From Thiomicrorhabdus sp. Milos-T2 (GTDB lineage Bacteria; Pseudomonadota; Gammaproteobacteria; Thiomicrospirales; Thiomicrospiraceae): DNA of 64,000 bases. The notes beneath the pieces are model-generated. The model saw only the letters and a program-made list of their open reading frames with translations, was not told the DNA's origin and searched no databases. The translations under genes were made by a program, and so were the position numbers. Of the stretch, positions 1 through 64,000 are shown piece by piece. Every line of letters begins with the position of its first letter. The first letter of the stretch is position 1. Location of the stretch: the NCBI RefSeq assembly GCF_000702325.1, contig NZ_KL370891.1, forward strand, positions 1,200,917 to 1,264,916, written 5' to 3'.

Positions 1-302
1 AAGCCGTTCAATTCGAAGATGAAGCGAAAGAGCGTGTTAAGTTAGGTTTGATCTTAGGCGATATTATCAAAGCTAATAATATTGAAGCATCAAATGAAGA
101 AGTTGAAGCATATATTGCTGAACAAGCTTCTTCTTATGAAGATCCTTCTGAAGTGATTGGTTGGTATGCACAGAACCCTGGCGCACGATCTGAGATTCGA
201 GGTGTTTTAGTTGAAGGTAAGGTTGCTGCTAAAATTATTGAAGAAGCAAAAGTAAAAGAAGTGACTAAAGCTTTTGAAGAAGTTATCAATACGCCTGCGT
301 AA
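1..302 (+). CDS. tig: Trigger factor, C-terminal fragment (partial at window start)
   Basis: The open frame enters from the left edge (frame of base 3) and ends at TAA 300-302. About 100 residues are visible, starting AVQFEDEAKERV and continuing through LGLILGDIIKANNIEAS, YEDPSEVIGWY and VKEVTKAFEEVI. This matches the C-terminal helical arm of trigger factor, the ribosome-bound peptidyl-prolyl isomerase and chaperone. The tig-clpP-clpX-lon order that follows supports the call. The PPIase and ribosome-binding domains lie outside the window. A strong terminator follows. An in-frame TTG at 48 is internal and not a start. Confidence 0.93.
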   Translation, partial: AVQFEDEAKERVKLGLILGDIIKANNIEASNEEVEAYIAEQASSYEDPSEVIGWYAQNPGARSEIRGVLVEGKVAAKIIEEAKVKEVTKAFEEVINTPA

Positions 303-303
303 T

Positions 304-327
304 TCAATTTATAACTCAATTTATAAC
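304..327. repeat. Tandem 2 x 12 bp duplication after tig
   Basis: Two perfect head-to-tail copies of TCAATTTATAAC begin 1 bp after the tig stop codon. It looks like a slippage duplication. Similar short duplications occur at other gene borders in this window (7777, 33457, 56672). Confidence 0.8.
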
Positions 328-343
328 GCTGTATAGACTTCAA

Positions 344-397
344 AACTTAACCCTGAGCATATATTTCTTATTTGTGCTTGGGGTTAAGTTTTTTTTT
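344..397 (+). terminator. Rho-independent terminator of tig
   Basis: A stem formed by ACTTAACCCTGAGCA and TGCTTGGGGTTAAGT is followed by a run of T. It lies 42 bp after the tig stop and separates tig from clpP. Confidence 0.9.
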
Positions 398-444
398 GCC
401 TCAGAAAAGGCTAAGATACTCCTAAATACAAATTTAATATAAAT

Positions 445-603
445 GAGACCTTTGCACGAGAGTATGCGCGAGTAAAAATGGTTAAAATTCACCTGATTTT
501 TGTTTAAAAACTTGCGAATAGCTAGCTATTCGCTGTGTTTCCCGCCGCAATCAGGCAAATTTTACCTCATTTTTCTTTCGCACCTATCTCATGCAAAGGT
601 CTC
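445..603 (+). mobile_element. MITE copy 1 (159 bp, orientation A)
   Basis: It begins GAGACCTTTGCACGAGAGTA and ends in the near inverted copy ATGCAAAGGTCTC. The centre is the palindrome GAATAGCTAGCTATTC, flanked by complementary CACCTGATT and AATCAGG arms, so the whole unit can fold into one imperfect hairpin. It is bounded by AAAT on both sides (441-444, 604-607), a likely 4-bp target duplication. It encodes nothing. It lies between the tig terminator and clpP, ending 30 bp before the clpP start, so any clpP promoter is squeezed into 398-444 or lies in the element. Confidence 0.88.
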
Positions 604-633
604 AAATAAAACCTACAGGACATAAAGCAGTAT

Positions 634-1233
634 ATGGATAACATGATTCAAAATGCACTCGTACCAATGGTAATTGAACAGACTAGCCGTGGCGAGCGTT
701 CGTACGATATTTATTCTAGACTTTTAAAAGAACGCGTTATCTTTTTAGTTGGACAGGTAGAAGACCATATGGCCAATTTGATTGTGGCTCAAATGTTGTT
801 TCTAGAATCAGAGAATCCTGATAAAGATATTCATTTATATATTAACTCTCCAGGCGGTAGCGTGACAGCGGGTATGGCTATATACGATACCATGCGTTTT
901 ATTAAACCTGATGTAAGTACTATGTGTATTGGCCAAGCGGCAAGTATGGGGTCTTTCTTATTGTCGGCAGGTGCGAAGGGTAAACGATTTGCATTGCCTA
1001 ATTCTCGTGTAATGATTCATCAACCTTTAGGTGGTTTTCAAGGGCAGGCAAGTGATATTCAAATTCATGCTCAAGAAATCTTACAAATTAAAGAAAAGTT
1101 AAATAGAGCGTTAGCTGATCATACCGGTCAGGATATTAAAACGATTGAGCAAGATACAGATAGAGATAATTTCATGAGTTCTGAACAAGCTTGTGACTAT
1201 GGTTTAATCGACAAAGTATTAACAAATCGTTAA
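634..1233 (+). CDS. clpP: ATP-dependent Clp protease proteolytic subunit ClpP
   Basis: This 199-residue serine protease has the usual family length. The catalytic triad is visible: Ser104 in GQAASMGS, His129 in VMIHQPLGG and Asp178 in TDRDNF. The oligomerisation and substrate-binding stretch [12 protein letters not shown] is intact. ClpP forms a tetradecameric chamber fed by ClpX, encoded 11 bp downstream, and degrades tagged or misfolded cytosolic proteins. The first ATG at 634 has a distant AGGA; starts at Met4 or Met11 would also be compatible, and the N-terminus is processed in this family. MITE copy 1 ends 30 bp upstream. Confidence 0.97.
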
Positions 1234-1244
1234 GGCAGTAAAGT

Positions 1245-2504
1245 ATGAGTGAAGATAAGACATTGTATTGTTCTTTTTGCGGAAAAGGGCAAGATGAAGT
1301 TAGAAAGTTAATCGCAGGTCCGTCGGTTTATATCTGTGACGAGTGCGTTGAGTTATGTAATGACATTTTGCGTGATGAATTTGGTGAAGAAGATATTAGC
1401 CAATTTGAACTAGAAAATTTACCTACACCGCATGAAATCAGTCACATTCTTGATGATTATGTTATTGGCCAATTTAATGCTAAAAAGGTACTTTCTGTAG
1501 CGGTTTACAATCATTATAAGCGTCTACAACAAGCACACGTTAAAGATGATGTAGAATTAACTAAAAGTAACATTCTTTTAATTGGTCCAACAGGTTCTGG
1601 TAAAACACTTTTAGCACAAACCTTAGCGCGTTTGTTAGATGTTCCTTTTGCGATTGCAGATGCAACCACGTTAACAGAAGCAGGTTATGTTGGTGAAGAT
1701 GTTGAAAGTATCGTATTAAAATTACTACAACGTTGTGATAATGATCCTGAAAAAGCAGAGCGCGGAATCATCTATATTGATGAAATTGATAAAATCACCC
1801 GTAAATCTGAAAACCCATCAATTACCCGAGATGTATCTGGTGAAGGTGTTCAGCAAGCTTTACTTAAATTGGTTGAAGGTACAATGGCTTCAGTTCCTCC
1901 ACAAGGCGGACGCAAGCACCCAAACCAAGATATGATTCAAGTGGACACCTCTAAAATATTGTTTATTGTTGGTGGCGCTTTTGAAGGTTTAGACAAGATT
2001 ATTGACCAACGTACGGAAACCAATATTGGTATTGGCTTCTCTGCAGAAGTTAAAACTAAGGATAAACAGCTTTCAGTCACTGAGAAATTCCAAAAGATTG
2101 AGCCAGAAGATTTAATCAAATTTGGTCTTATTCCAGAGTTTGTGGGTCGTCTTCCAATGATTGCCTCCCTTGAAGAATTAGATGAAGCCGCTTTGATTAA
2201 AATTTTAACTGAACCAAAAAATGCTTTAGTGAAGCAGTTTCAGAAAATGTTTGAACTGGAAGGTGCTGAACTAGAATTTAGAAAAGATGCGCTATCTGAA
2301 ATTGCGAATTTAGCAATTGAAAGAAAAACCGGAGCGCGTGGTCTACGTTCAATTTTGGAGCAATTGTTGCTTGATACGATGTATGACCTACCAAGCTTGA
2401 AAAATGTAGAAAAGGTCGCTATAAATAAAGCAGTGATTCAAGGTAAAAAATCACCGTTGCTTGTTTATAAAGAAGAGCAGTCTAAAAAAGCATCGAGTGA
2501 ATAG
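1245..2504 (+). CDS. clpX: ATP-dependent Clp protease ATP-binding subunit ClpX
   Basis: This 419-residue AAA+ unfoldase recognises substrates and threads them into ClpP. The N-terminal zinc-binding domain carries Cys9, Cys12, Cys31 and Cys34 (CSFC and CDEC). The Walker A motif GPTGSGKT is near residues 113-120. Walker B is YIDEIDK, and the IGFSAE region and a C-terminal small domain follow. Length is normal. It sits 11 bp after clpP and is certainly cotranscribed. A MITE copy lies 6 bp after the stop, ahead of the terminator. Confidence 0.98.
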
Positions 2505-2510
2505 AAAGTT

Positions 2511-2688
2511 GAGACCTTTGCATGAGATAGGTGCGAAAGAAAAATGAGGGAAAATTTACCTGATTGCGGCGGAAAACGCAGGGAATAGCTAGCTATTCGC
2601 AAGTTTTTTAACAAAAATAAGGTGAATTTTTACCCTCAAGGGGTACCTAGAACCATTTTACTCGTACATAATCTTGTGCAAAGGTCTC
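2511..2688 (-). mobile_element. MITE copy 2 (178 bp, orientation B)
   Basis: This copy is reversed relative to copy 1 (starts GAGACCTTTGCATGAGATAG, ends TCTTGTGCAAAGGTCTC). It has the central GAATAGCTAGCTATTC and a perfect 4-bp target duplication, AGTT at 2507-2510 and 2689-2692. It carries the extra module around CCCTCAAGGGG that copies 1 and 4 lack. It lies 6 bp after the clpX stop and before the clpX terminator. Confidence 0.9.
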
Positions 2689-2719
2689 AGTTAAAATAGC
2701 CCTTTAAATAAACGTTTTA

Positions 2720-2744
2720 AACCCAGCTATATGCTGGGTTTTTT
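2720..2744 (+). terminator. Terminator between clpX and lon
   Basis: AACCCAGC, loop TATA, and GCTGGGTT are followed by TTTT. It ends clpPX transcripts after they pass through MITE copy 2. Confidence 0.85.
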
Positions 2745-2773
2745 AAAGACAAAATACCTGATAAGGGATAATA

Positions 2774-5191
2774 ATGGATATAGACCAAGTAAGTATGAAA
2801 ATGAATGTACTAATTTTACCATTAAGAGATGTAGTGGTTTTCCCTGGAAATGTAATGCCATTATTTGTGGGCAGAGAAAAATCAATACAGGCCTTAAATG
2901 AGGCTATGCAAGGTGATAAACAAATATTTTTAGTTACTCAAAAAAGCGCCGAGCTAGATGTCCCAACCCTTGAAGATTTGTACTCTGTTGGCACCATGGC
3001 AAACATATTGCAGCTTTTAAAACTGCCTGACGGTACGGTTAAAGTTTTAGTTGAAGGGGTTCAACGCTTTGAATTGACTGGCTTATATGCAGAAGAGAAT
3101 GTACTACTTGGTGATATTAGTGAAATTGAATCTAATGAAGAAAACGAAACAGATTCAATTGTGTTGATGCGTGCTTTGAGTGAACGCTTTGCCTTGTTTG
3201 CGGAACTAAAGAAAAAAATCCCTTCCGAAGTAAAAACCTCAGTAAAAAAAGAGACAGATCCCGAACGTATGGTGGATTTAATTTCTTCAAATTTAAAGCT
3301 CTCAGTTGATGAAAAACAGTCCCTACTTGAGTTAACGTCTACTAGTGATAGATTAGAAAAAGTCTTAGCGCTAGTTGAAACAGAGCTTGAAATGCTAGAG
3401 TCTGAACGCAGAATTACCAGTCGTGTTAAAAAACAAATGGATAAAACTCAGCGAGAATATTATCTCAATGAAAAAATTAAAGCCATTCACACGGAATTAT
3501 CAGGTGATGAAGAAGCGGTTAATGAATTAGATGAAATTAAACAGCGCATAGAAAAGGCTGGGTTAACGGAATCTGCAAAAAATAAAGCTAATTCAGAGCT
3601 TAAAAAACTTAAATTAATGCCAGCACAATCTTCTGAAGCGACAGTGGTCAGAAATTATTTAGATTGGTTAATTGATATTCCCTGGAAAAAACGTAGTCGA
3701 GTATCAAAAGACTTGAATAAAGCCGAAAACATTCTTGATGCTCAGCATTATGGTTTGGAGAAAGTTAAAGAACGTATTATTGAATACCTCGCAGTGCAAA
3801 AGCGTGTTGGGAAAATGAAAGGGCCAATCCTTTGTTTAGTTGGGCCTCCTGGTGTAGGTAAAACCTCATTAGCACGTTCTATTTCAGAAGCAACCAATCG
3901 AAAGTATGTTCGCATGTCATTAGGTGGTGTTCGCGATGAAGCGGAGATAAGAGGGCACCGTAAAACCTATATTGGTGCTTTGCCAGGTAAAATTATTCAA
4001 AAAATGCATTCAGCAGGCACTAAGAACCCTCTATTTTTATTAGATGAAATAGACAAAATGTCTAGTGATATGCGCGGAGACCCAGCTTCAGCATTGTTAG
4101 AAGTGCTCGATCCCGAACAAAATAATGCCTTTAACGATCACTACCTAGAAGTCGATTACGATTTATCTGATGTAATGTTTGTTGCTACCTCTAACTCAAT
4201 GGATATTCCTGAGGCGCTATTAGACCGTATGGAGGTGATTAACTTATCTGGTTACACTGAACCTGAAAAACTCAATATTGCTAAGCAACATCTTTTACCT
4301 CGTGCTTTAAAAGACCATGGTTTAAAAGAGAGTGAGCTAGAAATTGAGGAATCGGCTCTGCTCGCTATTATTCAAATCTACACTCGAGAAGCAGGGGTGC
4401 GTTTACTGGCTCGGGAACTTGCTAAGATTTGTCGTAAAGCGGTAAAACAAATCGTGACTAACGAAGCTGATGCCGGCAAAATTTTAGTTACTTCAAAAGA
4501 GCTCGAGTCTTATTTAGGTGTAGCTCGTTATCGTGTTGGTTTGGCTGATTCAGAAGATAGGATTGGTCAAGTCTCAGGATTGGCATGGACAAGAGTAGGC
4601 GGAGATTTACTGCGTATTGAAGCGACAGCAATGCCAGGTAAAGGAAAACTCTCCAGTACAGGACAATTAGGTAGTGTAATGCAAGAGTCTGTACAAGCGG
4701 CAATGAGTGTTATTAGAAGTCGTTCTAAAACATTAGGTTTGGATGATGATTTTTATGAAACTAATGATCTACATTTACATTTTCCAGAAGGGGCTATTAA
4801 AAAGGATGGTCCTAGTGCGGGTATTGCTATCTGTACGGCCATTACTTCAGTGTTAACTAAAATTCCTGTTAAAGCGAACGTAGCGATGACAGGAGAGATT
4901 ACATTGCGTGGTGAGGTGCTTCCAATAGGTGGATTAAAAGAGAAATTACTCGCTGCTCTGCGTGGAGGCATTAAAACCGTATTAATTCCACAAGATAATG
5001 TGAGAGATTTGGCAGACGTACCTGAAGAAGTGAAAAATCAACTCGATATTCATCCTGTTCAATGGGTGGATGAGGTTTTAGAATTAGCCTTAACTGAAGA
5101 GCCAAAACCTATAGACAGCGTAACTGAAGCCATAACTTATACTGATGATAAAGCCCAAAAAACACCGCAAAAGGCTTCAAATCGACATTAA
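2774..5191 (+). CDS. lon: ATP-dependent protease Lon
   Basis: This 805-residue protein has the full LonA architecture. The N-terminal substrate domain begins [17 protein letters not shown]. It is followed by a coiled-coil middle region, the AAA+ module with Walker A GPPGVGKT (about 357-364) and Walker [11 protein letters not shown], and a C-terminal protease domain. The Ser-Lys dyad is Ser681 in DGPSAG and Lys724 in GGLKEKLL. Lon degrades misfolded and regulatory proteins in the cytosol. It is placed after clpX and before the HU gene, as in many gammaproteobacteria. A terminator separates it from clpX, so it probably has its own promoter in the short 2745-2773 leader or further upstream. Confidence 0.98.
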
Positions 5192-5214
5192 TTAGTGAAA
5201 ATACGTTTTTTTAC

Positions 5215-5244
5215 TTGACACCATTTGGTGATGATTGCTATAAA
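5215..5244 (+). promoter_or_regulatory. Sigma-70 promoter of the HU gene
   Basis: TTGACA at 5215-5220 and TATAAA at 5239-5244 are separated by 18 bp, about 55 bp ahead of the HU start. The near-consensus -35 box suits an abundant nucleoid protein. Confidence 0.75.
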
Positions 5245-5299
5245 TGCATTAGCCAAAGGTGGTGGATAAAAAATATATTAAAAACTCATGGAGAAAAAA

Positions 5300-5572
5300 A
5301 TGAATAAATCTGAATTAGTAAGTGCAATCGCAGAAGAAGCTGGTTTAACAAAAGCAGATGCAGCTAAAGCATTAGATGCAACAGTAGCTTCTATCACTAA
5401 AGCAATGAGTACTGGTGATTCTGTTGCTATTATCGGTTTTGGTACTTTTAAAGTAGGTGAGCGTTCTGCACGTACTGGTCGTAACCCACAAACTGGTGCT
5501 GAAATGCAAATTCCAGCAGCTAAAGTTCCTAAGTTTACTGCTGGTAAAGCGCTAAAAGAAGCAGTTAATTAA
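5300..5572 (+). CDS. hupB: DNA-binding protein HU (beta type)
   Basis: This 90-residue nucleoid protein starts [20 protein letters not shown]. It has the HU arm motif [21 protein letters not shown] and a [14 protein letters not shown] end. The upstream in-frame ATG at 5288 is rejected as the start because it overlaps the ribosome-binding site GGAGA (5290-5294), which is correctly spaced for the ATG at 5300. HU binds DNA non-specifically and bends it. Its position after lon is the usual one for hupB. It is a different gene from the IHF beta gene at 28112. Confidence 0.97.
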
Positions 5573-5622
5573 TAACTTAGAAATCAGCTGTCAAAAAAAT
5601 GTAAAAAAACATTTAAATTTGA

Positions 5623-5650
5623 TTGACAAGCTCTCCTAGAACTCTATAAT
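5623..5650 (+). promoter_or_regulatory. Strong sigma-70 promoter of the tRNA-Val/Asp cluster
   Basis: Consensus TTGACA at 5623-5628 and consensus TATAAT at 5645-5650 have a 16-bp spacer, followed by a GC-containing ACGCCAC start region. The first tRNA begins 59 bp downstream. Confidence 0.9.
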
Positions 5651-5709
5651 ACGCCACATCAATTAAGCACAGCAATACAGGCCACAAGCCATGTAGAGCA
5701 AGTTTAATT

Positions 5710-5785
5710 GGGTGATTAGCTCAGTTGGGAGAGCATCGCCCTTACAAGGCGAGGGTCACTGGTTCGAGCCCAGTATCACCCACCA
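5710..5785 (+). tRNA. tRNA-Val (anticodon TAC), copy 1
   Basis: The acceptor stem GGGTGAT pairs with ATCACCC. The anticodon arm is TCGCC-CTTACAA-GGCGA with anticodon TAC. The T arm contains GGTTCGAGCC. CCA is encoded. Length is 76 nt, with only one base between its CCA and the next tRNA. Confidence 0.97.
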
Positions 5786-5786
5786 T

Positions 5787-5863
5787 GGAGTAGTAGCTCA
5801 GCTGGTTAGAGTACCTGCCTGTCACGCAGGGTGTCGAGGGTTCGAATCCCTTCTATTCCGCCA
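5787..5863 (+). tRNA. tRNA-Asp (anticodon GTC), copy 1
   Basis: The acceptor stem GGAGTAG pairs with CTATTCC, including a G-T pair. The anticodon arm is CCTGC-CTGTCAC-GCAGG with anticodon GTC. CCA is encoded. Length is 77 nt. Confidence 0.97.
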
Positions 5864-5872
5864 AATTTTAAG

Positions 5873-5896
5873 GCTAGTCTTTGACTGGCTTTTTTA
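5873..5896 (+). terminator. Terminator after the first tRNA pair
   Basis: GCTAGTC and GACTGGC form a 7-bp stem with one T-G pair and a TTT loop, followed by a T run. It suggests that the second tRNA pair is reached by read-through or has its own promoter. Confidence 0.75.
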
Positions 5897-5983
5897 TTGC
5901 AAATCTTCAGGAGTTTGCAGTAACTATAAGATAAGCATTTTAAGCTCAGTAGAGCATCAAAAATAAGACTTATCGAATATCCT

Positions 5984-6059
5984 GGGTGATTAGCTCAGTT
6001 GGGAGAGCATCGCCCTTACAAGGCGAGGGTCACTGGTTCGAGCCCAGTATCACCCACCA
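5984..6059 (+). tRNA. tRNA-Val (anticodon TAC), copy 2
   Basis: It is identical base for base to the copy at 5710-5785, CCA included. An 8-bp spacer precedes the next tRNA instead of 1 bp. Confidence 0.97.
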
Positions 6060-6067
6060 TACAATAC

Positions 6068-6144
6068 GGAGTAGTAGCTCAGCTGGTTAGAGTACCTGCC
6101 TGTCACGCAGGGTGTCGAGGGTTCGAATCCCTTCTATTCCGCCA
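6068..6144 (+). tRNA. tRNA-Asp (anticodon GTC), copy 2
   Basis: It is identical to the copy at 5787-5863, CCA included. Together with the second tRNA-Val it makes a tandem duplication of the whole tRNA pair. Confidence 0.97.
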
Positions 6145-6150
6145 TTATTT

Positions 6151-6186
6151 AAAAAGCCGCTAGAGGTTACTCTAGTGGCTTTTTTT
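6151..6186 (+). terminator. Terminator after the second tRNA pair
   Basis: AGCCGCTAGAG and CTCTAGTGGCT form an 11-bp stem with a GTTA loop, preceded by A5 and followed by T6. Confidence 0.9.
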
Positions 6187-6242
6187 ATATCAGTAACTTC
6201 ATTAAAGATTATTCATCTTGTTTACACTATTTATTACTCTTG

Positions 6243-6498
6243 GAGACCTTTGCACCCAAGGGCATAAACACGAGATAGGTACGAAAGAAAAATGAGAGAA
6301 TATTTGCCTGATTCTCGACTTACCCCTTCGGGCGTCGAGTTCTTCGTTTGTGGCGGGAAACGCAGGGAATAGCTAGCTATTTGTAAGTTGTCGCCCAACG
6401 GAAGTGCCCTTGGGGTACAACAAAAAACAGGTAAATTTTTACCCTCAAGGGGCACCTAGAACCATTTTTACTCGTGCATACTCTCGTGCAAAGGTCTC
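6243..6498 (-). mobile_element. MITE copy 3 (256 bp, longest, orientation B)
   Basis: The ends are GAGACCTTTGCAC and CTCGTGCAAAGGTCTC, with a perfect 4-bp target duplication CTTG (6239-6242, 6499-6502). Compared with the 159-bp form it carries three extra segments: one near the left end (CACCCAAGGGCATAAA), one with CGACTTACCCCTTCGGGCGTCG, and one with CGCCCAACGGAAGTGCCCTTGGGG near the centre. The central palindrome has one change at its end. Short open frames cross it, but none has a ribosome-binding site or a counterpart in other copies. Confidence 0.88.
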
Positions 6499-6522
6499 CT
6501 TGGATTTGAGTCTGTTAGAGAT

Positions 6523-6548
6523 AAAAAACCGCAATAAAATGCGGTTTA
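6523..6548 (-). terminator. fabI terminator
   Basis: On the minus strand AACCGCA, loop TTTTAT and TGCGGTT are followed by TTTTAT. It lies 50 bp after the fabI stop. Confidence 0.85.
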
Positions 6549-6572
6549 ATTGGCTTTATTCTGGTTTAAGAA

Positions 6573-6592
6573 TCCTACCAGGCCTGGTAGGA
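6573..6592. repeat. Iterated palindrome copy, extended to 20 bp
   Basis: ACCAGGCCTGGT at 6577-6588 is extended by TCCT and AGGA into a perfect 20-bp palindrome, 6 bp beyond the fabI stop and ahead of the fabI terminator. Confidence 0.9.
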
Positions 6593-6598
6593 ACTGAA

Positions 6599-7378
6599 CT
6601 AGGTTGAAGCGGTGATATTGTATCCACCATCAACATAGGTAATCTCACCTGTAATACCTGAAGCTAAGTCTGAACATAAGAATGCAGCAGTATTACCGAC
6701 TTCTTCAATCGAAACATTGCGGCGAAGTGGAGTAGACTGAGCAGCCTTGTCTAACATGCTTCTAAAGTCTTTAATTCCGGCGGCCGCAAGAGTTCTGATT
6801 GGTCCAGCAGAAACGGCATTAACGCGAATCCCATCTTGACCAAGGTCAGCAGCTAAGTAGCGCACAGTGGCTTCTAGTGATGCTTTAGCGATTCCCATTA
6901 CGTTATAGTTTGGTACTGCACGTTCTGCACCAAGGTATGAAACCGTCATAACTGAACCATTTTTTGCTTTTAACATCTCATAGGCAGCTTTTGTACATGC
7001 TGTTAAGCTGTATGCACTAATGTCATGAGCAATACTAAAACCATTGCGTGTAGAGGCATCAATCATTCGTCCTTCAAGTTCTTCACGTGGTGCGAATGCC
7101 ACAGAGTGGACTAGAATATCCAAGCCCTCAGTCCAGTTTTTAGCAAGCTCTGTAAATGTTGCATCTAATTCTGCATCACTTGCAACATCTAATGGAAGGA
7201 CAATACTAGAACCAAGTTCATCAGCAATTTTTTCTACACGACCTTTTAGCTTTTCATTTTGGTAGGTTAAAGCGATTTCAGCTCCTTGCTCATGCATTTG
7301 CTTAGCAATACCGTAAGCGATAGATTTATTATTTGCCACACCGATAATTAAGGCTTTTTTTCCAGTTAGGAATCCCAT
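6599..7378 (-). CDS. fabI: Enoyl-[acyl-carrier-protein] reductase (NADH) FabI
   Basis: FabI carries out the last reduction of each fatty-acid elongation cycle. The start is set at 7378 ([19 protein letters not shown]), with GGAG 8 bp upstream; a longer frame to 7444 lacks family similarity. The protein has 259 residues, the normal size. The N-terminal cofactor motif is [11 protein letters not shown]. The active-site set is Tyr148, Tyr158 and Lys165 in [19 protein letters not shown]. Ala94 stands where E. coli has Gly93; other FabI enzymes, such as that of Staphylococcus, naturally have Ala there, so it is not taken as a resistance sign. It is a single-gene unit between MITE copies 3 and 4. 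Confidence 0.97.
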
Positions 7379-7562
7379 ATTGTTCTCCAATAGTGATTTT
7401 AGACAAAGACATTCAATGAGTTCTCTTATTGGGTAAAAACTCAATTAAGTGAATTGAATGCCATTAAAATTTATAGGCATTATAACGCTAAATTATTGGT
7501 TATAATGCTTGAAGTTATTAAAATTGATTACGATAGAAACACGATTTAAGTATTAACTTTAT

Positions 7563-7721
7563 GAGACCTTTGCACCAGAGTATGCACGAGTAAAAATGGT
7601 TAAAATTCACCCGATTTTTGTTGAAAAACTTGCGAATAGCTAGCTATTCCCTGCATTTTCCGCCGCAATCAGGCAAATTTCCCCTCATTTTTCTTTCGCG
7701 CCTATCTCGTGCAAAGGTCTC
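7563..7721 (+). mobile_element. MITE copy 4 (159 bp, orientation A)
   Basis: Same compact form as copy 1: GAGACCTTTGCACCAGAGTA at the left, CTCGTGCAAAGGTCTC at the right, central GAATAGCTAGCTATTC. TTAT precedes it and ATTAT follows, so the target duplication is offset by one base or imperfect. It lies between fabI and the peptide ABC operon. Confidence 0.87.
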
Positions 7722-7776
7722 ATTATTCTATTGTCACGGGGCTACTAAACGTTGTATTTATTCTGCGTTATAAGCT

Positions 7777-7815
7777 ATAGATTTAAACCATAGATTTAAA
7801 CCATAGATTTAAAAC
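7777..7815. repeat. Tandem 3 x 13 bp repeat upstream of the ABC operon
   Basis: Two exact units of ATAGATTTAAACC are followed by a third with one change (ATAGATTTAAAAC). The array ends 14 bp before the substrate-binding protein start, so unit number sets the length of its leader. Confidence 0.85.
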
Positions 7816-7829
7816 ACATAGGTAAAAAG

Positions 7830-10094
7830 TTGTTTAATACGACATATCAAGAAAAACAGAATGACAAACAGAGCTTCACATTATTCAAATGGAGTCTTCT
7901 GTTGGTTTTTTTATTGTTGTCTGTTTCTATGAAGTCTTATTCAAATAATTGGAATTCACCATACACAAGCCAACAGGTCAATAAACAGACCTTGTTTAGC
8001 TCTTTTAGTTCTCCTCCCAAACATCTTGACCCCGTTGTGTCTTATAACTCTAATGAGTGGGCTTTTTTAAGTCAGGTTTATGAACCACCATTGCAGTACC
8101 ATTATTTAAAAAGACCTTACCAAGTAGAGCCGCTTACGCTGACAAAAATGCCTGAGGTTAAGTATTTCAATCAGTCAGGTGAGGCTGTTTTAAAAAACAG
8201 TTCTGATATTAAGTTTTCAGAGTATCTGTTTGAATTAAAAGATAATATTAAATTTCAAAATCATCCCGCTTTTGTTAAAAATGCGAGCCAATACCTATAT
8301 CATGATTTAACGCCACAAAAACTGGCTTCAATTCATAATGTTAATGATTTTGCACAACAAGCTACACGAAATTTAGAAGCAGCAGATTATGTTTATGCCA
8401 TTAAAAGAATGGCTTTAAGGCAGAACCATTCTCCTATTTTAGATTCAATGCAATCATATATTGTGGGGTTAAAACCTTTTTCTAAAAAGGTTACAAAGGC
8501 TTTTTCTCAGCAATTAAAAGCATCGGGAACAAAAAGTAAAGAGACTTATTTTGATTTAAATAAGTATTCTATTAGTGGTGTGCAAGTCATTGATAAAACG
8601 CATTTTAAAATTAAAATAAGGGGTATTTATCCTCAGTTTTTATATTGGCTAACCATGAATTTCTTTGCGCCAATCCCTTGGGAAGCAGATAAGTTTTATA
8701 AACAACCAGGCCTGGTAGAAAAAAACATTACGCTTGATACATCACCCGTTGGAACGGGTCCATATTATCTTGCAGAAAATAATCCCAACCGCATTATGCG
8801 TTTATTAGCTAATCCAAATTTTCATGATGAATTTTATCCAACTTCTGGGCTTACTAAAGATTCAGATACTGCTTTATTAAAAGATGCCGGTAAACGTTTA
8901 CCCTTTATTAAAGAGGTGGTTTACAGTTTAGAGAAAGAGAGCGTACCCTTATGGAATAAATTTTTGCAGGGTTATTATGATGCTTCAGGTGTAAGCTCAG
9001 ATAGTTTTGATCAAGCGGTTTCTGTCTCAGGTTCTGGATCGATGAATCTAACTAAAGCGATGCAAGTCAAAGGGATTAAGTTTTTGAGCCAGGTAGAGCC
9101 TACCATTTACTATTTTGGCTTTAATATGACAGATCCGGTGGTTGGTGGCTATTCTGCAAAACAGCAAAAGCTACGTCAGGCTATTAGTATTGCTGTTAAC
9201 TTTGAAGAGTATATCTCCATCTTTATGAATGGAAGAGGGATTGCCGCTCAAGGCCCAATCCCGCCAGGTATTTATGGATATGAATCTGGAAAAAAGGGGA
9301 TGAATTCTTTTTTATATAATTGGAATGAGAATCATGCGAGCCGTAAATCGATAGAATACGCTAAAAAGCTTTTGGCTGAAGCGGGATACCCAAACGGACG
9401 AAAAGCTAATGGTGAGGTGTTATCGCTTTATTATGATACTGCGGCAACCGGGCCAGACAGCCAATCACAATTAAATTGGTACCGAAAACAGTTTGCTAAG
9501 TTGGGTATTAATCTCATTATTAGAGCCACAGATTACAATCGTTTTCAAGATAAAATACGTCAAGCAAAAGGGCAGATGTTTAGTTGGGGCTGGAATGCAG
9601 ATTATCCAGATCCTGAAAACTTTATGTTCCTGCTTTATGGAGGAAATGCCACCATCAATACCAATGGTGGAGGGGTAAACAGTGCTAACTACGATAACCC
9701 TAAATTTAATAAATTGTTTGAGCAAATGAAGACCATGCAAAATGGTCCTGAGCGTTTAGCCATTATTAAAAAAATGGTGCATTTAGTTCAAAAAGATGCT
9801 CCTTGGGCTTGGGGGTTCCACCCTAAATCTCTTGCTTTGTATCATAGTTGGTATAAAAATGTCTGGCCAAATGCTTTAGCAAATAACACCATAAAGTATA
9901 AAAGAATTGATGTCGAACAACGTTATGCAAAACAGCAAAAATGGAACAGCCCAATTATTTGGCCCATTATTTTAGTCATAATATTTGTTTTACTATCGAT
10001 TTGGCCTCTTAAAAAAGCCTATCAAAAGCGTCAACAGATTATGCTTAAAAATAAAAAATCACACGATTTGAAATTAAAAGGCGAGGTCAGTTGA
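7830..10094 (+). CDS. Peptide ABC transporter substrate-binding protein (SBP_bac_5 / YejA-like)
   Basis: This 754-residue extracytoplasmic binding protein belongs to the oligopeptide family 5. An N-terminal hydrophobic segment (about 20-36) looks like a signal or anchor. The core has family-5 features: an early SSPPKHLDPVVSYN segment, TSPVGTGPYYL, RQAISIAVNFEEY, and GWNADYPDPENFMFLLYGG. Unusually, the C-terminus carries a second hydrophobic helix (IIWPIILVIIFVLLSIW) followed by lysines and arginines, so the protein is probably membrane-tethered at its end. The start is TTG with a weak AGG upstream; the first ATG (7929) would cut away the signal segment. It is first in a four-gene operon and overlaps the next gene by one base. 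Confidence 0.88.
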   Translation: MFNTTYQEKQNDKQSFTLFKWSLLLVFLLLSVSMKSYSNNWNSPYTSQQVNKQTLFSSFSSPPKHLDPVVSYNSNEWAFLSQVYEPPLQYHYLKRPYQVEPLTLTKMPEVKYFNQSGEAVLKNSSDIKFSEYLFELKDNIKFQNHPAFVKNASQYLYHDLTPQKLASIHNVNDFAQQATRNLEAADYVYAIKRMALRQNHSPILDSMQSYIVGLKPFSKKVTKAFSQQLKASGTKSKETYFDLNKYSISGVQVIDKTHFKIKIRGIYPQFLYWLTMNFFAPIPWEADKFYKQPGLVEKNITLDTSPVGTGPYYLAENNPNRIMRLLANPNFHDEFYPTSGLTKDSDTALLKDAGKRLPFIKEVVYSLEKESVPLWNKFLQGYYDASGVSSDSFDQAVSVSGSGSMNLTKAMQVKGIKFLSQVEPTIYYFGFNMTDPVVGGYSAKQQKLRQAISIAVNFEEYISIFMNGRGIAAQGPIPPGIYGYESGKKGMNSFLYNWNENHASRKSIEYAKKLLAEAGYPNGRKANGEVLSLYYDTAATGPDSQSQLNWYRKQFAKLGINLIIRATDYNRFQDKIRQAKGQMFSWGWNADYPDPENFMFLLYGGNATINTNGGGVNSANYDNPKFNKLFEQMKTMQNGPERLAIIKKMVHLVQKDAPWAWGFHPKSLALYHSWYKNVWPNALANNTIKYKRIDVEQRYAKQQKWNSPIIWPIILVIIFVLLSIWPLKKAYQKRQQIMLKNKKSHDLKLKGEVS
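8705..8716. repeat. Iterated palindrome ACCAGGCCTGGT
   Basis: Exact copy inside the substrate-binding protein gene, read as QPGLVE. Confidence 0.9.
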
Positions 10095-11071
10095 TGTTTG
10101 CCTATATTGTAAGAAGGCTGTTATTTGCCGTGCCTATTTTAATAGGCGTTAATTTAATTACCTTTGCTTTATTTTTTATGGTGAATACACCTGATGATAT
10201 GGCAAGAGCTCAATTAGGTGCCAAACAGACAACTCCTGAAATGATTCAGTCATGGAAAGTGGATCATGGTTATGACAAACCGCTATTTATTAATACAACA
10301 GAACATAGTCATGGATTGTTAACCGATACTTTGTTTATGCAAGAATCCCTAAAGTTATTTAGCTTTGATTTTGGGCAATCTGATTCAGGGCGCCAAATAT
10401 CTGCTGATATCTATGAAAGAATGTGGCCAAGTTTAGCCATAGCATTGCCTACCTTTATCATTGGTTTGGTGACCAATATTGCAATAGCTCTCCTAATCGT
10501 TTTATTTAGAGGTTCTACCTTAGATAGCATTACCATGGGGTTGGCTGTTGCTATTATGTCAATTTCAGGACTTTTTTATATTATTGCCGGCCAAGTCTTA
10601 TTTAGTAAAACCTGGCACTGGGTTCCTATCTCAGGCTATGCAGAAGGATTAGAGGGAATTAAATTCCTGATTTTGCCCGTGTTAATTGGGGTTTTTTCCG
10701 GTATTGGTGCGGGTATTCGTTGGTATCGTAGTATTTTCTTAGAAGAAATTAATAAAGATTATGTTAGAACGGCTCGAGCAAAAGGTTTGTCGGAGATAAA
10801 AGTATTATTTGGACATGTTTTACAAAATGGACTATTGCCTATTTTAACCGGTGTCGTGGTAGTGATTCCAACCTTATTTATGGGCAGTTTAATCATGGAA
10901 TCCTTCTTTGGTATACCAGGCCTGGGTAGTTATACGATTGATGCCATTCAATCACAGGACTTTGGTATTGTTAAGGCAATGGTATTTCTAGGGTCTGTTC
11001 TTTATATCGTTGGTTTAATTTTAACGGATATTTCTTATACCTATTTTGACCCTAGGGTGAAGCTCTCATGA
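10094..11071 (+). CDS. yejB: Peptide ABC transporter permease (DppB/YejB-like)
   Basis: This inner-membrane permease of 325 residues has about six helices. It begins MFAYIVRRLLFAVPILIGVN, the family's usual start, and has the EAA-type cytoplasmic loop DYVRTARAKGLSEIKVLFGHVLQNG for contact with the ATPase. A GLVTNIAIALLIV helix and an ESFFGIPGLGSY segment are also typical. The ATG at 10094 overlaps the TGA of the binding-protein gene; the TTG at 10091 is a less likely start. It forms a heterodimer with the next gene product. The symbol is by similarity of operon layout. Confidence 0.93.
   Translation: MFAYIVRRLLFAVPILIGVNLITFALFFMVNTPDDMARAQLGAKQTTPEMIQSWKVDHGYDKPLFINTTEHSHGLLTDTLFMQESLKLFSFDFGQSDSGRQISADIYERMWPSLAIALPTFIIGLVTNIAIALLIVLFRGSTLDSITMGLAVAIMSISGLFYIIAGQVLFSKTWHWVPISGYAEGLEGIKFLILPVLIGVFSGIGAGIRWYRSIFLEEINKDYVRTARAKGLSEIKVLFGHVLQNGLLPILTGVVVVIPTLFMGSLIMESFFGIPGLGSYTIDAIQSQDFGIVKAMVFLGSVLYIVGLILTDISYTYFDPRVKLS
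10916..10925. repeat. Iterated palindrome core, 11 of 12 match
   Basis: ACCAGGCCTGGG within the yejB-like gene (IPGLGS); the 10-bp core CCAGGCCTGG is intact. Confidence 0.7.
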
Positions 11072-12438
11072 TGTTAACTTTCTTGTGGACAGACATCATG
11101 ATTTGGAGCTTATTTGCTCTTATTATTCTTGGTATTTATCAAATATCTAAAGATGCTCAAAAAAGAATACAGTGGAGAAATGTCTTTAAATCAAAGACGG
11201 CCATGATTTCTGCGATTATTTTATTGTTTTATTTTGCAATTGCGTTAATGGACTCAATGCATTTTAAATTTGAATCTGCTGAAAACAATACCTTAAACAA
11301 AGAGCTTGTTAGCGTTCTTGATATGGGGTTAGAGCACTTAATTCTCAATGCCGAAAGAACTTATTCAGCACCGTTTGCTTTAAAAGAGTACAGCTCTAGT
11401 GTGATTTACAATACAACCGGAAATGTTCAGCAAGTTTACCTGCCGTTAAAAAATGTAGCAAAACATATTGATATGCAACAAAGTCTAGTTGCCTATGATG
11501 TGATTACTCAAACGGGTTGGGCTTTTTTAATTGCCTTAGTCATCATTATTGCAATTATTTTGATTCACGGTTATTTTCGTCTTAAAAAGCTGGCTATGAG
11601 CTCGGCAAGAATAAAAACCGAAAGCCTGCCTTGGTCTGTCGCTTACATAACATTGTTTCTCTTGATTTTTATTGGAACGTGGTTTTATTTATTAAGCTTT
11701 GATTATCATGTATTAGGCACCAATAAAGTAGGGGAAGATGTACTTTATCAATCGTTAAAAAGTATTCGCACAGGCGTGCTAATTGGAGGGTTAACAACCG
11801 TTGTTATGCTGCCTTTAGCGTTGCTTTTGGGAATAAGTGCAGGCTATTTTAAGGGGTGGATAGACGATGTTATTCAATACCTTTACACCACCTTAAACTC
11901 TATACCAGGAGTATTGTTGATTGCGGCGGCGGTATTGGTCATGCAGTCAATAATGAGTACGCATGCTGAATGGTTTGGTAGTACTCAAGAACGTGCTGAT
12001 ATACGTTTATTGTTTTTGATATTTATTTTAGGTATGACCAGTTGGACAGGACTTTGTCGCTTATTGAGAGCGGAAACCTTAAAAATTAGTCAAATAGAAT
12101 ATGTTACTGCCGCTAAAGCTTTTGGTTTAAAACCCTTTACGATTATTCGCAAGCATATCCTTCCAAACTTAGTTCACCTTATTTTAATTGCTCTAGTCCT
12201 AGACTTTAGTGGATTAGTTTTAGCAGAAGCGGTTTTATCTTATGTTGGTGTAGGAGTCGACCCAACCATGCCAAGCTGGGGTAATATGATTAACCAGGCT
12301 CGTTTAGAAATGGCGCGTGAACCGATGGTTTGGTGGTCGCTGTTATCCGCCTTTATCTTTATGTTTATTTTAGTGTTATCCGCAAACCTTTTTGCCGATA
12401 GAGTTCAGTGGGTACTAAATCCACGCTCTGAAAAATAG
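11068..12438 (+). CDS. yejE: Peptide ABC transporter permease (DppC/YejE-like), extended N-terminus
   Basis: The start overlaps the stop of the previous gene (ATGA). At 456 residues it is about 110 longer than the E. coli YejE. The C-terminal 250 residues carry the permease domain: VLGTNKVGEDVLYQSLKS, ISAGYFKGWIDDV, and an EAA loop QIEYVTAAKAFGLKPFTIIRKHILPN. The N-terminal half has two or three extra hydrophobic helices (about 6-22, 43-61, 150-172) around a soluble stretch. It works with the upstream permease to pass peptides through the inner membrane. The role of the extension is unknown. Confidence 0.9.
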   Translation: MMLTFLWTDIMIWSLFALIILGIYQISKDAQKRIQWRNVFKSKTAMISAIILLFYFAIALMDSMHFKFESAENNTLNKELVSVLDMGLEHLILNAERTYSAPFALKEYSSSVIYNTTGNVQQVYLPLKNVAKHIDMQQSLVAYDVITQTGWAFLIALVIIIAIILIHGYFRLKKLAMSSARIKTESLPWSVAYITLFLLIFIGTWFYLLSFDYHVLGTNKVGEDVLYQSLKSIRTGVLIGGLTTVVMLPLALLLGISAGYFKGWIDDVIQYLYTTLNSIPGVLLIAAAVLVMQSIMSTHAEWFGSTQERADIRLLFLIFILGMTSWTGLCRLLRAETLKISQIEYVTAAKAFGLKPFTIIRKHILPNLVHLILIALVLDFSGLVLAEAVLSYVGVGVDPTMPSWGNMINQARLEMAREPMVWWSLLSAFIFMFILVLSANLFADRVQWVLNPRSEK

Positions 12439-12446
12439 GAAAAACC

Positions 12447-14075
12447 ATGTCTGAATCTACCGTTTTAAGCGTACAAAATCTAGTATTAAATATTGGCCAA
12501 AGTTGCTTAATAGATGATATTAGTTTTGCTATAAAGCCTGCGGAAATTTTTGCTTTAGTGGGTGAATCGGGGAGTGGTAAATCACTAACCTCACTTGCAA
12601 TCATGCGTCTACTTCCAGAGGTTATTACGGTAGATTCTGGTGATATTGTTCTACAACAACAAAACCTATTTGAATTACCAGAATATCAAATGCAAAAAAT
12701 ACGTGGTAAGCAAGTCGCGATGATTTTTCAAGAACCCATGACTTCCTTAAACCCGGTAATGAAAGTAGGTGATCAAGTTGCGGAAGTACTTCAATTGCAC
12801 CTGGGTTTAAAAAAACATTCAGCGCGAAAAAAGGTAATCTCTTTGTTTGAAGAGGTGGGTATTCCGGATGCAGAAGCTCGCTTTGATTGGTATCCACACC
12901 AACTCTCTGGTGGGCAAAAGCAGCGTGTAATGATTGCAATGGCATTAGCTTGTGAACCAGATTTACTTATTGCAGATGAACCCACAACAGCTTTAGATGT
13001 CACCATTCAGGCTCAAGTGCTAGATTTATTAAAGTCGATTCGAGATAAACGAGGCCTGTCTATTTTGTTTATTACCCATGATATGGGTGTTGTGTATGAG
13101 ATGGCCGATACGGTTGCTGTCATGAAACAAGGTAAAATTGTTGAGCAAGCAGATAAACAAACTTTTTTCAATCAGGCCAAACACCCCTATACACAAAAAT
13201 TACTAGCGGATGCGGTACCAAAACAAACCTTAAAACCACAGTTAAATTCTACAAAATTATTAGAACTTAATGATTTAAAAGTACATTTCCCAATTAAAAA
13301 AGGGTTATTTCAGAGAATGGTCGGAATGGTAAAGGCTGTAGATGGTGTGAGTTTAAGCATTGAAAAAGGTCAAACTTTGGCTTTAGTTGGTGAATCAGGT
13401 TCTGGGAAAAGTACCATTGGTCAAGCGATTCTTAAGCTAGTTAATACAACTGATGGCCAAGTTTCTTATGCGGCAGATATCGATAATCAAATTAACCTCA
13501 CCAATTTATCTGAAAGACAGATGAAGCCGCTACGTAAAAAAATTCAGGTCATTTTTCAAGACCCTTTCTCGGCATTGAATCCAAGAATGACCATCAGTGA
13601 GATTATACGTGAAGGAATGGTGAGTCTTAAGGTTGGAAGTCAAAATAAACAAGATCAAGACCAACGTATTGATGAACTGTTAAATCAGGTAGGATTATTA
13701 ACCGAACACAAGCATCGTTATCCGCATGAGTTCTCTGGAGGTCAACGTCAACGTATTGGAATTGCCAGAGCCTTAGCCGTTGAACCAGAGTTAATTATTT
13801 GTGATGAACCTACTAGTGCATTAGATGTAACGGTAAGAGCTCAAGTGTTAGCGCTTCTTGAAGAGCTGCAGAAAAAGTATCAATTGTCTTATTTATTTAT
13901 TACCCATGATTTATCGATTATTCCAAGCATTGCTCATAAAGTTGCCGTTATGCAAAATGGAAAAGTCGTTGAGCAGGGCACTGTAGAAGAGATTATGCAT
14001 AATCCACAACAAGACTACACAAAACAACTTCTTAATTCTGCCCCAGAGTTGATTCGCAAAGTAATGTTTGCCTGA
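12447..14075 (+). CDS. yejF: Peptide ABC transporter, fused double ATPase (YejF-like)
   Basis: This 542-residue protein has two complete ABC ATPase domains in one chain, so it supplies both motor subunits of the importer. Domain 1 has Walker A GESGSGKS (39-46), Walker [13 protein letters not shown] and signature LSGGQKQR. Domain 2 has GESGSGKST (about 315-323), FSGGQRQR and [13 protein letters not shown] DppD-type C-terminal segment follows domain 1 ([16 protein letters not shown]). It lies 8 bp after the second permease and closes the operon. Family members import oligopeptides; substrate specificity cannot be read here. Confidence 0.95.
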
Positions 14076-14125
14076 TATCTTTATAATATCTGCGTAATAA
14101 TTTTGTATTGGTAAATATGGATAAC

Positions 14126-14166
14126 CATGACCTTTTTAACCATTCATAGGCTCTTGCAAAAGTCTC
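14126..14166. repeat. Probable MITE remnant
   Basis: TCTTGCAAAAGTCTC at 14152-14166 matches the MITE right end TCGTGCAAAGGTCTC at 13 of 15 bases, and TGACCTTT lies about 30 bp before it. It may be a strongly deleted copy, 10 bp upstream of copy 5. Confidence 0.4.
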
Positions 14167-14176
14167 TTTACATATA

Positions 14177-14355
14177 GAGACCTTTGCACGAGAGTATGTA
14201 CGAGTAAAAATGGTTAAAATTCACCTTATTTTTGTTGTAAAACTTGTGAATAGCTAGCTATTCCCTGCGTTTTCCACCGCAATAAGGTAAAATTTTTACC
14301 CTAAAGGGGTACTCACGCCTATTTTTCTTTCGCACCTATCTCGTGCAAAGGTCTC
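14177..14355 (+). mobile_element. MITE copy 5 (179 bp, orientation A) with paired arm changes
   Basis: The ends are GAGACCTTTGCACGAGAGTA and CTCGTGCAAAGGTCTC. The same five bases, ATATA, flank it on each side (14172-14176, 14356-14360). The hairpin arms read CACCTTATT (14222-14230) and AATAAGGTA (14281-14289), where other copies have CACCTGATT and AATCAGGT: both sides changed together and pairing is kept. It carries the CCCTAAAGGGG module. It lies between two gene ends. Confidence 0.88.
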
Positions 14356-14377
14356 ATATAAATTTAAATATTTAAGT

Positions 14378-14391
14378 TACCAGGCCTGGTA
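14378..14391. repeat. Iterated palindrome ACCAGGCCTGGT between gene ends
   Basis: Exact copy at 14379-14390, extended to 14 bp by T and A, 10 bp beyond the stop of the yciK-like gene. Confidence 0.9.
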
Positions 14392-14401
14392 CATTGATGA
14401 T

Positions 14402-15118
14402 TTATAGCTTTTCAATAATTCCAAAATCAGGAGAGGCGGTCATGCTAGGCTTTTCAAAAATACTTGCTAAAATATAACTTGCCATATCTTCTGCTGAGAT
14501 TAAGTTATTAGGATTTTCTCCTGGGAAAAGCCTACCGCGAGATTCCGTAGCAAAAGTTTCTAATTTTGCAATATAGCAGTTTGTATTGGTTTGTTTAGTT
14601 TCAGCTGCAACGGTTTTAAGTAGTTGTTCAAGGCCTGCCTTAGCTACGCCATAAGCACCATAATATGCAGGGTGCGCTTTAATATTGTTATCACTAATAG
14701 CAATGAGCTTACCTTTAGGTGAATTTGTTAATAAAGGTAAGGTTTGTTGTATTAAGTGAAAATTTGCATTTAAGTTTGTGTGCAAGACTTCATACCATTG
14801 CATATAGTCAAAATGCTCTATCGGCGTAAAGGCGGGCAGTGTTGCTGCATTTAAGAAAACACCGTCTAAATGCCCATATTCATGGTTCAGATTCTCCGTA
14901 AGGGCTTTATAGTCATCAATATTCGCGCCCAATAAATCCATTGGATAAAGAGCAACTAAATCAATGTTCCATTCAGATTCTACAATCTCGTCGTAAAAAG
15001 CGTTTAAACGTTTTAGCTCCTTATCCAGTAAAATAACTTGATGATTTAATTTAATTAATTGTCGAGCTAAAGCGTTACCTAAGCCTTGTGCCGCACCGGT
15101 AATTAGATATGTTTGCAT
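14402..15118 (-). CDS. yciK: Short-chain dehydrogenase/reductase, YciK-like
   Basis: This 238-residue Rossmann-fold oxidoreductase has the cofactor motif TGAAQGLGNALARQL near the N-terminus, the NAATLP segment in place of NNAG, and a YGAYGVAKAG active-site Tyr-x3-Lys near residue 155. A late FPGENPNNL segment resembles YciK proteins. The place after ubiG and a HAD phosphatase is the standard gammaproteobacterial position of yciK. The physiological substrate of the family is not established. The frame ends with TAA at 14402-14404. Confidence 0.82.
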   Translation of the reverse strand: MQTYLITGAAQGLGNALARQLIKLNHQVILLDKELKRLNAFYDEIVESEWNIDLVALYPMDLLGANIDDYKALTENLNHEYGHLDGVFLNAATLPAFTPIEHFDYMQWYEVLHTNLNANFHLIQQTLPLLTNSPKGKLIAISDNNIKAHPAYYGAYGVAKAGLEQLLKTVAAETKQTNTNCYIAKLETFATESRGRLFPGENPNNLISAEDMASYILASIFEKPSMTASPDFGIIEKL

Positions 15119-15179
15119 AATTTAGTCTATAACCTTACACGTTCGGTTTGTTGAATTAACTGGATAGTTTTAATAAAGC

Positions 15180-15836
15180 TTACAAAGATTTAATAAATTG
15201 TGACAGTTCATAAGGGGTATGAAAAAACATATCTGCTGGCCAATCTTTTTGAGTGGCTTCTGTTGGTAAATAACCATACATGGCGGCAGCGGTTTTCATC
15301 CCTGAATTTATGCCCGCTTCAATATCTCGTGGGTGGTCACCTATATAGATACACTCTTCAGGTTTTACACCACATTGTTCAGCCGCTAAATACATGGGGT
15401 CAGGGTTTGGTTTTCTGACGGGTAGGGTATCACCACAAATGACTGATTTAGGTTTACTTTTAAAACGATAATTTTTTAGAAGCTCTTCAGTTAAGTGAGA
15501 GGGTTTATTGGTTACGATGCCCCAGGGGATATTTTTAGCGGCAAGTATTTCTAAACCAGAATCTAAACCAGGAAAAATTTGGGTATGGTGATTAATATTA
15601 TCTAAGTAGTGTTTTAAGAATACCTGTCTACGCGTTTCAAGCTCTTCATCTTGTAACTTAGGAAAGGCAAGTTGAGTCATGGCTAAACCGCCCTTAGAAA
15701 CTGTACTTCTAATATCTTGATAATTAAGTACGGGTTGCTTATATTCTTGACAGGTTAATTTTAAAGCATATGCAAAGTCATAAGAGGTATCGAGTAAGGT
15801 GCCGTCTAAATCAAATAGAACACATTTTATGGACAT
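15180..15836 (-). CDS. HAD-family phosphatase (phosphoglycolate / MurNAc-6-phosphate phosphatase type)
   Basis: This 218-residue HAD subfamily IA enzyme has the nucleophile and acid Asp9 and Asp11 in FDLDGTLLDTS. Motif II is IVTNKPS, and the C-terminal motif is YIGDHPRDIEAGINSGM. In Pseudomonas the gene between ubiG and yciK encodes MupP, a MurNAc-6-phosphate phosphatase of the cell-wall recycling route, while sequence-only annotation usually gives phosphoglycolate phosphatase (Gph). Which applies here depends on whether AmgK and MurU occur elsewhere in the genome. It lies 48 bp after ubiG on the same strand. Confidence 0.85.
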   Translation of the reverse strand: MSIKCVLFDLDGTLLDTSYDFAYALKLTCQEYKQPVLNYQDIRSTVSKGGLAMTQLAFPKLQDEELETRRQVFLKHYLDNINHHTQIFPGLDSGLEILAAKNIPWGIVTNKPSHLTEELLKNYRFKSKPKSVICGDTLPVRKPNPDPMYLAAEQCGVKPEECIYIGDHPRDIEAGINSGMKTAAAMYGYLPTEATQKDWPADMFFHTPYELSQFIKSL

Positions 15837-15884
15837 AAATTTTCTCTGGCCTGTTTAGGTAGTATGTGTAGTTGGATTTTAACT

Positions 15885-16604
15885 CTAAAGTGCTTTTTGG
15901 TAAGCTAAAAGATAGTTAACACTCAGGTCATCATTTAAACCGTAATGATTAAGAAGAGGGTTAAACTCAATACCACTAGCATCTCTAAGGTAAAGATCGG
16001 CCTTTCTTGCCATGGCATCCATCTCAGCAGGCGTGATGAATTTTTCATGGGTGTGAGTTCCTTTAGGCACTAAGTTTAAAACTTGTTCAGCAGCAAAAAT
16101 CGCTAATAAATAGGATTTATAGTTGCGGTTTAGCGTGGAAAAAAACACCCAACCACCTGGCTTAACACATTCTGCAGCAGCTTGAATTATAGATGACGGA
16201 TCAGGAACATGTTCTAACATTTCCATACAGGTGACTATGTCAAATTGTTCGTTATTCTCTTTTGCAAATTCTTCTGCGGCAATTAACTGATAATTAACCT
16301 TAACCCCAGAATCTAATCCATGAAGTTTGGCAACTGTTAACACCTCTTCAGCTAAATCAATTCCGGTTACATCAGCACCATTGGCCGCTAATGATTCAGA
16401 AAGAATACCTCCACCGCAGCCAATATCAACGATTTTTTGATTCTTAATTTCATGATGTTTACGCATAAACTCTAAACGAAGTGGATTTATTTTATGCAAA
16501 GCACCAAATTCACCTTCTAAATCCCACCAGGTATTTGAAAGTCGATTAAAGTTATCTAATTCATCTTGATCTGCATTATTAGTTTGACTGCTTTCTAAGG
16601 CCAT
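15885..16604 (-). CDS. ubiG: Ubiquinone biosynthesis O-methyltransferase UbiG
   Basis: This 239-residue SAM-dependent methyltransferase carries out both O-methylations of ubiquinone synthesis at the cytoplasmic face of the membrane. UbiG hallmarks are FNRLSNTWWDLEGEFGALHKINPLR at the start (split here only for description), the SAM motif VDIGCGGGILSE (59-70), and CMEMLEHVPDPSSII. The length is normal. It is the first gene of a three-gene minus-strand unit and is transcribed divergently from gyrA across 253 bp. Confidence 0.96.
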   Translation of the reverse strand: MALESSQTNNADQDELDNFNRLSNTWWDLEGEFGALHKINPLRLEFMRKHHEIKNQKIVDIGCGGGILSESLAANGADVTGIDLAEEVLTVAKLHGLDSGVKVNYQLIAAEEFAKENNEQFDIVTCMEMLEHVPDPSSIIQAAAECVKPGGWVFFSTLNRNYKSYLLAIFAAEQVLNLVPKGTHTHEKFITPAEMDAMARKADLYLRDASGIEFNPLLNHYGLNDDLSVNYLLAYQKAL

Positions 16605-16787
16605 AATTTGCTCTTAATTTATTCAAATGATGTATAAAAAATAAATATCAATCGAAAATTATACGAGATAATCTATTTTCAATGCGATTTTAATGTCTTT
16701 AAATCAATAAAAAGCATTTTTTTGAATTTAAATAGCCCTCAGGCGATTTTTATGCATTCTCGATAGGGGGAAGGGTTTGAGATTAAG

Positions 16788-16818
16788 TTGGCTTTAAAGG
16801 CGTTATTTGCTATATAAT
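16788..16818 (+). promoter_or_regulatory. Likely gyrA promoter
   Basis: TATAAT at 16813-16818 has a weak TTGGCT at 16788-16793, 19 bp upstream. It lies 40 bp before the gyrA start in the ubiG-gyrA divergent region. Confidence 0.5.
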
Positions 16819-16857
16819 TAACGTTTTATAGATTTTATTCAAAAAGATGGATATTAG

Positions 16858-19491
16858 ATGTCAGAGTTTGCACGTGAAATTATTCCAATAGCTTTAGAAG
16901 ATGAGATGGAGCAATCCTATTTAAGTTACGCAATGAGTGTAATTGTAGGGCGAGCGCTTCCAGATGTAAGAGATGGTTTAAAGCCAGTTCACCGTCGTGT
17001 TTTATATGCGATGAGTGTACTAAGTAATGACTTTAATAAGCCATATAAAAAATCGGCACGTATCGTCGGTGATGTAATTGGTAAATATCACCCGCATGGG
17101 GATACGGCAGTTTATGACACGATTGTTCGTATGGCTCAGCCATTCTCGTTACGTTATATGCTGGTTGATGGTCAAGGTAACTTTGGTTCGGTTGATGGTG
17201 ATTCACCTGCGGCTATGCGTTATACCGAAATTAGAATGGCCAAGATTGCGCATCAGCTATTAGCAGATCTAGAAAAAGAAACAGTTAATTTCGCAGAGAA
17301 CTATGACGGCTCAGAATCGGAACCTACCGTATTACCAACACGTATTCCAAACTTATTAGTTAATGGTTCATCCGGTATTGCCGTTGGTATGGCTACCAAT
17401 ATCCCTCCACACAACTTAACTGAAACCGTTAATGCCTGTTTAGCATACATTGAAAACCCTGAGATTGATGTAGCAGGCCTGATGGAACATATTCCTGGTC
17501 CAGATTTTCCAACGCATGGTTTAATTAATGGAACATCTGGAATTCGCGAAGCCTATGAAACTGGACGTGGACGTGTCAAAATTCGTTCTAAAACAGCTGT
17601 TGAAAACGATAAGTCTGGCAAATCACAAATTATTGTTAATGAACTGCCTTACCAGGTTAATAAGGCAAAACTGATTGAACGTATTGCTGAATTAGTTAAA
17701 GAGAAAAAGATTGAAGGTATTACCGGCTTAAGAGATGAGTCTGATAAAGACGGTATGCGTATCGTTATTGAGCTTCGTCGCGGTGAAGTGCCAGAAGTCA
17801 TTATTAACAACCTATACAAACAAACATCAATGCAAACAGTATTTGGTGTAAACATGGTTGCCTTAATTGATGGCCAGCCCAAACTGCTTAATTTAAAACA
17901 AGTGGTTGAAGCTTTTGTTAAACACCGTCGTGAAGTGGTTACTCGTCGTACCATTTTTGACTTACGTAAGGCTCGTGAAAAAGCTCATATTTTAGAAGGT
18001 TTAGCGGTTGCGTTAAACAATATTGATGAGATGATCGAGTTAATTAAAGCCTCTCCCAGCCCAGCAGTTGCTAAAGAGCGTATGCTTGAAAAAGCGTGGG
18101 CAATTGGAAAAGTGGTTGACCTTCTTGAAAATGTAGAAATGAAGGACGTACGTCCGGAAGACTTACCAGAAGGTTTTGGTGCAGAGGGTACTACTTATAA
18201 ATTATCGCCAACTCAAGCTCAAGCTATTCTTGAAATGCGTTTACACCGTTTAACGGGGTTAGAGCAAGATAAAATAATTGAAGAGTACAAAGGCTTAATT
18301 CTTAAAATCGCTGAGTTCTTAGAAATTTTAAGAAACCCTGATCGTTTGACTGAGGTGGTTAAAGAAGAGTTAGTTGAAGTCATAGAAAACTTTGGTGATG
18401 CTCGTCGTACAGAAATTGATTACAGCTATCAAGATTTAGATGCAGAAGACTTAATTGCGGTTGAAGATCGTATTGTGACTTTGTCGCAAGATGGATATAT
18501 TAAAACTCAACCATTAAGTGATTATCGTGCACAAAAACGTGGTGGTCGTGGTAAGTCGGCAACCGCCATGAAAGAAGAAGATGAAGTTGGCCAACTATTT
18601 GTAGCAAGCACGCATGACATGTTGTTGTGTTTCTCAAACAAAGGTAAATTGTACTGGCAAAAAACATGGCAATTACCTTTAGCTAGCCGAGGAAGTCGTG
18701 GTAAACCGATTATTAATGTTTTACCTCTAGAAGCAGATGAGCATATTACTTCTGTACTACCGGTTAATGAATTTGATGATCGTGTTGTCTTTATGGCAAC
18801 TCGTAACTCAGTTGTTAAGCGCGTAGCTTTAAAAGATTTCTCTCGCCCGCGTGCTAACGGGATTATTGCGGTTGATCTACTGGACGATGATGAATTAGTC
18901 GGTACAGCATTAACCGATGGTGAACAAGAAGTTATGTTGTTTAGCAATATCGGTAAGGCGATTCGATTTAAAGAAAGTGATGTTCGTGTAATGGGGCGTA
19001 CAGCCCGTGGTGTTCGCGGTATGAAGCTAGCTGATAATGCTAAAGTTATTAGTATGCAAATAGCCAGACCAGGAGCATTAATTCTTACTGCGACAGAAAA
19101 TGGTTTTGGTAAATGTACTCCTGTAGAAGATTACTCAACCATTAATCGTGGTGGACAAGGTGTTATCTCTATTAAAACAACTGAACGTAATGGTTCGGTC
19201 GTTTCTTCCGTTTCAGTTTCTGAAGATCAAGAGGTTGTATTAATAACAAATAAAGCCACATTGGTGAGAACTCGTGTTGGTGAGATATCAGTTGTTGGTC
19301 GCAATACTCAAGGTGTTAAGTTAATTAACGTTGGAAAAGGCGAGCAGGTTGTAGGGTTAGCCGTTGTTGATATTGAAGATGACGAAGAGCCTTTAGATGA
19401 AAATGGCGAAGCCAATATGGTTGATTCAACAGTAGCTGAAGCTACCACAGATTCAGCATCTAGCGACACTCAAGAAACTACTGAAGAATGA
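16858..19491 (+). CDS. gyrA: DNA gyrase subunit A
   Basis: This 877-residue breakage-reunion subunit of gyrase has the active-site Tyr122 in [10 protein letters not shown] and the quinolone-region sequence [11 protein letters not shown]. That gives Thr83 and Asp87 in E. coli numbering; Thr83 is the natural residue in several gammaproteobacteria. The C-terminal beta-pinwheel begins around residue 525 with the GyrA box-like QKRGGRGKS. The last 40 residues are acidic, as in many gyrases. With GyrB (not in the window) it introduces negative supercoils. It leads into serC, the arrangement seen in Pseudomonas. Confidence 0.98.
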
Positions 19492-19496
19492 TTAAA

Positions 19497-19529
19497 ATAA
19501 CCGACTATTTAATCTAAATAGTTGGTTAT
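19497..19529 (+). other. Hairpin between gyrA and serC
   Basis: ATAACCGACTATTTA and AAATAGTTGGTTAT can form a long stem just after the gyrA stop. It has no T run, so it may be a processing or stabilising structure and not a true terminator. Confidence 0.5.
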
Positions 19530-19588
19530 CTATATGGGTGCCTTCTTAAATAATGAAGGTATCCTTTTGATATTTAAGGATATAAAAA

Positions 19589-20683
19589 ATGGCGAGAGCA
19601 TTTAACTTTAGTGCTGGTCCAGCAATGTTACCTGAAGCGGTAATGCGAAAAGCAGAGTCTGAATTTTTGAACTGGCAAAATACAGGTATGTCAGTGATGG
19701 AGATGAGCCATCGCAGTAAAGAGTTTATGGGCGTGGTTCATAAAATGGAAGCAGACTTACGTGAAGTCATGCAAATTCCTGATAACTATAAAGTGATCTT
19801 TACGCATGGAGGAGCTTCATTGCAGTTTGCAGCGATTCCAATGAATTTAGCTCAACAAAATGACACTGTAGATTATTTAAATACCGGTGTTTGGTCAACT
19901 AAAGCGATTAAAGAAGCTTCTCGTTATGCCAATGTTAATGTTGTTGCGGGTGAAAAAGAGTCTAATCCCACAGAAGTTCCTGCAAAAAGTGAATGGAAGT
20001 TTTCTAGTGATGCGAAATATATTCATATCTGCGTCAATGAAACCATTACGGGTTTAGAGCTTAAAGATGAACATTTAGAGACAGTATTTGCACAAGGTAA
20101 ACCTGTTATTGCGGATATGTCATCCAATATTATGTGTCGCGAAATAGATGTCAGTAAATATGCCATGATTTATGCCGGTGCCCAAAAAAATATTGGGCCT
20201 GCAGGTTTAGCTATTGTGATTGTACGTGAAGATTTATTAGGAAAAGCGCGTTCAGATACTCCTACATTGATGAATTGGAATGTATACGCTAACAATGAAT
20301 CTATGTTTAATACACCAGCAACCTATTCTTGGTATTTAGCAGGCCTGGTATTTGATTGGATAAAAACAACGGGTGGTGTAAAGCATTTAGCGGATGTTAA
20401 TGCACGCAAAGCCACCAAGCTTTATGAATACATAGATTCAGAAGACTTCTATAAAAATAGTATTAATCCATCAGAACGTTCTTGGATGAATGTTACCTTT
20501 AATCTAAAAAACAATGACTTAGATGCAGTATTTTTAGAGAAATCTAAAGAAGCAGGCCTGTTAAGTTTAAAAGGTCATAAAGCATTTGGCGGTATGAGAG
20601 CAAGTATCTATAACGCTATGCCAGAAGCAGGGGTTGACGCTCTAATTGAGTTTATGCGTAAATTCGCTGCTGAAAATGCATAA
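19589..20683 (+). CDS. serC: Phosphoserine aminotransferase
   Basis: This 364-residue class V aminotransferase starts ARAFNFSAGPAMLPEAV, typical of SerC. The PLP lysine is Lys200 in GAQKNIGPAG. It converts 3-phosphohydroxypyruvate to phosphoserine and also serves pyridoxal phosphate synthesis. It heads the serC-pheA-hisC-tyrA-aroA group, 97 bp after gyrA and 54 bp before pheA. Two near-copies of the iterated palindrome core (AGCAGGCCTGGT at 20338, GCAGGCCTGTT at 20553) fall in the gene. Confidence 0.97.
   Translation: MARAFNFSAGPAMLPEAVMRKAESEFLNWQNTGMSVMEMSHRSKEFMGVVHKMEADLREVMQIPDNYKVIFTHGGASLQFAAIPMNLAQQNDTVDYLNTGVWSTKAIKEASRYANVNVVAGEKESNPTEVPAKSEWKFSSDAKYIHICVNETITGLELKDEHLETVFAQGKPVIADMSSNIMCREIDVSKYAMIYAGAQKNIGPAGLAIVIVREDLLGKARSDTPTLMNWNVYANNESMFNTPATYSWYLAGLVFDWIKTTGGVKHLADVNARKATKLYEYIDSEDFYKNSINPSERSWMNVTFNLKNNDLDAVFLEKSKEAGLLSLKGHKAFGGMRASIYNAMPEAGVDALIEFMRKFAAENA
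20338..20349. repeat. Iterated palindrome, 11 of 12 match
   Basis: AGCAGGCCTGGT within serC, read as AGLV. Confidence 0.55.
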
Positions 20684-20737
20684 CCACCTTGTAAATAGGT
20701 CTCAACGTATTTTATCGTTTTAATTCATAGGTTAATA

Positions 20738-21829
20738 ATGACAACTGAACAGGCACAACTGACAGAAATCCGTAATAAAATTGACTCTATTGATGAGCAG
20801 ATTCAGCTTTTAATTGGTCAACGAGCAGAGTGTGCTCAAAAAGTTGCCGATATTAAAACTCAAGGTGGAAATGTTGATGCCGTATTTTACCGACCTGAAC
20901 GTGAAGCTCAGGTTTTAAGATCGGTTAAAGCACGTAATACTAGTTTGTTGCCAGATGTTGAAATGGCAAAGCTTTTTAGAGAAATTATGTCAGCCTGTTT
21001 GGCTTTAGAACAGCCGGTATCCGTTGCTTATCTAGGGCCAGAAGGAAGTTATTCTCATGCCAGTGTTGTTAAGCAGTTTGGCTCATCAGCTCAAGCGATT
21101 GCCGTAACCACAATCGAAGACGTTTTTGCTACGGTTGAAAAAGGTGAATCCAATTACGGGATTGTTCCGGTTGAAAACTCATCTGAAGGCGTGGTGAAAT
21201 CCTCTCAAAATGAGTTGATTAAAAGCAACCTTAAGGTTTCAGGGGAAGTTGAGCTGCCGATTCATCACTGTTTGATGTCAAAATCCACTTCTCATAAAAG
21301 CATCAAAAAGGTTGTAGCCCACCAACAAGCTTTAGGGCAGTGTGAAGGCTGGTTAAAGAATAATCTACCTTGGGCTGAAGTGGAAGCAGTTCAATCCAAT
21401 GCTTTGGCGGCTAAATTAGCACAATCAGATAATACGCTAGCAGCCATTGCTTCTGAACAAGCAGCTCAGCTTTATCAGTTAATTATTTTAGATTCTCATA
21501 TAGAAGACTATAAAGATAATTCGACTAAATTTTGGGTTATTGGAAAAGAAGAAACTCAGCCAAGCGGTGAGGATAAAACAGCGTTAATCATTTCTATTCA
21601 CAATAAATCAGGTGCGTTATTGGATATTTTGAGCTGTTTTAGTCAGCGTAATATTAATATGACACGCATTGTCTCTAGGCCTTCAACGGATAAAACTTGG
21701 GATTATCTATTCTTTATTGATGTTTTAGGGCATCAAAATGATGAAAATTTAAAAGCGGCCTTGCAAGAAGTTCAATCTAAAGCGGCATTTTACAAACTTC
21801 TGGGATCATTCCCCGTTTCTCCCTTATAG
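20738..21829 (+). CDS. pheA: Bifunctional chorismate mutase / prephenate dehydratase (P-protein)
   Basis: This 363-residue protein has three domains. An AroQ-type chorismate mutase (about 5-95) has the KIDSIDEQIQLL and FYRPEREAQVL segments. The prephenate dehydratase follows, starting VAYLGPEGSYSHAS, with the catalytic-type STKFWVIG motif. The C-terminal ACT domain (about 280-358) begins ALIISIHNKSGALLDIL and would bind phenylalanine for feedback control. It makes phenylpyruvate from chorismate. No leader peptide or attenuator was seen upstream. It is followed by hisC 27 bp downstream. Confidence 0.97.
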   Translation: MTTEQAQLTEIRNKIDSIDEQIQLLIGQRAECAQKVADIKTQGGNVDAVFYRPEREAQVLRSVKARNTSLLPDVEMAKLFREIMSACLALEQPVSVAYLGPEGSYSHASVVKQFGSSAQAIAVTTIEDVFATVEKGESNYGIVPVENSSEGVVKSSQNELIKSNLKVSGEVELPIHHCLMSKSTSHKSIKKVVAHQQALGQCEGWLKNNLPWAEVEAVQSNALAAKLAQSDNTLAAIASEQAAQLYQLIILDSHIEDYKDNSTKFWVIGKEETQPSGEDKTALIISIHNKSGALLDILSCFSQRNINMTRIVSRPSTDKTWDYLFFIDVLGHQNDENLKAALQEVQSKAAFYKLLGSFPVSPL

Positions 21830-21856
21830 TCATTTTGACATGATAAAAGTACAAAT

Positions 21857-22984
21857 ATGAAATCAACTCCATTATTATTTTGTGATCAAGTTCAACCTCA
21901 AGTATTAGATATTAATCCTTATGTTCCTGGAAAACCGGTAAGCGACCTTCAGCGTGAGCTTGGCTTAGAAAATATTACTAAATTAGCCTCTAATGAAAAT
22001 CCATTAGGAGCTAGTTCTAATGTTATCAAAGCGATTCAGGATGAGTTGTCAGAAATTGCACGTTACCCTGATGGAAGCGCCTATGAACTCAAACAGGTTT
22101 TAGCACAGTTTTTAAATATCGATTCTGCACAGCTTGCTATTGGTAATGGATCTAATGAATTACTAGAATTAGTTGCTCGAGTCTTTGCCGGGCCTGGCGA
22201 TGAAATTATTTACTCGCAATATGCTTTTGCGGTTTACCCTATTTCTACGCAGATTGTAGGAGCAAATGGAGTAGAGGTTTTAGCCAAGAATTGGGGGCAT
22301 GATTTACCCGCGATGCTAGACGCTATTACGGATAAAACCAAAGTGATTTATATCGCTAATCCTAATAATCCAACGGGGACTTATTTTAGTAAACAAGAGT
22401 GGCAAGCTTTTATTAAATCGGTACCAAAACATGTCATTGTGGTACTGGATGAAGCCTATCTTGAATATGCACAGTCTTTTCTGGATGATAATACTTATTT
22501 TAACGGCGTTAATGATATTGAGGCTTATCCTAATTTATTAGTTTCGCGAACGTTTTCTAAAACGTATGGTTTAGCTTCGTTACGGATAGGTTATATGGTG
22601 GGAAATCCAGAAACCATTCAGTATATTAACCAGGTTAGAGAGCCTTTTAATGTAAATCATTATGCGCAAATTGCTGCAAAGCACGCTTTGGCAGATCAAG
22701 AATTTGTAAAACAAGCGGTAAAAGTTAATCAAGAGGGTATGCGTCAAATTCTTAGCGCTTTACAAGATTTATCGATTGAATTCATCCCTTCGATTGGTAA
22801 TTTTGTTTGTATTAATCTTGGTTCAAAAGCGCTTGAGTACAATCAAAAGCTTTTAGAGGAGGGAGTCATTGTTCGTCCTGTGGCTAATTATGGAATAGCT
22901 GAATACTTAAGGGTTTCCATTGGTACTCAAGTTGAAAATCAATACTTTATAGATGCACTAAAAAAGGTGTATCAAACCTTATGA
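21857..22984 (+). CDS. hisC: Histidinol-phosphate / aromatic aminotransferase HisC
   Basis: This 375-residue fold-type I aminotransferase has the PLP lysine Lys235 in TFSKTYGLASLRIGY, the NPNNPTGT motif, and an early KLASNENPLG. It lies between pheA and tyrA, where the HisC homologue of gammaproteobacteria often also transaminates phenylpyruvate and 4-hydroxyphenylpyruvate. Its TGA overlaps the tyrA ATG, so the two are translationally coupled. Whether a second hisC exists in the histidine operon cannot be seen here. Confidence 0.94.
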   Translation: MKSTPLLFCDQVQPQVLDINPYVPGKPVSDLQRELGLENITKLASNENPLGASSNVIKAIQDELSEIARYPDGSAYELKQVLAQFLNIDSAQLAIGNGSNELLELVARVFAGPGDEIIYSQYAFAVYPISTQIVGANGVEVLAKNWGHDLPAMLDAITDKTKVIYIANPNNPTGTYFSKQEWQAFIKSVPKHVIVVLDEAYLEYAQSFLDDNTYFNGVNDIEAYPNLLVSRTFSKTYGLASLRIGYMVGNPETIQYINQVREPFNVNHYAQIAAKHALADQEFVKQAVKVNQEGMRQILSALQDLSIEFIPSIGNFVCINLGSKALEYNQKLLEEGVIVRPVANYGIAEYLRVSIGTQVENQYFIDALKKVYQTL

Positions 22985-23871
22985 ACGTTGAGTTAACGAC
23001 TATTAATAAATTAAAAAAAATAACGATTATTGGTGTAGGTTTAATTGGTGGCTCTTTTGCCAAAGGCGTTAAACTAGCAGGCCTGGTAGAAGAAGTTGTT
23101 GGTTTTGGAAAAAACACGAAAAACCTCGAACTTGCTGTGAATTTAGGTGTAATTGATAGTTTTAGCACGGATATAGGTCATGCCGTTAAGGACAGCGATT
23201 TAGTTTTTCTAGCGGTGCCTTTAGGGGCTATGAAATCAGTCCTTCTTGATATGAAACCATATCTGTCTGAACAGACTATTATTACAGATGGTGGAAGTGC
23301 TAAAAGTAGCGTCATTCTATCTGCTCAAGAAGTTTTTGGTGAACTTCCAAAGCACTTTGTGCCCGGTCATCCAATCGCAGGAAAAGAAAAAAGTGGCGTT
23401 GCTGCTGCAGAAGCAAACTTATATATTGACCACCGTGTGATTTTGACGCCAACCGTCAATACCTCGCAAATGTCCTTAGAAACTGTTAAACACTTATGGA
23501 CTTCACTAGGGGCTAATGTGGAAATTATGAATGCTCAACAGCACGATGAAATTTTTGCAGCGACAAGTCACTTACCTCATCTTTTAGCCTATTCTTTAGT
23601 TGATATGCTAAATGAACATGAAGAGCTAGGAGATGTATTTAAATATACTGCGGGTGGATTTAGAGACTTTACTCGAATTGCTTCAAGTGATGCAGTGATG
23701 TGGCGGGATATTGCTGTATATAATTCTGATGCGATTACAAAGTGGCTTAAAAACTATGGTAATGCAATTGATGAATTAACTAAACTAGTCGAGCATAAGG
23801 ATGCTGAAGCACTTTATCGCCTTTTTGATGATGCCAAGAACGCTCGCGATAAACACATTGTAAACAAATAA
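22981..23871 (+). CDS. tyrA: Prephenate dehydrogenase
   Basis: This 296-residue NAD(P)-dependent enzyme of tyrosine synthesis has the dinucleotide-binding motif GVGLIGGSF, the VPGHPIAGKEKSGV stretch with the conserved histidine, and a helical C-terminal domain ATSHLPHLLAYSL. The start overlaps hisC (ATGA). In Pseudomonas the homologous domain is fused to AroA; here tyrA and aroA are separate genes and MITE copy 6 lies between them, 6 bp after the tyrA stop. Confidence 0.95.
   Translation: MNVELTTINKLKKITIIGVGLIGGSFAKGVKLAGLVEEVVGFGKNTKNLELAVNLGVIDSFSTDIGHAVKDSDLVFLAVPLGAMKSVLLDMKPYLSEQTIITDGGSAKSSVILSAQEVFGELPKHFVPGHPIAGKEKSGVAAAEANLYIDHRVILTPTVNTSQMSLETVKHLWTSLGANVEIMNAQQHDEIFAATSHLPHLLAYSLVDMLNEHEELGDVFKYTAGGFRDFTRIASSDAVMWRDIAVYNSDAITKWLKNYGNAIDELTKLVEHKDAEALYRLFDDAKNARDKHIVNK
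23076..23087. repeat. Iterated palindrome, 11 of 12 match
   Basis: AGCAGGCCTGGT within tyrA, read as AGLV, the same variant as in serC. Confidence 0.55.
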
Positions 23872-23877
23872 TTATTA

Positions 23878-24061
23878 GAGACCTTTGCACGAGAGTATGT
23901 ACGAGTAAAAATGGTTAAAATTCACCTGCTTTTTGTTGTACCCCAAGGGCACTTCCGTTGGGCGACAACTTGCGAATAGCTAGCTATTCCCTGCGTTTTC
24001 CGCCGCAATCAGGTAAATTTTTCCACATTTTTCTTTCGTACCTATCTCGTGCAAAGGTCTC
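23878..24061 (+). mobile_element. MITE copy 6 (184 bp, orientation A)
   Basis: The ends are GAGACCTTTGCACGAGAGTA and CTCGTGCAAAGGTCTC, with the central GAATAGCTAGCTATTC. It contains the ACCCCAAGGGCACTTCC / GTTGGGCGACAAC cassette in the left arm, as copies 3 and 7 do. TATTA precedes it and TATTT follows. It sits inside the aromatic operon, 6 bp after tyrA and 47 bp before aroA. Confidence 0.88.
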
Positions 24062-24108
24062 TATTTAATAAAAATACTCAGAACAAAGACAATTAAGAAT
24101 AGATAACT

Positions 24109-25449
24109 ATGTCAAACATTAAATTTAAAGTACAACCTGGTGGCACTATCAAAGGGCGCATTCGTGTGCCTGGCGATAAATCAATTTCACACAGAAGCAT
24201 TATGCTAGGCGCGCTAGCAGAAGGCACAACGACGGTTACCGGTTTTTTGGAAGGTGATGATGCCCTGGCTACATTGCAAGCTTTTCGAGAGATGGGGGTT
24301 GAGATTGAAGGTCCTGACAAAGGCAATGTCACTATTCATGGTGTCGGTCTGCGTGGCTTAAAAAAGCCTAATAAACCTTTAGATATGGGGAATTCTGGTA
24401 CTTCTACTCGTTTATTAGCCGGTATATTAGCTGGGCAAGATTTTGATTGTGAGTTAATTGGTGATGCTTCGCTTTCTAAAAGACCAATGAAGCGGGTAAC
24501 TGATCCGCTGAGATTAATGGGTGCAGACCTAGAAACTCAAGAAGGCGGAACTTTACCTATGACTATTCATGGTAAAGGCAAGACCTTAAAAGCGATTGAT
24601 TACACTTTGCCGATGGCTAGTGCACAAGTAAAGTCTTGTGTGCTTTTAGCCGGTTTATTCGCAGATGGACAAACTTGCGCTTTAGAACCTGCACCAACAC
24701 GTGACCACACTGAGCGTATGTTGAATGGTTTTGGCTATACAGTACATTCTGAAAAGCTAGATAATCAAAGAATGAAGGCTTGTCTAAATGGTGGTGGAAG
24801 ATTGACGGCTCGTCATATTGATGTGCCTTCAGATATCTCTTCGGCAGCATTTTTTATGGCCGCTGCTGCAGCTTCTAAAGGGTCTGATCTAGTCATAGAA
24901 CACGTTGGAATGAACCCTACACGTGTTGGAATTATTGATATTCTTAAATTGATGGGTGCAGATATCCAGCTTGAAAACTTTCATGAAGTTGGTGGAGAAC
25001 CCGTTGCAGATGTCCATGTTCGTTATGCACCTTTAAAAGGTATTAATATTCCAGAAGAGTTAGTTGCCTTAGCGATTGATGAGTTTCCAGTTTTATTCGT
25101 CGTTGCTTCTACTGCAGAAGGGCAAACCGTCTTAACCGGTGCCGAAGAATTGCGAGTAAAAGAATCAGACCGTATACAAGTTATGGCAGATGCTTTAATT
25201 GCAGTGGGTATTGATGCCCAACCAACTCCCGATGGAATGATTATTAATGGTGGTACTCAAAAAAACCAAAATGCAGTCATTCAAAGTCATCATGATCACC
25301 GCATATCAATGGCCATGACAATTGCGGGCTTGAATGCGGTGTCTGAAATTGTTATTGATGATTGTGCTAACGTTAATACATCCTTTCCAGTTTTTGTTGA
25401 TCTTATTAATGAAGTTGGTATGAACGTAAATGTTTTTGAGGAATCTTGA
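24109..25449 (+). CDS. aroA: 3-phosphoshikimate 1-carboxyvinyltransferase (EPSP synthase)
   Basis: This 446-residue enzyme joins shikimate-3-phosphate and PEP in the chorismate pathway. Landmarks are the N-terminal GDKSISHRSIMLGALAEG, the MGNSGTSTRLLAGIL active-site loop, and a late EELRVKESDRI. The GNSGTSTR motif with alanine-rich context resembles class II-type enzymes of Pseudomonas and relatives. It precedes cmk by 2 bp. Transcription from upstream must cross MITE copy 6, unless a promoter lies in the element or the 47-bp leader. Confidence 0.97.
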   Translation: MSNIKFKVQPGGTIKGRIRVPGDKSISHRSIMLGALAEGTTTVTGFLEGDDALATLQAFREMGVEIEGPDKGNVTIHGVGLRGLKKPNKPLDMGNSGTSTRLLAGILAGQDFDCELIGDASLSKRPMKRVTDPLRLMGADLETQEGGTLPMTIHGKGKTLKAIDYTLPMASAQVKSCVLLAGLFADGQTCALEPAPTRDHTERMLNGFGYTVHSEKLDNQRMKACLNGGGRLTARHIDVPSDISSAAFFMAAAAASKGSDLVIEHVGMNPTRVGIIDILKLMGADIQLENFHEVGGEPVADVHVRYAPLKGINIPEELVALAIDEFPVLFVVASTAEGQTVLTGAEELRVKESDRIQVMADALIAVGIDAQPTPDGMIINGGTQKNQNAVIQSHHDHRISMAMTIAGLNAVSEIVIDDCANVNTSFPVFVDLINEVGMNVNVFEES

Positions 25450-25451
25450 TT

Positions 25452-26120
25452 ATGTCTAATATCCCAGTAGTCACCATTGATGGTCCAAGCGGCGTTGGGA
25501 AGGGCACCTTAGCCCAATACCTAACATGTAAAACGGGTTATCATTTATTGGATAGCGGTGCAATTTACCGTGCTTTAGCTTTTGGTGCCGTTAAAAATAC
25601 AATGGCATTAGATGATATACCAGGCCTGGTAAAACTCGCGGAAACACTTCCGGTTGAGTTCAAAGCAACCAGTATTTTATATGATGGTGAGGATGTTACC
25701 TCTAAAGTCCGTACTGAAGAAGTGGCTGGTGTTGCTTCTACAGTCGCAGTAATTCCTGAAGTACGTGCCGCCTTGTTACAGCGACAAAAAGACTTTGCAG
25801 AGTTACCAGGCCTGGTAGCGGATGGTCGTGATATGGGAACGGTTGTCTTTCCGGAATCACCTTTAAAGCTGTATTTAACGGCTTCTGCTGAAGTAAGGGC
25901 AAAAAGACGTGTTAAACAGTTGAAAAACCAAGGAATTGATGCTAACATTGTTCAGATAACTCAAGACATCCAAGAAAGGGATGAGAGAGATACAGGTCGA
26001 AAGACAGCTCCTCTCAAACCTGCAGACGATGCAATTGTGATAGATACTTCGGATTTAGATATCCAAGAAGTGTGTCAAAAAGCGATGTCTTTATTGTGGG
26101 AGCGAAACTTAATGAAATAA
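25452..26120 (+). CDS. cmk: Cytidylate kinase
   Basis: This 222-residue CMP/dCMP kinase has the P-loop DGPSGVGKGTLAQYL at its N-terminus, a YRALAFGA substrate segment, DGRDMGTVVFP, and the RDERDTGRKTAPL lid-side motif. The start is ATG 25452 with GAGGAA 8 bp upstream; an in-frame TTG at 25446 is rejected. It lies between aroA and rpsA, as in most gammaproteobacteria. Two exact copies of the iterated palindrome occur in this short gene. Confidence 0.97.
   Translation: MSNIPVVTIDGPSGVGKGTLAQYLTCKTGYHLLDSGAIYRALAFGAVKNTMALDDIPGLVKLAETLPVEFKATSILYDGEDVTSKVRTEEVAGVASTVAVIPEVRAALLQRQKDFAELPGLVADGRDMGTVVFPESPLKLYLTASAEVRAKRRVKQLKNQGIDANIVQITQDIQERDERDTGRKTAPLKPADDAIVIDTSDLDIQEVCQKAMSLLWERNLMK
25619..25630. 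repeat. Iterated palindrome ACCAGGCCTGGT
   Basis: Exact copy in cmk, read as IPGLVK. Confidence 0.9.
25804..25817. repeat. Iterated palindrome ACCAGGCCTGGT
   Basis: Exact copy at 25805-25816, extended by T and A to 14 bp, in cmk, read as LPGLVA. It lies only 174 bp from the preceding copy. Confidence 0.9.
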
Positions 26121-26181
26121 GTTTTAATCTTGGCAAGTTATTAAAAATCAGTCTTAATTGATTGATTTTAAAAGTTTTTCT

Positions 26182-26213
26182 AAATCCCTGGTCTTTTCTT
26201 AGTCCGGGGATTT
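26182..26213 (+). terminator. Terminator-like hairpin between cmk and rpsA
   Basis: AAATCCCTGG and CCGGGGATTT form a 10-bp stem with one T-G pair, followed by GTATTTT. It may end or attenuate the upstream operon. Confidence 0.55.
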
Positions 26214-26321
26214 GTATTTTCTGCTGGCTTTTGGGAAGCTGGCAATTATTAACTGACCCGACTATTTACTTAAACCCCATTTGCGGTAAGTAAGCGGTAT
26301 GAAAAATTGGTAATATTATCC

Positions 26322-27980
26322 ATGAGTGAATTATCTTTCGCTGAATTATTTGAAGAATCATTTCAAGAAAAATTTAACACAGGCTCTTTAATCATTGGTA
26401 CCGTTGTTGGTATTGATAAAGAAACTGTACTTGTAGACGCAGGCATGAAGTCTGAGTCTTCTATTCCTAAGTCTCAATTCCTAGACGCAAACGGTGAACT
26501 TGAAGTTGCTGTTGGTGATGAAGTTGAAGTTTACCTAGAATCTTTAGAAGATGGTTTAGGTGAAACTCGCTTATCACGTGAGAAAGCGAAGCGTGCTAAG
26601 ACTTGGGATCGCCTTGAAACTGCTATGGAAGAAGGCGAAGTTGTTACTGGTCTTGTAACTGGTAAAGTTAAAGGTGGACTTACTGTTGACGTTGAAGGCG
26701 TTCGTGGTTTCCTACCTGGTTCTCTTGTGGATATTCGTCCAATTCGCGACTTTGGTTTCCTAGAAGGTAAAGAAGTAGAAATGAAACTTGTTAAGCTTGA
26801 TCGTAAGCGTAACAACGTTGTTGTTTCTCGTCGTGCAGTTATTGAACAAGAAAGTTCAGCAGAACGTGAAGCTATTCTTGCTAACATGGAAGAAGGTGCT
26901 ACTCTTAAAGGTATCGTTAAGAACCTTACTGACTACGGTGCATTTATTGACCTTGGTGGTGTTGATGGTCTTCTACACATTACTGATATGGCTTGGCGTC
27001 GTGTTAATCACCCATCTGAAATCGTACAAGTTGGTGATGAAATTGATGTTAAGGTTCTTAAATTCGATAAAGAACGTAACCGTGTATCTCTTGGTCTTAA
27101 GCAGCTTGAAGAAGATCCTTGGGCAGATATGGTTTCTCGTTACCCAATGGGTGCTGAAGTGGCTGGTAAAGTTGCTAACATTACTGATTACGGTGCTTTC
27201 ATTGAAATTGAAGATGGTATTGAAGGTTTAGTTCACACTTCTGAACTTGATTGGACTAACCGCAACATCCACCCATCTAAAGTGGTTCACCTTGGACAAG
27301 AAGTTCGCGTTAAAATCCTTGATGTTGATCAAGAGCGTCGTCGTATCTCTCTATCTATCAAGCAGTGTACTGTTAATCCTTGGGAAGGTTTCTCAGCAAC
27401 TCACGCTAAAGGCGATAAGATTGCTGGTAGCATCAAGTCTATCACTGATTTCGGTATCTTTATCGGTCTAGAAGGTGGTATTGATGGTCTTGTGCACCTA
27501 ACTGATATCTCTTGGAATCAGCCTGGTGAAGAAGCGATTCGTGACTTCAAAAAAGGTGATGAGCTAGAAACAGTTATCCTATCTATTGACCCTGATCGTG
27601 AGCGTATCTCTTTAGGCCTTAAGCAGTTAGAGCAAGACCCATTTGGTCAGTTTGTTGCAGACAACGGTAAAGGTTCTATTGTGACTGGTACCGTTAAATC
27701 TGTAGATGAAAAAGGCGCTGTTATTGATGTAGCTCCTGAAGTTGAAGGTTACCTTCGCACTTCTGAGTTAATGGAAGATACTCGTGATGCTTCAAGCGTT
27801 CTTAAAGAAGGTGATGAAGTTTCTGCGAGAATTACTAACATTGACCGTAAGAACCGCTCTTTATCTCTTTCAGTTAAAGCTAAAGAAGCTGCTGAAGAAG
27901 CTGAAGCAATCAAAGGTTACTCAGAACAGCAAGTTGTTGCTGGTACGACTCTAGGTGATCTTTTCAAGGACAAAATGTAA
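26322..27980 (+). CDS. rpsA: 30S ribosomal protein S1
   Basis: This 552-residue protein has six S1 RNA-binding repeats. The first two are the ribosome-anchoring type ([16 protein letters not shown] and [15 protein letters not shown]); the others are typical, for example [28 protein letters not shown]. The start at 26322 ([17 protein letters not shown]) matches the family; the TTG at 26307 is rejected. There is no clear Shine-Dalgarno sequence upstream. This fits S1 genes, whose translation in E. coli depends on leader structure and is autoregulated. Codon use is biased to highly expressed codons (GGT, GTT, CGT). Confidence 0.98.
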
Positions 27981-28111
27981 TTTAAATTACATTTAACGTC
28001 TTTCTAAAGGGTAGCCTGTTACTTTACAGGCTGCACCTTGGTCTCTCTAATGCTTCACATTAGATTTATTGAAACTCTCAATATACGAGAGATAAATAAG
28101 AGCAATACAAT

Positions 28112-28417
28112 ATGACCAAGTCAGAACTTATTGAACTCATTGCAAGAAAACAAACTCAATTCGCCCAAAAGGACGTTGAGATTGCAGTGAACCAAATTGT
28201 TGATTCTATGATTGATACTTTATCTCAAGGCGAACGTATTGAAATACGTGGTTTTGGAAGTTTTAGTTTACATCACAGAAAAGCAAGAGTTGGACGTAAC
28301 CCTAAAACAGGGGAAACGGTTGAATTAGATGATAAACGAGTTCCACACTTCAAGCCTGGAAAAGCTTTAAGAGAACGAGTTGATGACTCTAAGGAAAATA
28401 CAGATATCTTGCTGTAA
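28112..28417 (+). CDS. ihfB: Integration host factor subunit beta
   Basis: This 101-residue HU/IHF family protein starts [17 protein letters not shown]. It has the arm motif [22 protein letters not shown] and the [12 protein letters not shown] tail. It pairs with IhfA, encoded elsewhere, to bend DNA at specific sites. Its place directly after rpsA identifies it as the beta subunit. IHF often assists sigma-54 promoters; an rpoN gene is present in this window at 42844. Confidence 0.97.
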
Positions 28418-28422
28418 ACATT

Positions 28423-28453
28423 AAAAAGGGGTGAGTTTTCTCCCCCCTTTTTT
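28423..28453 (+). terminator. Terminator after ihfB
   Basis: AAAAAGGGG and CCCCTTTTTTT form a stem around a TGAGTTTTCTCC loop with a long T run, 6 bp after the stop. Confidence 0.85.
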
Positions 28454-28502
28454 TATTTATTCCTCTATAATCTCTCTATAACTTCTTTGTAGAGATTCAT
28501 AT

Positions 28503-28838
28503 ATGCTAAAACTTTTCTCACTTTTATTTATCATATCCTTTTTGATAATAGGTGTTGTTTTAGGGGTTCTTAATCCCACTTCAGTAGAATTAAACCTCCT
28601 TATTACTTCTGTTAACTTACCTTTAAGCGTCATTATGGCAGTTTTGTTCATTATTGGGTTAGTTGTGGGTGCTGCGATTATCTCAATGCAGGTTATTCGT
28701 TTACGCTGGATCGTTAGACAAAAAACTAAACAAAATCTAAAACTCTCCGATCAAATTATTCAATTAAAAAAAGCCAATATTCAAGTTAAAGAGTCTTCAA
28801 CTAAAGAGTCTAATCAATTGGTTTCACTAGAAAAATAG
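28503..28838 (+). CDS. lapA: Lipopolysaccharide assembly protein A-like (LapA/YciS, DUF1049)
   Basis: This 111-residue inner-membrane protein has two hydrophobic helices (about 4-24 and 40-62) and a basic, partly coiled cytoplasmic tail (LRWIVRQKTKQNLKLSDQI). The NPTSVELNLL segment between the helices is typical of the family. LapA works with LapB to control LpxC and LPS assembly. In E. coli and many relatives lapB lies directly downstream; here pyrF follows after 9 bp and lapB is absent from this place. Confidence 0.88.
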   Translation: MLKLFSLLFIISFLIIGVVLGVLNPTSVELNLLITSVNLPLSVIMAVLFIIGLVVGAAIISMQVIRLRWIVRQKTKQNLKLSDQIIQLKKANIQVKESSTKESNQLVSLEK

Positions 28839-28847
28839 AGTTATAAA

Positions 28848-29576
28848 ATGACATCAAACATATCTTATTCTACATTAGACCCTAAAGTCTTAGTTGCATT
28901 AGACTTTGCCAACGCAGATTCTGCTCTTCAGTTTGTACAAACACTTGATAGCTCAACTTGTCGTTTAAAAGTCGGAAAAGAGTTGTTTGCGGTTGCTGGG
29001 CCTCAGTTTGTAAAAACATTAATTGAGCTGGGCTTTGATGTATTTTTAGACTTAAAATATCATGATATTCCTAATACGGTTGCTAAAGCGGTTCAAGCAG
29101 CTGCTAGCTTAGGGGTTTGGATGGTAAACGTTCATGCGCTTGGTGGTCGTAAGATGATGCAAGCCGCTAAAAGTGCTTTAGATGAGTTAACAGATATTGA
29201 AAGAAAGCCTCTTTTAATCGCGGTAACCATTTTAACCAGTATGGAACAAGAAGATTTAGCTGAAATAGGGCTACAAGGTTCACCAGAAGAAAATGTATTA
29301 CGTCTGGCTAAATTAGCAGAAGATTCAGGATTAGATGGAGTGGTTTGTTCAGCTCAAGAAGCTCAACCTTTACGTAAAATCGTTAATCAAGATTTTTGCC
29401 TAGTCACACCTGGGATAAGACCAGAAGGAAGTGCTGTTAATGACCAAAAGCGCATTATGACTCCTGCACAGGCTATGGCTTCAGGTTCAAGTTACTTAGT
29501 CGTTGGACGCCCAATCACTCAAGCAGACAACCCTCAAGAAGTACTTAAGCAAATTAATTTAAGCTTAAAAAAGTAA
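28848..29576 (+). CDS. pyrF: Orotidine 5'-phosphate decarboxylase
   Basis: This 242-residue TIM-barrel enzyme makes UMP. The catalytic motif [16 protein letters not shown] is intact. The LVALDFAN start, VNVHALGG and the C-terminal [12 protein letters not shown] phosphate-binding loop are family features. It lies 9 bp after lapA and probably shares its transcript. Confidence 0.97.
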
Positions 29577-29618
29577 TCTAACCCGATAACGGTTAAATAT
29601 GAAATTACTTTATTATTA

Positions 29619-29655
29619 GTTTTGCTAAGTTGATTATTAAAAACTTTGGCAAAAC
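29619..29655. other. Inverted repeat after pyrF
   Basis: GTTTTGCTAAGT and ACTTTGGCAAAAC form a stem with one mismatch. No T run follows. Similar TTTGC/GCAAA hairpins lie at 58854-58921. Confidence 0.5.
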
Positions 29656-29678
29656 AAGTACTTTCGTACAATTCTTAT

Positions 29679-29707
29679 TTGTATTAAAATTAAAACTCGT
29701 TTATAAT
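29679..29707 (+). promoter_or_regulatory. Promoter of the rpsF operon
   Basis: TTGTAT at 29679-29684 and TATAAT at 29702-29707 have a 17-bp spacer. A leader of about 100 nt follows, which in other bacteria can hold an S6-S18 binding structure; I cannot confirm one by eye. Confidence 0.65.
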
Positions 29708-29817
29708 TCGCGCCTTTCAGGCTGTATGTCTGAAGAAATCCTTGTCTCACTGCATCTTGTTATATAGATAACGAGCCATGTCAGGAGACTGTTTTATCAT
29801 CCATAAGGAGAAAATGA

Positions 29818-30183
29818 ATGCGTCATTATGAAGTCGTATTTCTAGTGCACCCTGATCAATCTGAACAGGTTCCTGCAATGCTAGAGCGTTACCGTGCCCT
29901 TATCGAACAGTCTGGTGGTCAAATCCACCGTTTAGAAGACTGGGGTCGCCGTCAACTTGCTTACCTTATCAATAAGGTACACAAAGCACATTACATTATG
30001 CTTAACATTGAATGTTCTCAAGAGATTCTTGATGAACTTAACAATGCTTTCTATTATAACGATGCGGTTTTACGTAGCATGGTTACTAAGCAAAAGACAG
30101 CCATTACTGAACCTTCAGTAATGGTTGCTAAGAAAGATGAGCGTTCTGATAAGCGTCGCGATACTCGCGATAATAAGGAGTAA
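29818..30183 (+). CDS. rpsF: 30S ribosomal protein S6
   Basis: This 121-residue protein begins [22 protein letters not shown], the usual S6 start, with a strong AAGGAG 10 bp upstream. [21 protein letters not shown] is also typical. The charged tail ([17 protein letters not shown]) is common in gammaproteobacterial S6 and may be a site for glutamate addition in relatives. It binds S18, encoded 3 bp downstream. Confidence 0.98.
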
Positions 30184-30186
30184 GAA

Positions 30187-30414
30187 ATGGCTAGAGGATT
30201 TGGTAGAAAAAAATTCTGTCGTTTTACCGCTGACGGCGTTAAACAAATTGATTACAAAGACTTAGATACTTTGAAAGCATATATTACCGAAACAGGTAAA
30301 ATTGTTCCTAGTCGTATTACTGGAACAAGCGCTAAGTATCAGCGTCAATTAGCAACAGCAATTAAACGTGCTCGTTACATTGCATTATTGCCATACACTG
30401 ATCAACATAAATAA
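30187..30414 (+). CDS. rpsR: 30S ribosomal protein S18
   Basis: This 75-residue protein has [18 protein letters not shown] and the [32 protein letters not shown] core that define S18. It partners S6 in the platform of the small subunit. A ribosome-binding site AAGGAG overlaps the end of rpsF. Confidence 0.98.
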
Positions 30415-30447
30415 TTGATTTGTGGTAAATAAGAGATAACAGAAAGC

Positions 30448-31344
30448 ATGCTAGGAATAGCCAACTATGCAATGAAAGGCCAAATGCAGTCTATTATTGC
30501 CGTCGTTTTATTTTCAGCTTTAAGTGTTTTCTTAGCACCATTCGGAATACTGGTTGGTGCAATTATTGCCTTGGTTACATTAAGAATTTCTGTAACGGAA
30601 GGTTTTAAAACCCTGGTTTGGGGTGTGGTGAGTAATATCGCTTTAACCGTAATGATTTCGGGTAATTATTATCCTGCAATCATCGCGATTATTGAATATA
30701 TGCTACCAATTTGGTTAATGTCTATTGTCTTAAGACAAACAAATTCATTAGCTCTATCACTCCAACTAGCGATGGTTATTACTGGTATAAGTGTTGTCTT
30801 GTTTCATATAGCAACACCTAATCCAGTAGACTGGTGGATATCATTGTTTAATCAATATATCTCACCAGTTCTAGAGGCTTCACAGATTCCATTTGATGCT
30901 ACTCTGTTACCAGAATTAGCCCAAATGGTGACTATGTTAATTTCTGTCTTTATGATTATTTTGTGGTTTTCCATTCTAATCATAGCAAGATGGTGGCAAA
31001 GTGAGCTTTATAATCCAGGCCAGTTTAAAACTGATTTTTACCAAATGTCGTTACCAAAATCGACTGCTTATACAGCGATTATATTAGCGATACTTGGCTT
31101 AATTAGTGGTACTGAAGCGGGTCTGGTTTATGATTTATCTGGCATAATCATTGCCGGTTTGATGTTTCAAGGCATTGCCATTGCACATCACACCGTTTCA
31201 ACAAAAAAGCTTAAAAAAGCTTGGTTAGTTGGGTTGTATATATTGTTATTCTTATTCCCACAAGCGATGTTGGTTTTAGCAACCATCGGTTTAGTAGACA
31301 CTTGGGTCGACTTTAGAAGCCGATGGGAAAATGAAGAACTATAG
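30448..31344 (+). CDS. DUF2232 polytopic membrane protein
   Basis: This 298-residue, very hydrophobic protein has about eight transmembrane helices, resembling the DUF2232/YybS-type proteins. In many gammaproteobacteria a gene of this kind lies exactly here, between rpsR and rplI. No function is established. No catalytic motif can be seen; the loops contain FNQYISPVLEASQIPFD and short basic segments. It lies 33 bp after rpsR and 11 bp before rplI, so it is very probably cotranscribed with ribosomal protein genes. Confidence 0.85.
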   Translation: MLGIANYAMKGQMQSIIAVVLFSALSVFLAPFGILVGAIIALVTLRISVTEGFKTLVWGVVSNIALTVMISGNYYPAIIAIIEYMLPIWLMSIVLRQTNSLALSLQLAMVITGISVVLFHIATPNPVDWWISLFNQYISPVLEASQIPFDATLLPELAQMVTMLISVFMIILWFSILIIARWWQSELYNPGQFKTDFYQMSLPKSTAYTAIILAILGLISGTEAGLVYDLSGIIIAGLMFQGIAIAHHTVSTKKLKKAWLVGLYILLFLFPQAMLVLATIGLVDTWVDFRSRWENEEL

Positions 31345-31355
31345 AGGTTTAAGCT

Positions 31356-31808
31356 ATGAATGTTATTCTGCTTGAAAAAGTACAAAATCTAGGATCTTTA
31401 GGTGATCAAGTTTCAGTTAAATCTGGTTATGCTCGTAACTTTTTGATTCCTCAAGGTAAAGCAAAAGCAGCAACTAAAGAAAATGTTGCTGAGTTTGAAA
31501 AAATCCGCGCTGAGCTAGAATTAGCTGCAGCGGCTGAATTAGCAGTTGCACAAGGTGTTTACGAAAACCTAAACGGTCAAGTCGTAACTATCGAGTCTGT
31601 TGCTGGTGAAGAAGGTAAATTATTTGGTTCTGTTGGTACTCAAGACATCTCAGATGCTCTTAAGGCTTCAGGATTTGATATGGAACGTCGTGACGTTCGT
31701 ATGCCTGAAGGTGCTCTACGTCATGTAGGTACTTATGAAATTGATGTTCAATTACACACTGATGTAGTTGCTTCAATTACAGTAGAAGTTAAAGCGACTG
31801 AAGAGTAA
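31356..31808 (+). CDS. rplI: 50S ribosomal protein L9
   Basis: This 150-residue protein starts [30 protein letters not shown] (described in parts): the N-terminal rRNA-binding domain. An alanine- and glutamate-rich connecting helix leads to the C-terminal domain with [12 protein letters not shown] strong terminator follows. Confidence 0.98.
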
Positions 31809-31829
31809 TTTTTTCGCTTTATCTGCTTT

Positions 31830-31869
31830 AAAGCGGAGTGTACTTGTAGTGAGTACCTCCGCTTTTTTA
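31830..31869 (+). terminator. Terminator of the rpsF-rplI operon
   Basis: AAAGCGGAG and CTCCGCTTT form the base of a stem, continued by GTACT/AGTAC, with a T6 run. Confidence 0.9.
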
Positions 31870-32006
31870 TTGTCTTAAATTCTTCTGGATAAGACTTCTC
31901 TCTGTATCCATTTCACATTCATAAAAAATTAGTGATTATCTTTTGTAATCTTAAACAGAAGTTATAATAGTTTCTTTCAAAACAAATTTAGATTAAATGA
32001 CTTTCT

Positions 32007-33455
32007 ATGGCCAAAAATAACTCTTCAACGAATAATGTCGATGAACTCTTTAAAGTTCCACCTCACTCAATAGAAGCAGAACAATCTGTTCTTGGCGGTT
32101 TGATGCTATCTAATGATGTGCTGGATGATGTTGTTGTGATTGTGAATGATGGGGATTTTTATACCAAACAGCACCAGGTCATTTTTGAAGCTATTTTTGA
32201 ACTTAGCCGTAATAACAAACCTTTTGATTTAATCTCTGTGGTTGCTTACTTAAGTAATGTTGGCTTACTAGATACCGCTGGGGATAAAAGTTATTTAGCT
32301 GAATTGGTTAAAAATACACCCGGCTCAGCTAATATTCTCTATTACTCTCAATTAGTTCGTGACAAATCCATTCTTAGAAAATTAATTCAAGCAAGCAATG
32401 AAGTTGCTGAAACCGCTTATTTTCCTCAAGGAAAAGATATTCGTGATGTTTTAGATATTGCCGAAGCTAAAATAATGGGAATTGCAGAACATGGTGAGGG
32501 TAAGGAACGCCTTTATAAATCAATGGATGTTCTTTTAGAATCGGCAATCAACAAAATTGACGAACTCTTTAATTCAGAAGGCTCTATCACCGGCCAAGAG
32601 ACCCATTTAACTAAGTTTGATGAACTGACGGCAGGTTTACAAAAGGGCGATTTAATTATTGTTGCTGGACGACCTTCTATGGGTAAAACCACTTTCTCAA
32701 TGAATATGGCGGAGAATATAGCAACCAAAAACAATACACCCGTTGCCGTGTTTAGTATGGAGATGCCTGGTGAATCTCTAGCCATGAGAATGATAAGTTC
32801 TATTGGCCGGATTGATGCCGGGCGCATGCGAACAGGTAAATTAGCTCAAGATGACTGGCCTAAGTTAAACAAAGCGATTAACGTTCTTTCTCAAGCAAAG
32901 GTTTATATTGATGATACACCTGCGTTAATGATTACAGAATTACGCGCTCGAGCTCGCCGTATTGATAAAGATGTACGTGATTTACAGCGTAAAGAAGCCA
33001 TTGAAGCGGGGGTTGAAGATCCAGAAAAAGTTGTTACCGGCCTGGGATTAATCGTGGTCGATTACCTTCAGTTAATGCGTGGCTCAGCGAATTCAGAAAA
33101 TAGAGTAAATGAGATTTCTGAAATCTCTCGTGGTTTAAAAGCTCTTGCTAAAGAACTAAACATTCCTGTTATTGCTTTATCTCAGCTTAACCGTAGCTTA
33201 GAGCAACGCCCAAATAAACGTCCTGTTATGTCTGATTTACGTGAATCCGGGGCGATTGAACAGGATGCCGATTTAATTATTTTTATCTACCGTGATGAAG
33301 TCTATAACCCCGATACTGAAGACAAAGGAATGGCTGAAATTATTTTAGGTAAACACCGTAATGGTTCTTTAGGTACGGTTGCATTAACCTTTATTGGTCA
33401 ATATACCCGTTTTGAAAACCACGCGGCATTTGATGTGCCTGATGAGCATTATTAA
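32007..33455 (+). CDS. dnaB: Replicative DNA helicase DnaB
   Basis: This 482-residue hexameric helicase opens the fork on the lagging strand. The N-terminal collar domain begins VPPHSIEAEQSVLGGLMLS. The RecA-like C-terminal domain has Walker A GRPSMGKTTFS, Walker B IVVDYLQLM, and the ALSQLNRSLEQRPNKRPVMSDL (in parts) motor motif with RESGAIEQDAD. No intein is present at the usual insertion sites. It follows the S6-L9 operon, the common gammaproteobacterial order. Confidence 0.98.
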   Translation: MAKNNSSTNNVDELFKVPPHSIEAEQSVLGGLMLSNDVLDDVVVIVNDGDFYTKQHQVIFEAIFELSRNNKPFDLISVVAYLSNVGLLDTAGDKSYLAELVKNTPGSANILYYSQLVRDKSILRKLIQASNEVAETAYFPQGKDIRDVLDIAEAKIMGIAEHGEGKERLYKSMDVLLESAINKIDELFNSEGSITGQETHLTKFDELTAGLQKGDLIIVAGRPSMGKTTFSMNMAENIATKNNTPVAVFSMEMPGESLAMRMISSIGRIDAGRMRTGKLAQDDWPKLNKAINVLSQAKVYIDDTPALMITELRARARRIDKDVRDLQRKEAIEAGVEDPEKVVTGLGLIVVDYLQLMRGSANSENRVNEISEISRGLKALAKELNIPVIALSQLNRSLEQRPNKRPVMSDLRESGAIEQDADLIIFIYRDEVYNPDTEDKGMAEIILGKHRNGSLGTVALTFIGQYTRFENHAAFDVPDEHY

Positions 33456-33456
33456 C

Positions 33457-33480
33457 TTCATAATTAAATTCATAATTAAA
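33457..33480. repeat. Tandem 2 x 12 bp duplication after dnaB
   Basis: Two exact copies of TTCATAATTAAA start 1 bp after the dnaB stop and run up to the leader of alr. Confidence 0.8.
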
Positions 33481-33491
33481 TTGGTTACTTT

Positions 33492-34574
33492 ATGACCTAT
33501 CGTCCTGCAAAAGCCTATTTGTTTTTATCGGCCCTAAAAAACAACTTAAAACGAGTGCAAACAGCAGCACCTAACAGTAAAGTTATAGCCGTAATTAAAG
33601 CAAATGGTTATGGTCATGGAATGGAGCGTGTTGCTCATCAATTAAGTACTGCAGATGCTTTTGGCGTAGCGTCTATAGACGAAGCGATAATGCTCCGCCA
33701 AAAAGGTTTTTTACATAGAATTCTATTATTAGAAGGCTTTTTTTCAGAAACTGAAATTCCAGAAATTATTCAAAACCGTTTAGATATTGTTATTCACTCT
33801 CATCACCAATTAAACTGGCTTTTAAACAATGCAATTTCAAGCCAATTAAATGTATGGATTAAAGTTGATACAGGAATGCATCGTTTAGGTTTTGAACCTT
33901 CTGAATTAACCTCAGTGATAACCAAGCTTAATGTCTCACCAAATGAGTTTTGTATCCAAATTATGTCACACTTTGCTTCAGCAGACGAGGTCTCTGAAGA
34001 AGCTAAAGCGTTTACCCATCAGCAAATTACTACCTTTAATGAATGTTGTTCAGAATTTAACTATGGTAAAAGTTTAGCCAATTCTGCCGGTATTCTCTGT
34101 TATCCTCAAAGTCATTTAGATTGGGTGCGTCCTGGCATTACTTTGTACGGTGGTGGCTCTATTCCTGGCTTAGAAAAGCAAGCAGAAGCGGTCATGCAAC
34201 TTGAATCTGAAATCATCTCTATCAAAACTATTTCAAAAGGTGAATCCGTTGGCTATGGTAATACTTGGATTGCACAGCGTAAAAGCATCATTGGGGTGGT
34301 GGCGATTGGGTATGGTGATGGCTATCCAAGACATGCTCAAACAGGCACTCCTGTCTTAATCAATGGCGAACGCGTCTTTTTAGTCGGTAGAGTGTCTATG
34401 GATATGATAACCGTAGACTTAACCGATATGAAAATTCAGCCTCAAATAGGGGATTGTGCGGTACTTTGGGGGAAAGCGTTATCCATTGATGAAATTGCTC
34501 ATCACGCTTCAACGATCAGTTATGAAATTTTGTGCGGTATTACCAAACGTGTGCCTATGATAGAGGTGAAATAG
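33492..34574 (+). CDS. alr: Alanine racemase
   Basis: This 360-residue PLP enzyme makes D-alanine for peptidoglycan. The PLP lysine is Lys36 in VIKANGYGHG. The catalytic tyrosine region is GYGDGYPRHAQTG near residue 275, and VGRVSMDMITVDLT is the family signature. Its place after dnaB is conserved in gammaproteobacteria. It lies 3 bp before the Nudix gene. Confidence 0.97.
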   Translation: MTYRPAKAYLFLSALKNNLKRVQTAAPNSKVIAVIKANGYGHGMERVAHQLSTADAFGVASIDEAIMLRQKGFLHRILLLEGFFSETEIPEIIQNRLDIVIHSHHQLNWLLNNAISSQLNVWIKVDTGMHRLGFEPSELTSVITKLNVSPNEFCIQIMSHFASADEVSEEAKAFTHQQITTFNECCSEFNYGKSLANSAGILCYPQSHLDWVRPGITLYGGGSIPGLEKQAEAVMQLESEIISIKTISKGESVGYGNTWIAQRKSIIGVVAIGYGDGYPRHAQTGTPVLINGERVFLVGRVSMDMITVDLTDMKIQPQIGDCAVLWGKALSIDEIAHHASTISYEILCGITKRVPMIEVK

Positions 34575-34577
34575 ATA

Positions 34578-35186
34578 ATGGATAAAACTTTATTACTTGA
34601 TTCTAACCGAATGCTTTTTAAGGGTTTTTTTCAAGTCAATTTATTAGAATTTAGTCACAGTCTTTATCAGGGTGGTTCGAGTCCAATTGTTAAGCGAGAA
34701 GTATTTAAACGCGGGGAAGCCGTTGTTGTACTGCTTTATGATTTAAGCTTAGAACAAGTTGTTTTAGTAGAACAATGCCGAGCTGGAGCGGTTGAAAAAG
34801 CCTTAAAAAATAATGATATTGACCAGGCCTGGTTACTTGAACCGGTTGCCGGCATGATTGACTCTGGTGAAACCAAAGAACAGGCCTGTATTAGAGAGTG
34901 CCAAGAAGAAACCGGAATAATGGTTTCTAATCTTGAATACATTAGCCAGTTTTACCCTAGTCCTGGTGGCTGTGATGAAGTGTTATATTTATTTGCTAGC
35001 GATATTGATAGTTCAGACACACATAGCCACGCTGGACTAGCCAGTGAGGACGAAGATATTCGTATTGTTAAGTTATCGTTTAAAGATGCTAAACAACAAT
35101 TGACGACAGGGCAGTTTAATGTTGTCAGCACTTACGTTGCACTTCAATGGTTGTTTTATCAAAAACTACCAGGCCTGGTTGAATAA
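34578..35186 (+). CDS. nudF: Nudix hydrolase, ADP-ribose pyrophosphatase type
   Basis: This 202-residue protein has a complete Nudix box: GMIDSGETKEQACIRECQEETGI fits the G-x5-E-x7-REUxEExGU pattern (given in family terms). Metal-binding glutamates are all present. The N-terminal half has the LYDLSLEQVVLVEQCRAGA strand pattern of ADP-ribose pyrophosphatases, which split ADP-ribose to AMP and ribose-5-phosphate. It contains two exact copies of the iterated palindrome, one in each half, the second six codons from the end. Confidence 0.88.
   Translation: MDKTLLLDSNRMLFKGFFQVNLLEFSHSLYQGGSSPIVKREVFKRGEAVVVLLYDLSLEQVVLVEQCRAGAVEKALKNNDIDQAWLLEPVAGMIDSGETKEQACIRECQEETGIMVSNLEYISQFYPSPGGCDEVLYLFASDIDSSDTHSHAGLASEDEDIRIVKLSFKDAKQQLTTGQFNVVSTYVALQWLFYQKLPGLVE
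34822..34833. repeat. Iterated palindrome ACCAGGCCTGGT
   Basis: Exact copy in the Nudix gene, in the frame that reads DQAWL. Confidence 0.9.
35168..35179. repeat. Iterated palindrome ACCAGGCCTGGT
   Basis: Exact copy near the Nudix gene's 3' end, read as LPGLVE just before the stop. Confidence 0.9.
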
Positions 35187-35301
35187 TTAATAGCGTTAAT
35201 ATCGTCAATTTCTAGAAAAATTTGTAAAAGAATCTTTCCGACTTAACCTTAATATTTAGCCTCAATATTTAACCCTAACATTCAAACTTTAAGAGAATCA
35301 T

Positions 35302-35745
35302 ATGCTTTGTCTTTTTAGAAACACCAAACTTCACCCTAAAATAAATCAGGTTGTGATTTTACTGAGTTTAATGTCAGTTATTGGCTGGTTATATTTTACG
35401 TTTATAGAAAAAAGCCTTATGCAAAAATTATTTGCTGGCCAGGCTTTAATTGTGGATTTAGTGTTTGGATTACCGCTTATCTTAGCTTTGGCCGTGGTAG
35501 TTTATGCCACCGTTTTCTGGGCTCTAAAACTCATTATAATCTTCACTATGCCAAGCGCTATTATTCATATTGATTCTGAAGATGAAAATAGTAATTATCT
35601 TGAAGAAGATATTAACGAACTAGAAAATCAGCACGGTAAAGAGTATTGGAATCAGAGTGAAGAGTCTTTAATTAGTGATGAAAAGCAATTGGATTCTAAA
35701 CCTACTCAATCCAGCAACCATTCTAATAATGATGATTCAAAATAA
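35302..35745 (+). CDS. Hypothetical two-helix membrane protein with acidic tail
   Basis: I do not recognise this 147-residue protein. It has two hydrophobic stretches (about 18-36 and 48-80) and a long acidic, serine- and asparagine-rich tail ([18 protein letters not shown] and [11 protein letters not shown]), likely disordered. It stands between the Nudix gene and the MATE pump gene, 28 bp before the latter, so it may be cotranscribed with the pump. No catalytic motif is visible. Confidence 0.75.
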
Positions 35746-35773
35746 TGCTAAATTTTAAGGTTTTGGTCAATTT

Positions 35774-37150
35774 ATGAAAATGACTTGGTTTTCTTTTAAA
35801 GAAGAATCTAACCTGTTAATTAGATTGGCTTTTCCAATATTATTAGCGCAACTTGCGTTAACCGGTTTAGGTGTGGTTGACACCATTATGTCAGGAAGAG
35901 TGGGGACTAATGATTTAGCGGCTATTGGGCTAGGCACAAGTATTATGCTTCCAGTCTTTATGTTTGCTACCGGTGTTTTATTAGCAATTACCCCAATTAT
36001 TTCAAAGGCAAAAGGTCAAAATAATACAAAAGCTATCCCATTGTATTTGTTTCAAGGGTTATGGCTAGCCTTACCTTTAGGAATCACTTCTCTAGTGATA
36101 CTCATGAACCTGGACTGGTTATTAAATTTACTCTCTTTAAACGCTCAAGTTTATCAATTAACCCAAGATTATCTTTTTTACATCGCCTTTGGTATGCCAG
36201 GTGTTGCACTTTACCAAGCGTTAAGATTCTTTTGGGAGGGACTAGGTAAAACGTTACCGACCATGTGGATTAGTTTTTTAGCTTTACTGCTAAATATACC
36301 GCTCAATGCCGTTTTTATTTATGGATTAGGGCCGGTAGATGCTATGGGTGCTGCCGGATGTGGTGTTGCAAGCACACTGGTTATGTGGGCGATGTTTTTT
36401 ATTGGTATGGTGTATGTATTAAAAAATTCAGAATATAAACCGTACTTAAAAGATTACAAAATTCTTAAATTACAAACCTGGAAAATCAACTGGCAGGAAG
36501 GTATTAAACCTATTTTAGCTCTTGGTATACCAAACTCTTTAGCTTTGCTCTTTGAAGTGAGTCTTTTTAGTTTTATCGCGGTATTTATAGCCCCCTTAGG
36601 AACAATGATTTTAGCGGCTCATCAAATAGCACTCAACTTTACCTCCTTGACATTTATGGTACCGCTTAGTTTGGCCATGGCGTTAACAGTAAGAGTAGGC
36701 TATGGCTTTGGTGAAGCTAATCGCAATAAAGTTCATATAACCCTTTTTACAGGTTTCGTATGGGCAATTTTTATTGGATCTGTTTTAGCCTCAATCAGTT
36801 TTATCTTAAGAGTTCAAATTATTGAAATTTATACCTTTGATCAACAAGTTTTAGTGATTGCCTCAATTTTATTGATTTTTGCGGCAATGTATCAGGTTTT
36901 TGATGCCGTTCAAGTATGTGCTGCTGGGGCTTTAAGAGGCTTTCATGATACAAAGATTACTATGTGGGTTACTTTAATCAGCTATTGGGGAATTGGTTTA
37001 GGGCTGGGTTATATCTTTACGTATACCAATTGGATTGTAGAGCCTATGGGAGTTCAAGGCTTTTGGCTTGGGATTGTTTTAGGGTTAATTTTAGCGGCTA
37101 TTTTGCTTAGCCTACGATTAAGACAAATTTATTATGTTCACTTTAAGTAA
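35774..37150 (+). CDS. MATE family multidrug/sodium antiporter
   Basis: This 458-residue inner-membrane protein has about 12 helices. It starts with the MATE pattern NLLIRLAFPILLAQLALTGLGVVDTIMSGRVG (in parts) and has the second-half repeat IPNSLALLFEVSLFSFIAVFIA. Family members export cationic drugs in exchange for Na+ or H+. It is NorM-like in length. The last 17 bases overlap the YchJ frame. Confidence 0.93.
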   Translation: MKMTWFSFKEESNLLIRLAFPILLAQLALTGLGVVDTIMSGRVGTNDLAAIGLGTSIMLPVFMFATGVLLAITPIISKAKGQNNTKAIPLYLFQGLWLALPLGITSLVILMNLDWLLNLLSLNAQVYQLTQDYLFYIAFGMPGVALYQALRFFWEGLGKTLPTMWISFLALLLNIPLNAVFIYGLGPVDAMGAAGCGVASTLVMWAMFFIGMVYVLKNSEYKPYLKDYKILKLQTWKINWQEGIKPILALGIPNSLALLFEVSLFSFIAVFIAPLGTMILAAHQIALNFTSLTFMVPLSLAMALTVRVGYGFGEANRNKVHITLFTGFVWAIFIGSVLASISFILRVQIIEIYTFDQQVLVIASILLIFAAMYQVFDAVQVCAAGALRGFHDTKITMWVTLISYWGIGLGLGYIFTYTNWIVEPMGVQGFWLGIVLGLILAAILLSLRLRQIYYVHFK

Positions 37151-37565
37151 TCTAATTACAAAACAAACACTAGACCCCGCAGATTCATGTTTGTGCGGCA
37201 GTCAAAAAAGGTATTGTGATTGCTGTCTGCCTTTTCATTTGAATGAGACAACACCCAATACTGCCGAACAGCTTATGCGATCTCGTTTTTGTGCTTTTGA
37301 ATTGCACCTAACAGATTACTTAATTAATACCTGGGACAAAGCTACCAGGCCTGGTAACATTGAATTTACGCCAGGTTTACATTGGACTAAGTTGGTTATT
37401 AATGGCAAAAAACAAGGGCGTAAAAAAGATCAACAAGGCTGGGTTACGTTTATTGCTTACTACCAAATTGGAGCTGATCAGGGCTGTTTGCATGAAAAGA
37501 GCTTTTTTAAACGTAATCAAGATGGTAACTGGCAGTATGTGGATGGTGAAATAAAAAATGAATGA
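37134..37565 (+). CDS. ychJ: YchJ family protein (UPF0225)
   Basis: This 143-residue protein has the N-terminal cysteine cluster DSCLCGSQKRYCDCC, a SEC-C-like zinc-binding motif, then the family core EQLMRSRFCAFELHLTDYLINTW. The rest is a small alpha/beta domain ending in FFKRNQDGNWQYVDGEI. The function of the family is not established. The ATG at 37134 overlaps the MATE gene by 17 bases, suggesting coupling. An exact iterated palindrome lies in the middle (TRPGN). Confidence 0.88.
   Translation: MFTLSNLITKQTLDPADSCLCGSQKRYCDCCLPFHLNETTPNTAEQLMRSRFCAFELHLTDYLINTWDKATRPGNIEFTPGLHWTKLVINGKKQGRKKDQQGWVTFIAYYQIGADQGCLHEKSFFKRNQDGNWQYVDGEIKNE
37344..37355. repeat. Iterated palindrome ACCAGGCCTGGT
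   Basis: Exact copy in ychJ, with flanking T and A giving 14 bp. Confidence 0.9.
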
Positions 37566-37596
37566 TCACCAGAAGAATAAGAATTTACTTCAGTTA

Positions 37597-37725
37597 TCAT
37601 TCTCCCTCTTTGTTTTTAAAAAACTTATATAAAAACCACATGGCTAAACTCACGACAATAATACTTACACCAAGTAATCCCAATGTAATTAACAGCGCAG
37701 AACCTACACTTTCCATATTAGGCAT
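37597..37725 (-). CDS. Small single-helix membrane protein (42 residues)
   Basis: This short frame starts MPNMESVGSALLITLGLLGV, has one strongly hydrophobic helix (about 9-33), and ends in a basic tail KFFKNKEGE. An excellent AAGGAG lies 10 bp before its ATG. It fills a region with no other gene, between ychJ and the SPOR gene, on the opposite strand to both. The layout (short periplasmic N-terminus, one helix, lysine-rich end) recalls small accessory subunits of membrane complexes, but no family is recognised. Confidence 0.65.
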   Translation of the reverse strand: MPNMESVGSALLITLGLLGVSIIVVSLAMWFLYKFFKNKEGE

Positions 37726-37820
37726 ATTTATCTAACTCCTTAGTCATGTTTCAGTATCTTTTTTAATCAAAGCATTTTACAATAATTTTAATTACAGCTT
37801 AGGTAAATCATTTAAATATT

Positions 37821-39020
37821 ATGTCGCTTACTATTTCAGAACTAGAATCAGAAAGAGCCAAAATTCTTGAAGAAATCGAATCTAAAGCTAGCAAGATTTC
37901 TCAAAAAGCCCCTTCAAAAGAAAATTCCCCCTCATTAAATGATTGGTTAAATGCCGCAGAGGATGTTATGCCAGAAAAACCAGAACGTAAACCTAAAGCG
38001 AATTATAGTAACCAGCTTCTTTCTAGCCCTAATTCAAATAACAAGTCATCCATTATCGGCGTAGTTATTATGCTGTCTTTATTTTTGACTATTTTGGGTG
38101 TTATTTATATTGCCTACACCAGTATTCATAAAGAACTTCAAGAAGTACTTGCAGCCAAAGAAGAGAGTATGGCTAAAATTCAAACACTTGAAAGTGATAT
38201 GAAAAACCTAAGTGAAGTGGTCGCATCGGGTGGAAAGTCTGAACTATTTACCCAATTAGAAAATAAAGTCGTTGCGTTAGAAATAAAGGTATCTCAATTA
38301 CAGACTGCAATGAAAGGCCTTAACTCAACTAAAGTGTCTATAGCTTCTGATTCAACCTCCTCAACAACTTCAAAAGATATTGAAGATTCAGCTGCGACTA
38401 TGGCTTTAGAGACCCAAAGCAGCACAAGTCAAAATATCGTAACAGAAGCCGTTTTAGATCAAAAATTAAAGGTTTACACTCAACAGCTTGAATCCAAGAT
38501 TGATAAAAAATTAGAGATTATACTTGAGCATTTAAAAAATAACGGCGATTCAATAAATGCCGTTCCAATGATAAACTCGTCAAAATTAAAGCCTACTGAA
38601 AAAAGTGCACAAATAGAAACCCCTACGGTTAAAACAGTTAATACTCCTGTTATTGACGAACCTTTAATCAAACTTGTTAAGAGCACAACGAGTCCAGCGG
38701 CTCCTAAAGCACCCAAAGCTCCAGTAGTTAGTACTTCAAAAGATGTTAATTGGTTATTACAACAGCCTAAAATGCACTATATTTTACAGTTAGCAAGTAT
38801 GCCAGATGCTGATTCTCTTAAAAAGATAGTGAGTAAAAACCAACTAAAAGACACTAAAGTATTACCGCAAACGCGCAATAATCTAACTAACTATGTTTTA
38901 GTCTCTGGTTCTTTTGCAGACAGAGCGAAAGCTAATGCTTTGGCAAAAGAAATTAAAACCAATACAGGAATTACTCCCTGGATTCGTAAAGTACGCGATT
39001 TATCATCACGCATCCAGTAA
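37821..39020 (+). CDS. SPOR domain membrane protein
   Basis: This 399-residue bitopic protein has a cytoplasmic N-terminus of about 70 residues, one transmembrane helix (about 73-96, IIGVVIMLSLFLTILGVIY), a coiled-coil stretch (about 100-165), then low-complexity serine/threonine and PAAPKAPKAP linkers. The C-terminal SPOR domain (about 318-395) begins MHYILQLASMPDADSL and contains YVLVSGSFADRAKANALAKE. SPOR domains bind denuded septal peptidoglycan, so a cell-division or envelope role is likely. It is not clearly FtsN or DedD. Confidence 0.85.
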   Translation: MSLTISELESERAKILEEIESKASKISQKAPSKENSPSLNDWLNAAEDVMPEKPERKPKANYSNQLLSSPNSNNKSSIIGVVIMLSLFLTILGVIYIAYTSIHKELQEVLAAKEESMAKIQTLESDMKNLSEVVASGGKSELFTQLENKVVALEIKVSQLQTAMKGLNSTKVSIASDSTSSTTSKDIEDSAATMALETQSSTSQNIVTEAVLDQKLKVYTQQLESKIDKKLEIILEHLKNNGDSINAVPMINSSKLKPTEKSAQIETPTVKTVNTPVIDEPLIKLVKSTTSPAAPKAPKAPVVSTSKDVNWLLQQPKMHYILQLASMPDADSLKKIVSKNQLKDTKVLPQTRNNLTNYVLVSGSFADRAKANALAKEIKTNTGITPWIRKVRDLSSRIQ

Positions 39021-39065
39021 AACTTAATTCGATAGAGTTAGTTAGGAATTAGGGTAATTCAGAGT

Positions 39066-39088
39066 TAGGCCAAAGTTCTCTTGGCCTA
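39066..39088. other. Hairpin after the SPOR gene
   Basis: TAGGCCAA and TTGGCCTA form a perfect 8-bp stem with a 7-base loop but no T run. The rest of 39021-39290 shows no gene. Confidence 0.5.
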
Positions 39089-39290
39089 GTAATCACACTC
39101 AGTCACTTCATTAATAAGCTTTTCACTTTGGCTGTATTGCCTTGCACAAATAAATAAGCATTAAGAAACATAGCAATTACAGCTCAGCATTACAACAATA
39201 AATCGTTTTTAAGCTTGTAAGGTTATGTGATGAATTTGAGAAATAAGGGTAAAAACTAATCGATAACTAAAATGACATTGGTTAGTAGAA

Positions 39291-40838
39291 TTAGCTTCGG
39301 TTAACGGGTAGATTCACAACAAACCGTACCCCTTTAAATGGCTTATTAAGATAGGTTTCAATGTTTTCAGCATAAACATTACCGTTATGAAAGTCTGCAA
39401 TGAGTTTTACTATATACAATCCCAAACCTAAGTGTGTCTCTTCAGCTTGGTTCAGCGTTCTCATTGAAGTCATGCCATCAAACACTTGATTTTCATACCC
39501 TTCAGGCAAAAATTCACCTGAGTTCATTACTGAAATTTGGATATTATCACCTAATAGTTTGCAATGAACAGTAATGGGGATTTTATTGTCAGAAAAATCC
39601 GCGGCATTACTCAGTAGCTTATCCATTAACTGTTCAATCATAAAACCATCACCGCACAATTGAACACTATCTGGAATACTGCATTGGTAGTCTAAATGCC
39701 AATTTGTGTGCAAGGTTTGAGTGTTTTGCAGATAGTGATTTAGCATTACGCCTATCGGAAAATTTTCAGGCTCTTGACTTTGTAGACTGTCTTCAATACT
39801 CGTTGCCTCTGAAAGAGAGCTAATAATCTGTTTTAATTGAGCTAATGCATGTTGAGCATACCCTAATTGAGGGTTATCACTCCCTTGTTCTAATAATGAT
39901 AAGGCCATAGAAAGACGATTTAACGGATTATGAATTTCGTGACGCAATGTTTTAGGTAGTTGCTTTAGATAACGTTCATAAGCACTTAACTGCTTAAGCA
40001 TTTCGTGAATATGATGTCTAAGGTCTGAAAGCTCGTCGTTATAAACCAAAGTCCGTTTATCTGGAAAAGTTAACTCTGTAATACGACCTTGACTACTAAA
40101 AGTACGTTTCACATCATTGTCTAAGCGTATGATTCTATTTGATAAAGAGGCCGTATGTATCAAGGCACCAATAATGACAATCAAGAAAATAAAGGCACCA
40201 ATACCAATTAGTCTATAAAAATAGTTTAGGTTGTGACTAAAAAGTGTTTCCATTCTTTGTTCTAAAACAATTGCTCCTATAATTCTCCCTTTAATAATCA
40301 ATGGGGTAGATGACATCAATGAAATTGGCTGCTGGTTATCATCCATTCGATATTGTTGAACGGTTTTGCCTGCTAAAGCCGTTGTGATTAGCTTATGTTC
40401 AGGAGTCGCACTTTGAGGATATGGATAGGGTAAAGAGTAGGGCAAGAAAGTGGCTAACGTTTTAATCAATATCTTACCTGATGAAGTGAATAGATCAACA
40501 GACTTAGTTGGTTCATGATCGGGAAGTTGTCCCACTACATAAGTGGTTTGGCGGTTTTCATTCACAACCCATAAAACTGAATTCGTTAAATTTAAATGAC
40601 TTAAACGGGTAGGCATTCCTGATTGTATCTGAAGCGCCCAAAGATCGGTTCTATTTTCTAAAATAAGAGCTAGGTTTTCTACCGTTTGTTCTTGAACAAT
40701 CGCTTGATTATTCAACATGATACGATGTAAATCTATGGCAAAACGATAAGCTAGAAAGGGGAGTATTGTCAACAATAACAATAAGATAAAGAAACGAGTT
40801 CTTATGGATAATCGTAAGCCATGATGGGAGATAAGCAT
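39291..40838 (-). CDS. Sensor histidine kinase
   Basis: This 515-residue membrane sensor has helix 1 at about 16-34, a periplasmic sensing region of about 175 residues, and helix 2 at about 209-229. A HAMP-like linker follows. The phospho-acceptor is His300 in LPKTLRHEIHNPLNRLS. The HATPase domain has the N box LLSNAADFSDNKI and the G2 box HLGLGLYIVKLIADFHNG. The signal is unknown. The response regulator gene lies 53 bp upstream on the same strand, so the two form an operon. No other regulator is adjacent. Confidence 0.92.
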   Translation of the reverse strand: MLISHHGLRLSIRTRFFILLLLLTILPFLAYRFAIDLHRIMLNNQAIVQEQTVENLALILENRTDLWALQIQSGMPTRLSHLNLTNSVLWVVNENRQTTYVVGQLPDHEPTKSVDLFTSSGKILIKTLATFLPYSLPYPYPQSATPEHKLITTALAGKTVQQYRMDDNQQPISLMSSTPLIIKGRIIGAIVLEQRMETLFSHNLNYFYRLIGIGAFIFLIVIIGALIHTASLSNRIIRLDNDVKRTFSSQGRITELTFPDKRTLVYNDELSDLRHHIHEMLKQLSAYERYLKQLPKTLRHEIHNPLNRLSMALSLLEQGSDNPQLGYAQHALAQLKQIISSLSEATSIEDSLQSQEPENFPIGVMLNHYLQNTQTLHTNWHLDYQCSIPDSVQLCGDGFMIEQLMDKLLSNAADFSDNKIPITVHCKLLGDNIQISVMNSGEFLPEGYENQVFDGMTSMRTLNQAEETHLGLGLYIVKLIADFHNGNVYAENIETYLNKPFKGVRFVVNLPVNRS

Positions 40839-40891
40839 CTAATTGTAATGTCCTAAAATATGAACCTAGCCGTATAAACTTAATCGCAACA

Positions 40892-41602
40892 TTAAGACTT
40901 ATCTTGCCAACTATAACCACGTCCATATTCATTGTGAATTAAATTAAATTCAGGTGTGATTTTTTTGAATGCATTTCGAATTCGGCAAATGTGAGTATTA
41001 ATGGTGTTTCTCTCAACAACGCCTTGTGTAGAGGACTGAAGTGCATCATAAGAGATAACACTACTTTCACCCGCCATAGCAAACTGCTTCAGCATTTCAA
41101 ATTCTGTAGCGGTTAAATCCAAAGGTTTGTCATGCCAATAGGCTTTAAACTGCTCAGGAGCAAGTTCAAGATTTACTATTTTTGATTTTTCATCATTTGC
41201 ATTATTGGATTTTGGAGCTCCGGTAATGCGAAGTAAGTTTTTAACCTTCACTATTAATACATTAAGACTAATCGGTTTAGGCAAGTAATCAATCGCACCT
41301 AAAGCATGACCCGTGTAAATATCAAATTCAGACTGTCTTTCAGATAAAAATATAATAGGGATAGGTTGATTATAATTTAATAGATGCTTAGCTAAATCAA
41401 ACCCTCCATCAACCTCAGAACCTAAGATAATGTCTGAAATAACTAAATCAGGCAAGGATTCTGCAAAAGACGCTTCTGCATCTTCTCGATTAGTAAAAGG
41501 AGTGATTGTAAAACCTTGCTGTTTAAGCGCTTCAACTAAGCTGTTTAGTTGGCGTTCATCATCTTCTATAACGGCAATTTTATAATCGGTGTATTGCATC
41601 AT
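40892..41602 (-). CDS. OmpR-family response regulator
   Basis: This 236-residue protein has a receiver domain with the acidic pocket Glu13-Asp14-Asp15, phospho-acceptor Asp57 in DLVISDIILGSEVDGG, and Lys109 in DYLPKPISLN. The C-terminal winged helix carries LTATEFEMLKQFAMAG and RNTINTHICRIRNAFKKI. The DNA-binding loop is close to the family standard. It is partnered with the sensor kinase downstream. It lies 85 bp after the bicupin gene and may control it. Confidence 0.93.
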   Translation of the reverse strand: MMQYTDYKIAVIEDDERQLNSLVEALKQQGFTITPFTNREDAEASFAESLPDLVISDIILGSEVDGGFDLAKHLLNYNQPIPIIFLSERQSEFDIYTGHALGAIDYLPKPISLNVLIVKVKNLLRITGAPKSNNANDEKSKIVNLELAPEQFKAYWHDKPLDLTATEFEMLKQFAMAGESSVISYDALQSSTQGVVERNTINTHICRIRNAFKKITPEFNLIHNEYGRGYSWQDKS

Positions 41603-41687
41603 GTATTCCTAATTTAATATATCAAAGACATCTGTTTGTAATTTTAAGCACTTAAAACTCGAACAGTATCATATCTTGTCTTCGACC

Positions 41688-42635
41688 TTATCGAATGTAT
41701 TGAAAGTCTAAAACCTGCATATTCATAATAATTCCAGCATCCTGAATAGGTAGAACAATGGCATCCTCACCAGAATCATTATGATGTGAGTGCCACCAAC
41801 CAGGAGGCGTTACAAATGCTGAGCCTGGTGTCCACATTGCCTTAATAGGGTTAATAATTTCACCATTTTCATCAACGTCTTTACCAATCATTGTATACGT
41901 TTCTGGCCCAGCACTAACACAAAAATCTAAAGCAATTGAATTATGACGGTGTGCTTTTTGTACAACGCCAGCAGGTAAAACATTATAAAGCGCCCATAAT
42001 GTATGGGTTAATGTCATTGTTTGCGGGAAGTGTGGATTGGATAATAAAAACCCCGTTCTATTTCTACCTTCAGCTACTTTTCTAATATCGTCAAGCTCTT
42101 TACATAAACGTTCTTTAGTGTAAAGAACAGGTTGAAAACGCTCACTAGAAGGCTTAACACCTAAATAATGCAATAATGGAGCATCATTTACCCAATAAAT
42201 AGCCGTGTCTTCGGAAGCGGTATGAAGGGCATCTGGCACACCTGGTAAAGTAAATAAATCTCCAGTTTTCCATTCAATGGTACCGTGTTTCATTTGGGTA
42301 CGACCTGATCCGCGAATGATGTAAAACATTTGTGACGTCACTGACGCATCGGTTTTAATGGTATCTCCAGTTGAAATCTTAATGTAATTAGCCATTAAGT
42401 TTGGAGAGGTAGCGGGATAATCGGTTTCTAATTGTTTAGATAAATCAAATGGAACAATTCGAGTCTCACCACCTTGGTGTAATTCACTAGGGTAATCAAT
42501 AACATCGATTTTAGGCATAGGAGGGTTAACAGCAGACATATACTCTTTTACTTCAGCCTGGTGTTCCCATTGCTGTTGCGCGGCTTCTTGAATTTGTTCA
42601 ATATTTAGTCTATTCATAGTTTTATTCAACATCAT
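41688..42635 (-). CDS. Bicupin protein, gentisate dioxygenase-like
   Basis: This 315-residue protein has two cupin barrels. The first (about 95-160) has TSQMFYIIRGSGRTQ and GDLFTLPGVPDALHTASED. The second (about 215-300) has the metal-binding pattern QKAHRHNSIALDF followed by PPGWWHSHHNDSGEDA. Gentisate 1,2-dioxygenases and their relatives share this layout, but no other aromatic-degradation gene is near, so the substrate stays open. The start may be ATG 42635, 42632 or 42617; none has a clear ribosome-binding site. It lies between rpoN and a two-component system, all on one strand. Confidence 0.75.
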   Translation of the reverse strand: MMLNKTMNRLNIEQIQEAAQQQWEHQAEVKEYMSAVNPPMPKIDVIDYPSELHQGGETRIVPFDLSKQLETDYPATSPNLMANYIKISTGDTIKTDASVTSQMFYIIRGSGRTQMKHGTIEWKTGDLFTLPGVPDALHTASEDTAIYWVNDAPLLHYLGVKPSSERFQPVLYTKERLCKELDDIRKVAEGRNRTGFLLSNPHFPQTMTLTHTLWALYNVLPAGVVQKAHRHNSIALDFCVSAGPETYTMIGKDVDENGEIINPIKAMWTPGSAFVTPPGWWHSHHNDSGEDAIVLPIQDAGIIMNMQVLDFQYIR

Positions 42636-42710
42636 TAAATTAATATATTAATATTATAAAAGCACCATTGTGAAAATACTAATTATCTGAGCTATCAAAT
42701 GGTGAGAATA

Positions 42711-42724
42711 TATAGAATTCTATA
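42711..42724. promoter_or_regulatory. Possible operator palindrome ahead of the bicupin gene
   Basis: TATAGAATTCTATA is a perfect 14-bp palindrome in the leader of the bicupin gene, 76 bp from the first ATG. It could be a regulator site; nothing identifies the binder. Confidence 0.3.
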
Positions 42725-42738
42725 CTGTGGGAAGGAAG

Positions 42739-42773
42739 TAAAAAACCACTATTTTAAAAGGTTTATAGTGGTT
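42739..42773 (-). terminator. rpoN terminator
   Basis: On the minus strand AACCACTAT and ATAGTGGTT form a 9-bp stem followed by TTTTTAC, 70 bp after the rpoN stop. Confidence 0.8.
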
Positions 42774-42843
42774 ATAAACAAAACGTAATGTTCAAAGGGA
42801 GTTTTGTATGAGATGTATACTCGTATAAAGCGCTCTTTAAGTT

Positions 42844-44346
42844 CTAAAACTTAAATTTATTTAACTTTTTACGTTCGCTAGAAGAAGGGATTTTTAGAGC
42901 TTCACGGTACTTGGCAATCGTTCTTCGAGCAACAACAATCTCTTTTTCTTCGAGTAAGCTCATTAACTTGCTATCACTTAGGGGTTTTTTAGGGTCTTCA
43001 CCATCAATTAACTCTTTGATATGGGCTTTAATCGAAATAGCAGATTGATCCGCACTACCATATTGGCTAACCCCTGTAGAAAAGAAATACTTCAGCTCAA
43101 ATGTTCCCCGAGGGGTTTGAATATATTTTTGATTGGTCGCACGAGAAATAGTTGATTCATGTAACTCTAAATGGTCAGCAACTTCTCTTAAAACAAGCGG
43201 CTGCATAGCATGCTCGCCTTCTTCAAAAAAGCGTTCTTGTTTTTCAACAATAAATTTACCAACTCTTAATAGCGTTTCACCACGACTATGAATGCTTTTT
43301 ATCAAGCCCTTAGCCTCAATTAACTGTTCTTTAATCTGCTTAGACTGGTCATTGTTTTTAATACTACCTGCCAAATCAATGTAAGCACTATTTATAGAAA
43401 GTCTAGGGAAGGCGTTGCTATTTAATTCAACCAACCACCCATTTTTCGCTCTTTTTAGTCTTAAATCAGGAACAATGACTTCAGATTGAGTGCTTGAGAA
43501 ATCACGACCAGGACGTGGATTTAAAGTTTGAATCAGCTTAATTAAATGAGAAAGCTGCTCATCATCTAAACCGTAAAGCTTTTTAATCCTTTTTGAATCA
43601 TGAAAAGATAACCAATCAAAATTCTCTGTAATAAGTTGAATCGCCGTCATAACATAAGGCGTTTTAGGCTGATTGGCTAGCTGAAGTAAAAGACTTTCTT
43701 GCACCGTTCGAGCACCGACACCTGTGGGTTCAAATTGTTGTATAACCGTTAAAACAGCTTCGACTTCTGCTTGTGAAGTGATGATACTCGGTTCATTATC
43801 TGAAATAGATTTATTGATATCTTCTAATGAATTAGATAAGTAACCTTCATCATTAATATCATCAATTATGTAAGAAGCAATAACCGATTCATTATCATCC
43901 CAAGGGTAAATATCAGACTGCCAGTAAAGGTGGTCATGCAATGATTCTTCAGAGGCGGTATAGGTTTCTGCGCTAGTATATTCTTCATTGGATTGATTAG
44001 AAGAGGGTGTATGGTCGGTATAAACTTCTTCCCAATCATAATCAACTTCTAAATCATCTTTGATATTGTTGGATTCATTAATATCCAGAGGAGCTTCAAC
44101 CTCATCTTTCTTCTCTGTTTTATCTTCTTTAGAAGTATCTTGAGGGTTTTCTAATTCTTCAGTTTCTTCGTTTTCCTGGTCAAACTCTTCACCAATCTCC
44201 AGCATGAAGTTTGTCTCAAGAGTCGCATCAATTGTCTGTTGAACTTCAAGAGCAGAGTACTGCAATATTTTGATCGACTGCTGTAATTGAGGGGTCAGTT
44301 TTAACTGCTGACCCATGTTAATTTGTAAGCCGGGCATTAGTGCCAT
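42844..44346 (-). CDS. rpoN: RNA polymerase sigma-54 factor
   Basis: This 500-residue sigma factor has the glutamine-rich activator region I at the start (LQINMGQQLKLTPQLQQSIKILQ), an acidic region II (about 50-125), the core-binding region III, a helix-turn-helix (LRLHESTISRATNQKYI type, read here as LELHESTISRATNQKY), and the RpoN box ARRTIAKYRE near the end. It lets polymerase use -24/-12 promoters with enhancer proteins. The usual neighbours lptB, hpf and ptsN are absent on both sides. A MITE lies 45 bp upstream of its start. Confidence 0.96.
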   Translation of the reverse strand: MALMPGLQINMGQQLKLTPQLQQSIKILQYSALEVQQTIDATLETNFMLEIGEEFDQENEETEELENPQDTSKEDKTEKKDEVEAPLDINESNNIKDDLEVDYDWEEVYTDHTPSSNQSNEEYTSAETYTASEESLHDHLYWQSDIYPWDDNESVIASYIIDDINDEGYLSNSLEDINKSISDNEPSIITSQAEVEAVLTVIQQFEPTGVGARTVQESLLLQLANQPKTPYVMTAIQLITENFDWLSFHDSKRIKKLYGLDDEQLSHLIKLIQTLNPRPGRDFSSTQSEVIVPDLRLKRAKNGWLVELNSNAFPRLSINSAYIDLAGSIKNNDQSKQIKEQLIEAKGLIKSIHSRGETLLRVGKFIVEKQERFFEEGEHAMQPLVLREVADHLELHESTISRATNQKYIQTPRGTFELKYFFSTGVSQYGSADQSAISIKAHIKELIDGEDPKKPLSDSKLMSLLEEKEIVVARRTIAKYREALKIPSSSERKKLNKFKF

Positions 44347-44391
44347 ACTGAAGAAAGCTCCTCAAAAATTAGAATAGTAAAAACAAATATT

Positions 44392-44595
44392 GAGACATTT
44401 GCTCGAGATAGGTGCGAAAGAAAAATGAGGTAAAATTTTCCTGATTGCGGCGGAAAACACAGGGAATAGCTAGCTATTCTAAAGTTGTCGCCCAACGGAA
44501 GTGCCCTTGGGGTTCAACAAAAATCAGGTGGATTTTTACCCTCAAGGGGCACCTAGAACCATTTTTACTCGTACATACTCTCGTGCAAAGGTCTC
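44392..44595 (-). mobile_element. MITE copy 7 (204 bp, orientation B)
   Basis: Its left end is altered (GAGACATTTGCTCGAGATAG) while the right end is standard (CTCGTGCAAAGGTCTC). The centre GAATAGCTAGCTATTC is followed by the CGCCCAACGGAAGTGCCCTTGGGG cassette and the CCTCAAGGGG module. ATATT precedes it and ATATA follows. It lies in the rpoN upstream region, which holds no other feature I can name through to 44767. Confidence 0.87.
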
Positions 44596-44767
44596 ATATA
44601 ATAGATATAATAATCAAAATAATTATAAAACGTAAGCTAAAACTACATTTACGGCATGAAATTCGCTCATAGCCATAAATCGTTGCTTAAAACTACTCAG
44701 TTTTTTTAAGAAAAAGCCTGAATTAATAAGAGATTCAAGGTTTATTAATCAGTTTAGAGGATACAAA

Positions 44768-45217
44768 ATGTCAATAAAAAAAGACGCTAACGCCATTATT
44801 GACCAGCTTGATGAAAATGCTAGCTGGGATGATTTAGTGAAAGAACTTTACTTAAATAAGAAAATTACACTTGGAATGACTGACTTAGAAGTTGTGCAAG
44901 ATAATTTAAGTGAATCAGATGTAAATGCGATTATGGGTCGTTTAAAATCAGCTAGCACACAACCTGATGACATGCGTAACACTAAAACCTATACACCAGG
45001 TGATTCAGCAACGTTAGGTATGGTTGCCGGTGTAGTCGCTATTTTATTTAGCTTTGTATTTCCTCCAATTGCTTGGGTAGCGGCACCAATTGCGATTGTG
45101 GCCGGAGCAATCGGACTTAAGAACAAAGAAGATAAAGCCTGGGTTGCAATCTTACTGGCATTAGTCTCAATCGTACCCATTTTAATTTTATTGTCTGACC
45201 ATGTTGGTATTAACTAG
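44768..45217 (+). CDS. Hypothetical protein: antitoxin-like N-terminus with two membrane helices
   Basis: This 149-residue protein has an N-terminal soluble part (about 1-75) whose segment AIIDQLDENASWDDLVKELYLNKKI (in parts) resembles the WDDL-ELY pattern of small predicted antitoxin or addiction-module proteins. The rest has two hydrophobic hairpin segments (about 82-116 and 124-143: LGMVAGVVAILFSFVFPP and WVAILLALVSIVPILILL), like DUF4190-type membrane domains. No toxin gene is next to it. A good ribosome-binding site (AGAGG) precedes the ATG. The function is unknown. Confidence 0.75.
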   Translation: MSIKKDANAIIDQLDENASWDDLVKELYLNKKITLGMTDLEVVQDNLSESDVNAIMGRLKSASTQPDDMRNTKTYTPGDSATLGMVAGVVAILFSFVFPPIAWVAAPIAIVAGAIGLKNKEDKAWVAILLALVSIVPILILLSDHVGIN

Positions 45218-45273
45218 GTTTATAAATTAGCTATAAATCCAAACCTAGCAAACGTAACATGCAAAAGTAAATG

Positions 45274-45316
45274 AAAAAACCGAGTAAAAACAATAGTCTT
45301 TTACTCGGTTTTTTTC
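45274..45316. terminator. Bidirectional terminator
   Basis: AAAAACCGAGTAAAA and TTTTACTCGGTTTTT form a long stem with A and T runs on both sides, between convergent genes at 44768 and 45358. Confidence 0.9.
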
Positions 45317-45357
45317 TTTTATCTTTTTAAAATAAATTAAAAGGGCGTATACACAAC

Positions 45358-45636
45358 TTAAAGCCCATCAATCAATGAAAAACCACCTTTTAAATACATA
45401 TCCTTAATCTCATCTGGAATATCTTCTTTTCGACTTAAACCATCTTCAATGACCATAGCTGTCCATTCCTCTGAATAAATTTCATGGCTTTCTTCAGATT
45501 CGGGGTTAAAAGCAGTCATATAAATAAACTCACTTTCTTCAGGTTCAGAAACCTCAACTAAAAAAAGTGCAGCACCTTGATATTGACCCTGGGTAACTTC
45601 ATAAACTCCTGGCTTGAATTCATTTAGCGGCTTCAT
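45358..45636 (-). CDS. Small acidic hypothetical protein
   Basis: This 92-residue protein is very rich in glutamate (SEPEESEF, NPESEESHEIYSEEW), cytosolic in character, with no helix or motif that I recognise. It starts MKPLNEFKPGVYEVTQGQYQ. A terminator on its downstream side and a sensible AGGATTT site upstream support a real gene. It is transcribed toward the unknown 149-residue gene. Confidence 0.65.
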   Translation of the reverse strand: MKPLNEFKPGVYEVTQGQYQGAALFLVEVSEPEESEFIYMTAFNPESEESHEIYSEEWTAMVIEDGLSRKEDIPDEIKDMYLKGGFSLIDGL

Positions 45637-45805
45637 AATCTTAAATCCTATTTAATGTAGAAAATATAATCGGGGCTTAGTAATATTTTTACTCAATGAA
45701 TTTTAAAATAGAAACTGATTAAATAAAATCAGATTTAACAAATTTAAATAATTTAAATAATAAAAAACATTTCAGGGTAAGTATTTAGTTAGCATCACGA
45801 ATGAA

Positions 45806-46450
45806 TGGAGTGTCAACACTTTATGATACCTAGACTTTTTTCCATTCGAGCTAAATGCTCCATTCTTTTTTGTTCGAATTTCACCGGCGATAAATAACCG
45901 TTCGTACTGTGCGGCCGAATATGGTTATAGTGGCCCATATATTCAGCAATGACTTGTTTCATATCCTTCACTGAGATTAGCTTTGGATGCTGATAAATCG
46001 TTTCTACTTTAAGTGTCTTAAAGAAGCTTTCAATCACAGCATTATCCCAACAATTTCCTCTACGGCTCATGCTTTGTTTTATGCTCCAATGCTTGAGTAA
46101 CCGTCGATAGCTATTACTAATGAACTGACTTCCTTGGTCGGTATGAACCATAAGCCCTTTAGGTGGCTTACGATTCCACAAGGCTCTTTTTAAAGCCGTT
46201 TCAACCAGCTCTGAGCGCATATGAGTATCAATTGCCCAGCCAACGACTTTCCTCGAATAAAGGTCAATATAGGCCGCAAGGTACAACCAGCCCATTGATG
46301 TTTTGATGTAGGTTATATCTCCAACCCAAACTTGGTTGGGGTAGCTGACTATGAAGTTTCTATCCTGGTCGTATTTTCTGCGGCTCATCTATTTGCTCCT
46401 TTTGATAATTATAATTTATCATCTAGGTACTAAATAGTGTATCCACTCCA
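45806..46450 (-). mobile_element. Internally deleted IS3-family element (645 bp)
   Basis: Terminal inverted repeats of about 28 bp bound the unit: TGGAGTGTCAACACTTTATG at 45806 onward and, reversed, TGGAGTGGATACACTATTTA from 46450, both continuing to ACCTAG. The 3-bp target duplication GAA is at 45803-45805 and 46451-46453. Inside is only the C-terminal part of orfB; orfA and the first part of orfB are missing. The intact ends and duplication suggest it moved in as a deleted unit or lost its middle after insertion. Confidence 0.85.
45813..46388 (-). pseudogene. IS3-family transposase OrfB, C-terminal part
   Basis: The 191 residues contain the DDE catalytic core: Asp in WVGDITYIKT, Asp in MVHTDQGSQF and Glu in NAVIESFFKTLK, so the catalytic triad is complete. 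The N-terminal HTH_21 domain and the whole of orfA, with the frameshift window, are lacking, so transposition on its own is unlikely. The TGA stop lies inside the terminal inverted repeat, as in many IS3 elements. Confidence 0.9.
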
Positions 46451-46453
46451 GAA

Positions 46454-46818
46454 AGCAAAGCTTTAAAATATAATTAAATACAATAAAAACAAATAGATAA
46501 CTAAATTGGGAACTAAAAAGAACCTTAAATCAACTCTACCTAATATTCGTATAATATATATTATGTTAAATTGAATTTTGCACAAAAACGACATGATTCT
46601 GGTAAATACCCTATTTAGTGAATAATCTTTGATAATGTATTTTTTGGCGCCGGTTTGCTTCTTATTAAGATTGATTGGCGAATAAGTTTCGAAGAAAATT
46701 ACTCGTAATTAACAGCGGCAATTTAAGATGTAATTGTGATTTTAAAATGGACGAATAAATTTGAGATAAATAGCTTAGCCTAGTATTGATGGCAAAATCT
46801 TGAATCAAACGATAAGTT
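46454..46818. other. Gene-free AT-rich stretch between two insertion sequences
   Basis: About 365 bp with no plausible reading frame, tRNA or terminator. It is very AT-rich (for example ATAATATATATTATG near 46553). It separates the deleted IS3 unit from the IS4 element. Confidence 0.6.
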
Positions 46819-46819
46819 A

Positions 46820-46829
46820 CCAGGCCTGG
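46820..46829. repeat. Left target duplication of the IS4 element, CCAGGCCTGG
   Basis: Directly abuts the left end of the IS4-family element. With the preceding A it is the left part of an iterated palindrome copy. Confidence 0.88.
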
Positions 46830-48127
46830 CACTAGTGTCCGGAATAAATATTAAAAGCCTTGACAAAAAAGCCGTAACTCCTAGGATAGAAGTATTTCCA
46901 CCACGAAATAGACTTCAAAAACAATGAGATTACGGCTATGTTTAACTCTACCCGATTTGCCCAATTTTTAAAACCCATTCGTACCACTTTTCAATCACTT
47001 GTTCATCAATATCAAACCGATAAACACGCCAAAGGGTTTAGTAGCTGGAATCAATTAGTCGCGATGATGTACGCACAACTTAGTGGCACTAAATCATTAC
47101 GCCAGTTGGTTGAAGGGTTTAACGCCCAATCCTCTCACCACTACCACTTAGGCGTAAAAGAGCTGAAACGCAGCACATTATCTGAAGCAAACCGTAAACG
47201 CTCTGCTGATGTCTACCAAGCACTTTGCCAACAACTCATGGCTGGTGTGAATCGACAATTACGAAAAGAACTCCACGCTTTTACCTATCTAATAGACTCT
47301 TCTCCAATTCAACTGCTCGGTAAAGGTTTTGACTGGGCAGTACAAGGTTCTCGAGTCACAGGCTTTAAGCTGCATATGCAACTAGAACTATCCAACCAAG
47401 TCCCTGTTTGTTTTGAAATCACACAGGCCAATATTCCTGATATTACTCAAGCACGAGAGTGGAATTTAGAACCAGGTTCAACCTATGTGATGGATAAAGG
47501 GTACTTAGACTACCTCTGGTGGAAAAAGCTCAATGACCAAAAAATCAAGCTGGTCTGTCGTTTGAAAAAAAGAGCGGCAATTACCGTCATACAATCCTAC
47601 GAACTCGATGAAAAAGCCCCTCATATTCTTGAAGACCAATGCATTGAGTTTAGTGGTTCAAGCCAGAAAAAACGTCTTGGTCAATTCCAGATGCGCCGTG
47701 TTGTTGTCAAACGTGACGATAATAAAGGTGAATTGGTATTGATTACCAATGACTTCGAGCGTTCAGCTCAAGAGATTGCCCATCTATACAAGCAACGCTG
47801 GCAAATTGAATTATTTTTTAAATGGATTAAACAACACCTCAAAATCAAAAGCTTCATTGGCCAAAACAGTAATGCTGTTCGTATCCAAGTGCTATCAGCC
47901 CTTATTGTGTATCTATTGATTAAGCTTGAACAGATGAAAAATAAGTCAGCAGAACCGTTGAGAGTAACGTTTTGGCGGCTTGCTCATGGGTTGTTTGAAA
48001 GACCTATTCAGCAGAGTGAATACTTTAGGCGAAAACAACAACGGGAAGAGTTTAAGAAATACCAACTTCCGCTATGGGAGGCTGGTATATGAATTGTGGT
48101 ACTGAAATATTATTCCGGACACTAGTG
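46830..48127 (+). mobile_element. IS4-family insertion sequence, intact (1298 bp)
   Basis: Perfect 18-bp terminal inverted repeats: CACTAGTGTCCGGAATAA at 46830-46847 and its complement at 48110-48127. It is flanked on both sides by the 10-bp direct duplication CCAGGCCTGG (46820-46829 and 48128-48137). Removing the element and one duplication restores exactly ACCAGGCCTGGT. Ten bp agrees with the 9-12 bp duplications of IS4 elements. One intact transposase gene lies inside. Confidence 0.92.
46938..48092 (+). CDS. IS4-family transposase
   Basis: This 384-residue DDE transposase has an N-terminal DUF4372-like region (FNSTRFAQFLKPIRTTFQSL), then Asp in FTYLIDSSPIQLL, Asp in TYVMDKGYLDY, and the IS4 YREK signature LYKQRWQIELFFKWIKQHLK (Tyr-x2-Arg-x3-Glu-x6-Lys). 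The frame is intact, so the element may be active. It occupies most of the element between the terminal repeats. Confidence 0.95.
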   Translation: MFNSTRFAQFLKPIRTTFQSLVHQYQTDKHAKGFSSWNQLVAMMYAQLSGTKSLRQLVEGFNAQSSHHYHLGVKELKRSTLSEANRKRSADVYQALCQQLMAGVNRQLRKELHAFTYLIDSSPIQLLGKGFDWAVQGSRVTGFKLHMQLELSNQVPVCFEITQANIPDITQAREWNLEPGSTYVMDKGYLDYLWWKKLNDQKIKLVCRLKKRAAITVIQSYELDEKAPHILEDQCIEFSGSSQKKRLGQFQMRRVVVKRDDNKGELVLITNDFERSAQEIAHLYKQRWQIELFFKWIKQHLKIKSFIGQNSNAVRIQVLSALIVYLLIKLEQMKNKSAEPLRVTFWRLAHGLFERPIQQSEYFRRKQQREEFKKYQLPLWEAGI

Positions 48128-48137
48128 CCAGGCCTGG
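48128..48137. repeat. Right target duplication of the IS4 element, CCAGGCCTGG
   Basis: Directly abuts the right end; followed by T, completing an iterated palindrome when joined to the left A. Confidence 0.88.
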
Positions 48138-48212
48138 TTATTTTAAGTTATGAATTTAATGACTTGAATTTTTGCTTTCTTATTTACTTTCCTAGACATA
48201 TTAAAGGATAGA

Positions 48213-48566
48213 TCAAAGAATATCTAAAACATTTTCTGGTGGTCTACCCATGACAGCTTTATCTTCAATTCTTACAATCGGTCTTTCAATCAATTTTGGG
48301 TTAGCCGCTAAAATATCTAGCCACTCATCATCACTTCGCGAATCTTTCTTGGTTAAACCTAATTCGCTAAATAATGCTTCACCGGTTCTAATAATATCAA
48401 AGGGTTTAACCTTCATGAGTTCACAAAGTTCAGCTAATTCAGATTTACTTGGTGGGTTTTCTAAATAGCGTACTTCATTAATGTTGATATTATTTTCATT
48501 TAATATCTTAAGTGTGTTTCTGCTTTTAGAACAACGGGGATTATGATAAATAGTTGCTGATTTCAT
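48213..48566 (-). CDS. ArsC-family glutaredoxin-dependent reductase-like protein
   Basis: This 117-residue thioredoxin-fold protein has the ArsC active site Cys12 in YHNPRCSKSRNTL and the late arginine motifs ERPIVRIEDKAVMGRPPENV. E. coli YfgD is of this kind as well as plasmid ArsC. No arsenic operon genes are adjacent, so a role as YfgD-like reductase is as likely as arsenate reduction. The start at 48566 has a GGAGAG site; the TTG at 48578 is rejected. It follows xseB by 18 bp. Confidence 0.88.
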   Translation of the reverse strand: MKSATIYHNPRCSKSRNTLKILNENNININEVRYLENPPSKSELAELCELMKVKPFDIIRTGEALFSELGLTKKDSRSDDEWLDILAANPKLIERPIVRIEDKAVMGRPPENVLDIL

Positions 48567-48584
48567 ATTACTCTCCAAGACCCT

Positions 48585-48827
48585 CTATTGCTCAGAACCC
48601 TTATTAGATTCATTTCCTGAGTCATTTCCCGTTTCATTATCTAAACGTGTATTTAAAGCTGACTCTACTGCCTCAATACGAGACTTACATAATTGATAAG
48701 CCCTGGTAGCATCATCAACCATAGGAACTAACTCATCAATATCTACCTCACCACTGTTAGCGAGTTTTTGTGCAATCTCTTGTAATTTTTGATAATTATC
48801 TTTAAAACTTTCAGCTGTTTGACTCAT
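48585..48827 (-). CDS. xseB: Exodeoxyribonuclease VII small subunit
   Basis: This 80-residue protein has the XseB helical hairpin: FKDNYQKLQEIAQKLANSGEVDIDELVPMVDDATRAYQLCKSRI (given in parts). Normal length with an acidic, disordered tail. Several XseB copies coat XseA in the enzyme. The xseA gene lies upstream on the same strand, separated by a MITE. In many bacteria xseB is instead with ispA. Confidence 0.88.
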   Translation of the reverse strand: MSQTAESFKDNYQKLQEIAQKLANSGEVDIDELVPMVDDATRAYQLCKSRIEAVESALNTRLDNETGNDSGNESNKGSEQ

Positions 48828-48901
48828 AGTGACGCCCTTCTTATTCGGGTTTAAATATTGTAATTACTTTGCTCTAGATTAAAATTCGAACAAAACTCTC
48901 T

Positions 48902-49080
48902 GAGACCTTTGCACTAGATAGGTGCGAAAGAAAAATGAGGAAAAATTCACCTGATTGCGGCGGAAAACGCAGGGAATAGCTAGCTATTCGCAAGGTTTTC
49001 AACAAAAATCAGGTGAATTTTTACCCTCAAGGGGCACCTAGAACCATTTTTACTCGCGCATACTCTCGTGCAAAGGTCTC
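48902..49080 (-). mobile_element. MITE copy 8 (179 bp, orientation B) between xseA and xseB
   Basis: The ends are GAGACCTTTGCACTAGATAG and CTCGTGCAAAGGTCTC, with the central GAATAGCTAGCTATTC and the CCCTCAAGGGG module. The right end stops one base short of the xseA stop codon (49082-49084). The flanks CTCT and TCTA do not show a clear target duplication. It separates the genes for the two subunits of one enzyme. Confidence 0.88.
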
Positions 49081-49081
49081 T

Positions 49082-50731
49082 CTAATTAACTTGTTTAATT
49101 TTTTGGTTTTTTACAACTTCAGCTTCGATAATACCATCGCTAAACTCAACCTCAATAATAGGTTGCTTTATGGCTTCTTGAGCTGACGTAATTGGCTCCC
49201 CATTCGAATTCTTGACCAGGCTAAACCCTCTATTTAATTGAGACTTTGGCCCTGAACTTAAGATAAATGCAATCCATTGAATGATCTGTTGTTTTTGAGT
49301 AGATAAAGTTCTCTTTGCTTCTTGGCTAATGGTTTGTTGGAGCTGATTAACTTCATTTTCAATCAAGTCTACTTTTCGTTTAACTTCAGAGTTAATTGTT
49401 TGATGTAAGGTATCAATTAAGTTTGAAACTCGAGATATTTTAGATTCACTCAGTCGGCTAATTTCATAATGAATGGGCTCAATACGTTTTTGCCAGCGAT
49501 ATACACAACCTAAACTGTTTTGAGTAATATCATGATTAAGCTTATTGATTTTGTAATGTAGATTTTGCACCTGTATACGACTGGACTGTTCAATATGAGT
49601 CCAGTTTGTTTGTGCATTTTTAGCTTGTTGTATGATTTGAGATTTTATAAAACCTATGACTTTACTTGGTGTATCAAAACGACTGTGGGCGACTTCATCC
49701 AGAATTGTATTATCTCTTTCATGCCCAATTCCTGCTAAAACAGGTAATTCAATCAAGCACAATGTTTCAGCTATAGATTCAATGTTAAGTGAATTTAAGT
49801 CGAGTTTAGCTCCACCGCCCCTAATAACGACTAGGGCATCAAAGGGATTAGTTTGATGAAGCGACTTAACTGCTGATATCGCTTCAAGCATTTCATTTTC
49901 AACTGACTCACCTTGAAAACTGCTGTAGAAATAGGTGAATTCACATAAACCAAGCTGCTGCAATTCATCAGCATCCGCTCTAAAATCACCTAAACCTGCA
50001 GCCTGTGGTGGTGCTATAACAGCAATTCGGAAAAAATCTAATGGCAAATAGTGAGATTTATTTTGTTGATAGATGCCCTTTTGAATCAAACTTTTACGGA
50101 TTTTATTTAATTTTTGTTCTAATTCACCTAGCGTATAACTAGGGTCTAAATCCTGAATAACCAGAGAAAACCCGTACTGTTCATGAAAGTTAATTTCTGC
50201 TAAAAAGAGTACTTTCTGACCAATTGCAAGCTCACTCCCAGTTTCTAGATTAAATCGCTCTAACAATCGATTAGCCTGGCTTTGCCAAATCATTGCTCTA
50301 CAGTTAGCTACCGCTTGACCACTGTCATTCGTTTCTGATAATTCCAAATAAACATGACCACGTCGAGTATTGATGTTGGCAATCTCAGCAACCACCCATA
50401 CTCCACCAGGAAAACCCTGCCTTAAATTAGCTTGCACCTTACTTAATACAACGGATAGCTTAGCGCCCTTTTGTTCTTTATTTTCATTTGAGCTATAAGG
50501 TTCAAAAGCGAGATTTAATGATTGTTTATCGATGTTTACATTGGTAGTTACATTGGAAGTTACATCGTTAGATTCGGCGTGAGCATTTGATTGAGGTAAC
50601 CATTTTTGAAAATCATCAAGCTTATCACTCAAAGCTTCAGGTACATACCAGCGCTTACTTACCGCATCCCAACGAGCACCCAGCGATTTTGCTTGGTCTT
50701 TTTCACGAAACGGAACCTCTAAAAAAGTCAT
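49082..50731 (-). CDS. xseA: Exodeoxyribonuclease VII large subunit fused to an N-terminal DUF5710 domain
   Basis: This 549-residue protein is about 100 longer than the usual XseA. Residues 3-46 (VPFREKDQAKSLGARWDAV, then KRWYVPEALSDKLDDFQKWLP) match the DUF5710 pattern. A linker of about 40 residues follows, then the OB-fold domain (KLSVVLSKVQANLRQGFPGGVWV) and the nuclease core with VIRGGGAKLDL, GIGHERDNTILDEVAHSRFDTPS and the coiled-coil C-terminus. The enzyme degrades single-stranded DNA from both ends. The start overlaps the dusA stop. Confidence 0.93.
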   Translation of the reverse strand: MTFLEVPFREKDQAKSLGARWDAVSKRWYVPEALSDKLDDFQKWLPQSNAHAESNDVTSNVTTNVNIDKQSLNLAFEPYSSNENKEQKGAKLSVVLSKVQANLRQGFPGGVWVVAEIANINTRRGHVYLELSETNDSGQAVANCRAMIWQSQANRLLERFNLETGSELAIGQKVLFLAEINFHEQYGFSLVIQDLDPSYTLGELEQKLNKIRKSLIQKGIYQQNKSHYLPLDFFRIAVIAPPQAAGLGDFRADADELQQLGLCEFTYFYSSFQGESVENEMLEAISAVKSLHQTNPFDALVVIRGGGAKLDLNSLNIESIAETLCLIELPVLAGIGHERDNTILDEVAHSRFDTPSKVIGFIKSQIIQQAKNAQTNWTHIEQSSRIQVQNLHYKINKLNHDITQNSLGCVYRWQKRIEPIHYEISRLSESKISRVSNLIDTLHQTINSEVKRKVDLIENEVNQLQQTISQEAKRTLSTQKQQIIQWIAFILSSGPKSQLNRGFSLVKNSNGEPITSAQEAIKQPIIEVEFSDGIIEAEVVKNQKIKQVN

Positions 50732-51804
50732 GTACGATCTTCCATGCGTTTAATTTCTTGAGACACCATTTTATAAGCTTCTTCCACAACATTAACTCCG
50801 GCAGTTGCTTTAAAAGCATTTTCTGACAAATGACGTCGCCAGATTCTTCCACCAGGCAAGCCATGAAAAAGCCCTAGCATATGGCGTGTTACTTGAATAA
50901 GCTTACCGCCATTAACTAGATGTTGTTCAATATAAGGGTACATATTATCCAGCACTTGGTCTCGCGTAATAATGGGTTTATCTTCACCATAATATAACTG
51001 ATCAACTTCGGCCAATGAATAAGGTTGCTCGTATGCCGTTCTACCAAGCATAACGCCATCTACAGCAGGTAACGATTGATATTCATTGTAATGTTCTACG
51101 GCTTGGGAATGAGTTTTTAACCCACCGTTGATAGCGATATCTAAGTCTGGAAATTCAGCTTTTATTCTATGAACCCAATCATATTTTAAAGGAGGAACTT
51201 CACGATTTTCTTTAGGTGAGAGTCCTTGTAACCAAGCTTTACGGGCATGAATAATAACCCCATCAACCCCTGCTTTTACCAGGCCTGCTACAAAATTACG
51301 TAAAATTTGAAAATCTTCTTGTTCATCAATACCTATACGAGTTTTAACCGTAACAGGAATGCTCACTTTAGCTTTCATGGCGGCAACATTTTGGGCAACA
51401 AGTTCAGGATGACCAAGCAAGCAAGCTCCAATCATATTATTTTGCACACGATCACTTGGACAACCTACATTTAAATTAATTTCTGAGTAACCCCACTCTT
51501 CACCTAAGGCCGCGCAAGTCGCTAAATCTTTAGAATGACTACCACCAAGTTGCAACACAACTGGTGCCTCACAATCATTATGCCCCAAAAATCGCGGTAG
51601 ATTATCACCATAAATAATAGCACCGGTTGTTACCATTTCACTATATAACCAGGCCTGGTTACTTAATTGACGATGAAAAAAACGACAATGTTTATCTGTC
51701 CAGTCGAGCATAGGCGCAACAGAAAAACCTACTGCACTATTAGCATGAGTTAAGTTCTTATTTACAGCATTTTTTGGTATTTTTAACAAAGCTTGGTGAG
51801 TCAA
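50728..51804 (-). CDS. dusA: tRNA-dihydrouridine(20/20a) synthase DusA
   Basis: This 358-residue FMN enzyme reduces uridines in the tRNA D loop. It has the start VAPMLDWTDKHCRFFHR, typical of DusA, the active-site cysteine in INLNVGCPSDRVQNN, and the FMN-binding DIAINGGLKTHSQA. The C-terminal helical domain has RHMLGLFHGLPGGRIWRRHLS. The stop overlaps the xseA start by 4 bases. It contains one exact and one near copy of the iterated palindrome. It is divergent from relA. Confidence 0.96.
   Translation of the reverse strand: MTHQALLKIPKNAVNKNLTHANSAVGFSVAPMLDWTDKHCRFFHRQLSNQAWLYSEMVTTGAIIYGDNLPRFLGHNDCEAPVVLQLGGSHSKDLATCAALGEEWGYSEINLNVGCPSDRVQNNMIGACLLGHPELVAQNVAAMKAKVSIPVTVKTRIGIDEQEDFQILRNFVAGLVKAGVDGVIIHARKAWLQGLSPKENREVPPLKYDWVHRIKAEFPDLDIAINGGLKTHSQAVEHYNEYQSLPAVDGVMLGRTAYEQPYSLAEVDQLYYGEDKPIITRDQVLDNMYPYIEQHLVNGGKLIQVTRHMLGLFHGLPGGRIWRRHLSENAFKATAGVNVVEEAYKMVSQEIKRMEDRT
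51278..51289. repeat. Iterated palindrome, 11 of 12 match
   Basis: ACCAGGCCTGCT in dusA, read on the minus strand as AGLV. Confidence 0.55.
51647..51660. repeat. Iterated palindrome ACCAGGCCTGGT
   Basis: Exact copy at 51648-51659, flanks A and T making 14 bp; read in dusA (minus strand) as NQAWLY. Confidence 0.9.
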
Positions 51805-51991
51805 AATAAAATCAACTTGAATTATTCGTGTTTAAAAATTAGGCGTATTATCGCATTGCAAGGCTCTATAAACCAGTTCATTTATCACCACTTGTTTACA
51901 GATAAAATCTTTTAGTGAAAATACCATCTTATAAGTAAAAAAACTCGTTAAAATATTTTGCTATAAAAATAATATAAAACTTGGCACACAG

Positions 51992-54148
51992 ATGAATTCA
52001 ACCCAATCTCTCTATAATGAAGTCTTTAAAGATTTTAGTTTAACCAAAGAGCAGCAAGATAAAGGCATGCAAGCTTGTGCGATGGCGTTAGAGGCAGATA
52101 ACCTTCCTGAAAAAGGCGTAGTACGTAGCTATGCCGTGGCACATATACTGGCTAACCTTAAGCTAGATGAAGAAACCCTAATCGCTGTTTTAATCAGTGA
52201 CAGTAATCTCGAACCCATCTACCCTATTGAAAACATTATTGAAGTATTTGGAGAAAGAACTGCCAAGTTAGTTGAAGGAATTCGTAAACTTAATCAGTTT
52301 AAAGATTTTGATGTCGATAGAAAATCTGATGATGTTCAGAATGAGCGTTTGAGACAGATGCTTTTAGCCATGACTACTGATATACGTATCATGATTATGA
52401 AACTAGCCTATCGAGTGGCTCGTCTTAGAGAATTAAAACATGAAGAGGAAGCGGTTCGTCATCAAATAGCCGCGGAGACAGAATTAATCTTTTCTCCACT
52501 TGCTAACCGCTTGGGGATTGCCCAATTAAAATGGGAGCTCGAGGATTTATCTTTTCGATACCTTCACCCTGAAGAATACAAAGATATAGCCCATCAATTG
52601 CAAGCCAAGCGTTCTGAACGTGAAAACTACATTAATGTCGTTTTAGAAACTCTTGACCAAATGCTTAAGCAACAAAATATCAACGCTAAAATATCTGGAC
52701 GCCCAAAACATATCTATAGCATTTGGAAGAAGATGAACCGTAAATCACTTCCAATTGAAGAACTCTATGACCTACGAGCTGTTCGTATTTACGTTGATAA
52801 TGTACAGATGTGCTATGAAGCATTAGGACTTATTCACAGTCGCTGGAACTATGTTAGACACGAATTTGATGATTACATTACCACCCCTAAAGAAAATGGG
52901 TATCAATCAATACACACTGTCATTATTGGACCAGAAGGAAAAACTGTTGAGATTCAGATACGCACTCCAGAAATGCATCACAATGCGGAGTATGGAATTG
53001 CCGCCCATTGGCGATATAAAGAAGGTGGAAACAGTAATTTTGATGAAAACCTAGAGCATAGTATCGCTAATGTAAGACAGTTGTTGGAAAGCTCTGACGA
53101 TCCTGATGTATTTAAAGAAATAAGTACCGAGCTGCAAAGCAAACATATTTATATCATGACACCATTAAATGAGATTATAACGCTCAGACAAGGTGCAACG
53201 CCCTTAGACTTTGCATATCAAATACATACTGAATTAGGACATCGTTGCCGTGGTGCAAAAGTAAATGGTCGCATTCAACCACTTAGTTATGTTTTAAATA
53301 CGGGTGATAAGGTTGAAGTTTTAACCATTAAAAACGGTGAGCCTAGCCGTAACTGGTTAAACCCTAATTTAGGGTATCTAACCAGCTCAAGTGCACGCAA
53401 CAAAGTTAGAAACTGGTTTAATAAACAAAATAAAACCGAAAACACCACAACAGGTGAGACGCTATTCAACCGAGAAATAAAACGTTTGCATGCTGAAAAC
53501 ATATCCAGTAAAAAAATTGCTAATCGTTTTAGAGTAGACTCTGAAGAAGCATTATTTGAAGACATTGGTAAAGGCAGAATTAATGAGCGCCAGTTAACCA
53601 GTGCCATTCAATCCGAGCTCAGACCAGAAAAAGAACACATTCGACAGCAGAAAATATTTAGCTTTGACCAAACCGTAAAAGAACAGGAACAAGCAGAAGC
53701 TTATGTTATTGGTGCTATTCATCTTAAAACAAATTTAGCACCCTGCTGCAGCCCTAAGCCATTTGATGACATTGTCGGCTTTGTTACTCGTGGACGAGGT
53801 ATTACGGTTCATAGACATGATTGCGCCAATATACTCAACCTATCTCATGATGACCAAAGACGAATAATCGAAGTATCTTGGAATAAAGCACAGGCAGAAC
53901 AACCCTCTTTTACGGCTGAACTTCAAATTGTTGCTTTTGATCGTAAAGGCTTGCTGCGCGATGTAATGACCACTTTAACAGAGCTTGATATTAATTTAAT
54001 ATCATCTCAAACCAAAACTAATACACAAGAGAACAGTGTATTAATGAATCTAACACTAGAGTTAGATTACTCAACCAACTTGGGAGATTTGCTTGATTAT
54101 ATTGAGATTATCTCCAATGTAGAATCGGTATCAATTAAAACCGATTGA
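51992..54148 (+). CDS. relA: (p)ppGpp synthetase RelA
   Basis: This 718-residue stringent-response protein binds ribosomes and makes (p)ppGpp during amino-acid starvation. The N-terminal hydrolase domain is degenerate (AVLISDSNLEPI in place of the HD motif LLHDVIEDT), so it is a synthetase-only RelA and not SpoT. The synthetase domain has HEFDDYITTPKENGYQSIHTV with the RelA-type EFDD, and EIQIRTPEMHHNAEYGIAAHW. TGS (about 385-445), helical, and ACT domains follow. The gene is divergent from dusA across 187 bp. Confidence 0.94.
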   Translation: MNSTQSLYNEVFKDFSLTKEQQDKGMQACAMALEADNLPEKGVVRSYAVAHILANLKLDEETLIAVLISDSNLEPIYPIENIIEVFGERTAKLVEGIRKLNQFKDFDVDRKSDDVQNERLRQMLLAMTTDIRIMIMKLAYRVARLRELKHEEEAVRHQIAAETELIFSPLANRLGIAQLKWELEDLSFRYLHPEEYKDIAHQLQAKRSERENYINVVLETLDQMLKQQNINAKISGRPKHIYSIWKKMNRKSLPIEELYDLRAVRIYVDNVQMCYEALGLIHSRWNYVRHEFDDYITTPKENGYQSIHTVIIGPEGKTVEIQIRTPEMHHNAEYGIAAHWRYKEGGNSNFDENLEHSIANVRQLLESSDDPDVFKEISTELQSKHIYIMTPLNEIITLRQGATPLDFAYQIHTELGHRCRGAKVNGRIQPLSYVLNTGDKVEVLTIKNGEPSRNWLNPNLGYLTSSSARNKVRNWFNKQNKTENTTTGETLFNREIKRLHAENISSKKIANRFRVDSEEALFEDIGKGRINERQLTSAIQSELRPEKEHIRQQKIFSFDQTVKEQEQAEAYVIGAIHLKTNLAPCCSPKPFDDIVGFVTRGRGITVHRHDCANILNLSHDDQRRIIEVSWNKAQAEQPSFTAELQIVAFDRKGLLRDVMTTLTELDINLISSQTKTNTQENSVLMNLTLELDYSTNLGDLLDYIEIISNVESVSIKTD

Positions 54149-54205
54149 TTGGATTCTATAAAATAAAATCTTTACACCCAAGGTCTCAAAATAACTTAAA
54201 AAAAC

Positions 54206-54219
54206 AACCAGGCCTGGTT
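54206..54219. repeat. Iterated palindrome ACCAGGCCTGGT between genes
   Basis: Exact copy at 54207-54218 (14 bp with A and T flanks), 58 bp after the relA stop. A solo MITE-like end AAGGTCTC lies just before it (54180-54187). Confidence 0.9.
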
Positions 54220-54336
54220 AAGTATGAACTTCTAAATAAATGATAAAACTCTGTTTACCCCCCACCACTTTCCAACTTATATAAATGGAGTTAATGAAAG
54301 TTTTACTTTTTTAACATTGTAAAATTTTTAGACAAT

Positions 54337-54372
54337 AAAAAACCCGCTAACGATTTCTCATTAGCGGGTTTA
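54337..54372 (-). terminator. Terminator of the minus-strand tRNA cluster
   Basis: AACCCGCTAA and TTAGCGGGTT form a 10-bp stem followed on the minus strand by TTTTTTATTG, 7 bp after the last tRNA. Confidence 0.9.
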
Positions 54373-54378
54373 TTTATA

Positions 54379-54454
54379 TGGCGTCCCGTAGGGGAGTCGA
54401 ACCCCTGTTACCGCCGTGAAAGGGCGGTGTCCTAGGCCTCTAGACGAACGGGAC
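54379..54454 (-). tRNA. tRNA-Glu (anticodon TTC), copy 2
   Basis: The acceptor GTCCCGT pairs with ACGGGAC. The anticodon arm is CCGCC-CTTTCAC-GGCGG with TTC. CCA is encoded; 76 nt. It is identical to the copy at 54663. Confidence 0.97.
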
Positions 54455-54583
54455 AGATTGTTGCTAACCAACTACTTTCGATTAAATCGATAGGGATTGG
54501 TTAGCAAGTTCTAACAGCCTCAAAAGAGGCTATTAAAGTCTGTTGATGATTGTTATGGCCTAGGTCATCAACACACTTAAAAT

Positions 54584-54658
54584 TGGAGCGGGAAACGAGG
54601 ATCGAACTCGCGACCCCAACCTTGGCAAGGTTGTGCTCTACCGCTGAGCTATTCCCGC
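54584..54658 (-). tRNA. tRNA-Gly (anticodon GCC)
   Basis: The acceptor GCGGGAA pairs with TTCCCGC. The anticodon arm AACCT-TGCCAAG-type loop carries GCC. CCA is encoded; 75 nt. The 129-bp spacer to the next tRNA-Glu holds inverted repeats (TTGCTAACCA/TGGTTAGCAA and GCCTC/GAGGC). Confidence 0.96.
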
Positions 54659-54662
54659 ATAG

Positions 54663-54738
54663 TGGCGTCCCGTAGGGGAGTCGAACCCCTGTTACCGCCG
54701 TGAAAGGGCGGTGTCCTAGGCCTCTAGACGAACGGGAC
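54663..54738 (-). tRNA. tRNA-Glu (anticodon TTC), copy 1
   Basis: Identical to the copy at 54379-54454. It lies 4 bp before the tRNA-Gly gene in transcription order. Confidence 0.97.
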
Positions 54739-54826
54739 ACTATAATGTGATAAAACTAAATTCTATCAATTGCCATCAGCTTTGATTCCCGGCCTAGTGG
54801 GTTTCTGACGGACTATATTATCAACT

Positions 54827-54902
54827 TGGTGGAGCTAAGCGGGATCGAACCGCTGACCTCAACACTGCCAGTGTTGCGCTCTCCCAGCTGAGCTATAGCC
54901 CC
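54827..54902 (-). tRNA. tRNA-Ala (anticodon GGC)
   Basis: The acceptor GGGGCTA pairs with TAGCTCC, with one G-T pair. The anticodon loop is CTGGCAG with GGC. CCA is encoded; 76 nt. First tRNA of the minus-strand cluster. Confidence 0.96.
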
Positions 54903-54920
54903 TCGAGCTGATGCGTGCGT

Positions 54921-54948
54921 ATTATATAGAGTTGCGCTGTTTCGTCAA
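54921..54948 (-). promoter_or_regulatory. Strong promoter of the Ala-Glu-Gly-Glu tRNA cluster
   Basis: On the minus strand TTGACG (54948-54943) and consensus TATAAT (54926-54921) are separated by 16 bp, 18 bp ahead of tRNA-Ala. A GC-rich ACGCACGC stretch follows the -10 box, like a stringent discriminator. Confidence 0.88.
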
Positions 54949-55064
54949 GTATAAATTGTAAAAAAAGCGTCTCTTTTTACAATTTAAATTTTACTGATGT
55001 TTTAAGCACCTGTTTGTAATATCTTTTTTGAATTTTGGCCTTTATAAAAGCCATAATAAAAACT

Positions 55065-55101
55065 AAAAAAGCCGCTTAGGGGGTAATCCTTAAACGACCT
55101 T
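55065..55101 (-). terminator. gltX terminator
   Basis: On the minus strand GGTCGTTTAAGG and CCTAAGCGGC pair with G-T pairs and one bulge, followed by TTTTTTAG. Confidence 0.6.
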
Positions 55102-55146
55102 TAATAAACACATTTTACTCAAGTAAAAAACTTATTGAGCTGGAAA

Positions 55147-56559
55147 CTATTGGGCTAGCTTACGCTTTTCGATAAATTCTAAAGCCATATTTAAACGTGT
55201 CATACAACGAGGTTTGCCAATTAACTCGGCCGTAGCATCAATTGCAGGAGATTGCCCTCCTCCTGTTATTGCAACACGTAGTGGCATCCCCACTTTTCCC
55301 ATGCCTACTTCTAGTGCTTCTGCTGTTGCATCAATTTCGGCATGAATCGCTTCTGCGTTCCATTCTGTTAAAGCACTTAATTTCTCTAAAACTAAACGCA
55401 ATGGTTCTTCTGCAGCCGGTCTTAGATGCTTTTTAGCTGCCCCCGCTTCAAACTCTTCAAAATCAGAATAGAAATATACTGAACCGTCAGCCATTTCTAT
55501 CAACGTTTTAGCGCGGTCACGTAATAAGTCGGCCACATCAGTTAAAGCAGGCCCCTGACTTAAATCACAACCTAGTTGCGCTACAAAAGGCGATAAGTGC
55601 GTTGCTAAATACTCTGCTGGTGCAGACTTTATATGCTGTTCATTAATCCAAGTTAATTTTGCGGTATCAAACGTAGAGGGTGAACCATTTACAGAGTCTA
55701 AATCAAAGTGCTGTACCATTTCATCAATGGAAAAAACTTCTTTATCACCATAGGACCAACCCAAACGCACTAAATAGTTAAGCAAGGCTTCTGGTAAGAA
55801 ACCCTGTTCCTTATACTGAAGCACGCTCACTGCACCGTGACGTTTAGATAAACGACTACCATCTTCTCCTAATACCATAGGGATGTGGGCAAATTTTGGT
55901 ACTTCTGCGCCAATCGCTTTATAAAGATTGATTTGGCGTGGGGTGTTATTAAGGTGATCATCACCTCGAATAACATGCGTCATTCCCATGTCCCAATCAT
56001 CAACTACCACGGTAAAGTTATAGGTTGGTGTACCATCAGGACGAGCGATAATTAAATCATCTAACTCTTTGTTATTAACAATGACTTCACCTTTAACAAG
56101 GTCTTCAATTATTACATCACCCTCTTCTGGGTTTTTAAAACGAATAACGGGCTTAATTCCTTCTGGAGGAACACCATCAAAATTTCGGTAACGACCATCA
56201 TAACGAGGTTTTTCGCCGGCTGCCTTTTGCGCCTCACGCATTTCATCTAACTCTTCTGGAGTTGCATAGCAGTAATAAGCTAGATCTTTATCAAACAGTT
56301 GTTGAATAATTTCTTTATAACGATCAAAACGGTCAGTTTGATAAATAGGCCCTTGGTCATAATCAAGACCTAACCAACTCATACCTTCTAAAATGGCATT
56401 TACTGACTCTTCTGTTGAACGTTCTAAGTCTGTATCTTCAATTCGCAGAGTAAATTCACCGCCCTGTTTTTTAGCATAAAGCCATGAATAAAGAGCTGTT
56501 CTAACGCCACCAATATGTAAATAACCGGTTGGACTAGGGGCAAAGCGAGTACGAATCAC
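55147..56559 (-). CDS. gltX: Glutamyl-tRNA synthetase
   Basis: This 470-residue class I synthetase has the HIGH-type motif [13 protein letters not shown] (6-18) and the KMSKS-type [12 protein letters not shown]. The [15 protein letters not shown] and [17 protein letters not shown] segments are typical. The zinc ligands of E. coli GltX (CYC and CRH) are replaced here by CYA and YRN, so this is the zinc-free type. It charges tRNA-Glu; two tRNA-Glu genes lie directly downstream on the same strand. Whether it also charges tRNA-Gln cannot be told. Confidence 0.96.
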
Positions 56560-56661
56560 AGGAAGACTCCAAAATATAAGATAATCGAAAAACGCTTATT
56601 ATAAACGCTGAGAGGGTAACGAGAAATTGAAAATTAAGATATACGCTAAATTTGTTTAATT

Positions 56662-56698
56662 GAGACCTTTCTTTAACTCTTTTAACTCTTTTAACTCT
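56662..56698. repeat. Solo MITE end and 3 x 9 bp tandem repeat
   Basis: GAGACCTTT at 56662-56670 matches the MITE terminus. Directly after it TTTAACTCT is repeated three times (56672-56698), running over the stop codon of the minus-strand transporter gene. Confidence 0.6.
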
Positions 56699-57725
56699 GA
56701 GCTATTTTATTCTCATTAAATTCTATTGCGGCTTTTACTAGCCAAATACTTAGCATAATAATTAAGCTTAATACGGCGACGAATATAAATATGCTATACA
56801 CAGCCATAAACTTACTCTCTAAAGCTTGAGCAAGGTATTGAGATGCTAAACCATAAGCGGCTAATGGATAAACATAAGACCAGCCGGCCATAGTCAAGCC
56901 TCCCTTCATAAAGAACCGGTAATTGACAAGCCAAATTAATAACATCATTGAGGCAAAGCCATAACTAAACCAAGTTACGATATTAACAGCCTCAAGAGTA
57001 ATTATTCCTGAGTGTATATAAGCATCAGAAATAAATAATGAAGCGACACAAGCTAAAGATGGTGGCGCCAAAAATATAAACAAACTTGGTCTTAATTGGA
57101 CTTGTAACGGCACACTAAACATTAACCGGTAAAAAAGTGATGTTGAAAATGCCAGCCATAGAAACAAGCCAATTGAAAAGAAGAAATAGCTAAACTCATA
57201 GACCCAGGGTGTTTGTCTTGTACCAAACTGACTCATTAACGCAATCACAATCACAAAATTGGCAGATAATAAAATAAACCAGGTTGGTTTATGATGATTC
57301 AGCTGAAGATTAGAATCAAACAACCAACCATTAACTAAAAAAATATTCATTAAGAAATGCATCAAAGCAACAAAAAGAATGGTGTAAAACAACCAGGCCT
57401 GGTCAATTAAATAATAGCTATCTAATACTTGATAAACACTCATTAAAAATAGAATAGTCGTTAAGCTTACCGAGGGTAAAAACGATCTTCTAAAAGGGTC
57501 ATACCATTCCAGAATTAATTTATTTCGATTAGTGGCTCTGATTAGATGCCATACGTAATGAGTTAAAACAAATACAAACGCAATCCATCCATAAAATAAT
57601 ATTGCTATTGAGAAATCAAACTCTATATTAAATAACTCTTGAAGATGCCTTGCATTTAGTCCTGCACCAATCAATCCCATGGGCATACCAAAAAACAAAA
57701 TACTAGGTAGGTAATTTAAACGCAA
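56691..57725 (-). CDS. TDT/SLAC1-family membrane transporter, paralogue 1
   Basis: This 344-residue protein has about ten transmembrane helices and the family pattern FFFSIGLFLWLAFSTSLFYRL followed by RPSLFIFLAPPSLACVASL. Members of the tellurite-resistance/dicarboxylate transporter family pass anions such as malate, and plant SLAC1 is an anion channel; the substrate here is unknown. A similar gene of opposite orientation starts 127 bp away, so the pair probably arose by duplication. An exact iterated palindrome lies in the gene. The C-terminus is next to a tandem repeat. Confidence 0.85.
   Translation of the reverse strand: MRLNYLPSILFFGMPMGLIGAGLNARHLQELFNIEFDFSIAILFYGWIAFVFVLTHYVWHLIRATNRNKLILEWYDPFRRSFLPSVSLTTILFLMSVYQVLDSYYLIDQAWLFYTILFVALMHFLMNIFLVNGWLFDSNLQLNHHKPTWFILLSANFVIVIALMSQFGTRQTPWVYEFSYFFFSIGLFLWLAFSTSLFYRLMFSVPLQVQLRPSLFIFLAPPSLACVASLFISDAYIHSGIITLEAVNIVTWFSYGFASMMLLIWLVNYRFFMKGGLTMAGWSYVYPLAAYGLASQYLAQALESKFMAVYSIFIFVAVLSLIIMLSIWLVKAAIEFNENKIAQS
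57392..57403. repeat. Iterated palindrome ACCAGGCCTGGT
   Basis: Exact copy in TDT paralogue 1, read on the minus strand as DQAWLF. Confidence 0.9.
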
Positions 57726-57852
57726 TCTGACACCTTATTGATTATAAAAAATGGTTAATTTAAATCTATGTAAAAATTCTATCTTATAATACTTGAATTA
57801 ACAGCATAAAAAATGCTTTCTATTAATCGTCATAAGTAGAGTACTTACTATC

Positions 57853-58842
57853 ATGCAAAATCAAAATACCAGTCGAATTGCGAATATTCCTATTAACTTA
57901 TTTGGTGCAGTTATGGGGTTTTCAGGATTAACGCTTGGATTTCAAGCAGCAAACCATCAGATTGGTATATCTATTAATGTGTTTTATAGTTTAGCCCTTT
58001 TTACGACGACTATTTTTGCCATTTTAACGATTGCCTATTTTACAAAGTTACTAAAAAACTCCAGCCAAGTCATTGCCGAATTTAATCATCCCGTTTTATT
58101 ACATTTTTTTCCTACGTTTAGTATTAGTCTGTTATTACTAAGTTTAATTTTTAGAGATATCGCTTTTGATTTAGCTCAAATCATGTGGGTTATTGGTGCT
58201 GTAGTGCAATTTGGTTTATTAATTTATATTCTCAGCAATTGGATTCATCATGAAAAATGGCAAATTACCGATATGAATCCCGCTTGGTTTATCCCCGTGG
58301 TTGGCGCTATTGTTATTCCACTGGGTGCGGTACACTTTGCTAATGTCGAATTAGGTTGGTTCTTTTTTAGTATAGGCTTGGTTTTTTGGATTATTCTTAG
58401 CAGTATTGTAATGTATCGTTTGTTCTTTCATCCGCCATTACTTAAATTACTTGAACCTACCTTATTTATATTAATTGCCCCCCCTTCGCTTGGATTTTTA
58501 TCCTATATGAGTTTAAACGGTATGGCAGGTGTGGATGAGTTTGCCAGAATTCTCTACTACACCGGTCTGTTTTTAACCCTACTATTATTGAGTCAAATAG
58601 TGCGTTTTATTAACGTCCCCTTTTCAATCGCATGGTGGGCTTACACGTTTCCTTTAGGTGCTATTACTCTGGCAACTTTTGTTATGTATCAACAGCTTGG
58701 ACTAGCCTTTTACAGTTATGTTGCAATGTTTTTACTCTCAATTTTATCTGCACTTATTTTCCATTTAACTCTCAAAACCTTAACTGCCATTAAAAATAAA
58801 AAACTCTGTTTACCCTTGCCTTTACCCCCTAAAGCAGACTAG
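57853..58842 (+). CDS. TDT/SLAC1-family membrane transporter, paralogue 2
   Basis: This 329-residue protein has about ten helices and the same signatures as paralogue 1: GWFFFSIGLVFWIILSSIVMYRLFF and EPTLFILIAPPSLGFLSYM. The N-terminal INLFGAVMGFSGLTLGFQAA is the TehA-type first helix, more typical than that of paralogue 1. The two genes diverge from a shared 127-bp promoter region. The substrate is unknown. A 68-bp hairpin follows the gene. Confidence 0.87.
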   Translation: MQNQNTSRIANIPINLFGAVMGFSGLTLGFQAANHQIGISINVFYSLALFTTTIFAILTIAYFTKLLKNSSQVIAEFNHPVLLHFFPTFSISLLLLSLIFRDIAFDLAQIMWVIGAVVQFGLLIYILSNWIHHEKWQITDMNPAWFIPVVGAIVIPLGAVHFANVELGWFFFSIGLVFWIILSSIVMYRLFFHPPLLKLLEPTLFILIAPPSLGFLSYMSLNGMAGVDEFARILYYTGLFLTLLLLSQIVRFINVPFSIAWWAYTFPLGAITLATFVMYQQLGLAFYSYVAMFLLSILSALIFHLTLKTLTAIKNKKLCLPLPLPPKAD

Positions 58843-58853
58843 TTTTATTTAAG

Positions 58854-58921
58854 AGCTTTGCACAAATTAAGTACGTTTTATAAAAACATTAAGCATTCTT
58901 TTTATTAATTTTGGCAAAGCT
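58854..58921. other. Long inverted repeat between TDT and M61 genes
   Basis: AGCTTTGCACAAATTAA and TTAATTTTGGCAAAGCT, the reverse arm with two mismatches, are spaced by 34 AT-rich bases. It may be a degenerate mobile unit or a processing hairpin. Confidence 0.5.
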
Positions 58922-58965
58922 GTTTTATCATTTAAGTACACACAAAAAAAGCGTATTAGACCATT

Positions 58966-60798
58966 ATGATTCAATATCAAATTTCAGCCTTTGACCCTAA
59001 ATCACACTATTTAAAAGTAACTTTAGCCATTTCAAACCCCATCCAGCCAGTTCAAAACCTGCGCCTACCTAACTGGATACCTGGTAGTTATTTAATTCGA
59101 GACTTTGCCAAACATCTTACTGAAATCAAGGTTATCAGCGCTTCCGGTGATTCCATTGAACTGCATACTATTGATAAGTCAAACTGGTCTTTTTCAAGTT
59201 TAGAGGCGGTAACCGTTGAGTATTACGTTTATGCTTGGGATTTATCCGTTCGCGGAGCTCATTTTGATGAATCTCATGCCTTTTTTAATGGTACTTCTGT
59301 TTTTTTAGAGGTAATAAATCAAAATAGTCAGCCTTGTGAAGTAATTATTGAGCCTTCTTCAGTTACCAAAGAAAATAACTGGAAAGTCGCCACAGGCATG
59401 CCTCAAAAGCAGGTTGATGACAATGGTTTTGGTTTATATCAAGCAGACAACTATAGCGCATTAATTGATTATCCCGTTGAGATGGGGACCTTTACTGAAA
59501 TTTGTTTTGAAGCTTGTGGTGTGCCTCATAAAATGGTCATAACCGGAATTTTTGAGTGCGATGAAACACGTTTAAAACAAGACTTAATTAAAATATGTGA
59601 AACGGAGATAAATTTATTTGGACAACCTGCTCCCGTTGAAGATTATCTATTTCAGGTTATGGTAACGGGTAGTGATTACGGTGGATTAGAACACCGTAAC
59701 TCTACAGCCTTGATTTGTAGTCGCGACGATTTACCTTATAAGGGCATGGGTAAAGCAACTGATGGCTATTTACAGTTCTTAGAACTCTGCAGTCATGAGT
59801 ATTTTCATACTTGGAATGTGAAACGCATTCAACCTAAGCCATACCAAGCAAGTGATTTACAAACTTCCGTTTATACCAATCAACTGTGGTGGTTTGAAGG
59901 AATAACCTCATACTACGATGGTTTAATCTTACACAGAGCAGGATTAATTGACACACAGACATACCTACAAATCTTAGCTAAACAAATGACTCGAGTTTAC
60001 AGGATGCCAGGACGTTTCAAACAATCCGTTGCAGAGTCAAGTTGGTTAACCTGGACAAAGTTTTACCAACAAGACGAAAATGCGCCTAATGCGATTATTA
60101 GCTATTACACTAAAGGAAGTTTAATTGCTCTGGCACTTGATTTAACCATTCGCAAAGAGACCAAGGGTAAAAAATCACTAGATGATGTTTTATTAAGCCT
60201 TTGGAATCAGTTTGGCAAAAGTCAAACAGGACTAGAAGATGGACAAATAGAATCAATTTGTTCAGAAGCTAGTGGAATAAACTTAACGCCGTTCTTTGAA
60301 GATTATTTATTTGGCACTAAAGACATCCCTTTTGAGGATTTATTTGCAGAATTTGGTTATCAGTTTGAATTAAGAGCATTAACTAGTTTAGATGATTTAG
60401 GCGGTGCTTTAACCAATAATTCTAATAGTTCTGCAGATTCAGCAAGTGTTAATGACGATAACAGCCTACCTAATTTTTTAGGTGCCAATGTTAGCCCTAC
60501 CCTCCAAGGAACATTAAAGGTGACGCATGTTTGGAATGAGCAGCCTGCTTATCATGCTGGTTTATCCGCAGGAGATCAAATCATCGCCTTAAATGATTTA
60601 CGTATCGACACTAAGTCTCAACTAGAAAAACTATTAGCAAGACATGACAACTCTAAACCATTGCGTTGTCATTATTTTAGAAGAGATGAATTAAGAACAA
60701 CTCATATTCAACTGGAGATGCCACCTAAGGATAGAGTGACTCTTAGAAAAACCGATTCTCAAAACAAAACCTTAACTTGGCTAACTGAGCGAGCTTAG
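58966..60798 (+). CDS. M61-family metallopeptidase with PDZ domain
   Basis: This 610-residue protein resembles glycyl aminopeptidases. The N-terminal beta domain has NWIPGSYLIRDFAKH. The zinc site HEYFH (277-281) is in LCSHEYFHTWNVKRIQPKPY, and WWFEGITSYY supplies the third ligand region. A C-terminal PDZ domain (about 500-575) has WNEQPAYHAGLSAGDQIIALN. No signal peptide is seen, so it is probably cytosolic. It stands alone between the transporter and slyX. Confidence 0.92.
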   Translation: MIQYQISAFDPKSHYLKVTLAISNPIQPVQNLRLPNWIPGSYLIRDFAKHLTEIKVISASGDSIELHTIDKSNWSFSSLEAVTVEYYVYAWDLSVRGAHFDESHAFFNGTSVFLEVINQNSQPCEVIIEPSSVTKENNWKVATGMPQKQVDDNGFGLYQADNYSALIDYPVEMGTFTEICFEACGVPHKMVITGIFECDETRLKQDLIKICETEINLFGQPAPVEDYLFQVMVTGSDYGGLEHRNSTALICSRDDLPYKGMGKATDGYLQFLELCSHEYFHTWNVKRIQPKPYQASDLQTSVYTNQLWWFEGITSYYDGLILHRAGLIDTQTYLQILAKQMTRVYRMPGRFKQSVAESSWLTWTKFYQQDENAPNAIISYYTKGSLIALALDLTIRKETKGKKSLDDVLLSLWNQFGKSQTGLEDGQIESICSEASGINLTPFFEDYLFGTKDIPFEDLFAEFGYQFELRALTSLDDLGGALTNNSNSSADSASVNDDNSLPNFLGANVSPTLQGTLKVTHVWNEQPAYHAGLSAGDQIIALNDLRIDTKSQLEKLLARHDNSKPLRCHYFRRDELRTTHIQLEMPPKDRVTLRKTDSQNKTLTWLTERA

Positions 60799-60834
60799 CA
60801 AACTAGCTCACTGCTCAACTTATTCACTTAGGTC

Positions 60835-60877
60835 TTTGCACGAAGTAGAGACAAGCAATTTATACTTCGTACAAAAC
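60835..60877. other. Inverted repeat after the M61 gene
   Basis: TTTGCACGAAGTA and TACTTCGTACAAA form a stem with one mismatch. GGTCTTTGCACGA at the left resembles the MITE terminus, so this may be a diverged remnant. Confidence 0.45.
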
Positions 60878-60905
60878 CCTCTACATTACTTACAAAATTG
60901 ACATC

Positions 60906-61127
60906 ATGCCTAATAACAAACAACTTTTAGAACGTATCGATCAACTAGAAATGAATCAGTCATTTCACGATGATAGCATTGAAGCCTTAGAGCGAACCAT
61001 TGCACTGCAACACCAAGAAATTCAACTTTTAGAAAAAAAGTTGTCATTACTAACCGATTACATTAAAACCATTAAACAAGAGAGTATTAAAGATCCACAA
61101 GATGAAACTCCACCACCGCATTATTAG
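60906..61127 (+). CDS. slyX: SlyX protein
   Basis: This 73-residue protein is one coiled coil (QLLERIDQLEMNQSFHDDSIEALERT, in parts) with the family's proline-rich end DETPPPHY. Length is normal. The function of SlyX is not established. It lies 23 bp before an exported unknown protein. Confidence 0.9.
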   Translation: MPNNKQLLERIDQLEMNQSFHDDSIEALERTIALQHQEIQLLEKKLSLLTDYIKTIKQESIKDPQDETPPPHY

Positions 61128-61150
61128 ATTTTAATGATAGAATTCAATCT

Positions 61151-61759
61151 ATGAAAAAAATCATCTTTTTAATTATTGTCTTTTTTGCCTGGAAACACTT
61201 TTACTATATTGGTAATGCGCCTGAATTAGGGCCTGGAGTTATCGCAAGTGGAACGCCTTACCAAAACTCAACAGATCAAAGATCGTTTCGTAAAGGAGAC
61301 TATACCTATTATCCTCGAGCTACTTTTGAAGTAGAAGCTAGAGTACTATCTGCATCTCGTTATTATTTTGACCAAGAAGCACGAATATCCCCTATTGATT
61401 TAGCCCTTGGCTGGGGGCAAATGTCGGATGAAACGATTATCAATCAGTTCGATATTTGGCAAGAAAAACGTTGGTATAAATGGGAAACGGATAACTTACC
61501 TATCCCTAAAAATGAGGTCATTAATAGTAGTGCAAATATGCACCTAATTCCTGATAATGAGGTCATTGCTGAAGAGTTCAAAAAAATTCGTAATGGTGAC
61601 TTAGTCAATATAAAAGGCTACTTAGTAAATGTTAAGAAAAACACTGGCTGGAAGTGGAAAACATCCATGGTAAGAAGTGATCAAGGTGCAGGGGCTTGCG
61701 AAATTATTTATGTTAAAAGCTTTAGTATCGTTAACCCCTATGAGAGGCTGAATTATTAA
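61151..61759 (+). CDS. Hypothetical exported or membrane-anchored protein
   Basis: I do not recognise this 202-residue protein. It starts with a hydrophobic helix after two lysines (KKIIFLIIVFFAWKHFYYI), a signal or anchor without a clear cleavage site. The periplasmic part is rich in aromatic residues (GDYTYYPRATFEVEARVLSA, WQEKRWYKWETD) and has a NGDLVNIKGYLVNV strand typical of a beta barrel or OB-like domain. It may be cotranscribed with slyX. No catalytic motif is visible. Confidence 0.78.
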   Translation: MKKIIFLIIVFFAWKHFYYIGNAPELGPGVIASGTPYQNSTDQRSFRKGDYTYYPRATFEVEARVLSASRYYFDQEARISPIDLALGWGQMSDETIINQFDIWQEKRWYKWETDNLPIPKNEVINSSANMHLIPDNEVIAEEFKKIRNGDLVNIKGYLVNVKKNTGWKWKTSMVRSDQGAGACEIIYVKSFSIVNPYERLNY

Positions 61760-61809
61760 CCTTTTTTACATATTAAGCGATTATTAACGCGTTAAAAGCT
61801 CAATCAAAA

Positions 61810-61837
61810 TAAAACTTACCAGGCCTGGTAAGTTTTA
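61810..61837. repeat. Iterated palindrome in a 28-bp perfect palindrome
   Basis: ACCAGGCCTGGT at 61818-61829 is extended on both sides by TAAAACTT and AAGTTTTA to a perfect, loopless 28-bp palindrome. It lies between the exported unknown gene and rluB, which converge. It could act as a terminator in both directions. Confidence 0.92.
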
Positions 61838-61865
61838 AAAACCTATAAACTCTAACCGGGTTTTA

Positions 61866-62777
61866 TTACTTTCTACGTTTATTAAAACCATCACTCAAGT
61901 CATGAATGGTTCGTTTAGATGAGGGTTTTCTAGCAACGGGTTTAGAATTAGAGTTCATACGCTTTTGCTTTCTTTCACCCGCTTGTTTATTGCTGCGTAA
62001 ATCTGGACGCGCTTCTTCTTTCAAATCAACAGACTTTAATAACTGGTTAATCTGCTTCCAGGTCAAGGCTTCTGTTTTACCTTTACGGAGCGCTCTAGGA
62101 ATTGTAAATTGACCATAACGAACACGATGCAAACGACTGACTTGAACACCTACTGCTTCCCAAATTCGACGAACTTCTCTAAAACGCCCTTCTTTAATGG
62201 TGACTTTGTACCATTTATTGATTGATTCGCCCTCTAATGTAGTTTGCATCTTAGATACTTTTGTAAATTTTGCTGGACCGTCATCGAGCTGCACGCCCTT
62301 TACAACCTGTTGTAACGCATCATCACTAACCTCACCAAAAACACGTACAGTATATTCACGTTCAACCTCATAAGAGGGATGCATCATACGATTAGCTAAT
62401 TCGCCGTTATTGGTTAAGATTAATAAACCACTCGTATTTAAATCTAAACGTCCAATACTAATCCAACGACCATTGATAATACGAGGTAACTGTTCAAATA
62501 TCGTGTCTCGTCCTTTATCATCATTACGCGAACATACACGCCCTTCAGGTTTGTTATACAAAATCACTTGGGTTGGTTGTTTTTGTAAACGCGTTTCTTT
62601 AACAGCCTGGTCTCGCACTTTTATTTTGTCGTCGGGCGTGGCACGGTCTCCTAGTTTAGCGGTACGGCCATTAACTTTAACCAAGCCTTCACTAATAAGC
62701 GTTTCAACTGAGCGTCTTGAACCAAAACCAGCACGTGCTAGAATTTTTTGAAGCTTTTCATCTGTGGGTTGATTCAT
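61866..62777 (-). CDS. rluB: 23S rRNA pseudouridine synthase RluB
   Basis: This 303-residue RsuA-family enzyme has an S4 domain at the start (EKLQKILARAGFGSRRSVETL), the catalytic Asp in GRLDLNTSGLLILTNNG (about 110-126), and the family segment GRFREVRRIWEAVGVQVSRLHR. A basic, disordered tail ends in KRTIHDLSDGFNKRRK. RluB modifies uridine 2605 of 23S rRNA in E. coli. It lies 63 bp after the M50 gene; scpA and scpB, often found between them, are absent. Confidence 0.92.
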   Translation of the reverse strand: MNQPTDEKLQKILARAGFGSRRSVETLISEGLVKVNGRTAKLGDRATPDDKIKVRDQAVKETRLQKQPTQVILYNKPEGRVCSRNDDKGRDTIFEQLPRIINGRWISIGRLDLNTSGLLILTNNGELANRMMHPSYEVEREYTVRVFGEVSDDALQQVVKGVQLDDGPAKFTKVSKMQTTLEGESINKWYKVTIKEGRFREVRRIWEAVGVQVSRLHRVRYGQFTIPRALRKGKTEALTWKQINQLLKSVDLKEEARPDLRSNKQAGERKQKRMNSNSKPVARKPSSKRTIHDLSDGFNKRRK

Positions 62778-62840
62778 ATATTTTCTCTTTATTCAGTTTT
62801 GCCATTGGCGACTTTGTGATTACAGTAAATAACTTTATAC

Positions 62841-63494
62841 CTATAGCCCAACGATAGTAAAAATCATATCTTTAAACATGCTATAAGGCCCCATTAATAG
62901 AGGCGTTAATAAACCTAAAAACATAAGACCTAAAATAATAAAAAAGCCATATGGGGCTAATTGATTATATTGCCAAGACAATTTCTTAGGTAAAAAGGCC
63001 GATAAAACTCGGCTACCGTCTAGCGGTGGTATTGGGATGAGGTTTAACACTAATAATATTAAGTTAATGCTAATCCCTGCTAAACCACTGTAAATTAAAA
63101 ACAACCCTATATCTGGGGATGAAGCCTGTAAAACCATACCTACTTTAGCAATCACAGCCCAAATTATCGCCATAATTAAGTTAGATGCTGGGCCAGCTAT
63201 GGCAACCCAAGCCATATCTCGACTTGGATTTTTAAAATTGCGAGTATCAACGGGAACCGCTTTAGCCCAACCAAAAATAAAACCTCCTAAAAAAAGCAAG
63301 GCTAAAGGGACGACAATCGTACCAATGGGATCAATATGTTTTATTGGGTTTAGTGTTAAACGCCCTAACATTTTAGCCGTTTGGTCACCAAATTTAGAAG
63401 CCACCCAACCGTGAGCCACTTCATGTAAAGTAATTGCGAAAATAACGGGTAAAGCCCAAACCGCTATTTTTTGGATAATCGTTAATTCATTCAT
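62841..63494 (-). CDS. M50-family site-2-type membrane metalloprotease
   Basis: This 217-residue protein has about five helices, the zinc motif HEVAHGW (His24, Glu25, His28) in the first helix and the second motif NLIPIPPLDGSRVL supplying the third ligand. It is a short form without a PDZ domain and so differs from RseP. The start overlaps the stop of yciO (ATGA), so the two are coupled. The substrate is unknown. Confidence 0.9.
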   Translation of the reverse strand: MNELTIIQKIAVWALPVIFAITLHEVAHGWVASKFGDQTAKMLGRLTLNPIKHIDPIGTIVVPLALLFLGGFIFGWAKAVPVDTRNFKNPSRDMAWVAIAGPASNLIMAIIWAVIAKVGMVLQASSPDIGLFLIYSGLAGISINLILLVLNLIPIPPLDGSRVLSAFLPKKLSWQYNQLAPYGFFIILGLMFLGLLTPLLMGPYSMFKDMIFTIVGL

Positions 63495-64000
63495 TCTAAA
63501 AAGGTTCCCTGACCTTGACGAACCAAAACAGGTTCTTCTTCGGTAAAATCAATAATTGTTGTTGGTTCAAAACCACTAAAACCACCATCAAGCACCGCAT
63601 CTAAACAATGAGCATATTCTTCTTGAATACTCCAACCATCTGTCATTGGAGAAGACTCCTCGGGTTGAATTAAGGTTGCCGTTAGCAATGGTTTATCAAA
63701 ATATTTTAATAAGGCATTAGTGACAATATTTGGCGTAACACGCAAACCGATAGTTTTACGTTTGGGTGCTTGTAAACGTTTAGGAACTTCTCTACTTGCT
63801 GGCAGGATAAAAGTGTATGGCCCTGGCAAGTGATTTTTTAAATAACGGAATTGTGTATTTCCAACTTTGGCATACTCTGATAAATTGCTTAAATCGCGAC
63901 ACATTAGAGTCAGTTCATGCTTTTCATCAAGATGTCTTATTTGACGAATTCTATCCGCACCATCTTTAATGTCTAATAAACAACCTAACGCATAACCCGA
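63491..64000 (-). CDS. yciO: YciO/Sua5-family threonylcarbamoyl-AMP synthase-like protein (partial)
   Basis: The frame runs off the right edge; about 169 codons are visible, with SGYALGCLLDIKDGADRIR beyond the Met at 63904 showing that the gene continues. The segments ELTLMCRDLSNLSEYA, LPGPYTFILPASREVPKRL and KTIGLRVTPN match YciO more closely than TsaC. Its relatives make the threonylcarbamoyl adenylate used for t6A in tRNA, while YciO itself has a less certain role. It forms an overlapping pair with the M50 gene downstream. Confidence 0.9.
   Translation of the reverse strand, partial: SGYALGCLLDIKDGADRIRQIRHLDEKHELTLMCRDLSNLSEYAKVGNTQFRYLKNHLPGPYTFILPASREVPKRLQAPKRKTIGLRVTPNIVTNALLKYFDKPLLTATLIQPEESSPMTDGWSIQEEYAHCLDAVLDGGFSGFEPTTIIDFTEEEPVLVRQGQGTFLE

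Follow-up and report, generated by a model that had tools for sequence, protein, structure and literature searches.

A divergent exodeoxyribonuclease VII large subunit of Thiomicrorhabdus carries an N-terminal DUF5710 domain

Exodeoxyribonuclease VII (ExoVII) is a single-stranded DNA exonuclease that acts from both ends. In the 64,000-nucleotide stretch of Thiomicrorhabdus sp. Milos-T2 DNA analysed here (the window), the gene of its large subunit, xseA, occupies positions 49082–50731 of the minus strand as a single open frame of 549 residues with an ATG start. Searching this protein against Pfam (hmmscan) gave a DUF5710 match (PF18974) at residues 1–46 (50594–50731, minus strand; E 1.6e-18, 66.6 bits, gathering cut-off 26.5), exactly the first 46 residues in which a preliminary description of the locus had claimed this domain. 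A flexible linker of ∼45 residues (residues 47–91; 50459–50593, minus strand) connects it to the OB-fold domain tRNA_anti_2 (PF13742; residues 92–195; 50147–50458, minus strand; 57.5 bits, cut-off 27), which precedes the Exonuc_VII_L part with the catalytic core, coiled coil and C-terminal part (PF02601; residues 222–537; 49121–50068, minus strand; 188 bits, cut-off 35.9). The protein also matched the xseA equivalog model TIGR00237 of NCBIfam with 255 bits (cut-off 180). No second DUF5710 match was found in the whole genome at E values up to 0.001. The upstream gene is dus (50728–51804, minus strand; tRNA dihydrouridine synthase, PF01207, 258 bits), and the small-subunit gene xseB, which is of a variant type, lies at 48585–48827 on the same strand. 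Between xseA and xseB, and outside the fusion, is a palindromic repeat element (48902–49080, no strand assigned) with inverted repeats and a predicted DNA fold.

Several features confirm that the DUF5710 fusion is real and that its start is sound. The xseA ATG overlaps the dus stop codon as ATGA, and a Shine–Dalgarno-like GGAAGA (50738–50743, minus strand) is located 6 nt 5′ of it. There is no further ATG in the frame until codon 147. Among the GTG and TTG codons, only TTG34, which is within DUF5710, precedes the core, while GTG99 and GTG113 are in or past the first core helix; a supported downstream start was thus not found, and the in-frame joining through a linker that had been proposed for this gene holds. 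The order dus–xseA–xseB on one strand was seen in 20 of 20 relatives fetched, 11 of which also have the 4-nt dus/xseA overlap (with starts chosen by script). An artefact of annotation or sequencing, i.e. a wrong start or a chance in-frame joining, might be suspected from one relative (L038, genome G378) in which DUF5710 and the XseA core are in overlapping frames of different phase, either because the gene is split or through a frameshift in the sequencing. However, the start of xseA, its spacing, the operon overlap and the recurrence of the fusion in independent genomes all argue against this explanation, whose probability we consider negligible.

To what extent the fusion is shared was followed at three levels. 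Within the order sample, 60 of 62 genomes had a DUF5710 match, and 57 of 60 had one to Exonuc_VII_L. In each of the 57 genomes with an Exonuc_VII_L match, the two matches shared a contig and their open frames had identical lengths (tables compared by eye). The exceptions are G072 and G074, with neither match, and G079, with DUF5710 only, in a 127-residue frame. We saw neither an XseA without DUF5710 nor a second XseA above the cut-off in this sample. Additional Exonuc_VII_L matches either fell short of the cut-off (G024, G059 and G078) or were a further part of a frame already counted (G034), which leaves the fused protein as the sole XseA detected in the order.

Across the class sample, DUF5710 was detected in 22 of 369 genomes. 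Four of these belong to the order itself, six others (G056, G108, G163, G279, G312 and G366) contain an intact fusion, one is the above-mentioned G378 with DUF5710 and core out of phase, and ten have no XseA core within the locus read (∼1.5 kb on each side). Genome G258 harbours three broken or partial DUF5710–XseA copies (L051, L059 and L061), which suggests copying and decay. In a second class sample, Exonuc_VII_L was matched in 142 of 151 genomes. Here, full-length E. coli-type proteins scored about 260–406 bits, as compared with 154–214 bits for six full-length divergent proteins, five of which (G163, G035, G000, G108 and G056) carry DUF5710 and one (G110) does not.

We then gathered relatives through a search with an alignment of the fused proteins, the best 80 matches being kept, and through tblastn on plasmids. 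Outside the order, these came from Beggiatoa kin, Methylococcaceae, Burkholderiales, Moraxellaceae, Francisella, Cysteiniphilum and a Planctomycetota MAG. In a 70-row XseA tree, 62 rows form one clade (support 100/98), from which the remaining rows, four of E. coli type and four of Bacteroidota, are separate. DUF5710 is present in 43 of the 62 clade rows, a frequency biased by the fused-protein query and the retention of the best 80 relatives, and in none of the eight others. Likewise, none of the 16 E. coli-type rows of a wider 85-row set has the domain. This wider set was hand-picked from the loci and includes three of the 23 viral-contig XseA proteins; three broken or partial frames (L135, L136 and L138) were left out. 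The 70-row tree further omits L141, whose contig ends before the N-terminus, the near copies L104 and L097, and 12 of the 16 E. coli-type rows; L096 was relabelled, its DUF5710 being degenerate on reading. The view of the preliminary description that this layout is non-standard for XseA therefore stands for the sampled E. coli-type proteins; it does not apply to the order, where no other layout was seen, nor to the divergent clade, where the fusion is common in a sample skewed to fused proteins. The fused XseA is ordinary within its own lineage.

Clade rows without DUF5710 are those of Psychrobacter, Acinetobacter, Moraxella, Francisella and Cysteiniphilum, while Fluviicoccus (Moraxellaceae according to NCBI) has the domain. 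Nine plasmid rows reach into DUF5710, and five of these nine (H1, H2, H4, H7 and H8) were read. XseA relatives on plasmids of Polaromonas and Variovorax carry DUF5710 (57–68 bits with a profile built in this analysis), the relative on a Vibrio plasmid carries a diverged copy (25 bits with the same profile), and those on Pseudomonas and Caballeronia plasmids carry none. The domain is also absent from the 23 viral-contig XseA proteins and from a Moraxella phage XseA. Placing the fusion label on the 70-row core tree requires six changes, at least four of which are forced by starred branches; the tree of the DUF5710 domain is based on so few columns that it does not tell a single fusion event from several. 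For 74 of 75 XseA-borne DUF5710 domains, the best-scoring DUF5710 is also XseA-borne, a proportion inflated by close relatives. Four of 20 named hosts (G632, G633, G638 and G640) also have a high-scoring E. coli-type XseA; the other 16 gave low-scoring XseA matches only, subject to draft quality. For the order, the divergent lineage provides the sole XseA detected; some other bacteria have it as an extra XseA, in places on a plasmid. Noviherbaspirillum malthae (G638, the genome of L096) has one XseA with an E. coli-type score and four low-scoring divergent copies.

The small subunit of the divergent clade is mostly of a variant type. Specifically, the xseB product of the window matched the NCBIfam model NF045605 (xseB_Acin_var) with 93.1 bits (cut-off 40) and the general xseB model TIGR01280 with 42.2 bits (cut-off 35). 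Seven of nine XseB proteins or candidates pass NF045605 (43–105 bits). All of these but the window's own, which passes both models, are below the general cut-off of 35 (six of seven), and the candidates from Pseudomonas paraeruginosa (L079) and Vibrio (L076) pass neither. The XseA proteins of Acinetobacter and Psychrobacter share the divergent clade with that of the window, and the name of NF045605, the model matched by the window's XseB, points to Acinetobacter; unlike the window's XseA, the Psychrobacter, Acinetobacter and Moraxella rows have no DUF5710. With E. coli-type XseA (PDB 8txr), the window's protein has in common the OB fold, catalytic core, coiled coil, four catalytic residues and a separate small subunit. 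It differs in being placed outside the E. coli clade (branches 100/100 and 100/98), in the surroundings of the catalytic Asp (AAGLGDF in the window's lineage versus GAALHDI in E. coli), in the added N-terminal DUF5710 and linker, and in the NF045605 type of its XseB.

Residues D249, R304, H337 and D340 of the window's XseA align with E. coli D155, R205, H238 and D241, and none of the four positions varies among the 20 fused sequences of the alignment. We take R205 and D241 to be catalytic residues of E. coli XseA. H238A is named in the title of PDB entry 8txr, and D155A is given as a catalytic-domain mutant of E. coli XseA in PMC11077951. To compare constraint along the protein, we used the window's sequence with 20 relatives of the order (21 sequences, 210 pairs) and obtained mean pairwise identities of 0.62 in DUF5710, 0.61 in the OB fold and 0.66 in the catalytic part, against 0.18 in the linker. 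In six sequences of the genus (15 pairs), pn/ps was 0.19 in DUF5710, 0.17 in the OB fold, 0.17 in the catalytic part and 0.81 in the linker. These values are rough, as synonymous changes are saturated and dS is undefined in seven of 15 DUF5710 pairs and in up to 14 of 15 elsewhere; despite this saturation, the contrast of the linker with the three other parts is large. DUF5710 is constrained about as much as the OB and catalytic domains, and the linker hardly at all.

AlphaFold predicted a beta-alpha-beta-beta-alpha fold for DUF5710 alone (mean pLDDT 84.4). In the full-length model (mean pLDDT 82.3), four blocks of residues 1–40 reached pLDDT 90–95, and linker residues 49–87 fell below 50 and are predicted to be disordered. 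Because the overall pTM is 0.50, the placement of the domains relative to each other in this model is uninformative. The core of the model matched E. coli ExoVII (8txr) in Foldseek with E 2.1e-26, at a TMq of only 0.30. The window's DUF5710 copy is not strongly basic (8 K+R versus 8 D+E), and the domain has conserved W and F residues.

Which other proteins carry DUF5710? We scanned 20 non-XseA proteins with the domain, 11 from cellular genomes and nine from viral contigs. Ten of the 11 cellular proteins have a relaxase, ArdC-N, Toprim or RNase_T domain. Eight of these have ArdC-N and/or Toprim (L044 only by a sub-cut-off Toprim match), and in the RNase_T exonuclease the DUF5710 match itself is marginal, with 23.3 bits (26.7 in the class sample). 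In contrast, no relaxase, ArdC-N, Toprim or RNase_T-like DNA domain was seen in any of the nine viral-contig proteins, whose DUF5710 is accompanied by portal, NUDIX, pyrophosphatase, AAA or DUF6011 domains or by nothing else recognised. According to PMC11233732, Rep_3 initiators of Acinetobacter plasmids also bear DUF5710. The association with mobile-element proteins that had been pointed out for this domain holds. These plasmid and phage proteins (relaxases, ArdC-N/MPTase/Toprim proteins and Rep_3 initiators) share the Pfam domain with XseA; however, their remaining part is a relaxase, primase-like protein or initiator rather than an ExoVII core, and the domain is sometimes present in several copies. 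A MobA/VirD2-type relaxase of genome G457 (L073), for example, has TraI_middle, LPD7 and four DUF5710 domains. Short stand-alone DUF5710 frames of 70–88 amino acids are found in ten viral contigs (L222–L230 and L256). When PDB chains were searched with the DUF5710 profile, a match to the Ika8 repeat protein was rejected as spurious (E 9.1e-5 is a sum over repeats of ≤ 5.7 bits each), and two further weak matches were also taken as spurious.

Ahead of any fold search, a resemblance of DUF5710 to the HARP motif had been noticed. Foldseek of the DUF5710 model against PDB ranked the HARP domain of SMARCAL1 (4o66) 11th and 17th of 114, with non-significant E values of 4.8 and 5.9 (rmsd 2.8 over 39 columns, TMq 0.46). 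VIA-align returned eight rows with a best Z of 2.4, among them an XPB chain at Z 2.1 but no HARP row. Among viral models (BFVD), three phage proteins with names relating them to HARP, SMARCA or HepA appeared at ranks 30, 35 and 43 (E 1.2–1.9, non-significant), after proteins that carry DUF5710 (best E 9.0e-4). The viral models also included matches to three DNA polymerase III epsilon-like exonucleases (E 0.10–0.42). By sequence, the Pfam HARP family (PF07443) matched none of 40 DUF5710 members at E values up to 10, with filters dropping most matches above about 0.1. None of 60 genomes from the phylum had a HARP match with E ≤ 0.01; two of 20 other genomes had one with E ≤ 0.1, in both cases below the family cut-off. 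The stretch beside one of these two matches (L257) encodes adenylosuccinate synthetase. Comparison of DUF5710 with UvsW_N (T4 and 12 relatives) by hhalign gave a probability of 0.2, and of 0.0 in a separate run, in which unrelated UvsW/XseA pieces gave 0.0–0.3, except for two pieces that overlap DUF5710. With non-significant fold matches in two libraries and none by sequence or profile, including Pfam HARP and UvsW_N, we do not claim that DUF5710 is a HARP domain; a HARP-like fold is hinted at by the structure models, not at a significant level.

Collectively, we consider it probable that the locus encodes an active ExoVII of a divergent lineage to which DUF5710 adds a tethered nucleic-acid contact, by analogy with the partner proteins of this domain. 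The xseA product would be the catalytic subunit of a working enzyme of the divergent XseA/XseB lineage, and DUF5710 would form a small module that folds independently and is held by a flexible tether of ∼45 residues. Beside the OB fold, this module may bind nucleic acid, the likeliest target being single-stranded DNA or a junction between single and double strands; such contact could raise the hold of ExoVII on its substrate or steer the enzyme to particular ends. The additional substrate binding suggested in the preliminary description is thus partly supported: it fits the purifying selection on DUF5710 and the DNA-handling partners in cellular genomes, but not the partners in viral contigs. 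Moreover, although the DNA-binding domain sits on XseA, the E. coli protein binds DNA only with XseB (PMC11077951), which is why a second DNA contact could matter. It is from the cellular partners, the Rep_3 initiators and this XseB dependence that we infer a tethered second DNA contact. The near-neutral charge of the domain and the nine of nine viral-contig proteins with non-DNA partners are points against it, and the clade rows without DUF5710 indicate that the XseA core can do without the domain.

The same viral-contig proteins make a role in protein contact or packaging possible. DUF5710 might thus recruit or touch a protein, e.g. SSB, replisome parts or XseB, instead of DNA; its charge would suit this, and the conserved W and F residues could make a peptide pocket. 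The 10 of 11 cellular proteins with relaxase, ArdC-N, Toprim or RNase_T domains leave us doubtful of this reading, albeit not dismissive. If DUF5710 were an evolutionary passenger, brought in by a mobile element and now of little effect, this would explain the occurrence of the lineage on plasmids and the absence or degeneration of the domain in several members; such a reading is improbable given a constraint about equal to that of the OB and catalytic domains and a presence in every order genome with an Exonuc_VII_L match. As to the XseA core, its divergence (seen in the low Exonuc_VII_L scores of the six full-length proteins) could mean that the fused protein is regulatory or degenerate rather than an active nuclease. 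We regard this as very improbable, since the four catalytic positions are kept throughout the fused sequences, a linked xseB is present and the order has no other XseA above the cut-off. HARP domains fused to other SNF2 proteins confer annealing-helicase activity (cited in PMC4035279). In a bolder version of the favoured reading, several groups of gammaproteobacteria might have exchanged the E. coli-type enzyme for a second, partly mobile ExoVII lineage with divergent XseA, variant XseB and N-terminal DUF5710. DUF5710 would then be a prokaryotic HARP-like junction-recognition domain that directs the nuclease to single-strand/double-strand junctions and perhaps makes DNA binding less dependent on XseB. 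This combination of claims is unlikely as a whole.

We found no description of the DUF5710–XseA fusion among the papers listed in the literature searches. PMC5512222 (on polyvalent proteins) contains no words beginning with ‘Xse’ or ‘HARP’, and the term ‘exodeoxyribonuclease VII’ is absent from PMC11233732, the one paper of the literature searched in which the word DUF5710 occurs. ExoVII is annotated as one enzyme on the E. coli model; the XseA studied here comes from a lineage of its own, in which XseB is mostly of the variant type. This lineage is found on plasmids too, and its XseA frequently includes a domain otherwise known from conjugation, plasmid-replication and phage proteins. Caution is also needed before XseA function is carried over directly from E. 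coli to Acinetobacter, Francisella and sulfur oxidisers. The fusion also provides DUF5710, a domain of unknown function, with a simple enzymatic read-out through ExoVII activity.

PADLOC gave no match to XseA or XseB. In PHROGs, the XseA core matched an exonuclease family, while the two families matched by DUF5710 have no known function. Transposase-like open reading frames (45813–46388 and 46938–48092, judged by reading) are located near an ArsC-like gene and xseB. The repeat element between xseA and xseB has 17-nt terminal inverted repeats (94%) and a DNA fold z of −9.2, and it is found at no fewer than 40 places of the genome (272 candidates, 40 of which were scored); it looks like a MITE or a similar non-coding repeat family.
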